Assembly (NCBI GenBank): GCA_024400995.1
Contig: JAKSLU010000006.1
Coordinates: 1-45,024, forward strand
Origin: Bacteroidaceae bacterium
GTDB taxonomy: Bacteria; Bacteroidota; Bacteroidia; Bacteroidales; Bacteroidaceae
DNA length: 45,024 nt
Direction: 5' to 3'
Positions 1-45,024 of the stretch are shown piece after piece. A program made the position numbers and the translations under genes. Numbering within the stretch: the first letter of the stretch is position 1; each line of letters opens with the position of its first letter. The notes beneath the pieces were generated by a model that did not search any database, had not been told where the DNA came from, and worked only from the letters and a program-made list of their open reading frames with translations.

Positions 1-34
1 TTTTCTGTTTCAAAGCAGATGTTTAACTCAAAAG

Positions 35-292
35 CCACTTTTTAAAGTGGACTCATAATTCCACTTTTGCAAGTTACGATTTGGCTGGAAGCCAATACTT
101 TGAGTAACCCCGGGCGGCGCCCGGGGTACAACGCCTACACTTTGGCTCTGGCTAGAAGCCAGTACCTTGATGTGCAGCGATATGGGGACTCAAAGTACTG
201 CCCTCCAGGCAGATGCTACTTAGGGCCTTGATTCCGAGGGCGTTGCCCCCGGTTACTGACCGCCTCTACGAGGCTGTAGTGCCTTCCAGGCA
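35..292. repeat. cluster of short palindromes
   Basis: At least six hairpins lie within about 260 bases and no gene is visible. They are CCACTTT/AAAGTGG at 35-50, an 8-bp stem with 3-nt loop CCCCGGGC/GCCCGGGG at 108-126, CTGCC/GGCAG at 198-212, a related 8/3/8 stem with one mismatch at 234-252, GCCTC/GAGGC at 262-274 and TGCC/GGCA at 280-292. Two imperfect direct copies of a 22-base word containing GAAGCCA occur at 82-103 and 149-170. The layout resembles the palindromic intergenic repeats common in Bacteroidota. No transposase is associated with it. Confidence 0.6.
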
Positions 293-300
293 CAACATGC

Positions 301-562
301 GAAAGTGGATATATAATCGCCTAAATTAACATTTGTGCCCTAAACGCAGAGTTATCAACACCCGCAAACGTCTTACAGTCAACGGAATAGCCCTAATTGG
401 TGTTGATGGTGTTGATGTTTTCTTGGATTTTTTTTACGGATAATCCGCGAATTAAGTAGTAAATTATTTTGGTCTAAAAGTAGATAGATACTATAATTTA
501 CGTCTAAAAAGCCCAAAATCAAGGCGGATGCACAATAATCTGGCACCTTCTCCGTTATTGGA
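301..562 (+). other. A+T-rich leader upstream of the PorW-like gene
   Basis: No gene is visible. The region holds a perfect 9-bp tandem duplication GGTGTTGAT at 399-416. It also holds two direct copies of GTCTAAAA 30 bp apart (472-479 and 502-509), each preceded by an A+T-rich word. An exact TAnnTTTG promoter box was not found, although TTATTTTGG near 464-472 is close. The promoter for the following gene presumably lies here. Confidence 0.35.
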
Positions 563-565
563 GTG

Positions 566-3500
566 ATGAAGTATGCCCTCCGCCGACATAGCCGCCTTGT
601 GCTCAGCCTCACTCTCGTGGCCGGGCTGTTGCTCTGCGCCTCGTGTAGCAACAAGGTGAACACGGCGGGCTCGCGTTTTTGGCAGAGCTTCACCTCCCGC
701 TACAACATCTACTTCAATGGCCACGAGGCCTACAAGGAGGGCCTGCGCGCTCAGGAGAAGGGCGCCCAGGACAACTACACGGAGCAGCTCCCCTTCTTCA
801 TGGTGGCGAACGAGAAGAACGCCGCCCTGGGCAAGGGCAACTTTGAGACCTGCATAGAGAAGATGCAGAAGGCCGTCACCCTCCACTCCATCAAGAAGAA
901 ACCCGTCTATAACAGCAGCAAGACCCTCTCTCCCAAGGAGAAACTCTACCGGCAGCGCAAGGAGTTCAATCCCTTCCTCAAGCGATGCTGGCTGGAGATG
1001 GGACAGGCACAGTTCCAGATGGGAGAGTTCGAGCAGGCCGCTGCCACCTTCAACTACATCACACGCCTCTATGCCGCCGAACCCCTCGTCGTGGCTGGGG
1101 CACGCACCTGGCTGGCTCGCTGCTATGTGCAGTCAGGCTGGCTCTACGACGCCGAGGACGTCCTCGCCCGTCAGAGCCGCGACACACTGGCTCCCCATCA
1201 GCGTGCCGAGCGCGATGCCACCATGGCCGATCTGCTCCTGCATCAGCAGAAGTTCGAGGAGGCTATGCCCTATATCAAGTCGGCCATCAAGCACTGCAAG
1301 CGCAAGGGCCAGAAGGCCCGCCTCTACTACCTCCAGGCACAGATACAGCGCACGCTGGGCAGCGACGCCGAGGCCTATAAGTCACTCAGCAAATGTGTCG
1401 GCCTGAGCCCAGCCTACGAGGTGCAGTTCAACGCCCGCATACTCCAGACCGAAGTGCTGGGACAAGACGCGCGTAAGGCCAAGAGCATGGTCAGCCGCCT
1501 CAAGCGCATGGCCCGTGCCGACAACAACCAGGACTACCTCGACCGCCTCTACTATGCCATGGGTAACATCCATCTGGCACAGAAGGATACCATACAGGCC
1601 ATCGCAGCCTATGAGAAGGGTCGCGAAAAGGCCACCCGCTCTGGCATCGAAAAGGGTGTTCTGCTCCTCCGGCTCGGTGAGGTCTATTGGGAGCAGCGCC
1701 GATTTGACAAGGCCCAACCCTGCTACAGCGAGTGCATCTCTATGCTGGGCAAGGAGCACGCCAAGTACCAGGAGGTCATGAAGCGCTCCAAGGTGCTCGA
1801 CGAACTCGTGCCCTACACCTCCGCCGTCTATCTCCAGGATTCGCTCCAGACGCTGGCTCGCATGTCTGAGCCCGACCGTCTGGCTGCCATCGACCGCGTC
1901 ATCGAGGCGCTCAAGAAGAAGGAGGCTGCCGAGCGTAAGGCCCGCCGCGACAGTGCTGCCCAGGCCCGCGCCGAGGCCAATGGTTCTAACAACGACAACG
2001 ACCGCCCGCAGCCCATGCGTCCGCAGATGAACACGGACCGTTCATGGTACTTCTATAACGCGCAGGCCGTGAGCCAGGGCAAGCAGGACTTCCGCCGTCA
2101 GTGGGGCAACCGTAAGAACGAGGATGACTGGCGCCGTGCCAACCATACTGTGGTCAAAATGGAGGCGGACGATGGTGACGAAGACGACGACGAAAACCAT
2201 GACGGTAGCGAAGGCACTGATGTTAACGTTAACGAAGAAGAAGGTGAGGCCTCCGACTCCCTGGCGCTCGATCCCCACAACAGGGAGTACTATCTGGCGC
2301 AGATACCCTTCACGGAGGAGCAGATGGCGGAGTCGCACGACATCATCAAGGATGGCCTGTACAACGCCGGCGTCATAGAGAAGGACAAGCTCGACGACTT
2401 CCCCCTGGCCGCCGAGACCCTCACACGCCTGCTCACCGACTATCCCGACTGCACGCAGCTGGAGGATGCGCTGTACCACATGTTCCTCCTCTACTCACGC
2501 TGGAACAAGCCCGAGGAGGCCAACCGCTACCGCCAGATGCTCGCCACGCAGTTCCCCGATGGAGCCATGACGCGCATGATTACGGACCCCGACTTTGAGC
2601 TCCTCGCACGCTACGGCATGCAGATAGAGGACTCGCTCTATACGGAGACCTATCAGGCCTACCGCGACCGCCGTGTGCAGCTGGTCAACGACAACTACGC
2701 CACGTCCACGCGCCGCTTCCCCACGGGTGTCAACCGTCCCAAGTTCATGTTCGTCCATGCCCTCAACAACCTCGGCACCCTCCCCACTGACTCCATCACG
2801 AGCGAGCTGCGCCAACTGCTCCAGGACTACCCCAAGGCCGATGTGGCTGAGATGGCCGGCATGATCGTCAAGGGTCTGGAGAGCGGTCGCACCATAGGCG
2901 ACGGACGCTACGACCTCGGTTCTCTCTGGGACCGCCGTGCCAGCGAGGGAGGCGACAACACGGCTCAACTCCAGGGCAAAGAACTCACCGACTCACGCGA
3001 GGTGCCCTTTGTACTTGTCGTGGCCTACCCCACCGACTCTATCAACGACGACCGCCTGCTCTATGAGGTGGCACACTTCAACTTTACGAGCTTTATGGTG
3101 CGCGGCTTTGACCTCTCCTTTGAGAAGGACAAGCGCCTCACCCAGTTCCGCATAGGTGGTCTCAACTCCTACGACGAGGCCCACATCTATGCCCAAAAGA
3201 TATACTCCCAGCCCCAGCTGCACGACATGCTCCAGTACGGTCGCATTGTGCTCATCAGCGAGGACAACCTGCCTCTGCTCGGCGTGACCGTCAGCTATGA
3301 CGAGTATCAGGAGTTCTTCGATGCCAACTACGCTCCCCTCGAGCTGCCAGAGAACATCCGTACGCTGCTCGAGGAGCCCAATGTGCCCACCCAGTATGAG
3401 GACGAGGTGGCTCCCACTCCCACCGAGGATCTGGACGAGGATCTCGACCTCCTGCCAGAGGAGGAGCCCATGCTCATAGAGGAGGAGACAGCCGTCCCTA

Positions 3501-3679
3501 CAGAGGAGGATTCAGCTATACCCGCAGAGGAGGAGGTTACCCCCGCTGAAGATGAGCCCATCCCCACCGAGGAGGAAGTAATCCCCACCGAGGAGGACAC
3601 CACTCCCATAGAGGAAGAAACAATCCCAGTTGAGGAGGAAGTTATGCCTGTAGAGGAGGAAATCATCATAGTGGAATAG
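566..3679 (+). CDS. porW: PorW/SprE-like TPR lipoprotein, T9SS accessory
   Basis: The 1037-residue protein has a type II signal peptide ending LLLCASC, so it is probably a lipoprotein anchored near residue 27. It carries the family's N-terminal block (TSRYNIYFNGHEAYKEG, about residues 43-59), a long run of TPR-like helices, the conserved SWYFYN...FRRQWG...DDWRR block near 493-526, and a C-terminal domain with EVAHFNFTSFMVRGFDL. This order matches PorW (Porphyromonas) and SprE (Flavobacterium), lipoproteins needed for type IX secretion and gliding. Oddities are an Asp/Glu stretch near 531-560 and a Glu-rich tail of heptad repeats. ATG at 566 is chosen; a GTG at 563 is directly in frame. The gene is monocistronic, with a terminator at 3742. 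Confidence 0.8.
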   Translation: MKYALRRHSRLVLSLTLVAGLLLCASCSNKVNTAGSRFWQSFTSRYNIYFNGHEAYKEGLRAQEKGAQDNYTEQLPFFMVANEKNAALGKGNFETCIEKMQKAVTLHSIKKKPVYNSSKTLSPKEKLYRQRKEFNPFLKRCWLEMGQAQFQMGEFEQAAATFNYITRLYAAEPLVVAGARTWLARCYVQSGWLYDAEDVLARQSRDTLAPHQRAERDATMADLLLHQQKFEEAMPYIKSAIKHCKRKGQKARLYYLQAQIQRTLGSDAEAYKSLSKCVGLSPAYEVQFNARILQTEVLGQDARKAKSMVSRLKRMARADNNQDYLDRLYYAMGNIHLAQKDTIQAIAAYEKGREKATRSGIEKGVLLLRLGEVYWEQRRFDKAQPCYSECISMLGKEHAKYQEVMKRSKVLDELVPYTSAVYLQDSLQTLARMSEPDRLAAIDRVIEALKKKEAAERKARRDSAAQARAEANGSNNDNDRPQPMRPQMNTDRSWYFYNAQAVSQGKQDFRRQWGNRKNEDDWRRANHTVVKMEADDGDEDDDENHDGSEGTDVNVNEEEGEASDSLALDPHNREYYLAQIPFTEEQMAESHDIIKDGLYNAGVIEKDKLDDFPLAAETLTRLLTDYPDCTQLEDALYHMFLLYSRWNKPEEANRYRQMLATQFPDGAMTRMITDPDFELLARYGMQIEDSLYTETYQAYRDRRVQLVNDNYATSTRRFPTGVNRPKFMFVHALNNLGTLPTDSITSELRQLLQDYPKADVAEMAGMIVKGLESGRTIGDGRYDLGSLWDRRASEGGDNTAQLQGKELTDSREVPFVLVVAYPTDSINDDRLLYEVAHFNFTSFMVRGFDLSFEKDKRLTQFRIGGLNSYDEAHIYAQKIYSQPQLHDMLQYGRIVLISEDNLPLLGVTVSYDEYQEFFDANYAPLELPENIRTLLEEPNVPTQYEDEVAPTPTEDLDEDLDLLPEEEPMLIEEETAVPTEEDSAIPAEEEVTPAEDEPIPTEEEVIPTEEDTTPIEEETIPVEEEVMPVEEEIIIVE
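3521..3667 (+). repeat. 21-bp tandem repeats coding PxEEExx heptads
   Basis: Seven consecutive 21-bp units encode Pro-x-Glu-Glu-Glu/Asp-x-x heptads at the extreme C-terminus of the PorW-like protein (PAEEEVT, PAEDEPI, PTEEEVI and so on). A related octapeptide precedes them. The units differ at the DNA level, so the array is old or under selection for its acidic, Pro-spaced character. It likely forms an extended tail. Copy number may vary between strains. Confidence 0.85.
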
Positions 3680-3741
3680 CCTTGGAAAGCCCCCCAGGAG
3701 GAGAGGGTACATTATTCAAAAAACTACAATATTTATATTCG

Positions 3742-3782
3742 GAGGATGGCTGTGCTGTGAGGCGTGACCATCCTCTCTTTTT
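3742..3782 (+). terminator. rho-independent terminator of the PorW-like gene
   Basis: The stem GAGGATGG (3742-3749) pairs perfectly with CCATCCTC (3768-3775) and is followed by TCTTTTT. It lies about 60 bases after the stop codon. Confidence 0.75.
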
Positions 3783-3797
3783 GTGCTCTAACACTTA

Positions 3798-3969
3798 TGT
3801 CCAATATTGTGCACCTGTGCACTAAGGATATATAACTCTCATATAGACAGTGAGATATGTAGTGTATAGACTATACACACTATGCACAACTATACATCCA
3901 GAAAAACTATTGTAGGGACTACGACACACTACACTATACACTACGACACGCTATACTATACACTACGAA
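3798..3969 (+). repeat. composite intergenic repeat, copy 1
   Basis: Three modules occur in order. First is a 28-base motif with the dyad GTGCAC-C-TGTGCAC (3798-3825). Second is the palindrome GTGTATAG-A-CTATACAC (3862-3878). Third are two perfectly abutting 22-bp units, 3918-3939 and 3940-3961, each starting ACTACGACAC and ending CTATAC, followed by a partial third unit ACTACGA. The same modules in the same order occur at 20910-21216. No open reading frame is present. Confidence 0.75.
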
Positions 3970-4007
3970 CAACAAGACCTAGATGACTTGTTCATAAACG
4001 TAAATGA

Positions 4008-4041
4008 CCGATGATTCGAGCTCCGCTAATCGGCTTTTTTT
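4008..4041 (+). terminator. putative terminator upstream of dxs
   Basis: CCGAT (4008-4012) pairs with ATCGG (4029-4033) and is followed by C and seven T residues. The stem is only 5 bp, so the call is moderate. No gene is recognisable between this site and the earlier terminator at 3742-3782, so it may end read-through or a short RNA from the repeat region. Confidence 0.45.
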
Positions 4042-4118
4042 GCCACTCATACACATAGCATTCGGGGAGGCGAGAGAGCCATATTTCTGGGCTGGGGGAG
4101 AGAAACTTGGGGCTTTTG

Positions 4119-4149
4119 TTGGTTTTGTCGTGAAAAAAATGTAATTTTG
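4119..4149 (+). promoter_or_regulatory. Bacteroidota-type promoter for dxs
   Basis: A perfect TAnnTTTG -7 box (TAATTTTG, 4142-4149) is preceded by TTGG with a 19-bp spacer. The expected start point, about five bases downstream, leaves almost no leader before the ATG at 4158, so the message may be nearly leaderless. Confidence 0.6.
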
Positions 4150-4157
4150 CCGTCGAA

Positions 4158-6050
4158 ATGACTACACACTATCCTCTCCTCTCGCAGATAGACTCACCTG
4201 CTGACCTGCGCCGACTGAGCGTCAAGCAGTTGCCGCAGCTGTGCAGTGAGTTGCGCGCCTTTATCATCGAGCAGTTGGCCTCCCACCCCGGCCATCTGGC
4301 ATCGTCGTTGGGAACGATAGAGCTGACCGTGGCCCTGCACTACGTCTTTGACACGCCAGAGGATCGCCTCGTGTGGGACGTGGGACATCAGGCCTACGGC
4401 CACAAGATACTGACAGGGCGCCGCGACCAGTTCCACACCAACAGGCAGATGGGGGGCATCAGGCCCTTCCCCTTCCCAACGGAGAGTGAGTACGATACCT
4501 TTGCGTGCGGACATGCCTCCAACAGCATCAGTGCTGCACTGGGTATGGCCACTGCCATCGGCATGGAGGATGGGCATCGGCATGTGGTGGCCGTCATCGG
4601 CGATGGTGCCATGAGTGGCGGCCTGGCCTATGAGGGTCTGAACAACGTGAGTGAGACACCCAACAACCTGCTTATCGTCCTCAATGACAACAACATGTCC
4701 ATCGACCCAGCCGTGGGTGGCATGAAGCAGTATCTGCACCACATGCACACCTCCTCCACCTACAACCGCCTGCGCTACCGCCTGGCCAAGAGTCTGACGG
4801 AGCACGGCTACCTGAACAACGAGAGGCGGGGACGCATACTGCGCTTCAACAACTCAGTCAAGTCCTTCCTCCTGGGTCAGCAGAACATCTTTGAGGGTAT
4901 GAACATCCGCTACTTTGGCCCCTCCGATGGTCATGACATCAAGGAACTCGTGCACACTCTGCAGCGCATCAAGGACATGAAGGGGCCCAAACTGCTGCAC
5001 ATCCGCACCATCAAGGGCAGGGGCTATGCTGCTGCTGAGGAGGATCCAACCATCTGGCATGCTCCCGGCAAGTTTGACCCAGAGACGGGTGAGCGCCTAA
5101 CGCCTGCTAGCTCCAGAGAGGTGCGCCCCGTCAAGTTCCAGGACGTCTTTGGCCATACCCTCCTAGAGCTGGCTGAGCAGAACCCCGACATCGTGGGCAT
5201 CACTCCCGCCATGCCTACGGGCTGCTCCATGAACATCATGATGCAGGCCATGCCTGAGCGCACGTTCGATGTGGGCATTGCGGAGGGTCACGCCGTAACC
5301 TTTGCTGCAGGACTGGCCAGGGAGGGCAAGCTGCCCTTCTGCAACATCTACTCCTCCTTTGCACAACGTGCCTACGACAATCTCATACACGACTCTGCCC
5401 TCATGGGGCTGAACCTCGTGCTCTGCCTCGATCGTGCAGGTCTGGTAGGCGAGGACGGTGCCACTCACCATGGTGCCTTTGATATGGCCGCACTGCGTCC
5501 CATCCCCAACCTGACGATAGCCTCTCCCATGGATGAGCAGGAACTGCGCCACCTCATGTACACGGCCCAGTTGCCAGGCAAGGGCACCTTTGTCATACGC
5601 TACCCCCGTGGGGGCGTGTCCCAGAGTGTGCGCCCCGCGCTGGAGGACTGGCGCTGCCCCATGCAGGAGGTCAAGGTCGGCACAGGCCGCTGTCTGCGTC
5701 AGGCCGCCGAGGGCTGCCGCACCGCCGTTCTGAGCATCGGCCCCATAGGCTGGAACGTGCCCGAGGGTCCTTGGGGCCACTACGACATGCGCTTCCTGAA
5801 GCCTCTGGACGAGCAACTCCTCCGCGAGGTGGCAGAGCGGCATGACACCATCGTTACCCTAGAGGATGGCAGCCGCAAGGGCGGAATGGGCTCCGCCGTG
5901 CTGGAGTGGCTAGCCGACCAGGGACTGAGCCGCCGCGTGGTGTGCCTCGGCCTGCCCGACAACTTTGTGGAGCACGGCACGCTACCCCAACTCTACCAAC
6001 TCGTGGGCATTGACTCCGAGAGCATCAAGAACATACTACTCAGCCTATGA
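4158..6050 (+). CDS. dxs: 1-deoxy-D-xylulose-5-phosphate synthase
   Basis: Dxs condenses pyruvate and glyceraldehyde-3-phosphate using thiamine diphosphate, the first step of the MEP isoprenoid pathway in the cytoplasm. The 630-residue length is normal. Visible are the thiamine-binding GDGAMSGG (about 148-155) followed by NDNNMSI (about 176), the Pyr-domain segment with the catalytic Glu in [13 protein letters not shown], and the [15 protein letters not shown] motif near 424. The ATG follows a strong promoter box by eight bases. The stop overlaps the trkA start by four bases (ATGA), so the two are translationally coupled. It is the first gene of the dxs-trkA-trkH-mnmA operon. Confidence 0.97.
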
Positions 6051-7408
6051 ACATCATCATAGCAGGCGCGGGTGCCGTGGGTACCCATCTGGCCAAACTA
6101 CTCATACGCGAGAAGCATAGCATCACCCTCATTGATGCCGACCGCAATCGTCTGGACCCCTTGTCCAACAACTTTGACATAATGACCGTGGTGGGTCCAC
6201 CCTCCTCCATCAGTACCCTGCGCGAGGCGGAGGCCTCCACAGCCGATCTCTTCATTGCGGTGACACCCGACGAGTCGCACAACATCACCTGCTGTATGCT
6301 GGCCAAGCAGCTGGGTGCCAAGCGTACGGTGGCCCGCGTCGATAACTACGAATATACGCTGCCGGAGCACCACGACATGTTTGAGCGTGCCGGCATCAAC
6401 TCCATCATCTATCCTGAGCTACTGGCTGGCCGCGAGATAGCGCACAACGTGCACCACTCCTGGGTGCGCCAGTGGTGGGAGTTCCAGAAGGGCGCTCTCG
6501 TCCTTCTGGGCATCAAGATACGCAAGGGGGCTCCCATCATCGGTCAGCCCCTGCGCGAAATATGCCAGCCGGAGAGTCCCTACGTGATTGTTGCCATGAA
6601 GCACGATGGCGATACGCTCATCCCTCATGGCAACGACCAGGTGCAGGAGGGCGACCTCGTCTTCTTCATGACGACCCCGCTGTACGTGGATCACATCCGT
6701 AGCATCTCTGGCAAGGAGGGCTACCCCGAGGTCAAGAACGTTTTTGTGATGGGTGGCTCTGACACAGCTGTGCGTGCCGTCAAGGAGATGTCGGCCTCAA
6801 CACACGCCAAGATCTTTGAGAACGACTATCACCGTGCCCGCGAGTTGAGCGACCTGCTCGGCAACGGCACGCTGATCATCAATGGCGATGGCCGCGACAT
6901 GGAACTGCTGCAGGACGAGAATATCGCCTCGGCACAGGCCTTTCTCGCTCTGACGGACAACTCCGAGAGCAACATCTTGGCCTGCCTCACTGCCAAGCGT
7001 ATGGGCGTGTGCAAGACCGTGGCCATGATTGAGAACTCCGACTACATCAGCATGGCAGAGAGTCTGGACATTGGTACCATCATCAACAAGAAGACCTTTG
7101 CCGCATCGCACATCTACCAGATGATGCTCAAGGCTGACGTGACCTCCATGAAGAGCCTCACCATAGCCGCAGCCGATGTGGCTGAAATCAAGGTGCCCGA
7201 GGGTGCTCGCATCACCCGCCGTCCTATCAAGGAACAGGGCCTACCCACCACCGTCAACCTCGGCGGACTGGTGCGCGAGGGCAAGGGTATGCTCATCAAC
7301 GGCAACACTATCATTCAGCCAGGCGATACGGTCGTGGCCTTCTGTCTGCAGGGCGAGGTGCGCAAGCTCGACCGCTTCTTTAAGCCTGCCACTGGATTGT
7401 TCAGCTAA
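6047..7408 (+). CDS. trkA: Trk K+ uptake regulatory subunit TrkA
   Basis: TrkA is the cytoplasmic, nucleotide-binding gate of the Trk potassium channel. The 453 residues form a tandem RCK protein. RCK_N 1 begins [16 protein letters not shown] (Gly-rich NAD-binding loop with Asp at the end of beta 2, LIDAD). A TrkA-C domain follows near 145-225. RCK_N 2 starts at [12 protein letters not shown] near 230 with a degenerate Gly loop, and a second TrkA-C closes the protein. It overlaps dxs by four bases and precedes its membrane partner trkH by 12 bases. Confidence 0.95.
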
Positions 7409-7420
7409 GCGCATCTCATT

Positions 7421-8902
7421 ATGATTAACTACAAGATAGTCTGCCGCGCTCTGGGCTCCCTGCTCTACATTGAGAGCATACTGCTGGCACTGTCCATGGG
7501 GGTCGGCGCCATCTATGACGAGACCAACTTTTGGACCTTTGGCATACCCTCCCTCGTGAGCGCCATGCTGGGCTTTGGTCTATGTGCCACGGGCGATACC
7601 GCCGACAACCGCCTGAGTCGTCGCGACGGCTATCTGGTGGTGTCGCTCACCTGGGTGCTGTTCTCCATTATCGGCATGTGGCCCTTCCTACTGAGTGGAG
7701 CCACCGAGCGGCCTGCTGTGGCGTTCTTTGAGGCCATGAGCGGCTTTACGACAACGGGCTCTACGGCCTTTGCCGATGTCGATGGACTGCCGCACTCCAT
7801 CCTCTTCTGGCGCAGCATCAGTCACTGGCTGGGCGGCATGGGTATCGTCTTCTTCACGCTGGCCATCCTGCCTGGTATGAGCAACGGCGACCAGAAACTC
7901 TTCAGCGCAGAGGCCACGGGTCTCAAGATAGGCAAACTCCACCCTCGCATAGGCACCACGGCGCGCTGGCTCTGGGGCTTCTACTGCCTGCTGACGGGAG
8001 TCTGCGTCACGGCTCTCTATCTGGCTGGCATGAGTCTCTTCGATGCCGTCAACCATGGCATGTCCACTGTTGCCACAGGCGGCTTCAGCACCCACACGGA
8101 CTCTATTGCGTGGTTTGACTCTAGTCTGATAGAGATGACGGAGGTACTATTTATGTTCCTGGCCTCCATCAACTTCTCGCTGCTGTACCTTATACTATTC
8201 CGTGGACGCTTCCGTATCTTTGTCAAGGACACGGAGCTGCGCGGCTTCCTGATAGTCCTGATTGTCTGCATCATCACGGCCACCTGCTTCCTCACTCCCG
8301 AGACGGTGTGGGAGGAGCCTATGTTGGCCCTGATCGAGATACCTCAGGCTCTGCGCAAGGCCACCTTCAACTGCATGAGTCTGATGTCCACCACGGGCTT
8401 CACTACCGAGGACTTTATGAACTGGCACCCCACCGTGTGGATTGTGCTCACCTTTGCTGGCATGTGCGGTGCCTGCGCGGGCAGTACGAGCGGTGGTATC
8501 AAGATGATACGCATCATCACTGCCTTCAAGGTGCTCATCGCTGAGTTCTTCCATGCCCTGCATCCCCGTGCCGTGCAGCCCATCCGCATCAATGGTGCCA
8601 TGCTGCCGCATAGCGTGGTGCGCTCCGTGTTTGCCTTCTTCACGGCCTACATGATAATACTCACCGTATCCATCACCATCATGTGCTGGTACGACTATCC
8701 ACTGGTGGACTGCTTCGGCATGGCCATCAGTTCCTTCTCCAACATTGGCCCGACCATCGGCCGCGAACTGGGTCCGCTTGATCCCTGGGGTGAGTTGCCC
8801 GATGCCCTGCTGTGGCTCAACTCCTTCCTGATGCTCTGCGGACGTCTGGAGATATTCTCATTGCTTTTGCCTTTTATCCCTGCATTCTGGAAAGAAAACT
8901 AA
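7421..8902 (+). CDS. trkH: Trk K+ uptake channel subunit TrkH
   Basis: TrkH is the inner-membrane potassium-translocating subunit. The 493-residue protein is hydrophobic throughout. It shows the four pore-loop filters of the Trk/Ktr/HKT superfamily: [28 protein letters not shown] and FSNIGPTIG. Its stop codon shares one base with the mnmA start (TAATG). Pairing with trkA directly upstream supports the role. Confidence 0.95.
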
Positions 8903-9987
8903 TGAATACTTGCCTCCTCCTCTCGGGCGGCGTAGATAGCGCCGTGGCCCTGCATCTGCTGATGGAACAGGGCATAGAGCCCGATCTATACTATATCAAG
9001 ATTGGCATGGACGACGATGCCGACCTCACCTGCACGGCAGAGGAGGACCTGGAGATGTGCCGAGCACTGGCCCATCGCTATGGTCGTCCCTTAGAGGTGA
9101 TTGACCTGCAGCAGGAGTACTGGGACCGCGTGGTGAGCTACACCATGGACCACGTACGCCGCGGCCTGACACCCAATCCCGACGTGATGTGCAACCGCCT
9201 CATCAAGTTTGGTGCCTTTGAGGAGAAGGCTGGCCATCAGTACGCACGTATCGCTACGGGGCACTATGCGCAGGTACTCGAGGAGAACGGGCAGCGCTGG
9301 TTGGCCACAGCTCCCGACCCTGTGAAGGATCAGACGGACTTTTTGGCACAGTTAGAGGGATGGCAGATGCAGAAGATCATGCTGCCCATCGGCCACCTCA
9401 TGAAGGCCGACGTGCGACGCATAGCCGAGGAACAGCACCTAGCACCTGCTCATCGCAAGGACTCACAGGGCATCTGCTTCTTGGGCAAGATAAACTACAA
9501 CGACTTTGTGCGCCGATTTCTAGGCGAACGCCCCGGACCCGTTATCGACATAGAGACAGGTCGCAAGATAGGCGAACACCGCGGCTACTGGTTCCATACC
9601 ATCGGGCAACGCAAGGGGCTCGGCTTTGGCGGTGGCCCCTGGTTTGTGGTCAAGAAGGACATCGAGGAGAACATACTCTATGTCAGTCACGGCTTTGACA
9701 CTGTGCTGCAGTACGGTCGCTCGTTCCATCTGAGGGATTTCCACTTCCTCACGGGCGATCCCTTCCCGCAGGAGGGCACATTCCCCATTACCTTCAAGGT
9801 GCGCCACACCGACCGCTGGCGCCGTGGCACCCTCACGCGCACCGCACCCACAGCGGACTCCCCTGAGGGGGTATTCCACATTGAGGGTGAGGAGCGCATT
9901 CAAGGCATTGCACCTGGCCAATTTGGCGTAATTTACACACCTGATGCCAAAATCTGTGTAGGTAGTGGTGAGATTTCCGTAGGGTAA
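8902..9987 (+). CDS. mnmA: tRNA-specific 2-thiouridylase MnmA
   Basis: MnmA thiolates U34 of Lys, Glu and Gln tRNAs using a persulfide donor and ATP. The 361-residue protein opens [16 protein letters not shown] with the PP-loop SGGVDS. The first catalytic Cys lies in [12 protein letters not shown] and the second in [11 protein letters not shown]. The GHYA and KDQTDFL motifs are present, and C-terminal beta-barrel domains follow. The frame stays open upstream to 8812 inside trkH, but homology starts at the ATG at 8902, which overlaps the trkH stop by one base. The link of a tRNA-modifying enzyme with Trk genes is probably only co-transcription. Confidence 0.95.
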
Positions 9988-10095
9988 TTTTGCTATTTGA
10001 GAGGCCTAAAATGATTGTTTTGGCAACAACTTGTAGCAATCTCATGTTAACAAATACTAAAAACAACCTATTTCCGCGCTTTTTTGCACCTTTTC

Positions 10096-10126
10096 TTGGG
10101 TGATTGCAAATAAGTCCGTACTTTTG
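10096..10126 (+). promoter_or_regulatory. promoter of candidate small RNA
   Basis: TTGG (10096-10099), a 19-bp spacer, then a perfect TAnnTTTG box (TACTTTTG, 10119-10126). Geometry and sequence match the dxs promoter. The predicted start is near 10131, where a hairpin begins. Confidence 0.6.
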
Positions 10127-10130
10127 CAGT

Positions 10131-10217
10131 GCGTTAAGGAAATAACGCATGTGTTTTTCATAGTATTAGATTTAAGGTTAACAAGGTTGGGATGCAGTGA
10201 TGCATCCCATCTTTTTT
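10131..10217 (+). ncRNA. candidate small RNA upstream of rimP
   Basis: A promoter box (10119-10126) and a strong intrinsic terminator (10189-10217) bracket about 87 bases with no convincing reading frame. The 5' end forms a hairpin, GCGTTA (10131-10136) with TAACGC (10143-10148). A single-stranded A/U-rich linker of about 40 bases follows, and the transcript ends in the GGGATGCA/TGCATCCC hairpin plus six T residues. I do not recognise an Rfam family. It could also be an attenuated leader, but a second promoter downstream (10281-10312) serves rimP separately. Confidence 0.5.
10189..10217 (+). terminator. terminator of candidate small RNA
   Basis: A perfect 8-bp stem GGGATGCA/TGCATCCC with loop GTGA is followed by ATC and TTTTTT. 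This is a strong rho-independent terminator. Confidence 0.8.
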
Positions 10218-10236
10218 GTACCCCTACATGCACAAT

Positions 10237-10287
10237 TACACGCGCGTGTACGTACAATTATGTAAAAAAGGGCCAAAATGTTTGGCC
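10237..10287. promoter_or_regulatory. two perfect palindromes at the rimP promoter
   Basis: TACACGCGCGTGTA (10237-10250) is a perfect 14-bp palindrome. GGCCAAA-ATG-TTTGGCC (10271-10287) is a 7-bp stem that covers the TTTG -33 element of the next promoter. The positions suit operators for a dimeric regulator, but no regulator is known to me. Confidence 0.4.
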
Positions 10288-10312
10288 AATCCAAAGATTA
10301 TTAGTATTTTTG
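10281..10312 (+). promoter_or_regulatory. promoter of rimP-nusA-infB
   Basis: TTTG (10281-10284), a 20-bp spacer and TATTTTTG (10305-10312) fit the Bacteroidota consensus. The leader to rimP would be about 100 nt. It contains a possible hairpin, AGTGAG (10324-10329) with CTCACT (10351-10356). Confidence 0.65.
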
Positions 10313-10417
10313 CATCCGTCCAGAGTGAGGGCGCTCCACAGTGAGCCGCTCTCACTTCTATTTTACATAAGACATCACAAATATTCAAACCCCATTAGCT
10401 ACAAGCATTCAAGCCTA

Positions 10418-10885
10418 ATGATTGACAAGAACAAAGTGAAAGCTCTGGCAGAGCAATGGCTCGCTGACAAGGAGTACTTCCTGTGTGACCTCACCGTAAC
10501 CCCCGACGACCGCATCCTCGTGGAGATAGACCAAAAGGATGGCGTGTGGATCGAAGACTGCTGCGCCCTCTCCCGCTTCATCGAGGAGGGACTGGATCGC
10601 GATATAGAGGACTTTGAACTCGAAGTGGGCAGTGCTGGACTGGGACAGCCCTTCAAGGTGACCCGCCAGTATGAGATACACCAGGGCGACCCCGTAGAGA
10701 CCCAGCTCAGCAATGGCCACAAGTACTGCGGCATCCTCACTGAGGTAGGCGCAGAGGAGTTCATCGTCGTATGTCAAGAAAAGGTGAAGGCCCCTGGCGA
10801 CAAGCGTCCTCACACCGAGGAGGTGGCACACACTATACGCTATGCCGACGTGGCTTGGACTAAGTACTATATTGATTTTAAATAA
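10418..10885 (+). CDS. rimP: ribosome maturation factor RimP
   Basis: RimP helps assemble the 30S subunit. The 155-residue protein has the usual two-domain layout. The N-terminal part contains ILVEIDQKDGVWIEDCCALSR and the segment FELEVGSAGLGQPFK corresponds to the conserved VSSPGLDRPL-type motif. A C-terminal Sm-like barrel includes GILTEVGAEEFIV. The frame extends upstream to 10100 through the small-RNA region, but homology and the promoter at 10281-10312 place the start at the ATG at 10418. nusA follows after 12 bases, the conserved rimP-nusA-infB order. Confidence 0.95.
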   Translation: MIDKNKVKALAEQWLADKEYFLCDLTVTPDDRILVEIDQKDGVWIEDCCALSRFIEEGLDRDIEDFELEVGSAGLGQPFKVTRQYEIHQGDPVETQLSNGHKYCGILTEVGAEEFIVVCQEKVKAPGDKRPHTEEVAHTIRYADVAWTKYYIDFK

Positions 10886-10897
10886 AAAAACAACATA

Positions 10898-12184
10898 ATG
10901 GCAAAGAAAAAGACAGAGGCCGCAGGCCTCCTCGAAACCTTCTCCGAGTTTAAGGAGACCAAGAACATCGACCACACTACCCTCGTGGGTGTGCTCGAAG
11001 AGAGCTTCCGCAACGTGATTGCCAAGATCTTTGGCACCGACGAGAACTTTGAGGTCATCGTCAACGCCACCAAGGGTGACTGCGAGATCTATCGCAACCG
11101 CGAGGTAGTGGCCGACGGCGAGGTGACCGATGAGAACAAGCAGATTCCCCTCTCCGAGGTTATCGCCCAGGGCGGCGACGACTACGAAGTAGGCGAGGAC
11201 TTTGCAGAGAAGATAGAGTTTGAGCAGTTTGGCCGCCGCGCCATCCTCACTCTGCGTCAGACCCTGGCCAGCAAGATCCTGGAGTTGGAGCACGACGCTC
11301 TCTACAACCAGTACAAGGAGCGTGAGGGCGAACTCATCTCCGCTGAGGTTTACCAGACCTGGAAGAGTGAGACCCTCCTCATTGACGATGAGAACAATGA
11401 GCTCCTCCTGCCCAAGAACCAGCAGATTCCCCGCGACTTCTATCACAAGGGCGACACCGTACGCGCCGTCATTGACCATGTGGACAACGCCAATGGCAAC
11501 CCCAAGATCTACCTTTCCCGTGCTAGCAGTCTCTTCCTGCAGCGTCTGCTGGAGCAGGAGATTCCCGAGATTGCTGACGGCATCATCCGTCTGCAGGGTG
11601 TAGCCCGCATCCCCGGCGAGCGCGCCAAGATTGCCGTGGAGAGCTACGACGACCGCGTTGACCCCGTTGGTGCCTGCGTCGGTGTCAAGGGTAGCCGTAT
11701 CCACGGTATCGTGCGCGAGCTCCACAACGAGAGCATCGACGTGATTAACTACAGCGCCAACGATGGCATCTATATCCAGCGTGCCCTGGCACCTGCCCGC
11801 ATTCTCCGCATGGAACTCGACGAGGAGCAGAAGCGTGCCGAAGTCTTCTTGGAGCCCGATCAGGTAAGTCTCGCCATCGGTAAGGGCGGTATGAACATCA
11901 AGCTCGCCTCCATGCTCACCGGCTATACCATCGACGTCTATCGCGACATGCCCCAGGGACAGGAGGACGAGGTGGATGACATCTATCTGGATGAGTTCAA
12001 CGACGAGGTGGATCAGTGGGTAATCGATGCCATCAAGGCCGCTGGCTTTGAGACCGCCCGTGAGGTGCTCGGTGCCAAGCGTGAAACCCTCATCGAAAAG
12101 GCCGACCTCGAGGAGGACACCGTGGACAACCTGCTCGACGTGCTCCGCAAGGAGTTTGATGAAGAAGAGTCTGCAGAGAGTTAA
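10898..12184 (+). CDS. nusA: transcription termination/antitermination factor NusA
   Basis: NusA binds RNA polymerase and nascent RNA, modulating pausing, termination and antitermination. The 428-residue protein has the N-terminal polymerase-binding domain (about 1-135), an S1 domain near 140-210, and two KH domains, with DPVGACVGVKGSRIHGIVREL and the GxxG loop IGKGGMN in KH2. The C-terminus is acidic and lacks the long repeat region of E. coli NusA, as is usual outside Gammaproteobacteria. It lies between rimP and infB. Confidence 0.97.
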   Translation: MAKKKTEAAGLLETFSEFKETKNIDHTTLVGVLEESFRNVIAKIFGTDENFEVIVNATKGDCEIYRNREVVADGEVTDENKQIPLSEVIAQGGDDYEVGEDFAEKIEFEQFGRRAILTLRQTLASKILELEHDALYNQYKEREGELISAEVYQTWKSETLLIDDENNELLLPKNQQIPRDFYHKGDTVRAVIDHVDNANGNPKIYLSRASSLFLQRLLEQEIPEIADGIIRLQGVARIPGERAKIAVESYDDRVDPVGACVGVKGSRIHGIVRELHNESIDVINYSANDGIYIQRALAPARILRMELDEEQKRAEVFLEPDQVSLAIGKGGMNIKLASMLTGYTIDVYRDMPQGQEDEVDDIYLDEFNDEVDQWVIDAIKAAGFETAREVLGAKRETLIEKADLEEDTVDNLLDVLRKEFDEEESAES

Positions 12185-12194
12185 TGATTAAGAA

Positions 12195-12215
12195 CGGGAG
12201 CACACACAGCTCCCG
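12195..12215 (+). terminator. hairpin in the nusA-infB gap
   Basis: CGGGAGC (12195-12201) pairs with GCTCCCG (12209-12215) over a 7-nt loop. There is no T tract directly after it, so it is more likely a partial terminator or mRNA processing/stability element than a full stop. Confidence 0.4.
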
Positions 12216-12225
12216 CCCGTAACCT

Positions 12226-12253
12226 TTAATTCTTAATTATTAATTCTAAATTC
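12226..12253 (+). repeat. 7-bp-period array (TTAATTC) upstream of infB
   Basis: Four exact 7-bp steps, TTAATTC, TTAATTA, TTAATTC and TAAATTC, end eight bases before the infB ATG. It belongs to the group of heptamer arrays at gene boundaries in this window. Confidence 0.7.
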
Positions 12254-12260
12254 ACAACGT

Positions 12261-15113
12261 ATGAGTATCAGACTTAACAAGATAATCAAGGAATTCAATA
12301 TCAGCCTGCAGCGTGCTGTGGACTTTCTCAGCGAAAAGGGTGTAGCGATTGAGGCCAATCCCAACACCAAGATAGAGGACACCCAGTACGAACTGTTTGC
12401 CACTGCCTTTGGTGCCGACAAGCAGGCCAAGGAAGAGGCTGACAAACTCTTTGGCAATCGTGCTGCGGAGAAGCAGCAAGCCAAGGAGGATGCCGAAGCT
12501 GCACGCAAGGCTGCCGCCGAGGCAGAGGCCGCCCGTAAGGCTGCCGCCGAAGCCGAAGCTGCACGCAAGGCCGCCGAGGCCGAGGCTGCTCGCAAGGCTG
12601 CCGCTGAGGCCGAAGCCGCACGCATGGCTGCCGCTGAGGAGGCTGCACGTCAAGCCGAAGCAGAGGCTGAAGCCGAAGCCGCACGTCAGGCTGCCGAACA
12701 ACAAAAGGCCACCGAAGCTCATGCCGCTGCTCAAACCCAAGCCACAGAGGAGCAAGAGCAGACTGAGGAGAATACTCAGGAGGCTCAGCAACAGACCCAG
12801 CAGGCTAAGAAGCGCAAGGCCACCGTCGAGGAGCGCGCCGCTGCCCTTCTCACTGAGAACGCCGACGGCACCGTACGCCTCAAGTCACAGCCCGAGCTGA
12901 CAGGTCCTAAGGTGCTCGGCACCATTGACCTTTCCACCATCAACGACTCCACCCGCCCCAAGAAAAAGTCCAAGGAGGAGAAGCGTAAGGAACGTGATGC
13001 CCGTGCCCAGCAGGCCGGTGAGAAGAAGAAACGCGAGCGCATCAACAAGCAGAAGGTGGACATCAACGCCGAGGTGGCTGGCCAGAAGAAGAACCAGCAG
13101 GGCGGCAACGGTGGCCAGAACAACAATGGCCGCAACCAGCAGAACCAGCAGGGCGGCGGCAAGAATAAGAAAAAGAAGAACCAGCCTCAGGCTCAGATCA
13201 AGCAGGAGGTGAGCGATGAGGACGTAGCCAAGCAGGTACGCGAGACCCTGGCTCGCCTCACCAACAAGGGTGGTAACAAGGGCGCCAAGTATCGTCGCGA
13301 CAAGCGCGATGCTGCCCGCGAGGCCCGCGAGGAGGAGCTCATGGCCGAACAGGCAGAGAGCAAGGTACTCAAGCTCACCGAGTTTGTAACCGCCAATGAG
13401 CTGGCTACGATGATGAATATCCCCGTCACTCAGGTCATCTCCACCTGCTTCAGCATCGGCATGATGGTCAGCATCAACCAGCGCATGGATGCAGAGACCA
13501 TCGAGCTCGTCGCCTCTGAGTTTGGCTACACTACAGAGTTCGTCAGCGCCGACGTTCAGGAGGCCATCGCTGAGGAGGAGGACAATCCCGATGATCTCGT
13601 GGAGCGCGCTCCTATCGTGACCGTCATGGGCCATGTTGACCATGGTAAGACCTCTCTGCTCGACCAGATCCGCAACGCCAACGTGATTGCGGGTGAGGCC
13701 GGCGGTATTACCCAGCACATCGGTGCCTACAACGTCAAGCTCAGCAAGTCTGGCCGCCACATCACCTTCCTTGATACCCCTGGTCACGAGGCCTTCACCG
13801 CCATGCGTGCCCGTGGTGCTCAGGTGACCGACGTAGCCATCATCATCGTGGCTGCCGACGACGGCATCAAGCCCCAGACCAAGGAGGCCATCTCCCACGC
13901 CGCCAACGCCAATGTGCCCATCGTCTTTGCCATCAACAAGATTGATAAGCCCGGCGCCAACCCCGATGCCGTCAAGACCGAGCTCGCTGCCATGAACTAC
14001 CTCGTGGAGGAGTGGGGCGGCAAGTATCAGAGTCAAGAAATCAGTGCCAAGAAGGGCGACGGCGTCTATGAGCTCCTCGAGAAGGTGCTCCTCGAGGCCG
14101 ACATGCTCGATCTCAAGGCCAACCCCAACCGCAAGGCCGTCGGCACCATCATCGAGTCCTCTCTCGACAAGGGTCGCGGCTATGTGGCTACCGTACTCGT
14201 GAGCAACGGTACCCTGCATCAGGGCGATGTCGTGCTGGCTGGTACGAACTATGGCCGCGTCAAGGCCCTCTTCAACGAGCGCGGTCAGCGCATCAAGGAG
14301 TGCGGCCCCTCTCAGGCGGCCACCATCCTTGGCCTCAACGGTGCCCCCCAGGCCGGTGACCAGCTTCACAGCATGGACACCGAGCAGGAGGCCCGCGAGA
14401 TTGCCGGCAAGCGTGAGCAGCTGGCCCGTGAGCAGAGCCTGCGCACCCAGAAGACGCTGACCCTCGACGAGATTGGTCGCCGTCTGCAACTGGGCGATTA
14501 CCAGGAGCTCAATATCGTCGTCAAAGGCGACGTGGACGGCTCCGTCGAGGCTCTATCCGACTCCTTCATCAAGCTCTCCACCGAGACCATCCAGGTCAAC
14601 GTCATCCACAAGGGCGTGGGTCAGATCAGCGAGAACGATGTCACGCTGGCCAAGGCCGCCAATGCCGTCATCGTGGGCTTCCAGGTGCGTCCCTCCAAGC
14701 AGGCGCGTGCTCTGGCCGACACCGAGGGCGTGGATATCCGTCCTTACTCCGTCATCTACGACGCCATCGAGGACGTCAAGGAGGCCATGGAGGGTATGCT
14801 CAAGCCTATCGTCAAGGAGGAGATCACGGCCAACGTTGAGGTACGTGCCGTCTATAACATCTCCAAGGTGGGTCAGGTGGCCGGTGCCTACGTCATCGAC
14901 GGCAAGGTCAGCCGCACCGACAAGGCACGCCTCATTCGCGATGGCATCGTAGTCTTCACTGGCAGCATTGCCGCCCTGAAGCGCTTCAAGGACGACGTCA
15001 AGGAGGTTACCACCAACTTTGAGTGCGGTATCTCCCTGCAGGGTTGCAACGACATCAAGGAGGGCGATATGATCGAGACCTTCCAGGAAGTTGAGATCAA
15101 GCAGAAGCTGTAA
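12261..15113 (+). CDS. infB: translation initiation factor IF-2
   Basis: IF-2 is the GTPase that places initiator tRNA on the 30S subunit and promotes subunit joining. The 950-residue protein has an N-terminal IF2 domain ([22 protein letters not shown]). A long low-complexity linker of Ala/Glu/Arg repeats follows, then a Lys/Gln/Asn-rich region. The second IF2-N domain is next, then the G domain with GHVDHGKT near 456-463, DTPGHEAF near 505 and NKID near 558, and finally domains II-IV. The linker is longer than in many bacteria. luxS follows after a short repeat-filled gap. Confidence 0.98.
12492..12638 (+). repeat. 30-bp tandem repeats coding [10 protein letters not shown] in infB
   Basis: Five near-identical units, four of 30 bp and one of 27 bp, encode [39 protein letters not shown] and [11 protein letters not shown] degenerate tail ([19 protein letters not shown]) follows. 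The predicted product is a charged single alpha-helix linker between IF-2 N-terminal domains. Unit number could differ between strains. Confidence 0.8.
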
Positions 15114-15121
15114 TACACCTC

Positions 15122-15153
15122 AAGAACTCAAAACCCTAAGAACTCAAAACCTC
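15122..15153 (+). repeat. 8-bp-period word upstream of luxS
   Basis: Two 16-bp copies, each made of AAGAACTC plus AAAACCCT or AAAACCTC, fill the gap between the infB stop and the luxS ATG. The same word pair recurs inside the 3' end of rnr (38017-38059). Confidence 0.7.
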
Positions 15154-15154
15154 A

Positions 15155-15670
15155 ATGGAAGTAATTCCCAGCTTTCAGGTAGATCATACTGATCTCAAGC
15201 CTGGCATATACATCTCCCGTCAGGATGCCGTAGGTGAGACCTGTTTCACCACCTACGACATCCGCATGACGGCGCCCAACCACGAGCCCGCCATCCAGCC
15301 CGCCGCTCTCCACACCATAGAGCACCTCGTGGCCACCTATCTGCGCAACCACGCAGACTGGAAGGAGCGCATCATCTACTGGGGTCCTATGGGCTGCATG
15401 ACTGGCAACTATCTCATCGTCAAGGGTTCTTATCCCTGCGAGGAGGTGCGCCAGCTGATGCTGGAGGCCTTCAGCTTTGTGCGTGACTACACTGACGAGG
15501 TGCCCGGCACCACCGCCGCCACCTGTGGCAACTACCTCATGCACGACCTGCCTATGGCCCGATGGGAGGCAGCCCGCTATCTGCAGCGCCTGCAGGAGGA
15601 GTTCTGCTGCGAGTATCCCGGTGTGGCGCGTCCCACCCTCGATGGAGGACTCACCTTCTTCGACGCGTAG
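15155..15670 (+). CDS. luxS: S-ribosylhomocysteine lyase LuxS
   Basis: LuxS cleaves S-ribosylhomocysteine to homocysteine and DPD, the precursor of autoinducer-2, within the activated methyl cycle. The 171-residue protein has the metal-binding HTIEH (His53, Glu56, His57), the catalytic Cys81 in GPMGCMTG and the third metal ligand Cys124 in AATCGNYL. Length is typical. It is downstream of infB on the same strand and is followed by a 19-bp perfect stem-loop shared with convergent priA. Confidence 0.96.
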   Translation: MEVIPSFQVDHTDLKPGIYISRQDAVGETCFTTYDIRMTAPNHEPAIQPAALHTIEHLVATYLRNHADWKERIIYWGPMGCMTGNYLIVKGSYPCEEVRQLMLEAFSFVRDYTDEVPGTTAATCGNYLMHDLPMARWEAARYLQRLQEEFCCEYPGVARPTLDGGLTFFDA

Positions 15671-15691
15671 TCCGACCCATACATCTATACT

Positions 15692-15733
15692 CACTACCCC
15701 CTGCACTACGATGCCGTAGTGCAGGGGGTAGTG
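15692..15733. terminator. 19-bp perfect stem-loop between luxS and priA
   Basis: Bases 15692-15710 are the exact reverse complement of 15715-15733, with a 4-nt loop ATGC. It lies between two convergent genes and should act as a bidirectional terminator, although neither side has a clear T tract. The left arm contains ACTCACTACCC-type sequence also found in the intergenic element at 21201-21211. Confidence 0.65.
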
Positions 15734-15758
15734 CATATAGTCTAGGGTGCAGGCCTCA

Positions 15759-17822
15759 CTACACAGGATCTACGTCAAAGTAGATGTTCACACCCTTGAG
15801 GTCTGGCTGCTGCACTATATACTGGCGAGCCCCCATGAGGAGACGCCTGATGTCGGTTGGGGGTGCTGTGGCATCGGTCTTGATCATGATGCGCCGGATG
15901 TACTGTAGCGACACGCGTGCCACGTAGGGACGCTCTGGCCCGAGCAGGTCGCCGGGCTGAAGGTAGGGACGCAGCATGTCCGCCATGACGCGGGCTGCGG
16001 TCTCAGCCACCTGGTCCTTGGGCGACTTGACATATATATATATTATACGCGCGCACGGGGGATAGCGGAACAGCTGCCGCTCCTCCATCTCCTGGGCATA
16101 GAAGGCCTCATAGTCGTTCCTCACGATGTGCTGCACCACAGGCAGCTCGGGCTGGCTCGTCTGCAGGATGACCCTGCCACGACCACTGCGGCGACCCGCA
16201 CGTCCTGCTACCTGTGAGAGCATCTGGAAGGAACGCTCGTAGGCCCTGAAGTCTGGCTGCGTGAGCATCTGGTCAGCATGCAGTATGCCCACCACCCTCA
16301 CACGTCCAAAGTCCAAACCCTTTGTAACCATTTGTGTGCCGACGAGGAGGTTCTTCTTGCCTGCCTGAAAGTCGGTGATAATCTCCTCATACGACCGCCG
16401 TGAGCGGGTCGTATCGAGGTCCATGCGCTGGATGCGGGCATCGGGAAAGACCGCCTTGGCCGCAGCCTCTATCTTCTCCGTACCATAGCCTATGTCGCGC
16501 AGTTCGGTGTCGCCACACTGCGGACACTTGACTGGCACCTGATACGTGGCACCACAGTAGTGGCAGCGCAGTGTGCCACGCCCCATGTCGCGTGTGCCCT
16601 CGTAGCCATCCTTGGCCTTGTGGAAGGTGAGGCTCACATCGCAGCGGGTACATTTGGGTGTCCATCCACAGGAACGGCAGGTCAGCACGGGGGAGTAGCC
16701 ACGACGGTTCTGGAAGAAGATGGCCTGCTGGCCCTCCCGCAGTGCGTCGCGCGTCTCCTCCGTCAGCCGAGGGGAAAAGGGAGAGGTCAGCAGCTTCTTG
16801 CGTTTGAGCTCCTTCATATTCTCCACCACGATCTCGGGCATCTCCACTCCGCCGTAGCGCTGCGTGAGAGTCACGTAGCCGTACTTACCCTGCTTAGCGT
16901 TGGTGTAAGTCTCCAGGGCGGGTGTAGCCGATCCGAGGAGCACGTGGGCCTGCAGCATCTGGCCGATGACGGTGGCCACGTCGCGGGCATGGTAGCGCGG
17001 GGCGGGGTCCTGCTGCTTGTAGCTCTGCTCGTGTTCCTCATCGACGATGATGAGTCCCAGTCGCTGCCAGGGCAGGAATACGGCGGAGCGCACACCCAGC
17101 ACGAGGGGGTAGGCCTCTGGCGTGAGCTGTCGGCGCCAGAGGTCCATGCGTTGCTTGTCCGTAAACTTGGAGTGCCAGATGCCCATCTGCTCGCCGAACA
17201 CCTTGCCCAGACGGGTGGTGAGCTGCGTTGTCAGGGCTATCTCAGGCACGAGGTAGAGCACCTGCTCACCTCGGGCGAGAGCCTCCTGTATGAGGCGGAT
17301 ATAGACCTCCGTCTTGCCCGAGGAGGTCACACCATGCAGGAGCACTACGGGTGTCTTGTCCCAGGCCTCACCGATCTGCTGGACTGCCGTCTCCTGAGCC
17401 TCAGAGAGTTGGTGGCGGAGTTGCTCGGGCAGAGGCTTGACGGTGGGGAGCGTAAAGTCGGGCACGGACTGACTGGTCTTGGCGGCTCGTCGTGCCATCT
17501 TCTCCTCGTCCTTGAAGCCCGCTGGCAGGGCCGCCTTGGCCACCTCGCCGGGTGTGCACATGTAGTACTGCGCCATCCAGCGCCACAGTCGGAGCTGCTC
17601 CGGTCGTACGAGCGGCAAGGGCTCCACGATGCTCGTCATGTCGCGCAGCGTGGACTGGTCCTCCGCCTCGCGGGTGCTGATGACGATGGCCGTATAGTGC
17701 TTGCGCCTGACGGGCACAATGACGAGCATACCCACCCTCACCTGGGGGGCTAGGGTTGCGGGCACACGATAGGTCAGAGAGCCTTGGAGTGCCAGGGGCA
17801 ATATGACGTCGGCAAGCATCAT
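15759..17822 (-). CDS. priA: primosomal helicase PriA, short form
   Basis: PriA recognises stalled or D-loop forks and reloads the replisome. The 687-residue protein has the 3'-DNA-binding domain (about 1-100) and Walker A GVTSSGKT (164-171). It also has the DEEH box in VDEEHEQSYKQ, the Zn-binding region with eight Cys (CRSCGWTPKCTRC and CHYC...CPQC), and helicase lobe 2 with MVTKGLDFGRV and QVAGRAGR. Only about 35 residues join the DNA-binding domain to the helicase Q-motif region, so the winged-helix domain present in E. coli PriA seems absent. The ATG at 17822 fits a promoter at 17857-17850; a second ATG lies one codon on. Confidence 0.93.
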   Translation of the reverse strand: MMLADVILPLALQGSLTYRVPATLAPQVRVGMLVIVPVRRKHYTAIVISTREAEDQSTLRDMTSIVEPLPLVRPEQLRLWRWMAQYYMCTPGEVAKAALPAGFKDEEKMARRAAKTSQSVPDFTLPTVKPLPEQLRHQLSEAQETAVQQIGEAWDKTPVVLLHGVTSSGKTEVYIRLIQEALARGEQVLYLVPEIALTTQLTTRLGKVFGEQMGIWHSKFTDKQRMDLWRRQLTPEAYPLVLGVRSAVFLPWQRLGLIIVDEEHEQSYKQQDPAPRYHARDVATVIGQMLQAHVLLGSATPALETYTNAKQGKYGYVTLTQRYGGVEMPEIVVENMKELKRKKLLTSPFSPRLTEETRDALREGQQAIFFQNRRGYSPVLTCRSCGWTPKCTRCDVSLTFHKAKDGYEGTRDMGRGTLRCHYCGATYQVPVKCPQCGDTELRDIGYGTEKIEAAAKAVFPDARIQRMDLDTTRSRRSYEEIITDFQAGKKNLLVGTQMVTKGLDFGRVRVVGILHADQMLTQPDFRAYERSFQMLSQVAGRAGRRSGRGRVILQTSQPELPVVQHIVRNDYEAFYAQEMEERQLFRYPPCARIIYIYVKSPKDQVAETAARVMADMLRPYLQPGDLLGPERPYVARVSLQYIRRIMIKTDATAPPTDIRRLLMGARQYIVQQPDLKGVNIYFDVDPV

Positions 17823-17849
17823 CGGTGTGGTGTGGAGCTAAAATCAGCG

Positions 17850-17857
17850 CAAAATTA
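17850..17857 (-). promoter_or_regulatory. promoter -7 box of priA
   Basis: On the minus strand this reads TAATTTTG, a perfect TAnnTTTG box 28 bases upstream of the priA ATG. The -33 element is not clear. Confidence 0.5.
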
Positions 17858-17901
17858 GCAAAAAATCCCCACATCATGCCCTTACTCTCAAAAAAACTTG
17901 C

Positions 17902-17909
17902 TAACTTTG
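17902..17909 (+). promoter_or_regulatory. promoter -7 box of frr-rsgA-dacB
   Basis: TAACTTTG is a perfect TAnnTTTG box, 52 bases before the frr ATG and divergent from the priA promoter. No good -33 element is visible. Confidence 0.5.
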
Positions 17910-17961
17910 TGCCCACATAATTAAATCCAAGTAGTATCTCATTCTTATAGAACACCCCATT

Positions 17962-18522
17962 ATGACAGACCACAAGCAGATTCTCGCTGACTGCGAGGAA
18001 AAGATGGAACTCAGTGTGATGCACCTCGATGAGACCCTCGGCCACATCCGTGCCGGCAAGGCCAATGTCCACATCCTGGACGAGGTACGCGTCAACTCCT
18101 ATGGCTCTATGGTGCCCATCAACAACGTGGCAGCCGTCACTACCCCCGATGCCCGTACCATCGCCATCAAGCCTTGGGACAAGAGCATGTTTCGCCCCAT
18201 CGAGAAGGCCATCATCGACTCCAACGTCGGCATTATGCCTGAGAGCAACGGCGAGGTGATCCGCCTGGGCATTCCGCCTCTCACCGAGGAGCGCCGCCGC
18301 GACCTCACCAAGCAGTGCAACGGCGAGGGCGAAAACTGTAAGGTGGCCATCCGCAATGCCCGCCGCGATGGTATCGACAAGCTCAAGAAGGCCATCAAGG
18401 ATGGTCTCTCCGAGGACCTCGAAAAGGACGCTGAGGGCGAACTCCAGAAGATTCATGACCGCATGGTAAAGCGCGTCGAGGAGCTCCTGGCCGCCAAGTC
18501 CAAGGAAATCATGACCGTATAG
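17962..18522 (+). CDS. frr: ribosome recycling factor
   Basis: RRF splits post-termination ribosomes together with EF-G. The 186-residue length is exactly typical. Family signatures are LGHIRAGKANVHILDEVRVNSYG near the N-terminus, PWDKSMFRPIEKAI, and the C-terminal helix with LTEERRRDLTKQC. It is the first gene of a compact unit, with rsgA starting 11 bases later. Confidence 0.97.
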   Translation: MTDHKQILADCEEKMELSVMHLDETLGHIRAGKANVHILDEVRVNSYGSMVPINNVAAVTTPDARTIAIKPWDKSMFRPIEKAIIDSNVGIMPESNGEVIRLGIPPLTEERRRDLTKQCNGEGENCKVAIRNARRDGIDKLKKAIKDGLSEDLEKDAEGELQKIHDRMVKRVEELLAAKSKEIMTV

Positions 18523-18533
18523 TCCCCAGGCCT

Positions 18534-19487
18534 ATGCACGGACGCGTAGTACGCAGCACAGGCTCCTGGTATGATGTCCGCACGGACGAGGGACTGCTCG
18601 TTCCCTGCAAGGTGAAGGGCAACTTTCGTCTCCGTGGCATCCGCACCACTAACCCCGTGGCCGTTGGCGACGGGGTTACGCTTTGTGAGCCAGGACAGGA
18701 GGGGCACGCCTTTATCACCGAGATAGATGAGCGTCGCAACTATATCATCCGCCGCGCCAGCAATCTCTCCAAGCAGAGCCACATCCTGGCCGCCAACATC
18801 GACCAGGCCCTGCTCCTCGTCACCGTGGCACGGCCTGAGACGACCACCACGTTCATCGACCGTTTTCTGGCCTCAGCTGAGGCATACAGGGTGCCTGTCA
18901 TTCTGCTCTTCAACAAGCAGGACGACCTGCGCACCGACGAGGAGCGTCAGCTCTCAGAGTACCTGCAACTCATCTACTCCCACATAGGCTACAAGTGCCT
19001 CCCCCTCTCCGCCACCCTTCTGGCCGACGACGAGTCCCAGCGCGCCCCTCTCCGGCAGTTGCTAGAGGGACGTACCACGCTACTGGCCGGCCATAGTGGT
19101 GTGGGCAAGAGCACACTACTCAACGCCTTTATCCCCGACGCCAAGGCGCGTACCGCCGCCATCAGCGAGGCACACGGTTCGGGTCAGCACACAACGACCT
19201 TCTCCGAGCTATACGAACTGCCCTTTGGCGGATCGCTCATCGACGTGCCTGGCATCAAGGGATTTGGCACCTTCGACATGGAGCGCGAGGAACTGGGCCA
19301 CTACTTCCGTGATATATTTGCTGTGAGCCAGGACTGCCGCTTCTCCAACTGCACCCACACCCACGAACCAGGCTGCGCCGTACGTCAGGCGCTGGAGGAG
19401 CACCGCATAGCCCCCAGCCGCTACACCTCCTATCTCTCCATGCTCGAGGATAAGGACGAAAACCGCTACCGCGAAAGTGACAAATAG
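18534..19487 (+). CDS. rsgA: ribosome small subunit-dependent GTPase RsgA
   Basis: RsgA is a late 30S assembly checkpoint GTPase. The 317-residue protein has an N-terminal OB fold and the circularly permuted G domain, with motifs in the order NKQD (G4), GHSGVGKST (G1) and DVPGIKGFG (G3). A C-terminal zinc module CRFSNCTHTHEPGC follows. The motif order is diagnostic. It lies between frr and dacB with gaps of 11 and 9 bases. Confidence 0.96.
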   Translation: MHGRVVRSTGSWYDVRTDEGLLVPCKVKGNFRLRGIRTTNPVAVGDGVTLCEPGQEGHAFITEIDERRNYIIRRASNLSKQSHILAANIDQALLLVTVARPETTTTFIDRFLASAEAYRVPVILLFNKQDDLRTDEERQLSEYLQLIYSHIGYKCLPLSATLLADDESQRAPLRQLLEGRTTLLAGHSGVGKSTLLNAFIPDAKARTAAISEAHGSGQHTTTFSELYELPFGGSLIDVPGIKGFGTFDMEREELGHYFRDIFAVSQDCRFSNCTHTHEPGCAVRQALEEHRIAPSRYTSYLSMLEDKDENRYRESDK

Positions 19488-19496
19488 CCCCTCGCC

Positions 19497-20864
19497 ATGA
19501 AGACTCTCCATAGACTCCCCCTCCTCCTCCCTCTCCTCCTGTGGAGCATCGTGACCAGCATGGTTGCTACGGCACAGACCACGGAGCAGTGTCCGCTCGC
19601 CGACTCACTGGCACAGGTGGTCACGCAGCGCCTCGACTCTATCATCGCAGCCAACCCTGTGCTGATAGAGCGCACGCAACTGGGGCTCTACGTCTATGAC
19701 CTCACAGCCGATAGTGCACTCTATGCCCATGGCCACCATCAGCTCCTGCGTCCCGCCTCTACACAGAAGATACTGACCGCCGTCACAGCACTATCCGCGC
19801 TGGGCGGTGACTACCGTCTGCGCACTACGCTCTCCACCACAGGCAACCTAACCACCGATACCACCCGTACGCGACAGGGCTCCCTCGTTGTGCGTGGAGG
19901 CATGGACCCATGCTATGGGACGGAGGAGGTGCGCACCATGTCACGTGCCGTGCGCGAACTCGGCCTGGACACCATAGAGGGCGACCTCATCCTCGACCTC
20001 AGTCTCAAGGACACCACACGCCTCGGATGGGGTTGGTGCTGGGACGACAAGGCCATACCGCTGCGCCCCCTGCTATGCCAGGGGAGAGACAACTTTGCCC
20101 AGGAGTTTCTTTCCGCCCTGCGGCGTGAGGGGGTCGTACTCACGGGCAGGGTGCGTGAGGCCTACACCACTACCCAGCTCGACCAGATGACGCTCGGCAC
20201 CCAGCCGCTGCGCCAGCTGGCAGAGAGCCGCACCTCCATCGACAGGGTGCTAGAGCGTATGCTCAAGCGCTCCGACAACCACTATGCAGAGAGCATCTTC
20301 TATCAGCTCGGGCGCAGCAGCAAGCAGGCTGCCCAGCGCGTCAGCTCCCTGCTCTCCTCCATCGGACTCGACACCAAGTTGCTGCAGGTGGCCGACGGCA
20401 GTGGGCTCTCGCTCTACAACTACACCACCCCCGAGGCCCTCGTTCTCATCCTGCGCCATGCCTATCGCACGCCAGCCATCTATCAGCATCTACAGCCCGC
20501 ACTCCCTCTCGCCGGCTATGATGGCACGCTCAGCCACCGCATGACCTCTGGAGCCGCACACCACCATGTGATGGCCAAGACGGGCACGCTGACAGGCGTA
20601 TCAACCCTGGCAGGCTATGCCGTAGCTCCCAATGGCCACATGCTAGCCTTCGCCATCATGAACCAGGGTCTGCGTCACACCAGCAGCGGCCATCACTTTC
20701 AGGATGCTGTATGCCAGGCTCTGTGCACTCCCTATGCACAGCCCATTGTGATAGTCCCCGATGACGACACGGCCCACAAGGATGCCCTCCAGCAGCAGGA
20801 CCCCAGTCCGCTGCAGGCTGAGCCCGATGATGCCCCCTCCGACGTAGCCCCCGTAGAGGAATAG
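19497..20864 (+). CDS. dacB: D-Ala-D-Ala carboxypeptidase/endopeptidase (PBP4, family S13)
   Basis: This is a periplasmic enzyme that trims or opens peptidoglycan cross-links. The 455-residue protein begins with a signal peptide (about 1-26, cleavage near VATAQ). It has the three penicillin-binding motifs of S13 enzymes: SxxK at Ser88-Lys91 (PASTQKIL), SDN near 259 and KTG at 361-363. The C-terminus is a short acidic, Pro-rich tail with no homology seen. It is last in the frr-rsgA-dacB unit and is followed directly by a repeat-rich gap. Confidence 0.93.
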   Translation: MKTLHRLPLLLPLLLWSIVTSMVATAQTTEQCPLADSLAQVVTQRLDSIIAANPVLIERTQLGLYVYDLTADSALYAHGHHQLLRPASTQKILTAVTALSALGGDYRLRTTLSTTGNLTTDTTRTRQGSLVVRGGMDPCYGTEEVRTMSRAVRELGLDTIEGDLILDLSLKDTTRLGWGWCWDDKAIPLRPLLCQGRDNFAQEFLSALRREGVVLTGRVREAYTTTQLDQMTLGTQPLRQLAESRTSIDRVLERMLKRSDNHYAESIFYQLGRSSKQAAQRVSSLLSSIGLDTKLLQVADGSGLSLYNYTTPEALVLILRHAYRTPAIYQHLQPALPLAGYDGTLSHRMTSGAAHHHVMAKTGTLTGVSTLAGYAVAPNGHMLAFAIMNQGLRHTSSGHHFQDAVCQALCTPYAQPIVIVPDDDTAHKDALQQQDPSPLQAEPDDAPSDVAPVEE

Positions 20865-20909
20865 CAAGAGGTGGCCTTGTTCGGACTGAAACTCCTCCCA
20901 GAATACTTT

Positions 20910-21216
20910 TGTCCAAAACCGTGCACTTGTGCACTAATGCGTGCAACCATCAGATAGACAACGCTTTACGCAGTGTACAGCCAAACATTTTTGTACACTA
21001 ACTCTGCAATACTCTGCATATAGAGAGTGTACAGCAGTGTACAATAGTGTACAAAAATGTACGGCCCAAACACTGCGTAACGTATTGTAACGCAGTTTGT
21101 TATACCCGCTTTGTGCTCAGTGCACAAGTTTGGGCAAAACTGTTATAGCGAGTACGGCTCACCAACCTATATACTACGGCTCACTACACCGTACACTACG
21201 ACTCACTACCCTATAC
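20910..21216 (+). repeat. composite intergenic repeat, copy 2
   Basis: It has the same module order as 3798-3969. The 28-base dyad motif (20910-20937) matches copy 1 at 24 of 28 positions and contains GTGCAC-T-TGTGCAC. AGTGTACA boxes and their inverses follow (20972-21062). A shorter inverted copy of the dyad motif is at about 21117-21138. Three abutting 22-bp units, 21151-21172, 21173-21194 and 21195-21216, close the block; the last two start ACTACG. The last unit matches a copy-1 unit at 20 of 22 positions. Confidence 0.75.
21026..21065 (+). repeat. four AGTGTACA boxes at exact 10-bp spacing
   Basis: AGTGTACA begins at 21026, 21036 and 21046, and a variant AATGTACG at 21056. TGTACA is itself palindromic. 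The spacing puts every box on the same face of the helix, as in cooperative protein-binding arrays. Further copies occur at 20972 and, inverted, near 20992. Confidence 0.6.
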
Positions 21217-21361
21217 TCTGCAGACGACTGCGCACGTAAAGCGAGATGCGCCTTAGCGCCTTGGCGGGAATAAATCCTAGTCTCCTGATAGCGAAAACTG
21301 TGTCAATCCTAGTCTCTATCTGTGGTATGGAGCATTTCCAGCTACTTTTACAAGACAACAA
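21217..21361. other. gap 3' of the membrane-protein gene
   Basis: No gene is visible. A 12-bp direct repeat AATCCTAGTCTC occurs at 21273-21284 and 21305-21316, 32 bp apart. No convincing terminator for the minus-strand gene at 21362 was found. Confidence 0.35.
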
Positions 21362-21898
21362 TTAATAGAGAAATCCATTGTACCATATTAGGAAGAAATT
21401 GGCTACAATCAGTAGAACGAAAACAAGAATCGTGACGAATATCCAGGCCGCCTTCTTCTTGACACTCTCCTTCTCGAATATAGCAAAATACCTTAGATAA
21501 CGATTCTTCTTCCAATAAATCAGATCACATAATATCCATGAAGGAATTATACCACAGGCTGTAACTATAACCAAATGTCGTCTGATGATTTCCAATGCTG
21601 ATGGACCGTAGCATATCGCCCAAACACCAACCACCAAATACATCGGGAGAGCAAGTAATATCATCGCACCTCCATATTGCGGTATAATTCTTATATGGTT
21701 TGTTATTCGCTCTGTATACTCCTTAAATGTACTAATTCCCTCTCTTTCTTTCAATCGTCTCTTCCAGCAAGGCAAGCAATATAGTGGATATACAACTAAC
21801 CATATGCCTATTGTATAAACAACTAATGTAAAACAATAGTCCAAATTGTGCATTGAAAACAAGAGTCTGTTCAACAACCAGTCTATTTTCTTTATCAT
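21362..21898 (-). CDS. hypothetical four-helix membrane protein
   Basis: I do not recognise this 178-residue protein. It has four hydrophobic stretches fit for membrane helices (about residues 21-42, 77-97, 108-128 and 150-173) separated by Lys/Arg-rich segments. There is a Cys pair in YCLPCWKRR after helix 1. The gene is visibly more A+T-rich than its neighbours. It stands alone between a repeat block (20910-21216) and a palindrome mosaic (21991-22270), which suggests recent acquisition. No promoter box was recognised. Coding status rests on length, hydrophobic periodicity and sensible positive-inside charges. Confidence 0.65.
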   Translation of the reverse strand: MIKKIDWLLNRLLFSMHNLDYCFTLVVYTIGIWLVVYPLYCLPCWKRRLKEREGISTFKEYTERITNHIRIIPQYGGAMILLALPMYLVVGVWAICYGPSALEIIRRHLVIVTACGIIPSWILCDLIYWKKNRYLRYFAIFEKESVKKKAAWIFVTILVFVLLIVANFFLIWYNGFLY

Positions 21899-21990
21899 TT
21901 CTGCTCTAAGATGAGACTTTTCACATAATATTATTCTAGTAGTCTGTAAAGTCTAAAACGTTACAATTCTTTAGTGGCAGTCCTGTACGC

Positions 21991-22270
21991 TAAGGGCTGC
22001 AGGCCCTTCGTTGTACAGCCTAGGGCAAATGGCCGTAGGCCATGACGCCCTAGGTATGTATGCCGACCCAAATAGTACGTCGCAACGCGACACCGTTGTG
22101 TCGCCGCAACGCGGCAATGTCCAGCCCGACCCCCGCCCCCCTCAGTCAGCTGCGCTGACAGCTCCCCCCAGGGGGAGCGATACTCCTAGCGTGCTTGCTA
22201 ACTAACCTAGGGCGTCACTCCCTACGGTCGTTTGCCCTAGGCTACACACCATAGGGCTTTCAGCCCAAGG
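21991..22270. repeat. mosaic of nested palindromes
   Basis: Palindromes sit almost back to back. AAGGGC/GCCCTT is at 21992-22008. An outer stem CCTAGGGC/GCCCTAGG (22019-22054) encloses ATGGCC-GTA-GGCCAT. GCGACAC/GTGTCGC is at 22087-22104, GTCAGC-TGC-GCTGAC at 22145-22159 and GCTCCCCC/GGGGGAGC at 22161-22178. A second outer stem CCTAGGGC/GCCCTAGG at 22206-22241 is an inverted, diverged copy of the first, so the block has terminal inverted repeats about 35 bp long. No transposase or convincing gene lies inside. Confidence 0.65.
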
Positions 22271-22382
22271 AGCCAGCAATCGAACCACCTACTCCTAGGA
22301 TAATTCCCGCAACTATTCCCGCGATTGCACCAGCGCCAGTTTCTATGCATGGAGCGACCGCAGCTCTATGAATCCCTATCAC
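22260..22382 (-). pseudogene. Gly-rich hydrophobic small ORF or gene remnant
   Basis: Read from a GTG at 22382, the minus strand encodes 40 residues. The last part is a glycine-zipper-like hydrophobic stretch (TGAGAIAGIVAGIILG, then VGGSIAGSLG) before a TGA. The open frame continues upstream to a stop at 22442-22440 without an ATG and runs through the flotillin terminator. It may be a small membrane-active peptide or, more likely, the 3' remnant of a larger gene cut by the palindromic block. Function is unknown. Confidence 0.25.
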
Positions 22383-22383
22383 A

Positions 22384-22425
22384 AAGGTGGGCTCTTCTGC
22401 ACAATCTAGCGAAAGAGCCCACCTT
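22384..22425 (-). terminator. terminator of the flotillin gene
   Basis: AAGGTGGGCTCTT (22384-22396) is the perfect reverse complement of 22413-22425, a 13-bp stem with a 16-nt loop, starting 22 bases after the flotillin stop. Only a short T run (TTT) follows on the minus strand. Confidence 0.7.
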
Positions 22426-22446
22426 GTTGTGGTAAAAACTCAGGTC

Positions 22447-23805
22447 TTAGGCCTCCTCGACGGTGGGAGCATCCTGCTTCTTGGCCAGATACTCGGGCAG
22501 GGAGAGACCTGCCTGGTCAAAGAGCTCGTTGAGAGGGGGAACGCTCTTCATCAGACCACTGACAAAGTTGGCGGTAGAGCCTTTGCCGTCGCCATTCTGG
22601 CCGCTGTCCCAAACAGTAACCTTGTCGATGTTGATGCCCTTGACGGCCTCCACCTGTGTCTTGACGAGTTCGGGGAGCTTTTCGAGCAGCAGGAGGGTGT
22701 AGGCCTTGGTGGCATCGCCACCAGCAGCCTTGATCATGCGGTCGTAACCCTCGGCCTGCTTGGTCAGAATCTCATAGAGACCCTTGGCCTCGGCCTCCAT
22801 CTTGGCATAGATAGCATCAGCCTCACCCTTGGCGTTGACGCGCTTCTGCTCGGCCTCAGCCTCGGCAGCGATGACGAGACGCTTCTTTTCGATCTCCTGG
22901 CTGACGAGCACGTCGGCATTCTGGGTGGAACGCTCACGCTCAGCACGGGCCTCCTCGGCCTTGCGCTCAGCGGCGTAGGCCTCTTCCTTGGCTTGGGCCT
23001 CGGCTACCTTCTCGGCAGCTACAGCCTTGCGCTGAGCCTCAGCCTCGGCCTCGCGACGCTCGGCATCACTCTGTGCGATGGCCACCTTGGCCTCGTTCTC
23101 ACCACGCACGGCGGCAGCGTTGGCCTCGGCGGTACGGATACGGGTCTCGCGGACGGCATCTGCCTTACCGATCTCACCGAACTTCTCCTGTTCAGCCACG
23201 CGCACCTTGGCCTCGTTGATAGCCTTGGCGGCAGCCTCCTGACCGAGGGCCTCGATGTAGCCGCTCTCGTCCTTGATATCGGTGACGTTCACGTTGATGA
23301 GGTAGAGACCAATCTTCTTGAGCTCTACATCCACATTGGCGGTGACAGCCTCCAGGAACTTGTCGCGGTCGGCGTTGAGTTCCTCAATGCTCATGGTGGC
23401 GATGACCAGACGGAGCTGGCCGAAGAGGATATCGCGGGCCACCTCCTGGATCTGAGCGGGGCTCTGACCGAGCAGACGCTCGGCGGCGTTGAGCATGTAG
23501 TCGGGATCAGTGCTGATGCCCACGGTGAAGCGGCAGGGCACATCCACGCGGATGTTCTGGCGGGAGAGGGCGTTGGTCAGGTTGGCATCGATACCGATAG
23601 GCGTCAGGCTGCGGTAGCCATAGTCCTGCACGATGGGCCATACCATCTTGCCGCCGCCATGGTAGCAGCGGGCACTGCGGTTGCTGCCAGAGCCATACAC
23701 GACGAGAATCTTGTCGGAGGGGCAACGGCGATAACGGTTGAGGAATGCTGCGAGGCCTCCCAGGAAGACCAGCGCAAGGATAATGATAATAGAAAAGGAG
23801 TCCAT
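22447..23805 (-). CDS. flotillin-family SPFH protein
   Basis: Flotillins scaffold membrane microdomains. The 452-residue protein has one N-terminal membrane segment (SIIIILALVFLGGLAAF), then an SPFH/band-7 domain starting near CPSDKILVVYG. A long Ala/Glu coiled-coil of heptad-like EAEAQRKAVAAEKVAEAQ repeats (about 190-330) and a flotillin C-terminal oligomerisation region (KAYTLLLLEKLPELVKTQ) follow. It is downstream of an NfeD-like gene, the same pairing as YuaF-YuaG in Bacillus. The 64-base gap between them is almost entirely a heptamer array. Confidence 0.93.
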   Translation of the reverse strand: MDSFSIIIILALVFLGGLAAFLNRYRRCPSDKILVVYGSGSNRSARCYHGGGKMVWPIVQDYGYRSLTPIGIDANLTNALSRQNIRVDVPCRFTVGISTDPDYMLNAAERLLGQSPAQIQEVARDILFGQLRLVIATMSIEELNADRDKFLEAVTANVDVELKKIGLYLINVNVTDIKDESGYIEALGQEAAAKAINEAKVRVAEQEKFGEIGKADAVRETRIRTAEANAAAVRGENEAKVAIAQSDAERREAEAEAQRKAVAAEKVAEAQAKEEAYAAERKAEEARAERERSTQNADVLVSQEIEKKRLVIAAEAEAEQKRVNAKGEADAIYAKMEAEAKGLYEILTKQAEGYDRMIKAAGGDATKAYTLLLLEKLPELVKTQVEAVKGINIDKVTVWDSGQNGDGKGSTANFVSGLMKSVPPLNELFDQAGLSLPEYLAKKQDAPTVEEA

Positions 23806-23807
23806 AG

Positions 23808-23856
23808 GGTTTATGGTTTAAGGTTTAATGTTTAATGTTTAATGTTTAATGTTGAG
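23808..23856. repeat. 7-bp-period array (TGTTTAA) between nfeD-like and flotillin
   Basis: Seven exact 7-bp steps read, on the plus strand, GGTTTAT, GGTTTAA, GGTTTAA, three TGTTTAA and TGTTGAG. The array starts two bases from the flotillin start codon and fills most of the gap, so it lies in the flotillin untranslated leader. Confidence 0.8.
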
Positions 23857-23869
23857 GAGTTACTCTTGC

Positions 23870-24478
23870 TTATGCATCTGGGGCTACCAGTAGTGTGCTG
23901 GCGCCGATGACCTGGAGTACCTTGACCTTGGTGCCAGAGGCTATCTCGGGACCATCCGTCAGGGCCTCATACTCACGCAGAGCGCCCTGCAGGCTGACGT
24001 TCACCTTGCCCTTGCTGCTGCGTTGGGCTCCTATGCGGAGATACACATCGGCCGTGTGGCCCACGCACTCCTTGATGCTGACGTTGCCAGAGGCCTCCAG
24101 CTTGAACATGGTGCGCATGATGCAGAAGAACACTGCGACAAACACCACGCCCGTCAGCACAGATACCAGTCCGCGCAGCCACAGGGCCTCAATGGAGCCA
24201 AAGCAAATGCCACCCCAACCAAAGCCGAGCATGAAGTAGATGATTGTACGCACGGAGAACAACTGCGAGATGCCAAAGCTGCCCAGCGTGTGTCCATCGA
24301 CGGAGTCGCCCACGCCGGAGGCATCAAAATCGACATCGGTACTGCTATCAAAATGGTCAATGCCGATGAAGGTGAGCATAGTCTGCACCACAAAGATGGT
24401 GGAGGCGAACAAGGCTACATACCAGTAGAGACGGTCAGCGCCCTCCAGGGCGGAGAACCAAGCGAGGATGTCTTGCAT
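23870..24478 (-). CDS. NfeD-like membrane protein, flotillin partner
   Basis: The 202-residue protein begins MQDILAWFSALEGADRLYWYVAL. It has about three membrane segments (YVALFASTIFVVQTMLTFIG, TIIYFMLGFGWGGICFG and LVSVLTGVVFVAVFFCIM) and a C-terminal OB-like soluble domain (VGHTADVYLRIGAQ...GTKVKVLQVIGASTLLVAP) typical of NfeD/YuaF proteins. The frame stays open to 24556, but the promoter box at 24510-24503 lies inside that extension, so the start is taken as the ATG at 24478. It probably assists the downstream flotillin. Confidence 0.85.
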   Translation of the reverse strand: MQDILAWFSALEGADRLYWYVALFASTIFVVQTMLTFIGIDHFDSSTDVDFDASGVGDSVDGHTLGSFGISQLFSVRTIIYFMLGFGWGGICFGSIEALWLRGLVSVLTGVVFVAVFFCIMRTMFKLEASGNVSIKECVGHTADVYLRIGAQRSSKGKVNVSLQGALREYEALTDGPEIASGTKVKVLQVIGASTLLVAPDA

Positions 24479-24502
24479 AGGAAAAAGAGGTTTATCTGCG
24501 GG

Positions 24503-24510
24503 CAAATTTA
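24503..24510 (-). promoter_or_regulatory. promoter -7 box of the NfeD-flotillin unit
   Basis: Minus-strand TAAATTTG matches TAnnTTTG exactly, 24 bases upstream of the chosen ATG. It decides the start of the NfeD-like gene. Confidence 0.5.
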
Positions 24511-24617
24511 CTTCTTTCTCACGAATGTGAGGGAGTTTTGGTAGCAAAAAACGCACTTTTAGCAGAAAAATAATGAAAAAAATGCTCCTCGCGTGCGTGT
24601 ATATGGTATAATTGTAC

Positions 24618-24625
24618 TATATTTG
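24618..24625 (+). promoter_or_regulatory. promoter -7 box of the beta-helix protein gene
   Basis: TATATTTG matches TAnnTTTG, 43 bases before the ATG at 24669. It is divergent from the NfeD-flotillin promoter. Confidence 0.5.
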
Positions 24626-24668
24626 CGCACTCAACACAAAACAAAACTAAAACTAATGAACGAGAAAC

Positions 24669-27308
24669 ATGAAACTCCGCACCCTTACCCTTGCCTTCGT
24701 TCTGGCGGTAGCTGGGCTGTTGGCAATGGCGCACGAAGGAGTGACCATCACCTTCAAGGATGGTACCAGCGCCACAATCTCTCTCTCGCAAATCACAGCT
24801 CTCGCATTCAGTGAGACAACCCTGACGGTCGAGGGAACTGACCTGCACTATCAGCTGAGTGACATCGACCACATTGCCTTCGGTAACGAGGGCGACCAGT
24901 CGCAGGAGACGACACAGTGGACCATCCAGTGGGATGGACAGAACGCTACTGTCAGCGGGCAGCACAGCGGTGTGACGGTGACCAACGCCAATGGCATCGT
25001 CACCATTGACAACACGAACACAAGCGATGAGTTCACCTACACCCTGCAAGGCACTGGCACTGGTGCCTTTGTCCTGAAGGGTGACTACAAGGCCACCATC
25101 GTTCTCAACGGCCTGCAGCTCACAGGCACTGGCTATGGCGAGGCTCTCGACATCAAGGTGGGCAAGCGCGTAGCCCTCACTCTCCAGGAGGGAACGACCA
25201 ACACCCTGGCCGATGCCACTGAGGATCTCGGACAGAAGGCCGCCCTCTACTGCAAGGGCCATCTGGAGGTGGGCGGCGCAGGTGCACTGAGTCTTACTGG
25301 CAACATCAAGCATGCCCTCTCTACCAAGGAGTACCTGCAACTCAAGAAGACCACAGGTTCCATCACCGTAGTGAGTGCGGCCAACGACGGCTTCCATGCC
25401 GGACAGTACTACCAGCAGAATGGCGGCTCCGTGACCATCAGCAAGGTGGGCGGCGATGGCATTCAGGCTGAGGCTACAGGCGATGAGACCAAGGAGCAGG
25501 ACGGCCAGATGATCATCAAGGACGGCGTCCTCAATATCACCACCACTGCTACTGACGTGGCTGCGCTGAAGAGCGACTCGCTGATGACGCTGAGCGGTGG
25601 CACCTACACCCTTACCACCAGCGGAGCAGGCAACAAGGCCATCAAGTCCAAGCAGGAACTCAACATCACGGGCGGTGAGTACACCATCCAGCAGAGCGGC
25701 AAAGCCTGCATAGAGAACGGTGACCTGGGCTACGTGACGGCCCTCAAGGGAACTGACGTCACGGTGAGTGGCGGCAAGTTTACCATCACCACCAGCGGTG
25801 CAGGAGCCCGTGGCATCAGCGCTGGCAATCTCTGGGTGAGCGATGAGGCCGACATCAAGATAACCAATACCGGTGCAGCCGGCACCGCCAGCGATGCCGT
25901 GGAGGTGACCTCCGAGCCTGACCCCGAGCCCGAGGTGGAACAGAAGAGCTACAAGGTCTATGTCAACGTGCCCACCTCCACCAGCGGTGGCGGACGCCCC
26001 GGACAGCAGACCAACAGCGTGTGGTCGAGCGTGTATCTCTACAAGAGCGACGGCACACAGGTCGCCACGCTCAGCCTGCAGGTCACGGTGAACGGCACTA
26101 CCTTCTACTGCTACGACTTTGGCAAGGCAGACACGGGCACTTACTACTTTGGGGCTCCCAACTATAGTAGCGGCGGTTTTGGCGGCGGCACGTCCTATAC
26201 GATCAAGAGTGGCACCTTCAGCGGTCCCACCTCTGGTAAGGACTACTTCTACCAAGTATCCTCCAGCTACTCCACCAGCGGCACGACCCGCACGTACTCC
26301 ATCAGCAATGTGACCTCACAGTATGAGGGCGGAACGATAGGCGGTGTAGCCACCAGCGATGCCTTTACGGCCAAGGGCCTGAAGGTGGACAGCGATGCAC
26401 ACCTGCTGGGCGGCACCATCAATATCAGCATGAGCGGTGCTGGAGGCAAGGGCATCAAGGTAGAAGGCAACTACATCCAAGGCACGGAGGACGGCAACGG
26501 CCCCACTCTGACCATCGCTACCACAGGCAGCAAGTACGGCAGTACAGGTGGCTCTACAGGCGGCTTTGGCGGTCGCCCCGGCGAGGACAGCAGTGGCTCC
26601 TCCGCCAAGGGTATCAAGGTGCAGGGCACCGTGGTCATCTATGGCGGACAGACCGAAGTTTCTACTGCCACCGACGGTGCCGAGGGTCTGGAAAGTAAGG
26701 TCAAAGCCGAAGGCTCCATCCGCATACTGGGCGGCAAGCACTACTTCAAGTGCTACGATGACTGCATCAACTCCGCTGGCGGCATCAGCTTTGATGGCGG
26801 CGTGACGGTATGCTATTCCACTGGCAACGATGCCGTCGATTCCAACTACGGCAAGGCAGGTGCTCTAGAGATTGGTAACGGCGCCCTACTCTCCTACACC
26901 ACCAAGGGCGGTGCAGAGATGGGCTTTGACTGCGACGGCTACAACTATGTCCGTATTACAGGCAACGGCATCTGCATCACGGCTGGCGGCAACCAGGGGG
27001 GCAGCAGTTCCAGCAGTTTCGCCTCTGCTGTGCAGGGCTACTATATCGGTGGTTCGGTGAGCTACTCCGCAGGACGCTACTACACTTTAGCCGATGCTTC
27101 GGGCAATAATTTGGTAACTTACTCGTTTGAAGGAAACGTAAGCAGCTCCTCCAGCGTATTTACCGCCACAGGCATGAAGTCTGGCAGCTCCTACAACGTG
27201 AAGTACTCCACCACCGCACCCACCGATGCCACCACCGCCTGGCATGGACTTTACCTCGGCTCCACTGCCGTTGGCACCACAAACACGACAAGCTTTACAG
27301 CCCGTTAA
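24669..27308 (+). CDS. secreted Cthe_2159-like carbohydrate-binding beta-helix protein
   Basis: The 879-residue exported protein has a signal peptide (about 1-21, cleaved near AMA-HEG). An N-terminal module follows with ITFKDGTSATISLSQITALAF and YQLSDIDHIAFG, a pattern seen at the start of many Bacteroidales surface proteins. The rest is rich in Gly, Thr and Ser with recurring rung-like motifs (SGGTYTLTTSGAGNKAIKS, SGGKFTITTSGAGARGIS, LGGTINISMSGAGGKGIKV). These match the Cthe_2159/DUF4353 parallel beta-helix family, members of which bind acidic plant polysaccharides. An insertion near 410-555 contains a separate beta-domain. No type IX sorting module is visible at the end. The ligand is unknown. 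Confidence 0.8.
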   Translation: MKLRTLTLAFVLAVAGLLAMAHEGVTITFKDGTSATISLSQITALAFSETTLTVEGTDLHYQLSDIDHIAFGNEGDQSQETTQWTIQWDGQNATVSGQHSGVTVTNANGIVTIDNTNTSDEFTYTLQGTGTGAFVLKGDYKATIVLNGLQLTGTGYGEALDIKVGKRVALTLQEGTTNTLADATEDLGQKAALYCKGHLEVGGAGALSLTGNIKHALSTKEYLQLKKTTGSITVVSAANDGFHAGQYYQQNGGSVTISKVGGDGIQAEATGDETKEQDGQMIIKDGVLNITTTATDVAALKSDSLMTLSGGTYTLTTSGAGNKAIKSKQELNITGGEYTIQQSGKACIENGDLGYVTALKGTDVTVSGGKFTITTSGAGARGISAGNLWVSDEADIKITNTGAAGTASDAVEVTSEPDPEPEVEQKSYKVYVNVPTSTSGGGRPGQQTNSVWSSVYLYKSDGTQVATLSLQVTVNGTTFYCYDFGKADTGTYYFGAPNYSSGGFGGGTSYTIKSGTFSGPTSGKDYFYQVSSSYSTSGTTRTYSISNVTSQYEGGTIGGVATSDAFTAKGLKVDSDAHLLGGTINISMSGAGGKGIKVEGNYIQGTEDGNGPTLTIATTGSKYGSTGGSTGGFGGRPGEDSSGSSAKGIKVQGTVVIYGGQTEVSTATDGAEGLESKVKAEGSIRILGGKHYFKCYDDCINSAGGISFDGGVTVCYSTGNDAVDSNYGKAGALEIGNGALLSYTTKGGAEMGFDCDGYNYVRITGNGICITAGGNQGGSSSSSFASAVQGYYIGGSVSYSAGRYYTLADASGNNLVTYSFEGNVSSSSSVFTATGMKSGSSYNVKYSTTAPTDATTAWHGLYLGSTAVGTTNTTSFTAR

Positions 27309-27348
27309 ACCATAAGCTATAAACCATAAACCACACACTATAAACCTC
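27307..27348. repeat. 7-bp-period array (AAACCAT) at a stop codon
   Basis: Six exact 7-bp steps, AAACCAT, AAGCTAT, AAACCAT, AAACCAC, ACACTAT and AAACCTC. The first step overlaps the stop codon of the beta-helix gene. Confidence 0.75.
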
Positions 27349-27370
27349 TCCCATCCCACATTGAGTATTC

Positions 27371-27429
27371 AGCCCTCCCTCTCGGGGAGGGATACCGAAG
27401 TGGCGTAGCCAGCTTCGGAGGGTGGGGCT
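27371..27429. repeat. palindromic intergenic element
   Basis: A 59-base element has ends AGCCC and GGGGCT. Inside are two hairpins, CCCTC/GAGGG (27376-27392 area) and CCGAAG/CTTCGG (27395-27418), the latter enclosing TGGC-GTA-GCCA. It ends in GGGGCTTTAAA and may also serve as terminator for the beta-helix gene. It resembles a palindromic repeat widespread in Bacteroidota. Confidence 0.55.
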
Positions 27430-27445
27430 TTAAATCTTAACTATA

Positions 27446-27667
27446 ATGTACTGGACACTAGAACTTGCCACCTATCTGGAGGATGCCCCCTGGCCCGCCT
27501 CCAAGGACGAACTTTTGGACTACGCTCAGCGCTCTGGATGCCCCCTTGAGGTAATCGAGAACCTCGAAGAGCTCGAGGACGAGGGTGACATCTACGAGAC
27601 CATAGAGGACGTATGGCCCGACTACCCCTCCAAGGATGACTTCCTCTGGAACGAGGAGGAGTATTAG
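27446..27667 (+). CDS. DUF2795 family small acidic protein
   Basis: The 73-residue acidic protein has the family pattern ELATYLEDAPWPASKDELLDY followed by a Gly-Cys-Pro turn and a conserved WPDYPSKDDFLWNEEEY tail. DUF2795 proteins are short, soluble, and of unknown function. The next gene begins 10 bases later, so the two are probably co-transcribed. Confidence 0.85.
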   Translation: MYWTLELATYLEDAPWPASKDELLDYAQRSGCPLEVIENLEELEDEGDIYETIEDVWPDYPSKDDFLWNEEEY

Positions 27668-27677
27668 TCCTTGTCCG

Positions 27678-28637
27678 ATGATACAGATACGTAGGTATGG
27701 GCCTGATGACCATCAGGCCTGGGACAAGTTTGTGGAGGGAGCCCGGAACGGCACCTTCCTGTTCCAGCGCGCCTTCATGGACTACCATGCTAACAGGTTT
27801 AGGGACCACTCGCTCATCTGCCATGATGACAAGCGGTGGCTCGCCGTACTGCCTGCCAACGAGGCCGGCACCACGCTCCACTCCCATCAGGGCCTGACCT
27901 ACGGTGGACTGGTGCTTGCTCCCAAGACCACTGCGGGCGAGGTGATGGCCATCATGGACTGCATCCGCGTGTATCTCAAGCGGGCAGGCTTCGGACTGTG
28001 GACCTACAAGCAGGTGCCCTACATCTACCATCGTCAACCCTCCGAGGACGATGAGTATGCCCTGTGGCGCATAGGTGCTACGCTGAGGGTGTGCAATCTG
28101 GCCACTGCCATCGACCTGCGCTCTCCCCTCACGGCTCCCGTGGAGGAACGCCGTGGCCGCGGTCAGCGCCGTGCCACCAAGTTGGGCTATCAGGTACGCG
28201 AGGTGCGCGATACCGCAGAGCTCCCCGCCCTGTGGCCTATCATTGAGCAGAACCTGGCGGCCAGTCACAACACCCGTCCTGTGCACACGGCGGAGGAGAT
28301 GCAGCTGCTCATGACGCGCTTTCCGCAGCAGATACGTTGCTGGGTGGCAGAGCGGGAGCAGCAGGTGGAGGGCATTGTGGTGCTCTTTGAGTGCGGTCCC
28401 GTGGCTCACTCCCAGTACCCTCACGCCACGGCAGAGGGCAAACAGAATGGTGTGATGGACCTCCTCTTTCTGCACATCATAGACTACTATCGTCGGGAGC
28501 GTGCGGATGTGCGTTACTTTGACTTTGGTATCAGCAACGAGAACGAGGGACGCTTTCTCAACGAAGGCCTGCAGGCACAGAAGGAGGGCTTTGGTGCCCG
28601 CGGCGTGACCTACCGGCAGTGGGAGATTCCCGTATAG
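27678..28637 (+). CDS. GNAT/FemAB-like acyltransferase
   Basis: The 319-residue cytoplasmic protein begins MIQIRRYGPDDHQAWDKFV. The N-terminal segment NGTFLFQRAFMDYHANRFRDHSL is typical of FemAB-related aminoacyl/acyl transferases. The C-terminal half has a GNAT-like core ending YFDFGISNENEGRFLNEGLQAQKEGFG. Specific substrate cannot be told from sequence. The frame is open to 27636 inside the previous gene, but the ATG at 27678 gives the conserved start. A terminator follows at 28671. Confidence 0.8.
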   Translation: MIQIRRYGPDDHQAWDKFVEGARNGTFLFQRAFMDYHANRFRDHSLICHDDKRWLAVLPANEAGTTLHSHQGLTYGGLVLAPKTTAGEVMAIMDCIRVYLKRAGFGLWTYKQVPYIYHRQPSEDDEYALWRIGATLRVCNLATAIDLRSPLTAPVEERRGRGQRRATKLGYQVREVRDTAELPALWPIIEQNLAASHNTRPVHTAEEMQLLMTRFPQQIRCWVAEREQQVEGIVVLFECGPVAHSQYPHATAEGKQNGVMDLLFLHIIDYYRRERADVRYFDFGISNENEGRFLNEGLQAQKEGFGARGVTYRQWEIPV

Positions 28638-28670
28638 GAAGTATAGAACTGAAGTACAGTAAAACCAGCA

Positions 28671-28719
28671 GGGCATCCCCAGCCAGAACAGTCAGGCCGG
28701 GGATGCCCCTTATTTTAGA
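28671..28719 (+). terminator. terminator of the acyltransferase gene
   Basis: A perfect 10-bp stem GGGCATCCCC (28671-28680) with GGGGATGCCC (28699-28708) is followed by CTTATTTTA. A second small hairpin AGGGTT-AGTC-AACCCT at 28723-28738 sits beyond it and may serve the convergent minus-strand gene. Confidence 0.75.
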
Positions 28720-28767
28720 CTGAGGGTTAGTCAACCCTACATCTGGGTATATGTACGCCTACACCTA

Positions 28768-30054
28768 TCAGGCATAGAAATGTGTGAACACGCGGATGCA
28801 GGCCTCGTGGTCACTGACGCTACCTGTCTCGCGCACACTGTGCATGGCGAGCACGGGATTGCCCATGTCCACACCACGCAGAGGGAGCGAGGAGGCCAGT
28901 ATGTTGCCCAGCGTGCTGCCGCCTGCCACGTCGCTATGGTTGACAAAGCGCTGGCACGGCACGCCCGCCTCGCGACACAGTTCGGCAAATACGGAGGCCG
29001 ACATGGCATCGCTGGCGTACTTCTGCGCGGCATTGAACTTGATGACGGGGCCGCCACCGAGCACGGGATGGTTGGTGGGGTCGTACTTTTCACTATAGTT
29101 GGGATGATAGGCGTGGGCGTTGTCGGCGGAGATCATGAAGGCGCGCTCCACGCTGCAGTGGTAATCCTCCATCGTGCCGCCCTGAGCCATGACGAGGCGC
29201 TGCAGGATGGTGGAGAGGAAGGGGGAGGCGGCTCCCTGCTTGGTCTGCGAACCGGTCTCCTCGTTGTCGAAGATGGCGAGCACCTGTGTCACCTCGGGCT
29301 CCTTGCTGGCAGCAAGGATAGCCTCCAGACCAGCGTGCACCATGCTCAGATCGTCCAGGCGACCTGCGGAGATAAACTCCTGATGCAGACCAAATGTGCA
29401 GGCAGGGGTGGTGTCGTAGAGATAGAGGTCAAAGTCGATGATACGCTCCTGCTCTACACCGAGTTCCTCGGCGATGAGTGAGAGCAGCACACCCTTGCGC
29501 TCCAGTTCCTGCTCCACGAGACCGAGCAGAGGGAGCATGTCCTTTTGGCGGGAGAGCTTGACACCATCGTTCACCTGGCGGTTGAAGTGGATGGCCAGGT
29601 TGCTGATCTGCAGCAGAGGCCGACGGATGTGCAGCAGGCGGGTCTCGGGCTGCAGGGTATCAGCAGTACGCAGGATGACTCGTCCGGCCAGGCTCAAGGG
29701 GCGGTCGAACCAGGTGGAGAGGATGGGCCCACCATAGACCTCGGTGTTGAGGCGGATGTGTCCCTCGCGGTCCACCATTTCGGCCTGGGGCTTGATGCGC
29801 ATGGTGGGGGAGTCGCAGTGGGCGCAGATCATACGGAAGCCTGCCTTGCTGAGCGGGCGCAGACCCATACGGAATGCATAGATAGAGGAGTCGTTCTTGG
29901 TGAAATAGAAGGCATCGCCGGCCTTAATCTCAGGCAGAGGCTGAGAGGCATCGATGTGGCGGAAACCTGCGGCCTCCAGTCGCTGGGCCACGGCCTGGGT
30001 GGCCAGATAGTTGACTGGGGAGTCCTGGAGAAAAGAGATAAGACGTTGTATCAT
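28768..30054 (-). CDS. M18 family aminopeptidase
   Basis: A cytoplasmic dinuclear-zinc aminopeptidase that removes N-terminal, often acidic, residues. The 428-residue length is typical. Motifs are ICAHCDSPTMRIKP (first metal His and Asp), the STWFDRPLSLAGR block, IFDNEETGSQTKQGA with the catalytic Glu and metal ligands, SADNAHAYHPNY, and the C-terminal HSVRETGSVSDHEA segment holding the last His. It is separated from upstream rpsO by a terminator, so it probably has its own promoter in the A/T repeat region. Confidence 0.93.
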   Translation of the reverse strand: MIQRLISFLQDSPVNYLATQAVAQRLEAAGFRHIDASQPLPEIKAGDAFYFTKNDSSIYAFRMGLRPLSKAGFRMICAHCDSPTMRIKPQAEMVDREGHIRLNTEVYGGPILSTWFDRPLSLAGRVILRTADTLQPETRLLHIRRPLLQISNLAIHFNRQVNDGVKLSRQKDMLPLLGLVEQELERKGVLLSLIAEELGVEQERIIDFDLYLYDTTPACTFGLHQEFISAGRLDDLSMVHAGLEAILAASKEPEVTQVLAIFDNEETGSQTKQGAASPFLSTILQRLVMAQGGTMEDYHCSVERAFMISADNAHAYHPNYSEKYDPTNHPVLGGGPVIKFNAAQKYASDAMSASVFAELCREAGVPCQRFVNHSDVAGGSTLGNILASSLPLRGVDMGNPVLAMHSVRETGSVSDHEACIRVFTHFYA

Positions 30055-30061
30055 ATCGTTT

Positions 30062-30096
30062 CTTATTTGTTATTTCTTATTTATTATTTATTATTT
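30062..30096. repeat. 7-bp-period array (NTTATTT) upstream of M18 gene
   Basis: Five exact 7-bp steps, CTTATTT, GTTATTT, CTTATTT, ATTATTT and ATTATTT. The array begins eight bases upstream of the M18 aminopeptidase start codon. Confidence 0.75.
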
Positions 30097-30103
30097 CCTC
30101 ATT

Positions 30104-30141
30104 CAAAAAGCCCCGCCTCTCCTCATAGGAGTGGCAGGGCT
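30104..30141 (-). terminator. terminator of rpsO
   Basis: On the minus strand AGCCCTGCC...GGCGGGGCT forms a long stem (with one or two mismatches) and is followed by TTTTTG. It lies about 40 bases after the rpsO stop. Confidence 0.75.
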
Positions 30142-30178
30142 AAGGTTTTGTGTGAAGCTTGTGTGCGGGTTCACAGCA

Positions 30179-30448
30179 TTACTTGCGGAGGCCGAGAGCC
30201 TTCACGAGGGCACGGTAGCGCTCGATGTCGCGCTCCTTGAGATACTTCATGAGGGCACGGCGCTTACCTACCAGCTGTACAAGCGCACGCTCAGTGGTAT
30301 GATCTTTACGGTTGCGCTTCATGTGCTCCGTCAGATGGGAGATACGGTAGGAGAACAAGGCCACCTGGCTCTCTACGGAGCCAGTATCCGTGTTGGACTT
30401 TCCGTACGTTCCAAAGATCTCAGTCTTCTTAGCAGAATCTAAGTACAT
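30179..30448 (-). CDS. rpsO: 30S ribosomal protein S15
   Basis: S15 binds 16S rRNA in the platform early in 30S assembly. The 89-residue length is exact. Conserved stretches are TDTGSVESQVALFSYRI, LTEHMKRNRKDHTTERAL and KRRALMKYLKERDIERY. It has its own promoter and terminator. Confidence 0.98.
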   Translation of the reverse strand: MYLDSAKKTEIFGTYGKSNTDTGSVESQVALFSYRISHLTEHMKRNRKDHTTERALVQLVGKRRALMKYLKERDIERYRALVKALGLRK

Positions 30449-30461
30449 AGGTTTGTAAGAG

Positions 30462-30493
30462 GTTAAATGTTTAATGTATAATGTTTAATGTTT
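30462..30493. repeat. 7-bp-period array (GTTTAAT) in the rpsO leader
   Basis: Steps GTTAAAT, GTTTAAT, GTATAAT and GTTTAAT, then a partial GTTT. It lies between the rpsO promoter and start codon. The word is the same as in the array at 23808-23856. Confidence 0.75.
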
Positions 30494-30518
30494 GGCCCCG
30501 AAGGGCGCAAAGCGGGTG

Positions 30519-30549
30519 CAAAATTACGAAAAATATGTTATTGTGCAAA
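30519..30549 (-). promoter_or_regulatory. promoter of rpsO
   Basis: On the minus strand TTTG (30549-30546), a 19-bp spacer and TAATTTTG (30526-30519) match the Bacteroidota consensus in both boxes. It is the clearest promoter in the window. Confidence 0.7.
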
Positions 30550-30579
30550 CTTTTCCGCCTAAATTTCGCGAAAAATGCG

Positions 30580-30587
30580 TAAATTTG
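30580..30587 (+). promoter_or_regulatory. promoter -7 box of the yfhO-like gene
   Basis: TAAATTTG matches TAnnTTTG, 24 bases before the ATG at 30612. It is divergent from the rpsO promoter. It lies inside the upstream open extension of the frame, which argues for the start at 30612. Confidence 0.55.
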
Positions 30588-30611
30588 CACGCAAATAGTA
30601 AACCCTACATT

Positions 30612-33236
30612 ATGAAAGACTCTCTCACAGTCCTCTTCAAGCGCTACTGGCCCGATGCTCTGGCCGTAGTTATCTTTCTTGTTATCAGCCTGGCCTACTT
30701 CTTCACACCCATGTCCGAGGGCATGGTGCTGGGTGGTCATGACTCGCTGGCGGCCATAGGCCAAGGTCACGAGCAGCAACTCTACTACGAGCAGATGGGC
30801 GAGACGTCGCGCTGGACCAACTCCATGTTCTCCGGCATGCCTACCTATCAGATTTCGCCCTCCTATGGGCCCACCTCCGTGCTGAGCACGGTGAGCAACG
30901 CCATCCATCTGGGCATGGACAGCGCCTGGGGCTATGTGTTCCTGTATCTGCTGGGCTTCTACATCCTCATGCGCTCCTTTGGCAAGCGCCCCTGGGTGAG
31001 CAGCGTGGGCGCAGTGGCTTGGGCCTTCAGTAGCTACTTCCTTATCATTATAGCAGCCGGCCATATCTGGAAGGTGAACACGCTGGGCTTCATCCCGCCC
31101 ACCATCGCTGGTCTCATCCTGTGCTATCGTGGTCGCCTGTGGCAGGGTGCTGCACTGACGGCCCTCTTTACAGCACTGCAGGTGCTGTGCAACCACATAC
31201 AGATGACCTACTACTTCATGTTCCTCATGGGGTTCATCGTGGTGTGCACCTTTGTGGATACCCTGCGCCCTAGCAACCGTGCCCAGCAAGCTCTCTCCAA
31301 GTGGGCCAAGGCTACTGGCGTGATTGTCCTGAGCGGACTGCTCGGTGTGGCAGCCAATCTGCCCAACCTCTATCACACGTACACGTATAGTAAGGAGTCC
31401 ATGCGTGGCAAGTCTGAGCTCTCTGCTCCCACTCCCGCAACATCGGACAGTCAGCAGGAGACAAACGGACTCTCACGTGAGTATATCACACAGTGGAGCT
31501 ACGGCGTGGATGAGACTATGACACTACTCGTGCCCGACTATATGGGCGGCGGCTCGGGTGCCATCCTCTCGCAGGACGGCGGCATCAAGGAGGAGTGGCA
31601 GGAGCGTCCTGGATTTGAGGAGTTCGTAGGCAACGTTTATTCCGTCCAGCAGCACATGGACAAGGTGCGCGGTGATGCTCCTCTGCCTGGTCTCATGACG
31701 TACTGGGGCGATCAGCCCTTCACGGTAGGCCCTGTGTATGTGGGAGCCTTCGTGCTGTTCCTCTTCTTTGTCGGTCTGTGGGTGGTGCGTGGCCCCATCA
31801 AGTGGGCCCTACTCCTGGCCACCATGCTCTCACTTCTCATGGCATGGGGCAAGAACATGATGCCCGTGACGGACTTCTTCATTGACTTCGTGCCCATGTA
31901 TAGCAAGTTCCGTACGGTGAGCTCAGCGCTCGTCGTGGCGGAGTTCACCATACCTCTGTTGGCCGTGCTCACGCTGGCAGAACTCATCAGCCGCGGCCCA
32001 GCCGACATCTTGCGCACCATGCGTGGCAGGGTGGGTCTGGCCTCAGGCCTGGTAATGACCGTAGTACCCTGCCTCGTGCTGATGGTCAGTCAGGGCAGTT
32101 GCCTGAGCATGGCCGAGCAGAATGCCGTCATGCAGCTCACGCCCTATGTGGGTGCGGAACAGATGCAGGCTTTCCTGCACGGCATCGGTCAGATGCGTGG
32201 CAGCGTGGTAAGCGACTCTGCCCTGCGCAGCCTCATCATCATCATGCTCGGCATCGCTATGCTCCTGGCCTACGACCGCAAGTGGATAGGCCAGAAGGTG
32301 CTCTGTCTGCTCGTCTCCGTGCTCTGTCTGGGCGACCTATGGCTGGAGGACCGCAAGTATCTGAACGATGAGTCCTTTGACGACCCCGTGGTACAAACAC
32401 AGTCCTTTGATAAGCGTACCTTGGCCGACGAGTATATCTTGCGCGACACCGACCCCTACTATCGCGTGATGAACTTGAGCACGAGCACCTTCAATGAGAC
32501 AAGCAACCAGACCTCCTATCTCCACCACAGTATCGGCGGCTATCATGCGGCCAAGCTCCACCGCTACCAGGATCTCATCGACCGCTATCTCAACCGCGAG
32601 GGACAGAACATCATGATGCAGGTCAACACGCTGGCCGAGACCATACCCGCCGATGTGGAGGACCCCTTCCGCTACATCATGGAGCAGGTGCCCGGCGATA
32701 GTATCACGCCCGTGCTCAACATGCTCAACTGCAAGTACTTCATCGTAGGACAGGGTGGCCGCTATGCCGCGCCGAACCTCTATGCCAATGGCAATGCCTG
32801 GTTTGTGCGTGAGCTCCAGTTTGTAGAGAACGCCGACCAGGAGATTGTTGCTCTCGGTCGCATTGACACCAAGCACCAGGCCGTGGCCGACCGCCGCTTC
32901 AAGAACGAGCTCGATGGTGCCCTCTCCACCGGCACTGCCACTCTGACCAGCTATGCTCCCAACGAACTCCACTACAGCGTGACAACACAGGGTGGTGGTC
33001 TCTGCGTATTCTCCGACATCTACTATCCTGGCTGGACGGCCACCATCGATGGCGAGCCCGCCGAACTGGGACGCGTGAACTACGTGCTGCGTGCCCTGCG
33101 CGTGCCCAACGGTCAGCATGAGGTTGTCCTCGAGTTCCGTCCGCAGACCGTCACCGTGACGGAGGTTGTCGCCTATGTAGCCCTGGCTCTGATCCTCCTC
33201 CTCTTTGGCATCGCACTGTACCGCCGCCTACGCTAA
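30612..33236 (+). CDS. YfhO family multi-spanning membrane protein
   Basis: The 874-residue inner-membrane protein begins MKDSLTVLFKRYWPDALAVVIFLV. It has about a dozen hydrophobic segments, a first extracytoplasmic loop with GGHDSLAAIGQ and SMFSGMPTYQI typical of the family in Bacteroidales, and a large soluble C-terminal region before the final helix (VVAYVALALILLLFGIAL). Some YfhO proteins in Gram-positive bacteria are linked to glycosylation of lipid carriers or teichoic acids; the role in Bacteroidota is not established. The start at 30612 is preferred because the promoter box precedes it. mutS begins 27 bases downstream. Confidence 0.9.
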   Translation: MKDSLTVLFKRYWPDALAVVIFLVISLAYFFTPMSEGMVLGGHDSLAAIGQGHEQQLYYEQMGETSRWTNSMFSGMPTYQISPSYGPTSVLSTVSNAIHLGMDSAWGYVFLYLLGFYILMRSFGKRPWVSSVGAVAWAFSSYFLIIIAAGHIWKVNTLGFIPPTIAGLILCYRGRLWQGAALTALFTALQVLCNHIQMTYYFMFLMGFIVVCTFVDTLRPSNRAQQALSKWAKATGVIVLSGLLGVAANLPNLYHTYTYSKESMRGKSELSAPTPATSDSQQETNGLSREYITQWSYGVDETMTLLVPDYMGGGSGAILSQDGGIKEEWQERPGFEEFVGNVYSVQQHMDKVRGDAPLPGLMTYWGDQPFTVGPVYVGAFVLFLFFVGLWVVRGPIKWALLLATMLSLLMAWGKNMMPVTDFFIDFVPMYSKFRTVSSALVVAEFTIPLLAVLTLAELISRGPADILRTMRGRVGLASGLVMTVVPCLVLMVSQGSCLSMAEQNAVMQLTPYVGAEQMQAFLHGIGQMRGSVVSDSALRSLIIIMLGIAMLLAYDRKWIGQKVLCLLVSVLCLGDLWLEDRKYLNDESFDDPVVQTQSFDKRTLADEYILRDTDPYYRVMNLSTSTFNETSNQTSYLHHSIGGYHAAKLHRYQDLIDRYLNREGQNIMMQVNTLAETIPADVEDPFRYIMEQVPGDSITPVLNMLNCKYFIVGQGGRYAAPNLYANGNAWFVRELQFVENADQEIVALGRIDTKHQAVADRRFKNELDGALSTGTATLTSYAPNELHYSVTTQGGGLCVFSDIYYPGWTATIDGEPAELGRVNYVLRALRVPNGQHEVVLEFRPQTVTVTEVVAYVALALILLLFGIALYRRLR

Positions 33237-33263
33237 TACTCCATACTCCCACCTCCCACAAAG

Positions 33264-35879
33264 ATGAAAGAAGAACTCACTCCCATGATGCGTCAGTTCT
33301 ATGACCTCAAGGCCAAGCACCCTGACGCACTGCTGCTCTTCCGTTGCGGCGACTTCTACGAGACCTACTGCCAGGACGCCATCGAGGCAGCCCAGATACT
33401 GGGCATCACCCTCACCCGACGCAACAACGGCAAGTCGTCTGCCCCTACGGAGATGGCGGGTTTCCCCTATCATGCGCTGGACAACTACCTGCCCCGCCTC
33501 ATCAGGGCCGGTCGTCGTGTAGCCATCTGCGACCAGCTGGAGGACCCCAAACTCACCAAGAAGCTCGTCAAGCGTGGCATCACCGAGCTCGTAACCCCCG
33601 GTGTAGTGCTCGGTGACAATGCGCTGGATGCCCGCCAAAACAACTTCCTGGCAGCCGTCCACTATGGCAGCTCCACCGTGGGTCTGGCACTGCTGGACAT
33701 CAGCACGGGCGACTTTCTCGTAGCAGAGGGTGAGGCCGAGTATATCGACAAGCTCCTGGCAGGCTTCGGCCCCAAGGAGGTACTCGTGGAGCGTGGACGC
33801 AAGGATAGATTCCAGGGGATGTTCGGCCCCCGCTACTTCACCTTTGAGTTGGAGGACTGGGCCTTCAATGAGCAGGCCAGTCGCCAGAAGGTGCTCAAGC
33901 AGTTCGGCGTGAAGAACCTCAAGGGCTTCGGCGTGGAGCATCTCCATGCTGCAACTGCCGCCGCAGGTGCCTGTCTGGCCTATCTGGAGATAACGGAGCA
34001 CAAGGACACTGGCCACATCACGCGACTGCAGCGCATAGAGGAGGAACACTTTGTGCGCCTCGACAAGTTCACCATTCGCAATCTTGAACTCATCCATACC
34101 ACAGGCGAGGATGGCCGCTCCCTGCGTGATGTCATCGATCGCACTCTGACCCCGATGGGCGGTCGTCAGCTGGCACGCTGGGTGCAGTTCCCGCTGCGCC
34201 AGCTGGAGCCCATACGCCAGCGTCAGTCGGCCGTGGAGCACTTCTTCCGTGAGCCCGAGTTCGCTGAACTCTGCGAGGTGGAACTCAGCAAGGTGGGCGA
34301 CGTGGAGCGCCTCGTCAGCAAGCTCGCCACGGGTCGCATCAATCCCCGCGAAATGCAGCAGCTGCGCGCCGCGCTGGAGACCGTCGTTATCCTCAAGAAC
34401 GCCTGCGTCCATGCTGACGAGGCCTCTATACGCGAGATAGGCGAACGTCTCAACCCCTGCACCGAACTCCGCCAGCGCATACAGCGGGAGCTCTGTCCTG
34501 AGCCTCCCATGGCCGTGGGCAAGGGTCAGGTCATCATGACCGGCGTCGATGCAGACCTGGACGAGTATCGCCGCATATCTACCTCCGGCAAGGACTATCT
34601 GCTCGACATGCAGCAGCGCGAGGTGGACCGCACGGGCATCCAGAGCCTCAAGATAGGCTACAACAACGTCTTTGGCTACTACATAGAGGTGCGCAATACC
34701 TACAAGGAGTACGTGCCGCAGGAGTGGATACGCAAGCAGACACTTGTCAATGCCGAACGCTACATCACCGAGGAGCTCAAGGAGTACGAGAACAAGATAC
34801 TCACCGCTGAGGACAAGATTCTGGTGCTCGAGACCCGCCTCTATGGTGCCCTCGTCGCTGCCGCTGCCGAGCTCATCGTGCCGCTGCAGCAGAATGCCCG
34901 CGCACTGGCCGACCTGGACTGCTTCCGCTCCCTGGCCGACGTGGCCAAGACCAACCGCTATGTGCGTCCCGTGGTGGACGATGGTCTCGTGACCGACATC
35001 CGTCAGGGCCGCCACCCCGTGATCGAGACGCAGATGGCTGCAGGCGAGGAGTACGTGGCCAACGACGTACTGCTCGACACCACACAACAGCAGATCATCA
35101 TCGTGACGGGTCCCAACATGGCAGGTAAGAGTGCCTTGCTCCGCCAGACCGCCCTCATCACCCTGCTGGCACAGATGGGCTCCTTTGTGCCAGCCGAGAG
35201 TGCCCGCATCGGTGTGGTCGATAAGATCTTTACCCGCGTCGGTGCCTCGGACAACATATCGGCGGGCGAGTCAACCTTTATGGTAGAGATGACCGAGGCT
35301 GCCAACATCATGAACAACCTCACGGAGCGCTCTCTCGTCCTCTTCGACGAGCTCGGGCGTGGCACCTCCACCTACGATGGCATCAGCATAGCCTGGAGCA
35401 TAGTGGAGGCCCTGCATGAGCAGCCTGGCCGCCATGCCCGCACGCTCTTTGCCACACACTATCACGAACTCAATGAGATGACGGAACTCTATCAGCGTGT
35501 AAAGAACTACAACGTGTCGGTGCGTGAGGTCAATGGTCGCGTAGTGTTCCTCCGCAAGCTGCAGCCTGGCGGCTCGGAGCATAGCTTTGGTATCCACGTG
35601 GCGCGTCTAGCAGGCATGCCGCCCTCCATCGTGACCCGCGCTGAGGAGGTGCTCGCCCAGTTGGAACAAAGGGAGAAGGGCAGCGTGCACAAGTCAGTGG
35701 AGAACGAAGATGTAAAAACGAAGAATGAGGGCGGAGCCCAGATGTCGTTCTTCCAGCTCGATGACCCCGTGCTGGCTGATATCCGTGACAGGATTATGGG
35801 CCTCGACGTTAACTCCCTCACGCCCATCGAGGCCCTCAACAAGCTGCACGACATCCAAAAAATAATCACAGGTAAGTAA
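33264..35879 (+). CDS. mutS: DNA mismatch repair protein MutS
   Basis: MutS recognises mismatches and small loops and starts repair with MutL. The 871-residue protein has the mismatch-reading Phe-x-Glu in GDFYETY near the N-terminus, connector, core and clamp domains, and the ABC-type ATPase. Walker A is [13 protein letters not shown] near 616, followed by [32 protein letters not shown]-type segments, Walker [13 protein letters not shown] and FATHYHEL. A short Glu/Lys-rich insertion ([13 protein letters not shown]) precedes the last helices. It is in the yfhO-mutS-rnr-folK series. Confidence 0.97.
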
Positions 35880-35885
35880 CACCCT

Positions 35886-35905
35886 CCCCGCCATTCTTGG
35901 CGGGG
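35886..35905. terminator. hairpin between mutS and rnr
   Basis: CCCCGCC (35886-35892) pairs with GGCGGGG (35899-35905) over a 6-nt loop. No T tract follows on the plus strand. It is probably a partial terminator or processing site and covers the alternative TTG start of rnr. Confidence 0.45.
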
Positions 35906-35914
35906 CCAAAAGAT

Positions 35915-38065
35915 ATGAAAAGAAAAGACACCCCCAGCCTCGGACGCCTCAAGAAGAAGGATGTCCGAGCCTTTCTTATAGACCTCTTTGTAGGCCAGCC
36001 CGATGAGGGCTTCACGCTGAAGGACCTCTTCAGTATTCTACGCGCCAAAAACCATCCCACCAAGATGCTTATCATCGACGTTATCGATGAGATGCTGGAG
36101 GCAGAGTTTGTCCGCCAGGTGAGCAAGGGCGTGTACCAGCTTAACGAAGACGATAACGAAAACGAAGACGTGGAGGAGAGCATCATTGGCAAGCGCTACG
36201 TGGGCCGCCTCGAGGTGGAGCGCCACTACGCCTTTGTCGTCACGACCGATCGCACCCTGCGCCGCGACATCTACATTCCCAAGGCTCATCTCCACGGTGC
36301 ACTCAATGGTCAGAAGGTGGTGGCTGAGATTATCGACTGGCCCAGCCGTGCCCGCAACCCCATCGGCCGCGTTGTCGATGTGCTCGGCAACTCAGGCGAC
36401 AACACCGCCGAGATGCACGCCATCCTGGCAGAGTACGGCCTGCCCTACGACTATCCCGCTGCCGTCACCCGAGCTGCAGAGAAGATAGAGCCCGGCATCA
36501 CCCCCGAGGAGATAGCCCGCCGCGAGGACTTCCGCGACGTACTCACCTTCACCATCGACCCCAAGGATGCCAAGGACTTTGACGATGCCCTCTCCATCCG
36601 TCAGTTCAAGGAGGGCGAGTGGGAGGTCGGTGTACACATTGCCGACGTGAGCCACTACGTCAAGGAGGGCGACATCATCGACCGTGAGGCCCAGCATCGC
36701 GCCACCTCCGTCTATCTTGTTGACCGCACCATACCCATGCTCCCCGAACGCCTCTGCAACTTTATCTGCTCCCTCCGTCCCGACGAGGACAAGCTCTGCT
36801 ATAGCGCCATCTTCACCCTCGACCGAGAGGCCAAGATCAAACGCTGGCACCTGGCCCACACCGTCATCAGGAGCAACCGCCGCTTTACCTACGAGGAGGT
36901 GCAGCCGGTGCTGGAAATGGAAAATGGAAAGTGGAAAATGGAAAGTTCGCAGGCGGGCATTCCTCCCCAGTTGGTAGAAGCCCTGAGGATACTCTGGTCG
37001 CTGGCCGAGCAGTTGCGCGACCGCCGGTTCAAGAGTGGAGCCATAGGCTTTGAACGTCCTGAGGTGCGCTTTGAGATTGACCAGACAGGACGTCCTGTGG
37101 GCACCTACATCGTAGAGAGCAACGAGAGTCACTGGCTCATAGAGGAGTTCATGCTGCTGGCCAATCGCTCCGTGGCTGAGAGCGTGGCACAGGGCCACCC
37201 GGGCACCAGCACCACCCTCTCCGGCAAGGGCTCCAAACGGGCTGTGCCCAAGGTGTTACCCTACCGCATCCACGACGTGCCCGACCCCGAAAAGCTCCAG
37301 AACCTCAGCCAGTTCATCGGGCGCTGGGGCTATAAGCTCAAGACCGAGGGCACCAAGACCGACATCAGCCGCTCCCTCAACAAGCTCCTGGCCGACGTCA
37401 AGGGAAAGGGCGAGGCCTCTCTCGTGGAGATACTCGCCCTGCGCTGTATGGCCAAGGCGCGCTACTCCGTGCACAACATTGGCCACTACGGCCTCATGTT
37501 CCAGCACTACACCCACTTCACCTCTCCCATACGTCGCTATCCCGACACCATGGTCCATCGTCTCCTCACCCGCTATCAGGAGGGTGGACGCTCAGCCTCG
37601 GCACAGAAGTATGAGGACCTCTGCGAGCACTCCTCCGCCATGGAGCAGTTGGCCGCCCAGGCCGAGCGCTCCAGCATCAAGTATAAGCAGGTGGAGTTCA
37701 TGTCGGAGCGACTGGGCCGCGACTTTGAGGGCACCATCAGCGGCGTGACCGACTTTGGCCTCTACGTAGAGTGTGACGACAACCACTGCGAGGGACTTGT
37801 GCTGGCACGCGACCTGACGGACGACTACTATGAGTTTGACGAGCGCAACTACTGTCTCGTGGGGCGCCGCCGCAGGCACTGCTTCTGTCTTGGCGATCGT
37901 GTCACAGTGCGCGTGGCCCGAGCCAATCTCGAAAAGCGCCAACTCGACTTTGAGCTTGTCGATACTCTCATGTCCACTCACAAGATGGCTGAGTCCTCCA
38001 AGAAACCTTCTTCACGCAAGAACTCAAAACCTAAAAAACTCAAGAACTCAAAACCTAAACGCTAA
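35915..38065 (+). CDS. rnr: ribonuclease R
   Basis: RNase R is a processive 3'-5' exoribonuclease able to degrade structured RNA. The 716-residue protein has an N-terminal helical/cold-shock region (GRLEVERHYAFVVT, DIYIPKAHLHGALNGQKV). It has the RNB catalytic domain with Asp cluster DPKDAKDFDDAL near 214 and SYNxGHYGL-like HNIGHYGLMFQHYTHFTSPIRRYPD. An S1 domain (FEGTISGVTDFGLYVE, near 605) and a basic tail follow. An in-frame heptamer array codes EMENGKWKMESS near 334-345, and the tail KNSKPKKLKNSKPKR is also repeat-coded. The TTG at 35897 is rejected in favour of the ATG at 35915. The stop overlaps folK by one base. Confidence 0.95.
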   Translation: MKRKDTPSLGRLKKKDVRAFLIDLFVGQPDEGFTLKDLFSILRAKNHPTKMLIIDVIDEMLEAEFVRQVSKGVYQLNEDDNENEDVEESIIGKRYVGRLEVERHYAFVVTTDRTLRRDIYIPKAHLHGALNGQKVVAEIIDWPSRARNPIGRVVDVLGNSGDNTAEMHAILAEYGLPYDYPAAVTRAAEKIEPGITPEEIARREDFRDVLTFTIDPKDAKDFDDALSIRQFKEGEWEVGVHIADVSHYVKEGDIIDREAQHRATSVYLVDRTIPMLPERLCNFICSLRPDEDKLCYSAIFTLDREAKIKRWHLAHTVIRSNRRFTYEEVQPVLEMENGKWKMESSQAGIPPQLVEALRILWSLAEQLRDRRFKSGAIGFERPEVRFEIDQTGRPVGTYIVESNESHWLIEEFMLLANRSVAESVAQGHPGTSTTLSGKGSKRAVPKVLPYRIHDVPDPEKLQNLSQFIGRWGYKLKTEGTKTDISRSLNKLLADVKGKGEASLVEILALRCMAKARYSVHNIGHYGLMFQHYTHFTSPIRRYPDTMVHRLLTRYQEGGRSASAQKYEDLCEHSSAMEQLAAQAERSSIKYKQVEFMSERLGRDFEGTISGVTDFGLYVECDDNHCEGLVLARDLTDDYYEFDERNYCLVGRRRRHCFCLGDRVTVRVARANLEKRQLDFELVDTLMSTHKMAESSKKPSSRKNSKPKKLKNSKPKR
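36912..36945 (+). repeat. in-frame 7-bp-period array (TGGAAAA) inside rnr
   Basis: TGGAAA then TGGAAAA, TGGAAAG, TGGAAAA and TGGAAAG in exact 7-bp steps. It encodes EMENGKWKMES inside the RNB domain of RNase R, in a position where homologues have a short linker after FTYEEVQ. It has the same period as the intergenic arrays. Confidence 0.8.
38017..38059 (+). repeat. repeat coding the basic tail of RNase R
   Basis: Two 19-bp copies starting CAAGAACTC and ending CCTAAA are spaced 24 bp apart, so the reading frame repeats KNSKPKK. The word pair AAGAACTC plus AAAACCT is the same as in the non-coding gap before luxS (15122-15153). Confidence 0.75.
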
Positions 38066-38520
38066 TGCTAACCTATATAGCCCTGGGTAGCAATCTCGGC
38101 GACCGCCGCCATGCCATCATGGAGGCGGTTGCCGCCCTTGCCGAGGTCATAGGTCCTCTGCAGGCCCTGTCCTCCATACACGAGACAGAGCCCGTCGATA
38201 TGGCCCCCGATGCCCCCGCCTTTCTCAACGCCGTGGCCGCCTTCGACACCACCCTCACTCCAGCTCAGCTCCTCTACGTTACACAGGCCATAGAGCAGGC
38301 CATGGGGCGCACTACCAAGACGGAGATCTCCCCCGATGGCACCCTTCTGCACCCGGATCGCATCATCGATATCGACATCCTCACACTTGGTGATCTCTGT
38401 CTGGACGACGAGGAGGTCCTGCCCGGTCAGCGTCTCACGCTCCCTCATCCCCGTATGCACCAGCGCCCCTTTGTCATGGAGCCGCTGCGAGAGATACTAC
38501 CACCTAACACGAACTTATGA
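38065..38520 (+). CDS. folK: 6-hydroxymethyl-dihydropterin pyrophosphokinase (HPPK)
   Basis: FolK transfers pyrophosphate from ATP to 6-hydroxymethyl-7,8-dihydropterin in folate synthesis. The 151-residue protein has the N-terminal ALGSNLGDRR, the ETEPVDM and FLNAVAAFDT substrate segments, DRIIDIDILTLGD with the Mg-binding Asp pair, and LPHPRMHQRPFVMEPL. The start shares one base with the rnr stop (TAATG), and the stop overlaps the next gene by four bases (ATGA). Confidence 0.95.
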   Translation: MLTYIALGSNLGDRRHAIMEAVAALAEVIGPLQALSSIHETEPVDMAPDAPAFLNAVAAFDTTLTPAQLLYVTQAIEQAMGRTTKTEISPDGTLLHPDRIIDIDILTLGDLCLDDEEVLPGQRLTLPHPRMHQRPFVMEPLREILPPNTNL

Positions 38521-41500
38521 AAAAACTAAAGAAGACTTTCCTCCTCCTCACTCTGACTTGGGCCATGCCTGTGATGGGCATAGAACGAGACACTGATGGG
38601 TATTACCTGATTGGGACAACAGCTGACTATGAGGAGTTTTGCGACCTAGTGAACTCGGGCGACTGCTATGCCTCAGCCCGCGTCACTGCCGACGGTATCA
38701 CCGTGACGCGCAGCATTGGCGTGGGCGAACGCCAGTTTCATTTTCGTGGCAAGTTTGACGGCCAGGGCCACACCCTGATCATCAACAACGTGCCTATGTT
38801 TGAGCACACCCAGCCAGGATGCGTCATCAGCAATGTGAACCTCACCGGCCATCTTTCGGCAGAGGGTGAGTACGCTGGTGCACTCATTGGCGAGGCCATG
38901 AGTCCTACAATCGAGAACTGCAGCAGTGAGGTAGTCATTGAGGCTACAGACGAGTGCAAGGCTGGCGGACTTGTGGGCTATAGCCGCGGTGCCATCAGCC
39001 TGAACAACTGCTCGTTCACTGGCCAGATTGCTGGTACCAGGGAGAGTGCTGCACTCATCGGATGGAGTCAGCACTCGGCCACCATCAAGAACTGCCGTGC
39101 CGCAGGCACCAAATACCTTGCGGGCAACCTCGTGGAGGGAGCTCACCTCGTGGAGAACACCCTGCTCAACGAGGCTAACGTGGCTATGACCATAAAAATA
39201 AATGAAACAGCCGAAGTGACCGACAGCATCCATCGGGCAATGAAGGCCAAGCACAAAGCCTTTAGTCTCAGCACTGCCACCATTGATGGCATCTACTATG
39301 GACTGCAATCCGATGGTGTCAACAATCTGGCATCAGTGGGCAATGTGAGCTCAAATCTCACATCAGTAAAGATACCCTCTACTGTTGAGTGGAATGGTGA
39401 GACCTACACTGTATATTCGATTGGCGGAATGGATGGCGGTAGGAACATGCAATATCTCGAGGTACCTGCCTCTGTCGAGGTGATTAACAACAATGCTTTC
39501 GAGAAATGCACCAATCTCAGTACTGTCATCTTTGCCGACGGCGACAAGGTTCTGGACTTGGGCTACAATGTACATACCTTCATTGATGAGCAGTTGTTTG
39601 AGTACTGTCCTATCACCTGGGCCTACATTGGTCGCAACCTGTCGTGGAACAAAGGTGAGGACGAACCCTTTGAGACCCGCAACAAGCTGGAACTTATCGA
39701 GTTCGGACCTCGCGTAACTGTCGTGGGCAACTACAACTATGGCGATGGGGGAAGATCAGAGCTCTTTGACGGCTGCAATCAGGTAAAGGAGTATTACTTC
39801 TATGGCAATGATGAGAGCGTGAACACAGAGGTTGCATTCTATTGCTGCCAGGGCATGTCCAAGTCCCCTTACGCCTATATTGACCGCAACCTCCAGGCAA
39901 GCAAGTACACCGAGTACTCCATCGCTGGCTCCACCACCGGTATCAGCGACAAGCTCCAGTCGGTCACTTATGGTCCTCATGCCACCTACATCACAGCCCG
40001 CATGTATAGCGGTATAGCAGCCACGCCAAACTACCTGTTGAGTTCCGTCAACCTACGCAATGCCACACGCCTCGCGACAATCAAGGAGCGTGCCTTTGCT
40101 GACTGCGACAAGCTGGAGCAGATCGATCTCCTCAATACCAACGTGCGAAGCATCGAGACGGAGGGTTTCTACGACTGCGACAAGCTCAAGGATGTCACCT
40201 TCAGCCCTGTGCTTGAGGAGATAGGCCGCAATGCATTTGATGATACAGGCCTCATCAACATCGTCATACCCGGAACCATCACACGATTGGGCCACAAGGC
40301 CTTCTATGACTGCGACAAAGCCGTGAGCCTGACCTTCAACCCTGGCTCCGAAGATCTCTGGTGCGACATGGATGGCAGCGAGTGCAGCACCTTCACCTCC
40401 TGCGGTAGCCTCACTAACCTCTATCTGGGGCGCAACATCCGCTGGAAGGACCAGACACAACTGAAGGGTTCACCCTTCTACGACAGCTACTTCACCAATA
40501 TCGTTATCGACGACAACGTAAGCCTGCTGGGCAACTACCTCTTCCAGAGAAGCAACAAGCTCAAGTCCGTGAGCATAGGCAAGGGTGTCAAGCTTATCCC
40601 CAACGAGTGTTTCGCTGATGCTACTGAGGTGACCTCATTCCTCCTAGCCGACACCGACCAAGCTATCACCCTGGGAAAATCCGTTGAGAATCTAAAGGTC
40701 AGTTCCTTCTATATGGGACGTCCCATCAATGATGTGGCCCATATTCCGGGGCGAGTCCACAAGACACTCAGCACGCTGCAGGTAGGCCCAAGCGTTCCGG
40801 AGGTCAAGGCCATGTCGTTCTGGACAGGCTGCGACAATCTCAGGACGGTCACTCTTCCTGCCAATATTAGAGTCGAAGGTCTGGCCTTTTCCTCTTGTGG
40901 CATAGAGGACCTGTATGTGCAGGGCGATGCCTATCTTGAGACAAGCGCTTTCCATGACTGCAATGCTCTGCAGGACATCACCGTGGTAGGCAAACTCACT
41001 ATGGAGGAGAGTGCCTTCAAGTACACTTTTGAGGGAGTGGCACCCAGGTCGCTCAGCGTCTTCTTCAGGGAGGACCCTAAGGACGAGTCACATGCACAAG
41101 CCCTACCCAATGCATGGCTTGAGACTACAACTCTCAACAACATGTACGATACGCCCTATCAGCAGGTAGACTTCAGCTGCCTGCCATGGAGCGGATTTGG
41201 CAGGCGCAATACCCTCACGGCCAATGACTATGCCCCATCGAGCGAGGCCATGGCGGATGGCATGTATGACCATGCCTACATGCAGAGCCAGCACGAGGCC
41301 GACAAGTTCTTTACAGCCTATCTGCCATTTGATCTGAGCACTTACTATTTTGGTGCTGATGCCACGGCCTATAGCCTAGCGGCAGATAGCTTCAGCAGCA
41401 GCGAGCAGGATGGCGAGTTCACTCTCAGCACGGTCAACCAGTACAACCTCGATGACAAGCTCTACTTTGACCGCCTCATGCCCTTCATCATCAAGTCCAA

Positions 41501-42392
41501 ATATGAGGACGGTATTGTCAAGGCCTCAATAGACCAGTTCAAGAGCCGCCAGGTGGAGGTCAAGTTCAACGGCACCGAGGGTGCACAGACACATGTGCCC
41601 TGCTATGTGAGCAACCAGAACCAAGAACTCAACCCCGCTATGGGCAACCTCTACGTCGTGGACAACGGTTGCCTGAAGAAGGTGAACGGCAACTACACAC
41701 TGCCTGCCCTCTCAGTAGCACTCAATGCTGGCGAATACAACAGGCTGCACCTTGTAGATAGCAACACGGGCACTCCCCTGATGCCCGAGGAGGCACTAGT
41801 GACGCCGCAGGCAGACCTCATGGGCTATGTGACCTTCTATAGCAGTGAGAGCAGCTTCAGCGTCGAGGGTGCTGATGTCTATACCCTGACCCAAACAACC
41901 GACAACGAGGGTCAGGAACTGCTCAAGCTGGAGCCTGTGACGGACCACGTCGTCAGCCAGAGCCACGCCGTGCTCATCAAGTACGTGCCTGGCGAGACCC
42001 TCCGTATGCAGATGGTGACCACGCCCAGCACATGCGCTGAGGCCTATGCTGCCAATGTACTCAAGGGTGTAGATGTGGATACCCCCGTGTCGCAACTAGG
42101 TAGCATCTATGTGCTGAGCAAGCTGGAGAGCGTAGTGGGCTTCTACCCCTATGCAGGTACTGGCGAGGAGGCTATCCTCCCTGCCCACTGTGCCTACATC
42201 GACCCCACAGGCATGGACCCCAAGTCACTGCCTGTTGTAGTGGACTTCACCCACACCACTGTGATCGACGGCAGCCTCGTCAGCGACCAGCAGTCGCACA
42301 TCTACGACCTCAGCGGACGTAAGCAAGTGAGCAAGCCGAAGTCTGGCCTCTATATAGATAACGAACAGAAAATTATCTACAATCAGAAATAG
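38517..42392 (+). CDS. secreted BspA-like leucine-rich-repeat protein
   Basis: The 1291-residue protein begins with a signal peptide (MKKLKKTFLLLTLTWAMPVMG). It has an N-terminal beta-helix or GLUG-like region (FRGKFDGQGHTLIINN, GGLVGYSRGAISLNNCSFTG) and many BspA/LRR_5 repeats (about 300-860), for example IERSIETEGFYDCDKLKDV-type units with NAF.CTNL and IVIPGTITRLGHKAFYDC. A beta-rich C-terminal region ends YDLSGRKQ...KSGLYIDNEQKI, similar to short type IX sorting or anchoring modules. It overlaps folK by four bases, so translation may be coupled to a housekeeping gene. The hydrolase gene follows after nine bases. The binding partner is unknown. Confidence 0.88.
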   Translation: MKKLKKTFLLLTLTWAMPVMGIERDTDGYYLIGTTADYEEFCDLVNSGDCYASARVTADGITVTRSIGVGERQFHFRGKFDGQGHTLIINNVPMFEHTQPGCVISNVNLTGHLSAEGEYAGALIGEAMSPTIENCSSEVVIEATDECKAGGLVGYSRGAISLNNCSFTGQIAGTRESAALIGWSQHSATIKNCRAAGTKYLAGNLVEGAHLVENTLLNEANVAMTIKINETAEVTDSIHRAMKAKHKAFSLSTATIDGIYYGLQSDGVNNLASVGNVSSNLTSVKIPSTVEWNGETYTVYSIGGMDGGRNMQYLEVPASVEVINNNAFEKCTNLSTVIFADGDKVLDLGYNVHTFIDEQLFEYCPITWAYIGRNLSWNKGEDEPFETRNKLELIEFGPRVTVVGNYNYGDGGRSELFDGCNQVKEYYFYGNDESVNTEVAFYCCQGMSKSPYAYIDRNLQASKYTEYSIAGSTTGISDKLQSVTYGPHATYITARMYSGIAATPNYLLSSVNLRNATRLATIKERAFADCDKLEQIDLLNTNVRSIETEGFYDCDKLKDVTFSPVLEEIGRNAFDDTGLINIVIPGTITRLGHKAFYDCDKAVSLTFNPGSEDLWCDMDGSECSTFTSCGSLTNLYLGRNIRWKDQTQLKGSPFYDSYFTNIVIDDNVSLLGNYLFQRSNKLKSVSIGKGVKLIPNECFADATEVTSFLLADTDQAITLGKSVENLKVSSFYMGRPINDVAHIPGRVHKTLSTLQVGPSVPEVKAMSFWTGCDNLRTVTLPANIRVEGLAFSSCGIEDLYVQGDAYLETSAFHDCNALQDITVVGKLTMEESAFKYTFEGVAPRSLSVFFREDPKDESHAQALPNAWLETTTLNNMYDTPYQQVDFSCLPWSGFGRRNTLTANDYAPSSEAMADGMYDHAYMQSQHEADKFFTAYLPFDLSTYYFGADATAYSLAADSFSSSEQDGEFTLSTVNQYNLDDKLYFDRLMPFIIKSKYEDGIVKASIDQFKSRQVEVKFNGTEGAQTHVPCYVSNQNQELNPAMGNLYVVDNGCLKKVNGNYTLPALSVALNAGEYNRLHLVDSNTGTPLMPEEALVTPQADLMGYVTFYSSESSFSVEGADVYTLTQTTDNEGQELLKLEPVTDHVVSQSHAVLIKYVPGETLRMQMVTTPSTCAEAYAANVLKGVDVDTPVSQLGSIYVLSKLESVVGFYPYAGTGEEAILPAHCAYIDPTGMDPKSLPVVVDFTHTTVIDGSLVSDQQSHIYDLSGRKQVSKPKSGLYIDNEQKIIYNQK

Positions 42393-42401
42393 CAAAGCGT
42401 A

Positions 42402-44084
42402 ATGAACAGAATACTTTTGGCAGTAATATGCCTCACAATATGGTCTAGCCATGCTATGGCCGACATAGCCCCAGAGCAAAGGATGGACAGCCTGACCAAG
42501 GCATTCCTGGCGGAGTGCGGCGGACAGATGCCTCGTGGCATTGAGATCAATGCAGACAGCACCCGACTGCAAATCAACCTCGCTGAGTTTATAGCCCATC
42601 CTGCGGCCAAGCGATACTTTGAGCAGATGGGCAAGATCGTCATGACCCAGAGGGCGATGCACTCACAGATGAAGATTGAGATCAAGGACATACTGCTAGA
42701 GAAGCTGGCTCTCACTAGCAATGACGCACAGAGTCTGAGACGCAAGGCGGTGTCCATTCCGCAGATCACATCGACTACCCGCATTCCCTATACCTACATG
42801 AGCGTTGACGCGCGCAACAACCCCGTGCGCCTCTCCTCTGTGATGTATCGCCCCAGTCCGTTCCAGACCACCTATGTGTCGGAGATGGGTGCAAACAACT
42901 TTCTCATACTACCAGGCTTGGCAGCACTACTCATTGATGGCGTCAAGGGCCTGTGGAATGCAGCCTTTGGCTACACGATTGACTATGGTGTGCTGTCGTG
43001 CCACCCCACTGTGACATCAACAGCAGAGGCTCCCTCTGGCTCTATGCCCACGGACGAGGACGTCAAGATGTTCTGCTCCGACTACGCCCTAGTGGTGTGT
43101 CCCGACTACTGCGGTTACGGCCTGTCCTCCTATCGTCAGCACCCCTATCTGGTACAGGGCGTGACGGCGCGCAATGTGGTAGATGGCTATCTTGCCGCTC
43201 TCGACATTGCCAAGGACGTCAAGATTTCGGGCTCGGACAACTGGTCGCTGGCCGAGGGATTTTATACCAACATCATGGGCTACTCACAAGGCGGCAGCGT
43301 CGCACTGGCCACACTGCGCTATATGGAGAGTGGACAGGTGTCGGCAGAGGACCTCAAGCGCATCAACCTGCGCCACACCTACTGCGGCGATGGCCCCTAC
43401 TCTCCCCTGGCCACCGTCAATCAGTATGTGGAGTGGGCCAACTCCAGCAATCCCAGGTATAGCAACCTTGCCTACCCATGCGTGATTCCTCTCATCATCC
43501 AGGCAGCCAAGGATGCCTATGACAACGACTGCATGCGCTCCGTGCGGCTGGAGGACTACTTCACGCCTGAGTTTCTGGCCACTGGCATACTGGACGCCCT
43601 GGATAGCAAGTCCATCACCACGACCATGCTTAATGCCAAAAGCGCTGAAGCCCATACTACCACTCTCGACCGGATAATGAGCGACAAAATCATCCAGCGA
43701 AATGCCGAGACGGGACTCATCGAGATCAACGCCCAGAGCAACGAGTACAAGTGTCTGGCGCGCGCGCTCGGCTACAATGATCTCTCCCAGGGCTGGACTC
43801 CACAGCACCCAGTGCTCTTCATGCACTATGACGATGACCTCGTCGTGCCCTACTGCAACCTGCTGGCCATGAAGGAGGCCATGGCGGGGGCGACTACACC
43901 CACAGCATTCATCACCCCCCACGAGGCTCTGGACCTGATGAAGCAGGACGAGGGCGGACTGTGGCAGTATGCCGAGACTCTGGTCAAGAAAACGCTGGAG
44001 AACCCCGACCACGTCTCAGTGGGCACCTTCTTCTACATGGCTGCAGCATCGGGCGTACTGGACAAGCTGCTCTCTGGCAAATAG
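42402..44084 (+). CDS. secreted alpha/beta hydrolase (lipase/esterase-like)
   Basis: The 560-residue protein has a signal peptide (MNRILLAVICLTIWSSHAMA). Its alpha/beta-hydrolase core shows VVCPDYCGYGLSS, a nucleophile elbow GYSQGG with Ser295, a probable catalytic Asp in LFMHYDDDLVVPY, and a late His in ITPHEAL. The layout resembles secretory lipases, but the substrate cannot be read from sequence. It starts nine bases after the BspA-like gene and is probably co-expressed with it. It has no visible C-terminal sorting module. Confidence 0.82.
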   Translation: MNRILLAVICLTIWSSHAMADIAPEQRMDSLTKAFLAECGGQMPRGIEINADSTRLQINLAEFIAHPAAKRYFEQMGKIVMTQRAMHSQMKIEIKDILLEKLALTSNDAQSLRRKAVSIPQITSTTRIPYTYMSVDARNNPVRLSSVMYRPSPFQTTYVSEMGANNFLILPGLAALLIDGVKGLWNAAFGYTIDYGVLSCHPTVTSTAEAPSGSMPTDEDVKMFCSDYALVVCPDYCGYGLSSYRQHPYLVQGVTARNVVDGYLAALDIAKDVKISGSDNWSLAEGFYTNIMGYSQGGSVALATLRYMESGQVSAEDLKRINLRHTYCGDGPYSPLATVNQYVEWANSSNPRYSNLAYPCVIPLIIQAAKDAYDNDCMRSVRLEDYFTPEFLATGILDALDSKSITTTMLNAKSAEAHTTTLDRIMSDKIIQRNAETGLIEINAQSNEYKCLARALGYNDLSQGWTPQHPVLFMHYDDDLVVPYCNLLAMKEAMAGATTPTAFITPHEALDLMKQDEGGLWQYAETLVKKTLENPDHVSVGTFFYMAAASGVLDKLLSGK

Positions 44085-44095
44085 TGGCCCTATAG

Positions 44096-44163
44096 ACCAC
44101 GGCACACTAGTCTATACACGAGATTTTCCTTGTCTATACACTAATTATTCTTAGACTATACAC
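44096..44163 (+). repeat. 22-bp-period repeat, copy 3 (degenerate)
   Basis: Unit 44096-44117 matches a unit of copy 1 at 18 of 22 positions. The next two 22-bp steps (44118-44139, 44140-44161) keep only the AC start and the TCTATAC or ACTATAC end. CTATACAC therefore recurs at 44112, 44134 and 44156, exactly 22 bp apart. It lies 3' of the hydrolase gene. Confidence 0.7.
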
Positions 44164-44195
44164 AAGTTTTCCCTATCCAATATGCCACGAAATAC

Positions 44196-44235
44196 ACATA
44201 GGCCGAGAAGCACACGGAGTGCCCTCGGCCTATGT
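44196..44235. terminator. bidirectional terminator between convergent genes
   Basis: ACATAGGCCGAG (44196-44207) is the perfect reverse complement of 44224-44235, a 12-bp stem with a 16-nt loop. It lies between the hydrolase gene and the convergent BspA-like gene. Flanking T tracts are weak. Confidence 0.7.
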
Positions 44236-44257
44236 TCGTTATAAGGTAAAAGTAGTA

Positions 44258-45024
44258 CTAGCGCAGTACCTTCTTGCCGCCCACAATGTAGAGACCATGT
44301 ACGCGGTCGGAACTGATAGAGCGTCCCTGCAGGTCGTAGAGGGCAGGCTGCTGAGTGGCGCCCGTAAGGCCAGTCATGCCAGTAGCCGTATCCTCCTCGT
44401 CGTGTTCAACGATGTTTTTAAAGTCCTTCCAGACCTCTGCTTCGGAGTATGCAGCCCGGCTATTCTTGGGCACATACAACGTCGCCTGGCTATAGACCAC
44501 AGACTCGAAGTCAAAAGCTTTTTCGTGACAAGCAGGAGGAGTCGCGCTATGGAAGATAATCTCTTCGAGATTCGAGCAGTCACTAAAGACCCCTTCCGAT
44601 ATGGTCTCTATGCTACGTCCGAGATCAACTGTTTTTAGTTTCTGGCAGCTCCTAAACGCGTAGGCATATATCCGCTCTACACCATCAGCAATATTTACAG
44701 ACTCAAGATTGACGCACCAATCGAAAGCATAATAATTTATTAAGGACACACTGCCAGGAATGTTGAGGGTGGTGAAGTCGCATCCACTGAAGGCAGCAAA
44801 ACCTATTCCCGTCATGGTTTCAGGAATATCGATATTCGTCAGCTCTGGGTTACCGCTAAAGGCATAATCCCCAATGTATGTCACACCATAAGGAATATTG
44901 ATTGAGGTCAGACCCATCTCTTTAAAGGCACTTGCTCCTATGCTTGTCACACTATTAGGAATAATCGTAGTCTTGCATCCAATGACAAGCGCGTTGCTTG
45001 ATGTATGAATAATCGCATTGCAAT
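44258..45024 (-). CDS. BspA-like LRR protein, 5' end beyond the window
   Basis: About 254 C-terminal residues are visible and the frame is open to the window edge. The visible part begins with the classical BspA segment NAIIHTSSNALVIGCKT, TIIPNSVTSIGASAF. About five LRR_5 repeats follow (SINIPYGVTYIGDYAFSGN and similar). It then has a TPPACHEKAF and YSQATLYVPKNSRAAY module, and it ends with YDLQGRS...VHGLYIVGGKKVLR, a short sorting-like module. It is a surface or secreted protein, convergent with the hydrolase gene. The GTG at 44950 is not the true start because the repeat continues upstream. Confidence 0.9.
   Translation of the reverse strand, partial: CNAIIHTSSNALVIGCKTTIIPNSVTSIGASAFKEMGLTSINIPYGVTYIGDYAFSGNPELTNIDIPETMTGIGFAAFSGCDFTTLNIPGSVSLINYYAFDWCVNLESVNIADGVERIYAYAFRSCQKLKTVDLGRSIETISEGVFSDCSNLEEIIFHSATPPACHEKAFDFESVVYSQATLYVPKNSRAAYSEAEVWKDFKNIVEHDEEDTATGMTGLTGATQQPALYDLQGRSISSDRVHGLYIVGGKKVLR

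Follow-up and report, generated by a model that had tools for sequence, protein, structure and literature searches.

The window analysed here is the whole of contig C56, a stretch of 45,024 bases from a 1.53-Mb genome (G000) that is 68% complete. Units of a 22-bp repeat lie in it after porW/sprE, in the gap between luxS and priA, after dacB, and beyond a gene at 42402-44084 (Table 1). An earlier note, made from the letters of this stretch, called the last of these genes a hydrolase, but no Pfam or NCBIfam family matched it.

Table 1. Parts of the repeat loci in the window, with positions counted from its first base
Feature	Position	Strand	Remarks
GTGCAC dyad, left end of MITE-like element	3798..3825	+	24/28 letters common with 20910-20937
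GTGCAC MITE, probably a shortened or decayed copy	3798..3907	+	Flank alignment with 21119-21160; right end set by eye; no strong fold
Single inverted, weaker 22-bp unit	3854..3875	-	12/14 fixed letters
22-bp array of three units, after porW/sprE	3906..3971	+	Includes, in another frame, the pair of the earlier note, 3918-3961
Two weak 22-bp units in opposite orientations, luxS-priA gap	15693..15732	+	11/14 fixed letters each
Hairpin MITE	20902..21144	+	Inverted ends 20902-20927 and 21119-21144, plus inverted inner arms
22-bp array of three units, after dacB	21161..21226	+	Immediately outside the MITE
22-bp array of one good and two decayed units	44106..44167	+	

The earlier note read the loci after porW/sprE and dacB as one composite element, in which a GTGCAC dyad, boxes of the type AGTGTAYA and abutting 22-bp units follow each other in a fixed order. 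Several parts of this description agree with the present analysis. The abutting units at 3918-3939 and 3940-3961 agree at 20/22 letters, and the two GTGCAC motifs are as alike as had been reported. Likewise, 22-bp units are present after dacB (about 21151-21216), and a third copy with decayed neighbours in the same phase is found at 44096-44167. The fragments described from the luxS-priA gap proved to include two weak units, placed as in Table 1. The boxes do not form a single module common to both loci: those at 20970-21062 are inner arms of the hairpin MITE, and the one at 3854-3875 is the 22-bp unit in a weaker, inverted copy.

The supposed composite is thus a pair of families that are frequently neighbours, namely a hairpin MITE whose ends carry GTGCAC, and the 22-bp array. 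Their order is alike at both window loci (MITE end, interior, array), but it does not define one composite element genome-wide. Among the 118 flanks of 59 G000 arrays, counted on two sides, 28 have a homologous neighbour in register, and these neighbours are of several unrelated kinds.

Copies and anatomy of the unit

The repeat had also been proposed to be a dispersed non-coding family with many copies. A genome-wide search supports this, since copies were found far above reversed controls, and they are neither few nor at chance level. In G000, the single-unit pattern with 2 mismatches occurs at 44 places and the extended unit with 3 mismatches at 95, each against 0 for the reversed control. 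The general core ACTANNCTATACACTA, with 2 mismatches allowed, occurs at 197 places against 9.

Of 58 genus genomes, two have a pattern of two adjacent units at 22 bp, namely G000 with 74 places and G002 with 79; the reversed control had 0 matches in all 58. G002 matches Candidatus Equimonas faecalis. The 13 stretches with the unit among the named genome contigs scanned all belong to Candidatus Equimonas faecalis. The two-unit pattern was absent from 184 sampled genomes of 24 other genera. In the corresponding draw of 201 family genomes (G000, 16 of the same genus and these 184, with G002 not drawn) it was found in G000 only. Scanned viral contigs gave 0 matches to the unit, and neither a plasmid search with the dacB locus nor a phage search with the porW/sprE locus gave a match.

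The G000 array set comprises 59 arrays with 187 units. It was taken from 60 fetched stretches (305,603 bases) plus the window, and omits listed sites on C4, C24, C43, C45:3522, C71, C77 and C78. G002 contributed 43 arrays; GTGCACNTGTGCAC occurs 0 times in 254,665 nt of its stretches.

The step from one unit to the next is 22 in 91/128 cases in G000 and in 103/114 in G002. Most other steps are 18 or 26, and arise when the half-palindromic unit is called on the opposite strand. The units abut every 22 bp and their linkers are similar within an array, in agreement with the earlier statement that there is no spacer structure. The unique spacers that separate the repeats of a CRISPR array are therefore not found here.

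Within the unit, the core is kept better than the linker. In G000, core and linker identity are 0.86 and 0.57 between adjacent units, and 0.80 and 0.34 between units of different arrays. To allow for the selection on the core in the search, the comparison was repeated with 22-mers next to strong units, whatever their score. The difference remains, with 0.73 against 0.51 in G000 and 0.81 against 0.62 in G002. Adjacent units are also more alike than random ones (0.73 versus 0.63 in G000; 0.82 versus 0.68 in G002).

The unit is partly palindromic, and the folding of arrays overall is somewhat better than that of shuffles, with a mean z of about -1.5 to -2.4. Mirror positions in G000 and G002 units show no Watson-Crick covariation, and positions 7 and 12 favour C-C. 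Thus, a base-paired hairpin of RNA or DNA is not what is kept in these two genomes, and a reading of their units as hairpins or terminators is unsupported.

MITE and IS-like neighbours

The GTGCAC element fits the description of a MITE: it is short, occurs in multiple copies, has inverted terminal repeats and contains no gene. The copy at 20902-21144 has inverted pairs of 26, 21 and 19 nt, which are 77%, 90% and 84% complementary. When 20905-21220 is folded as RNA, z is -7.73, better than all 100 shuffles. The locus after porW/sprE folds no better than shuffles (z -1.55), so that it holds at most a MITE remnant. The end motif was found at 30 places in G000, against 0 in the control, several of those with three mismatches being plainly accidental. 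Paired inverted ends, 150-230 bp apart, occur at five more places in the genome (C1:37181, C17:835, C23:41997, C28:16666 and C30:15403).

The neighbours of arrays are MITE ends, IS-like ends, and further 22-bp units with other cores (TAGTCGGCAACTA, TAGTCCTAGGACTA). In one group of G000 flanks (group A), which are mosaic arrays, an outer TAGT...ACTA frame is kept across consecutive 22-bp units while the centre changes. The centres recur in the order CGGCAA/CGSCG, then CCTAGG, then STATAS.

The IS-like repeat has 30-nt hairpin ends, GAGG[GA]TGTGCCAGCATTTTGACACACCCTC. All 22 ends in G000 (L164-L185) lie within 63 bp of a contig edge, and because they break off there, the full element and its transposase are not in the assembly. 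In 8 of the 22 cases a 22-bp unit lies within 65 bp. This proximity is unlikely under null rates of 1-10%, which were assumed and on which the p values rest. IS-like ends beside arrays suggest that the arrays are insertion hot spots at which assemblies break. The arrays themselves contained no transposase, as the earlier note had said.

The arrays belong to a known kind of sequence, the dispersed intergenic tandem repeats. An example from the same bacterial order is BrickBuilt, a MITE of Porphyromonas gingivalis with 23-nt tandem repeats and 19 copies (PMC4596501, here and below as far as the part of the text drawn on describes it). Like the arrays, BrickBuilt has imperfect tandem repeats of similar length that are intergenic and dispersed, have no spacers, lie beside MITE-like sequence, and are confined to one species and a close relative (PMC4596501). 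Its repeats are enclosed by a leader and a tail with IS5-type ends, GAGACC (PMC4596501). The arrays share its intergenic position, but their unit is 22 rather than 23 nt, and they lie outside a GTGCAC-type MITE instead of inside an element with GAGACC-type ends. The same source mentions earlier work on 22-nt tandem direct repeats in P. gingivalis W83. These have the same unit length and also belong to the Bacteroidales; the likeness is one of length alone, as that part of PMC4596501 does not give their sequence, location or dispersal.

Another known system is that of REP or BIME-type palindromes, which would be moved by a REP-associated Y1 transposase (RAYT). In the part of PMC3733652 drawn on here, REPs are short, dispersed, species-specific intergenic repeats, often grouped, which carry GTAG or CGTC tags and form stem-loops at variable spacing. 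The arrays are likewise intergenic, dispersed, species-specific and partly palindromic; three Y1 genes are present in G002 and four in another genome, G032, and IS-like ends lie near arrays. Unlike REPs, the arrays have a fixed 22-bp step, and neither a covarying, conserved stem-loop nor a unit at Y1 genes was found. The three Y1 loci of G002 are flanked by other repeats, with no strong unit (at most 10/14 letters). Furthermore, G032 lacks the 22-bp unit despite its four Y1 genes, and 5 of the 10 genomes searched have no Y1 match, while G000, at 68% completeness, has one below the cut-off. Movement by a RAYT is disfavoured by the other repeats at the Y1 loci, and its probability is judged to be very small indeed.

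A period of 21 or 22 bp in other genomes

The reversed-pattern control matched G017 at 12 places. This genome has 22-bp arrays of another palindrome, ATCAYTATARTGAT plus a linker, which occurs at 15 places. G008 is a weaker such case, with 9 places of which several are accidental. Because of these cases, the intergenic DNA of other genomes was scanned for any tandem period. Lags from 13 to 45 were covered, with called genes, low complexity and shorter periods masked.

The blind set from the genus consists of 46 stretches from 25 genomes (903 kb, of which 183 kb are intergenic), taken without knowing whether repeats lay in them. Lag 21 has 47 matches in this set and lag 22 has 16, which makes 63 in total. 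Other lags have at most 4 (0 at 19 and 20, 4 at 23, 1 at 24, 4 at 13), and the sole higher ones are the doublings 42 (10) and 44 (5). A first count (976 kb, with 59 matches at lag 21 and 16 at 22) included four stretches with known repeats, L303, L304, L316 and L373, which were dropped. A further 80 kb from genomes already known to have arrays is kept outside the blind count.

In 20 stretches, one from each of 20 genomes of other genera (351 kb, 66 kb intergenic), lag 22 has 11 matches and lag 21 has 1, while no other lag exceeds 3. At least one match at 21 or 22 bp was found in 19/25 blind genus genomes and in 7/20 genomes of other genera. In the remaining 6/25 and 13/20, the sampled stretch has no array.

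As a control, 200 kb of E. coli K-12 gave one match at lag 21, inside the annotated gene gfcA, and one at 18. In 1.23 Mb of coding DNA from the genomes sampled, matches were spread over multiples of 3, with 21 the highest (16) and only 2 at lag 22. It is therefore unlikely that the peak comes from leaked protein repeats, above all for 22.

Although the period is common, the letters mostly are not. Units are common to the loci of one genome and to the pairs G000-G002, G017-G023, G003-G007 and, weakly, G008-G017, but otherwise not. The threshold for sharing was 0.72 identity, and 99.9% of shuffled comparisons fall below 0.67. Palindromy exceeds that of shuffles in 14/64, 5/13, 8/15 and 15/110 loci of the different groups, where 5% are expected, and is not general.

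Gene neighbourhoods and a possible role

All arrays of G000 (59) and G002 (43) are located in gaps between called genes or at the ends of contigs, and overlap called open reading frames by at most 17 bp (outside E. coli, genes were called with a codon-usage script of our own). The rule given in the earlier note, that the element sits at gene 3' ends, does not hold. G000 has no strand preference: oriented arrays face a co-directional downstream gene in 23/41 cases (p 0.53) and lie behind a co-directional upstream gene in 28/44 (p 0.10). In G002, 37 of the 38 oriented arrays face the start of the next gene (p 2.8e-10).

The two genomes also differ in the gaps that the arrays occupy. The 46 G000 arrays with both neighbours called lie in 15 convergent, 25 tandem and 6 divergent gaps. 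The 43 G002 arrays lie in 18 gaps of the form '<<', 14 '<>', 7 '>>' and 3 '><', with 1 open. The ratio of convergent to divergent gaps is thus 15:6 versus 3:14 (p 0.001). Across the genus, the gaps that contain arrays are tandem in 33 cases, convergent in 17 and divergent in 9; for array-free gaps the counts are 122, 31 and 28. This is a slight convergent excess (17/59 versus 31/181, p 0.06).

Such an excess, together with the one in G000, is what might be seen if the arrays acted at the RNA level, as tandem hairpins, terminators or processing sites at transcript ends. The somewhat better folding of arrays fits as well, as do some units of other species, which by eye are palindromes followed by T runs. 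Against an RNA element stand the missing covariation of mirror positions and the C-C preference at 7 and 12. G002 arrays, moreover, avoid convergent gaps (3 of the 42 with two neighbours), no Rfam family matched at the arrays, and a transcript offers no reason for a period of 21-22 bp. An action at the RNA level is therefore improbable.

The motif TANNTTTG, which is taken here to be the Bacteroidetes -7 promoter element, was sought between arrays and starts of co-directional genes 40-400 bp downstream. It is present in 15/17 cases in G000, with 0 in the reversed control, and in 8/26 cases in G002, with 1 in the control. The arrays might also be promoter repeats of variable copy number (contingency loci), in which expression is tuned by gain and loss of 22-bp units. 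Up to 6 similar units face gene starts in G002, and units are homogenised locally. In G000, however, neighbouring units differ at about a quarter of their letters, and one genome per species was compared. Tuning by copy number is judged very unlikely.

Mycobacterial MIRU and VNTR minisatellites are tandem, intergenic and oriented with genes, and have units longer than 22 bp. In orientation they resemble the G002 arrays, but they differ in their longer units and are not known to have a period that is common to several species while the letters change.

Most array places differ between G000 and G002. There are 13 array pairs with any common gene within three neighbours, which by a rough estimate is about the number expected by chance. 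One clear shared place lies upstream of pheS (G000 C5:33655, G002 C3:45413). The four scanned genes downstream of G002 arrays, namely pheS, a BatD-like gene, endonuclease I and a WYL regulator, have no common theme. At the first window locus, an orthologue of dxs was matched in 52/58 genus genomes; among 30 loci fetched for the porW-dxs gap, 22-bp units are upstream of it in the window's own locus only. This gap is no clean empty site in G002, because the upstream neighbour differs there (by eye).

The explanation preferred here, with a probability of roughly 0.42, is that the 22-bp arrays are rows of candidate protein-binding sites and belong to a wider class in the Bacteroidaceae. In this model, a sequence-specific DNA site, made of the core ACTANNCTATASACTA and a loose 6-bp linker, would be repeated in short arrays between genes, and each array would be a row of putative binding sites for a dimeric DNA-binding protein. 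With one site per 22 bp, or about two helical turns, all sites would lie on the same helix face. That the period corresponds to two helical turns while the letters change between species points to DNA geometry, and hence suggests sites bound on one side of the helix. The protein may act in cis, either on genes nearby or on the local shape of the DNA. Arrays would grow by local duplication; MITEs and the IS-like element often lie beside them. The arrays of G000 and G002 would be the version that two sister species have of the wider class with a period of 21 or 22 bp. Besides the period found in many species, the model draws on the better-kept core, the missing covariation of mirror positions, the orientation of the G002 arrays and the promoter motif in 15/17 G000 cases. 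The family, its period, core and intergenic placement, the G002 orientation and the period in other species are observed, whereas the protein, its action in cis and the way arrays come to new loci are inferred.

Several results speak against binding sites. The orientation rule of G002 is absent in G000, the promoter motif accompanies under a third of the G002 cases (8/26), and array positions mostly differ between the two genomes. Palindromy exceeds shuffles in a minority of loci in most groups, and the genomes whose sampled stretch has no array count here as well.

Another explanation is that the arrays are minisatellites that are functionless or tolerated, expanded by replication slippage and spread in intergenic DNA with MITE and IS elements, as is thought for BrickBuilt. 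MITE and IS-like ends abut arrays, and the 8 of 22 IS-like ends near a unit, the turnover of positions, the greater likeness of adjacent units and the lack of a strand preference in G000 would all fit such an origin. It is a real possibility, if short of an even chance. Minisatellites of this sort do not predict one period of 21-22 bp with different letters across many species, a core that is kept better than its linker, or the 37 of 38 G002 arrays that face gene starts.

The binding-site reading can be extended, tentatively, to an undescribed class in the Bacteroidaceae in which the period is fixed at 21 or 22 bp and the sequence of an often palindromic site changes from one species to the next. 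Such a pattern might come from a DNA-binding factor and its dispersed site arrays that evolve rapidly as a pair. No report of 21/22-bp arrays as a family-wide class was found in the open-access literature, mostly at the level of titles and the beginnings of abstracts. If the class is real, common gut bacteria would often carry a non-coding feature that is invisible to gene annotation. A period kept while the letters change would indicate that DNA geometry is constrained and not the sequence, and would give the search for the responsible protein a concrete starting point.

Other repeats and an RNA gene were observed along the way. The small Y1 transposase genes of G002 and G032 (L262, L263, L267-L271) are flanked by inverted repeats of other sequences, for example ones similar to GCTGGCTTCCAGCCAG, which by eye are of REP type. 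In the window, heptad repeats (GGTTTAA and similar, also with periods of 14 and 21 bp) lie mostly in intergenic DNA at 23808-23853, 27306-27346, 30059-30096 and 30454-30493; they were taken out of the 21/22 counts as a different kind. The sole match in an Rfam scan of the window, at 10151-10220 on the + strand, is FopS (RF04319), a Bacteroidetes family of paralogous sRNAs, with 75.4 bits against a gathering score of 56.
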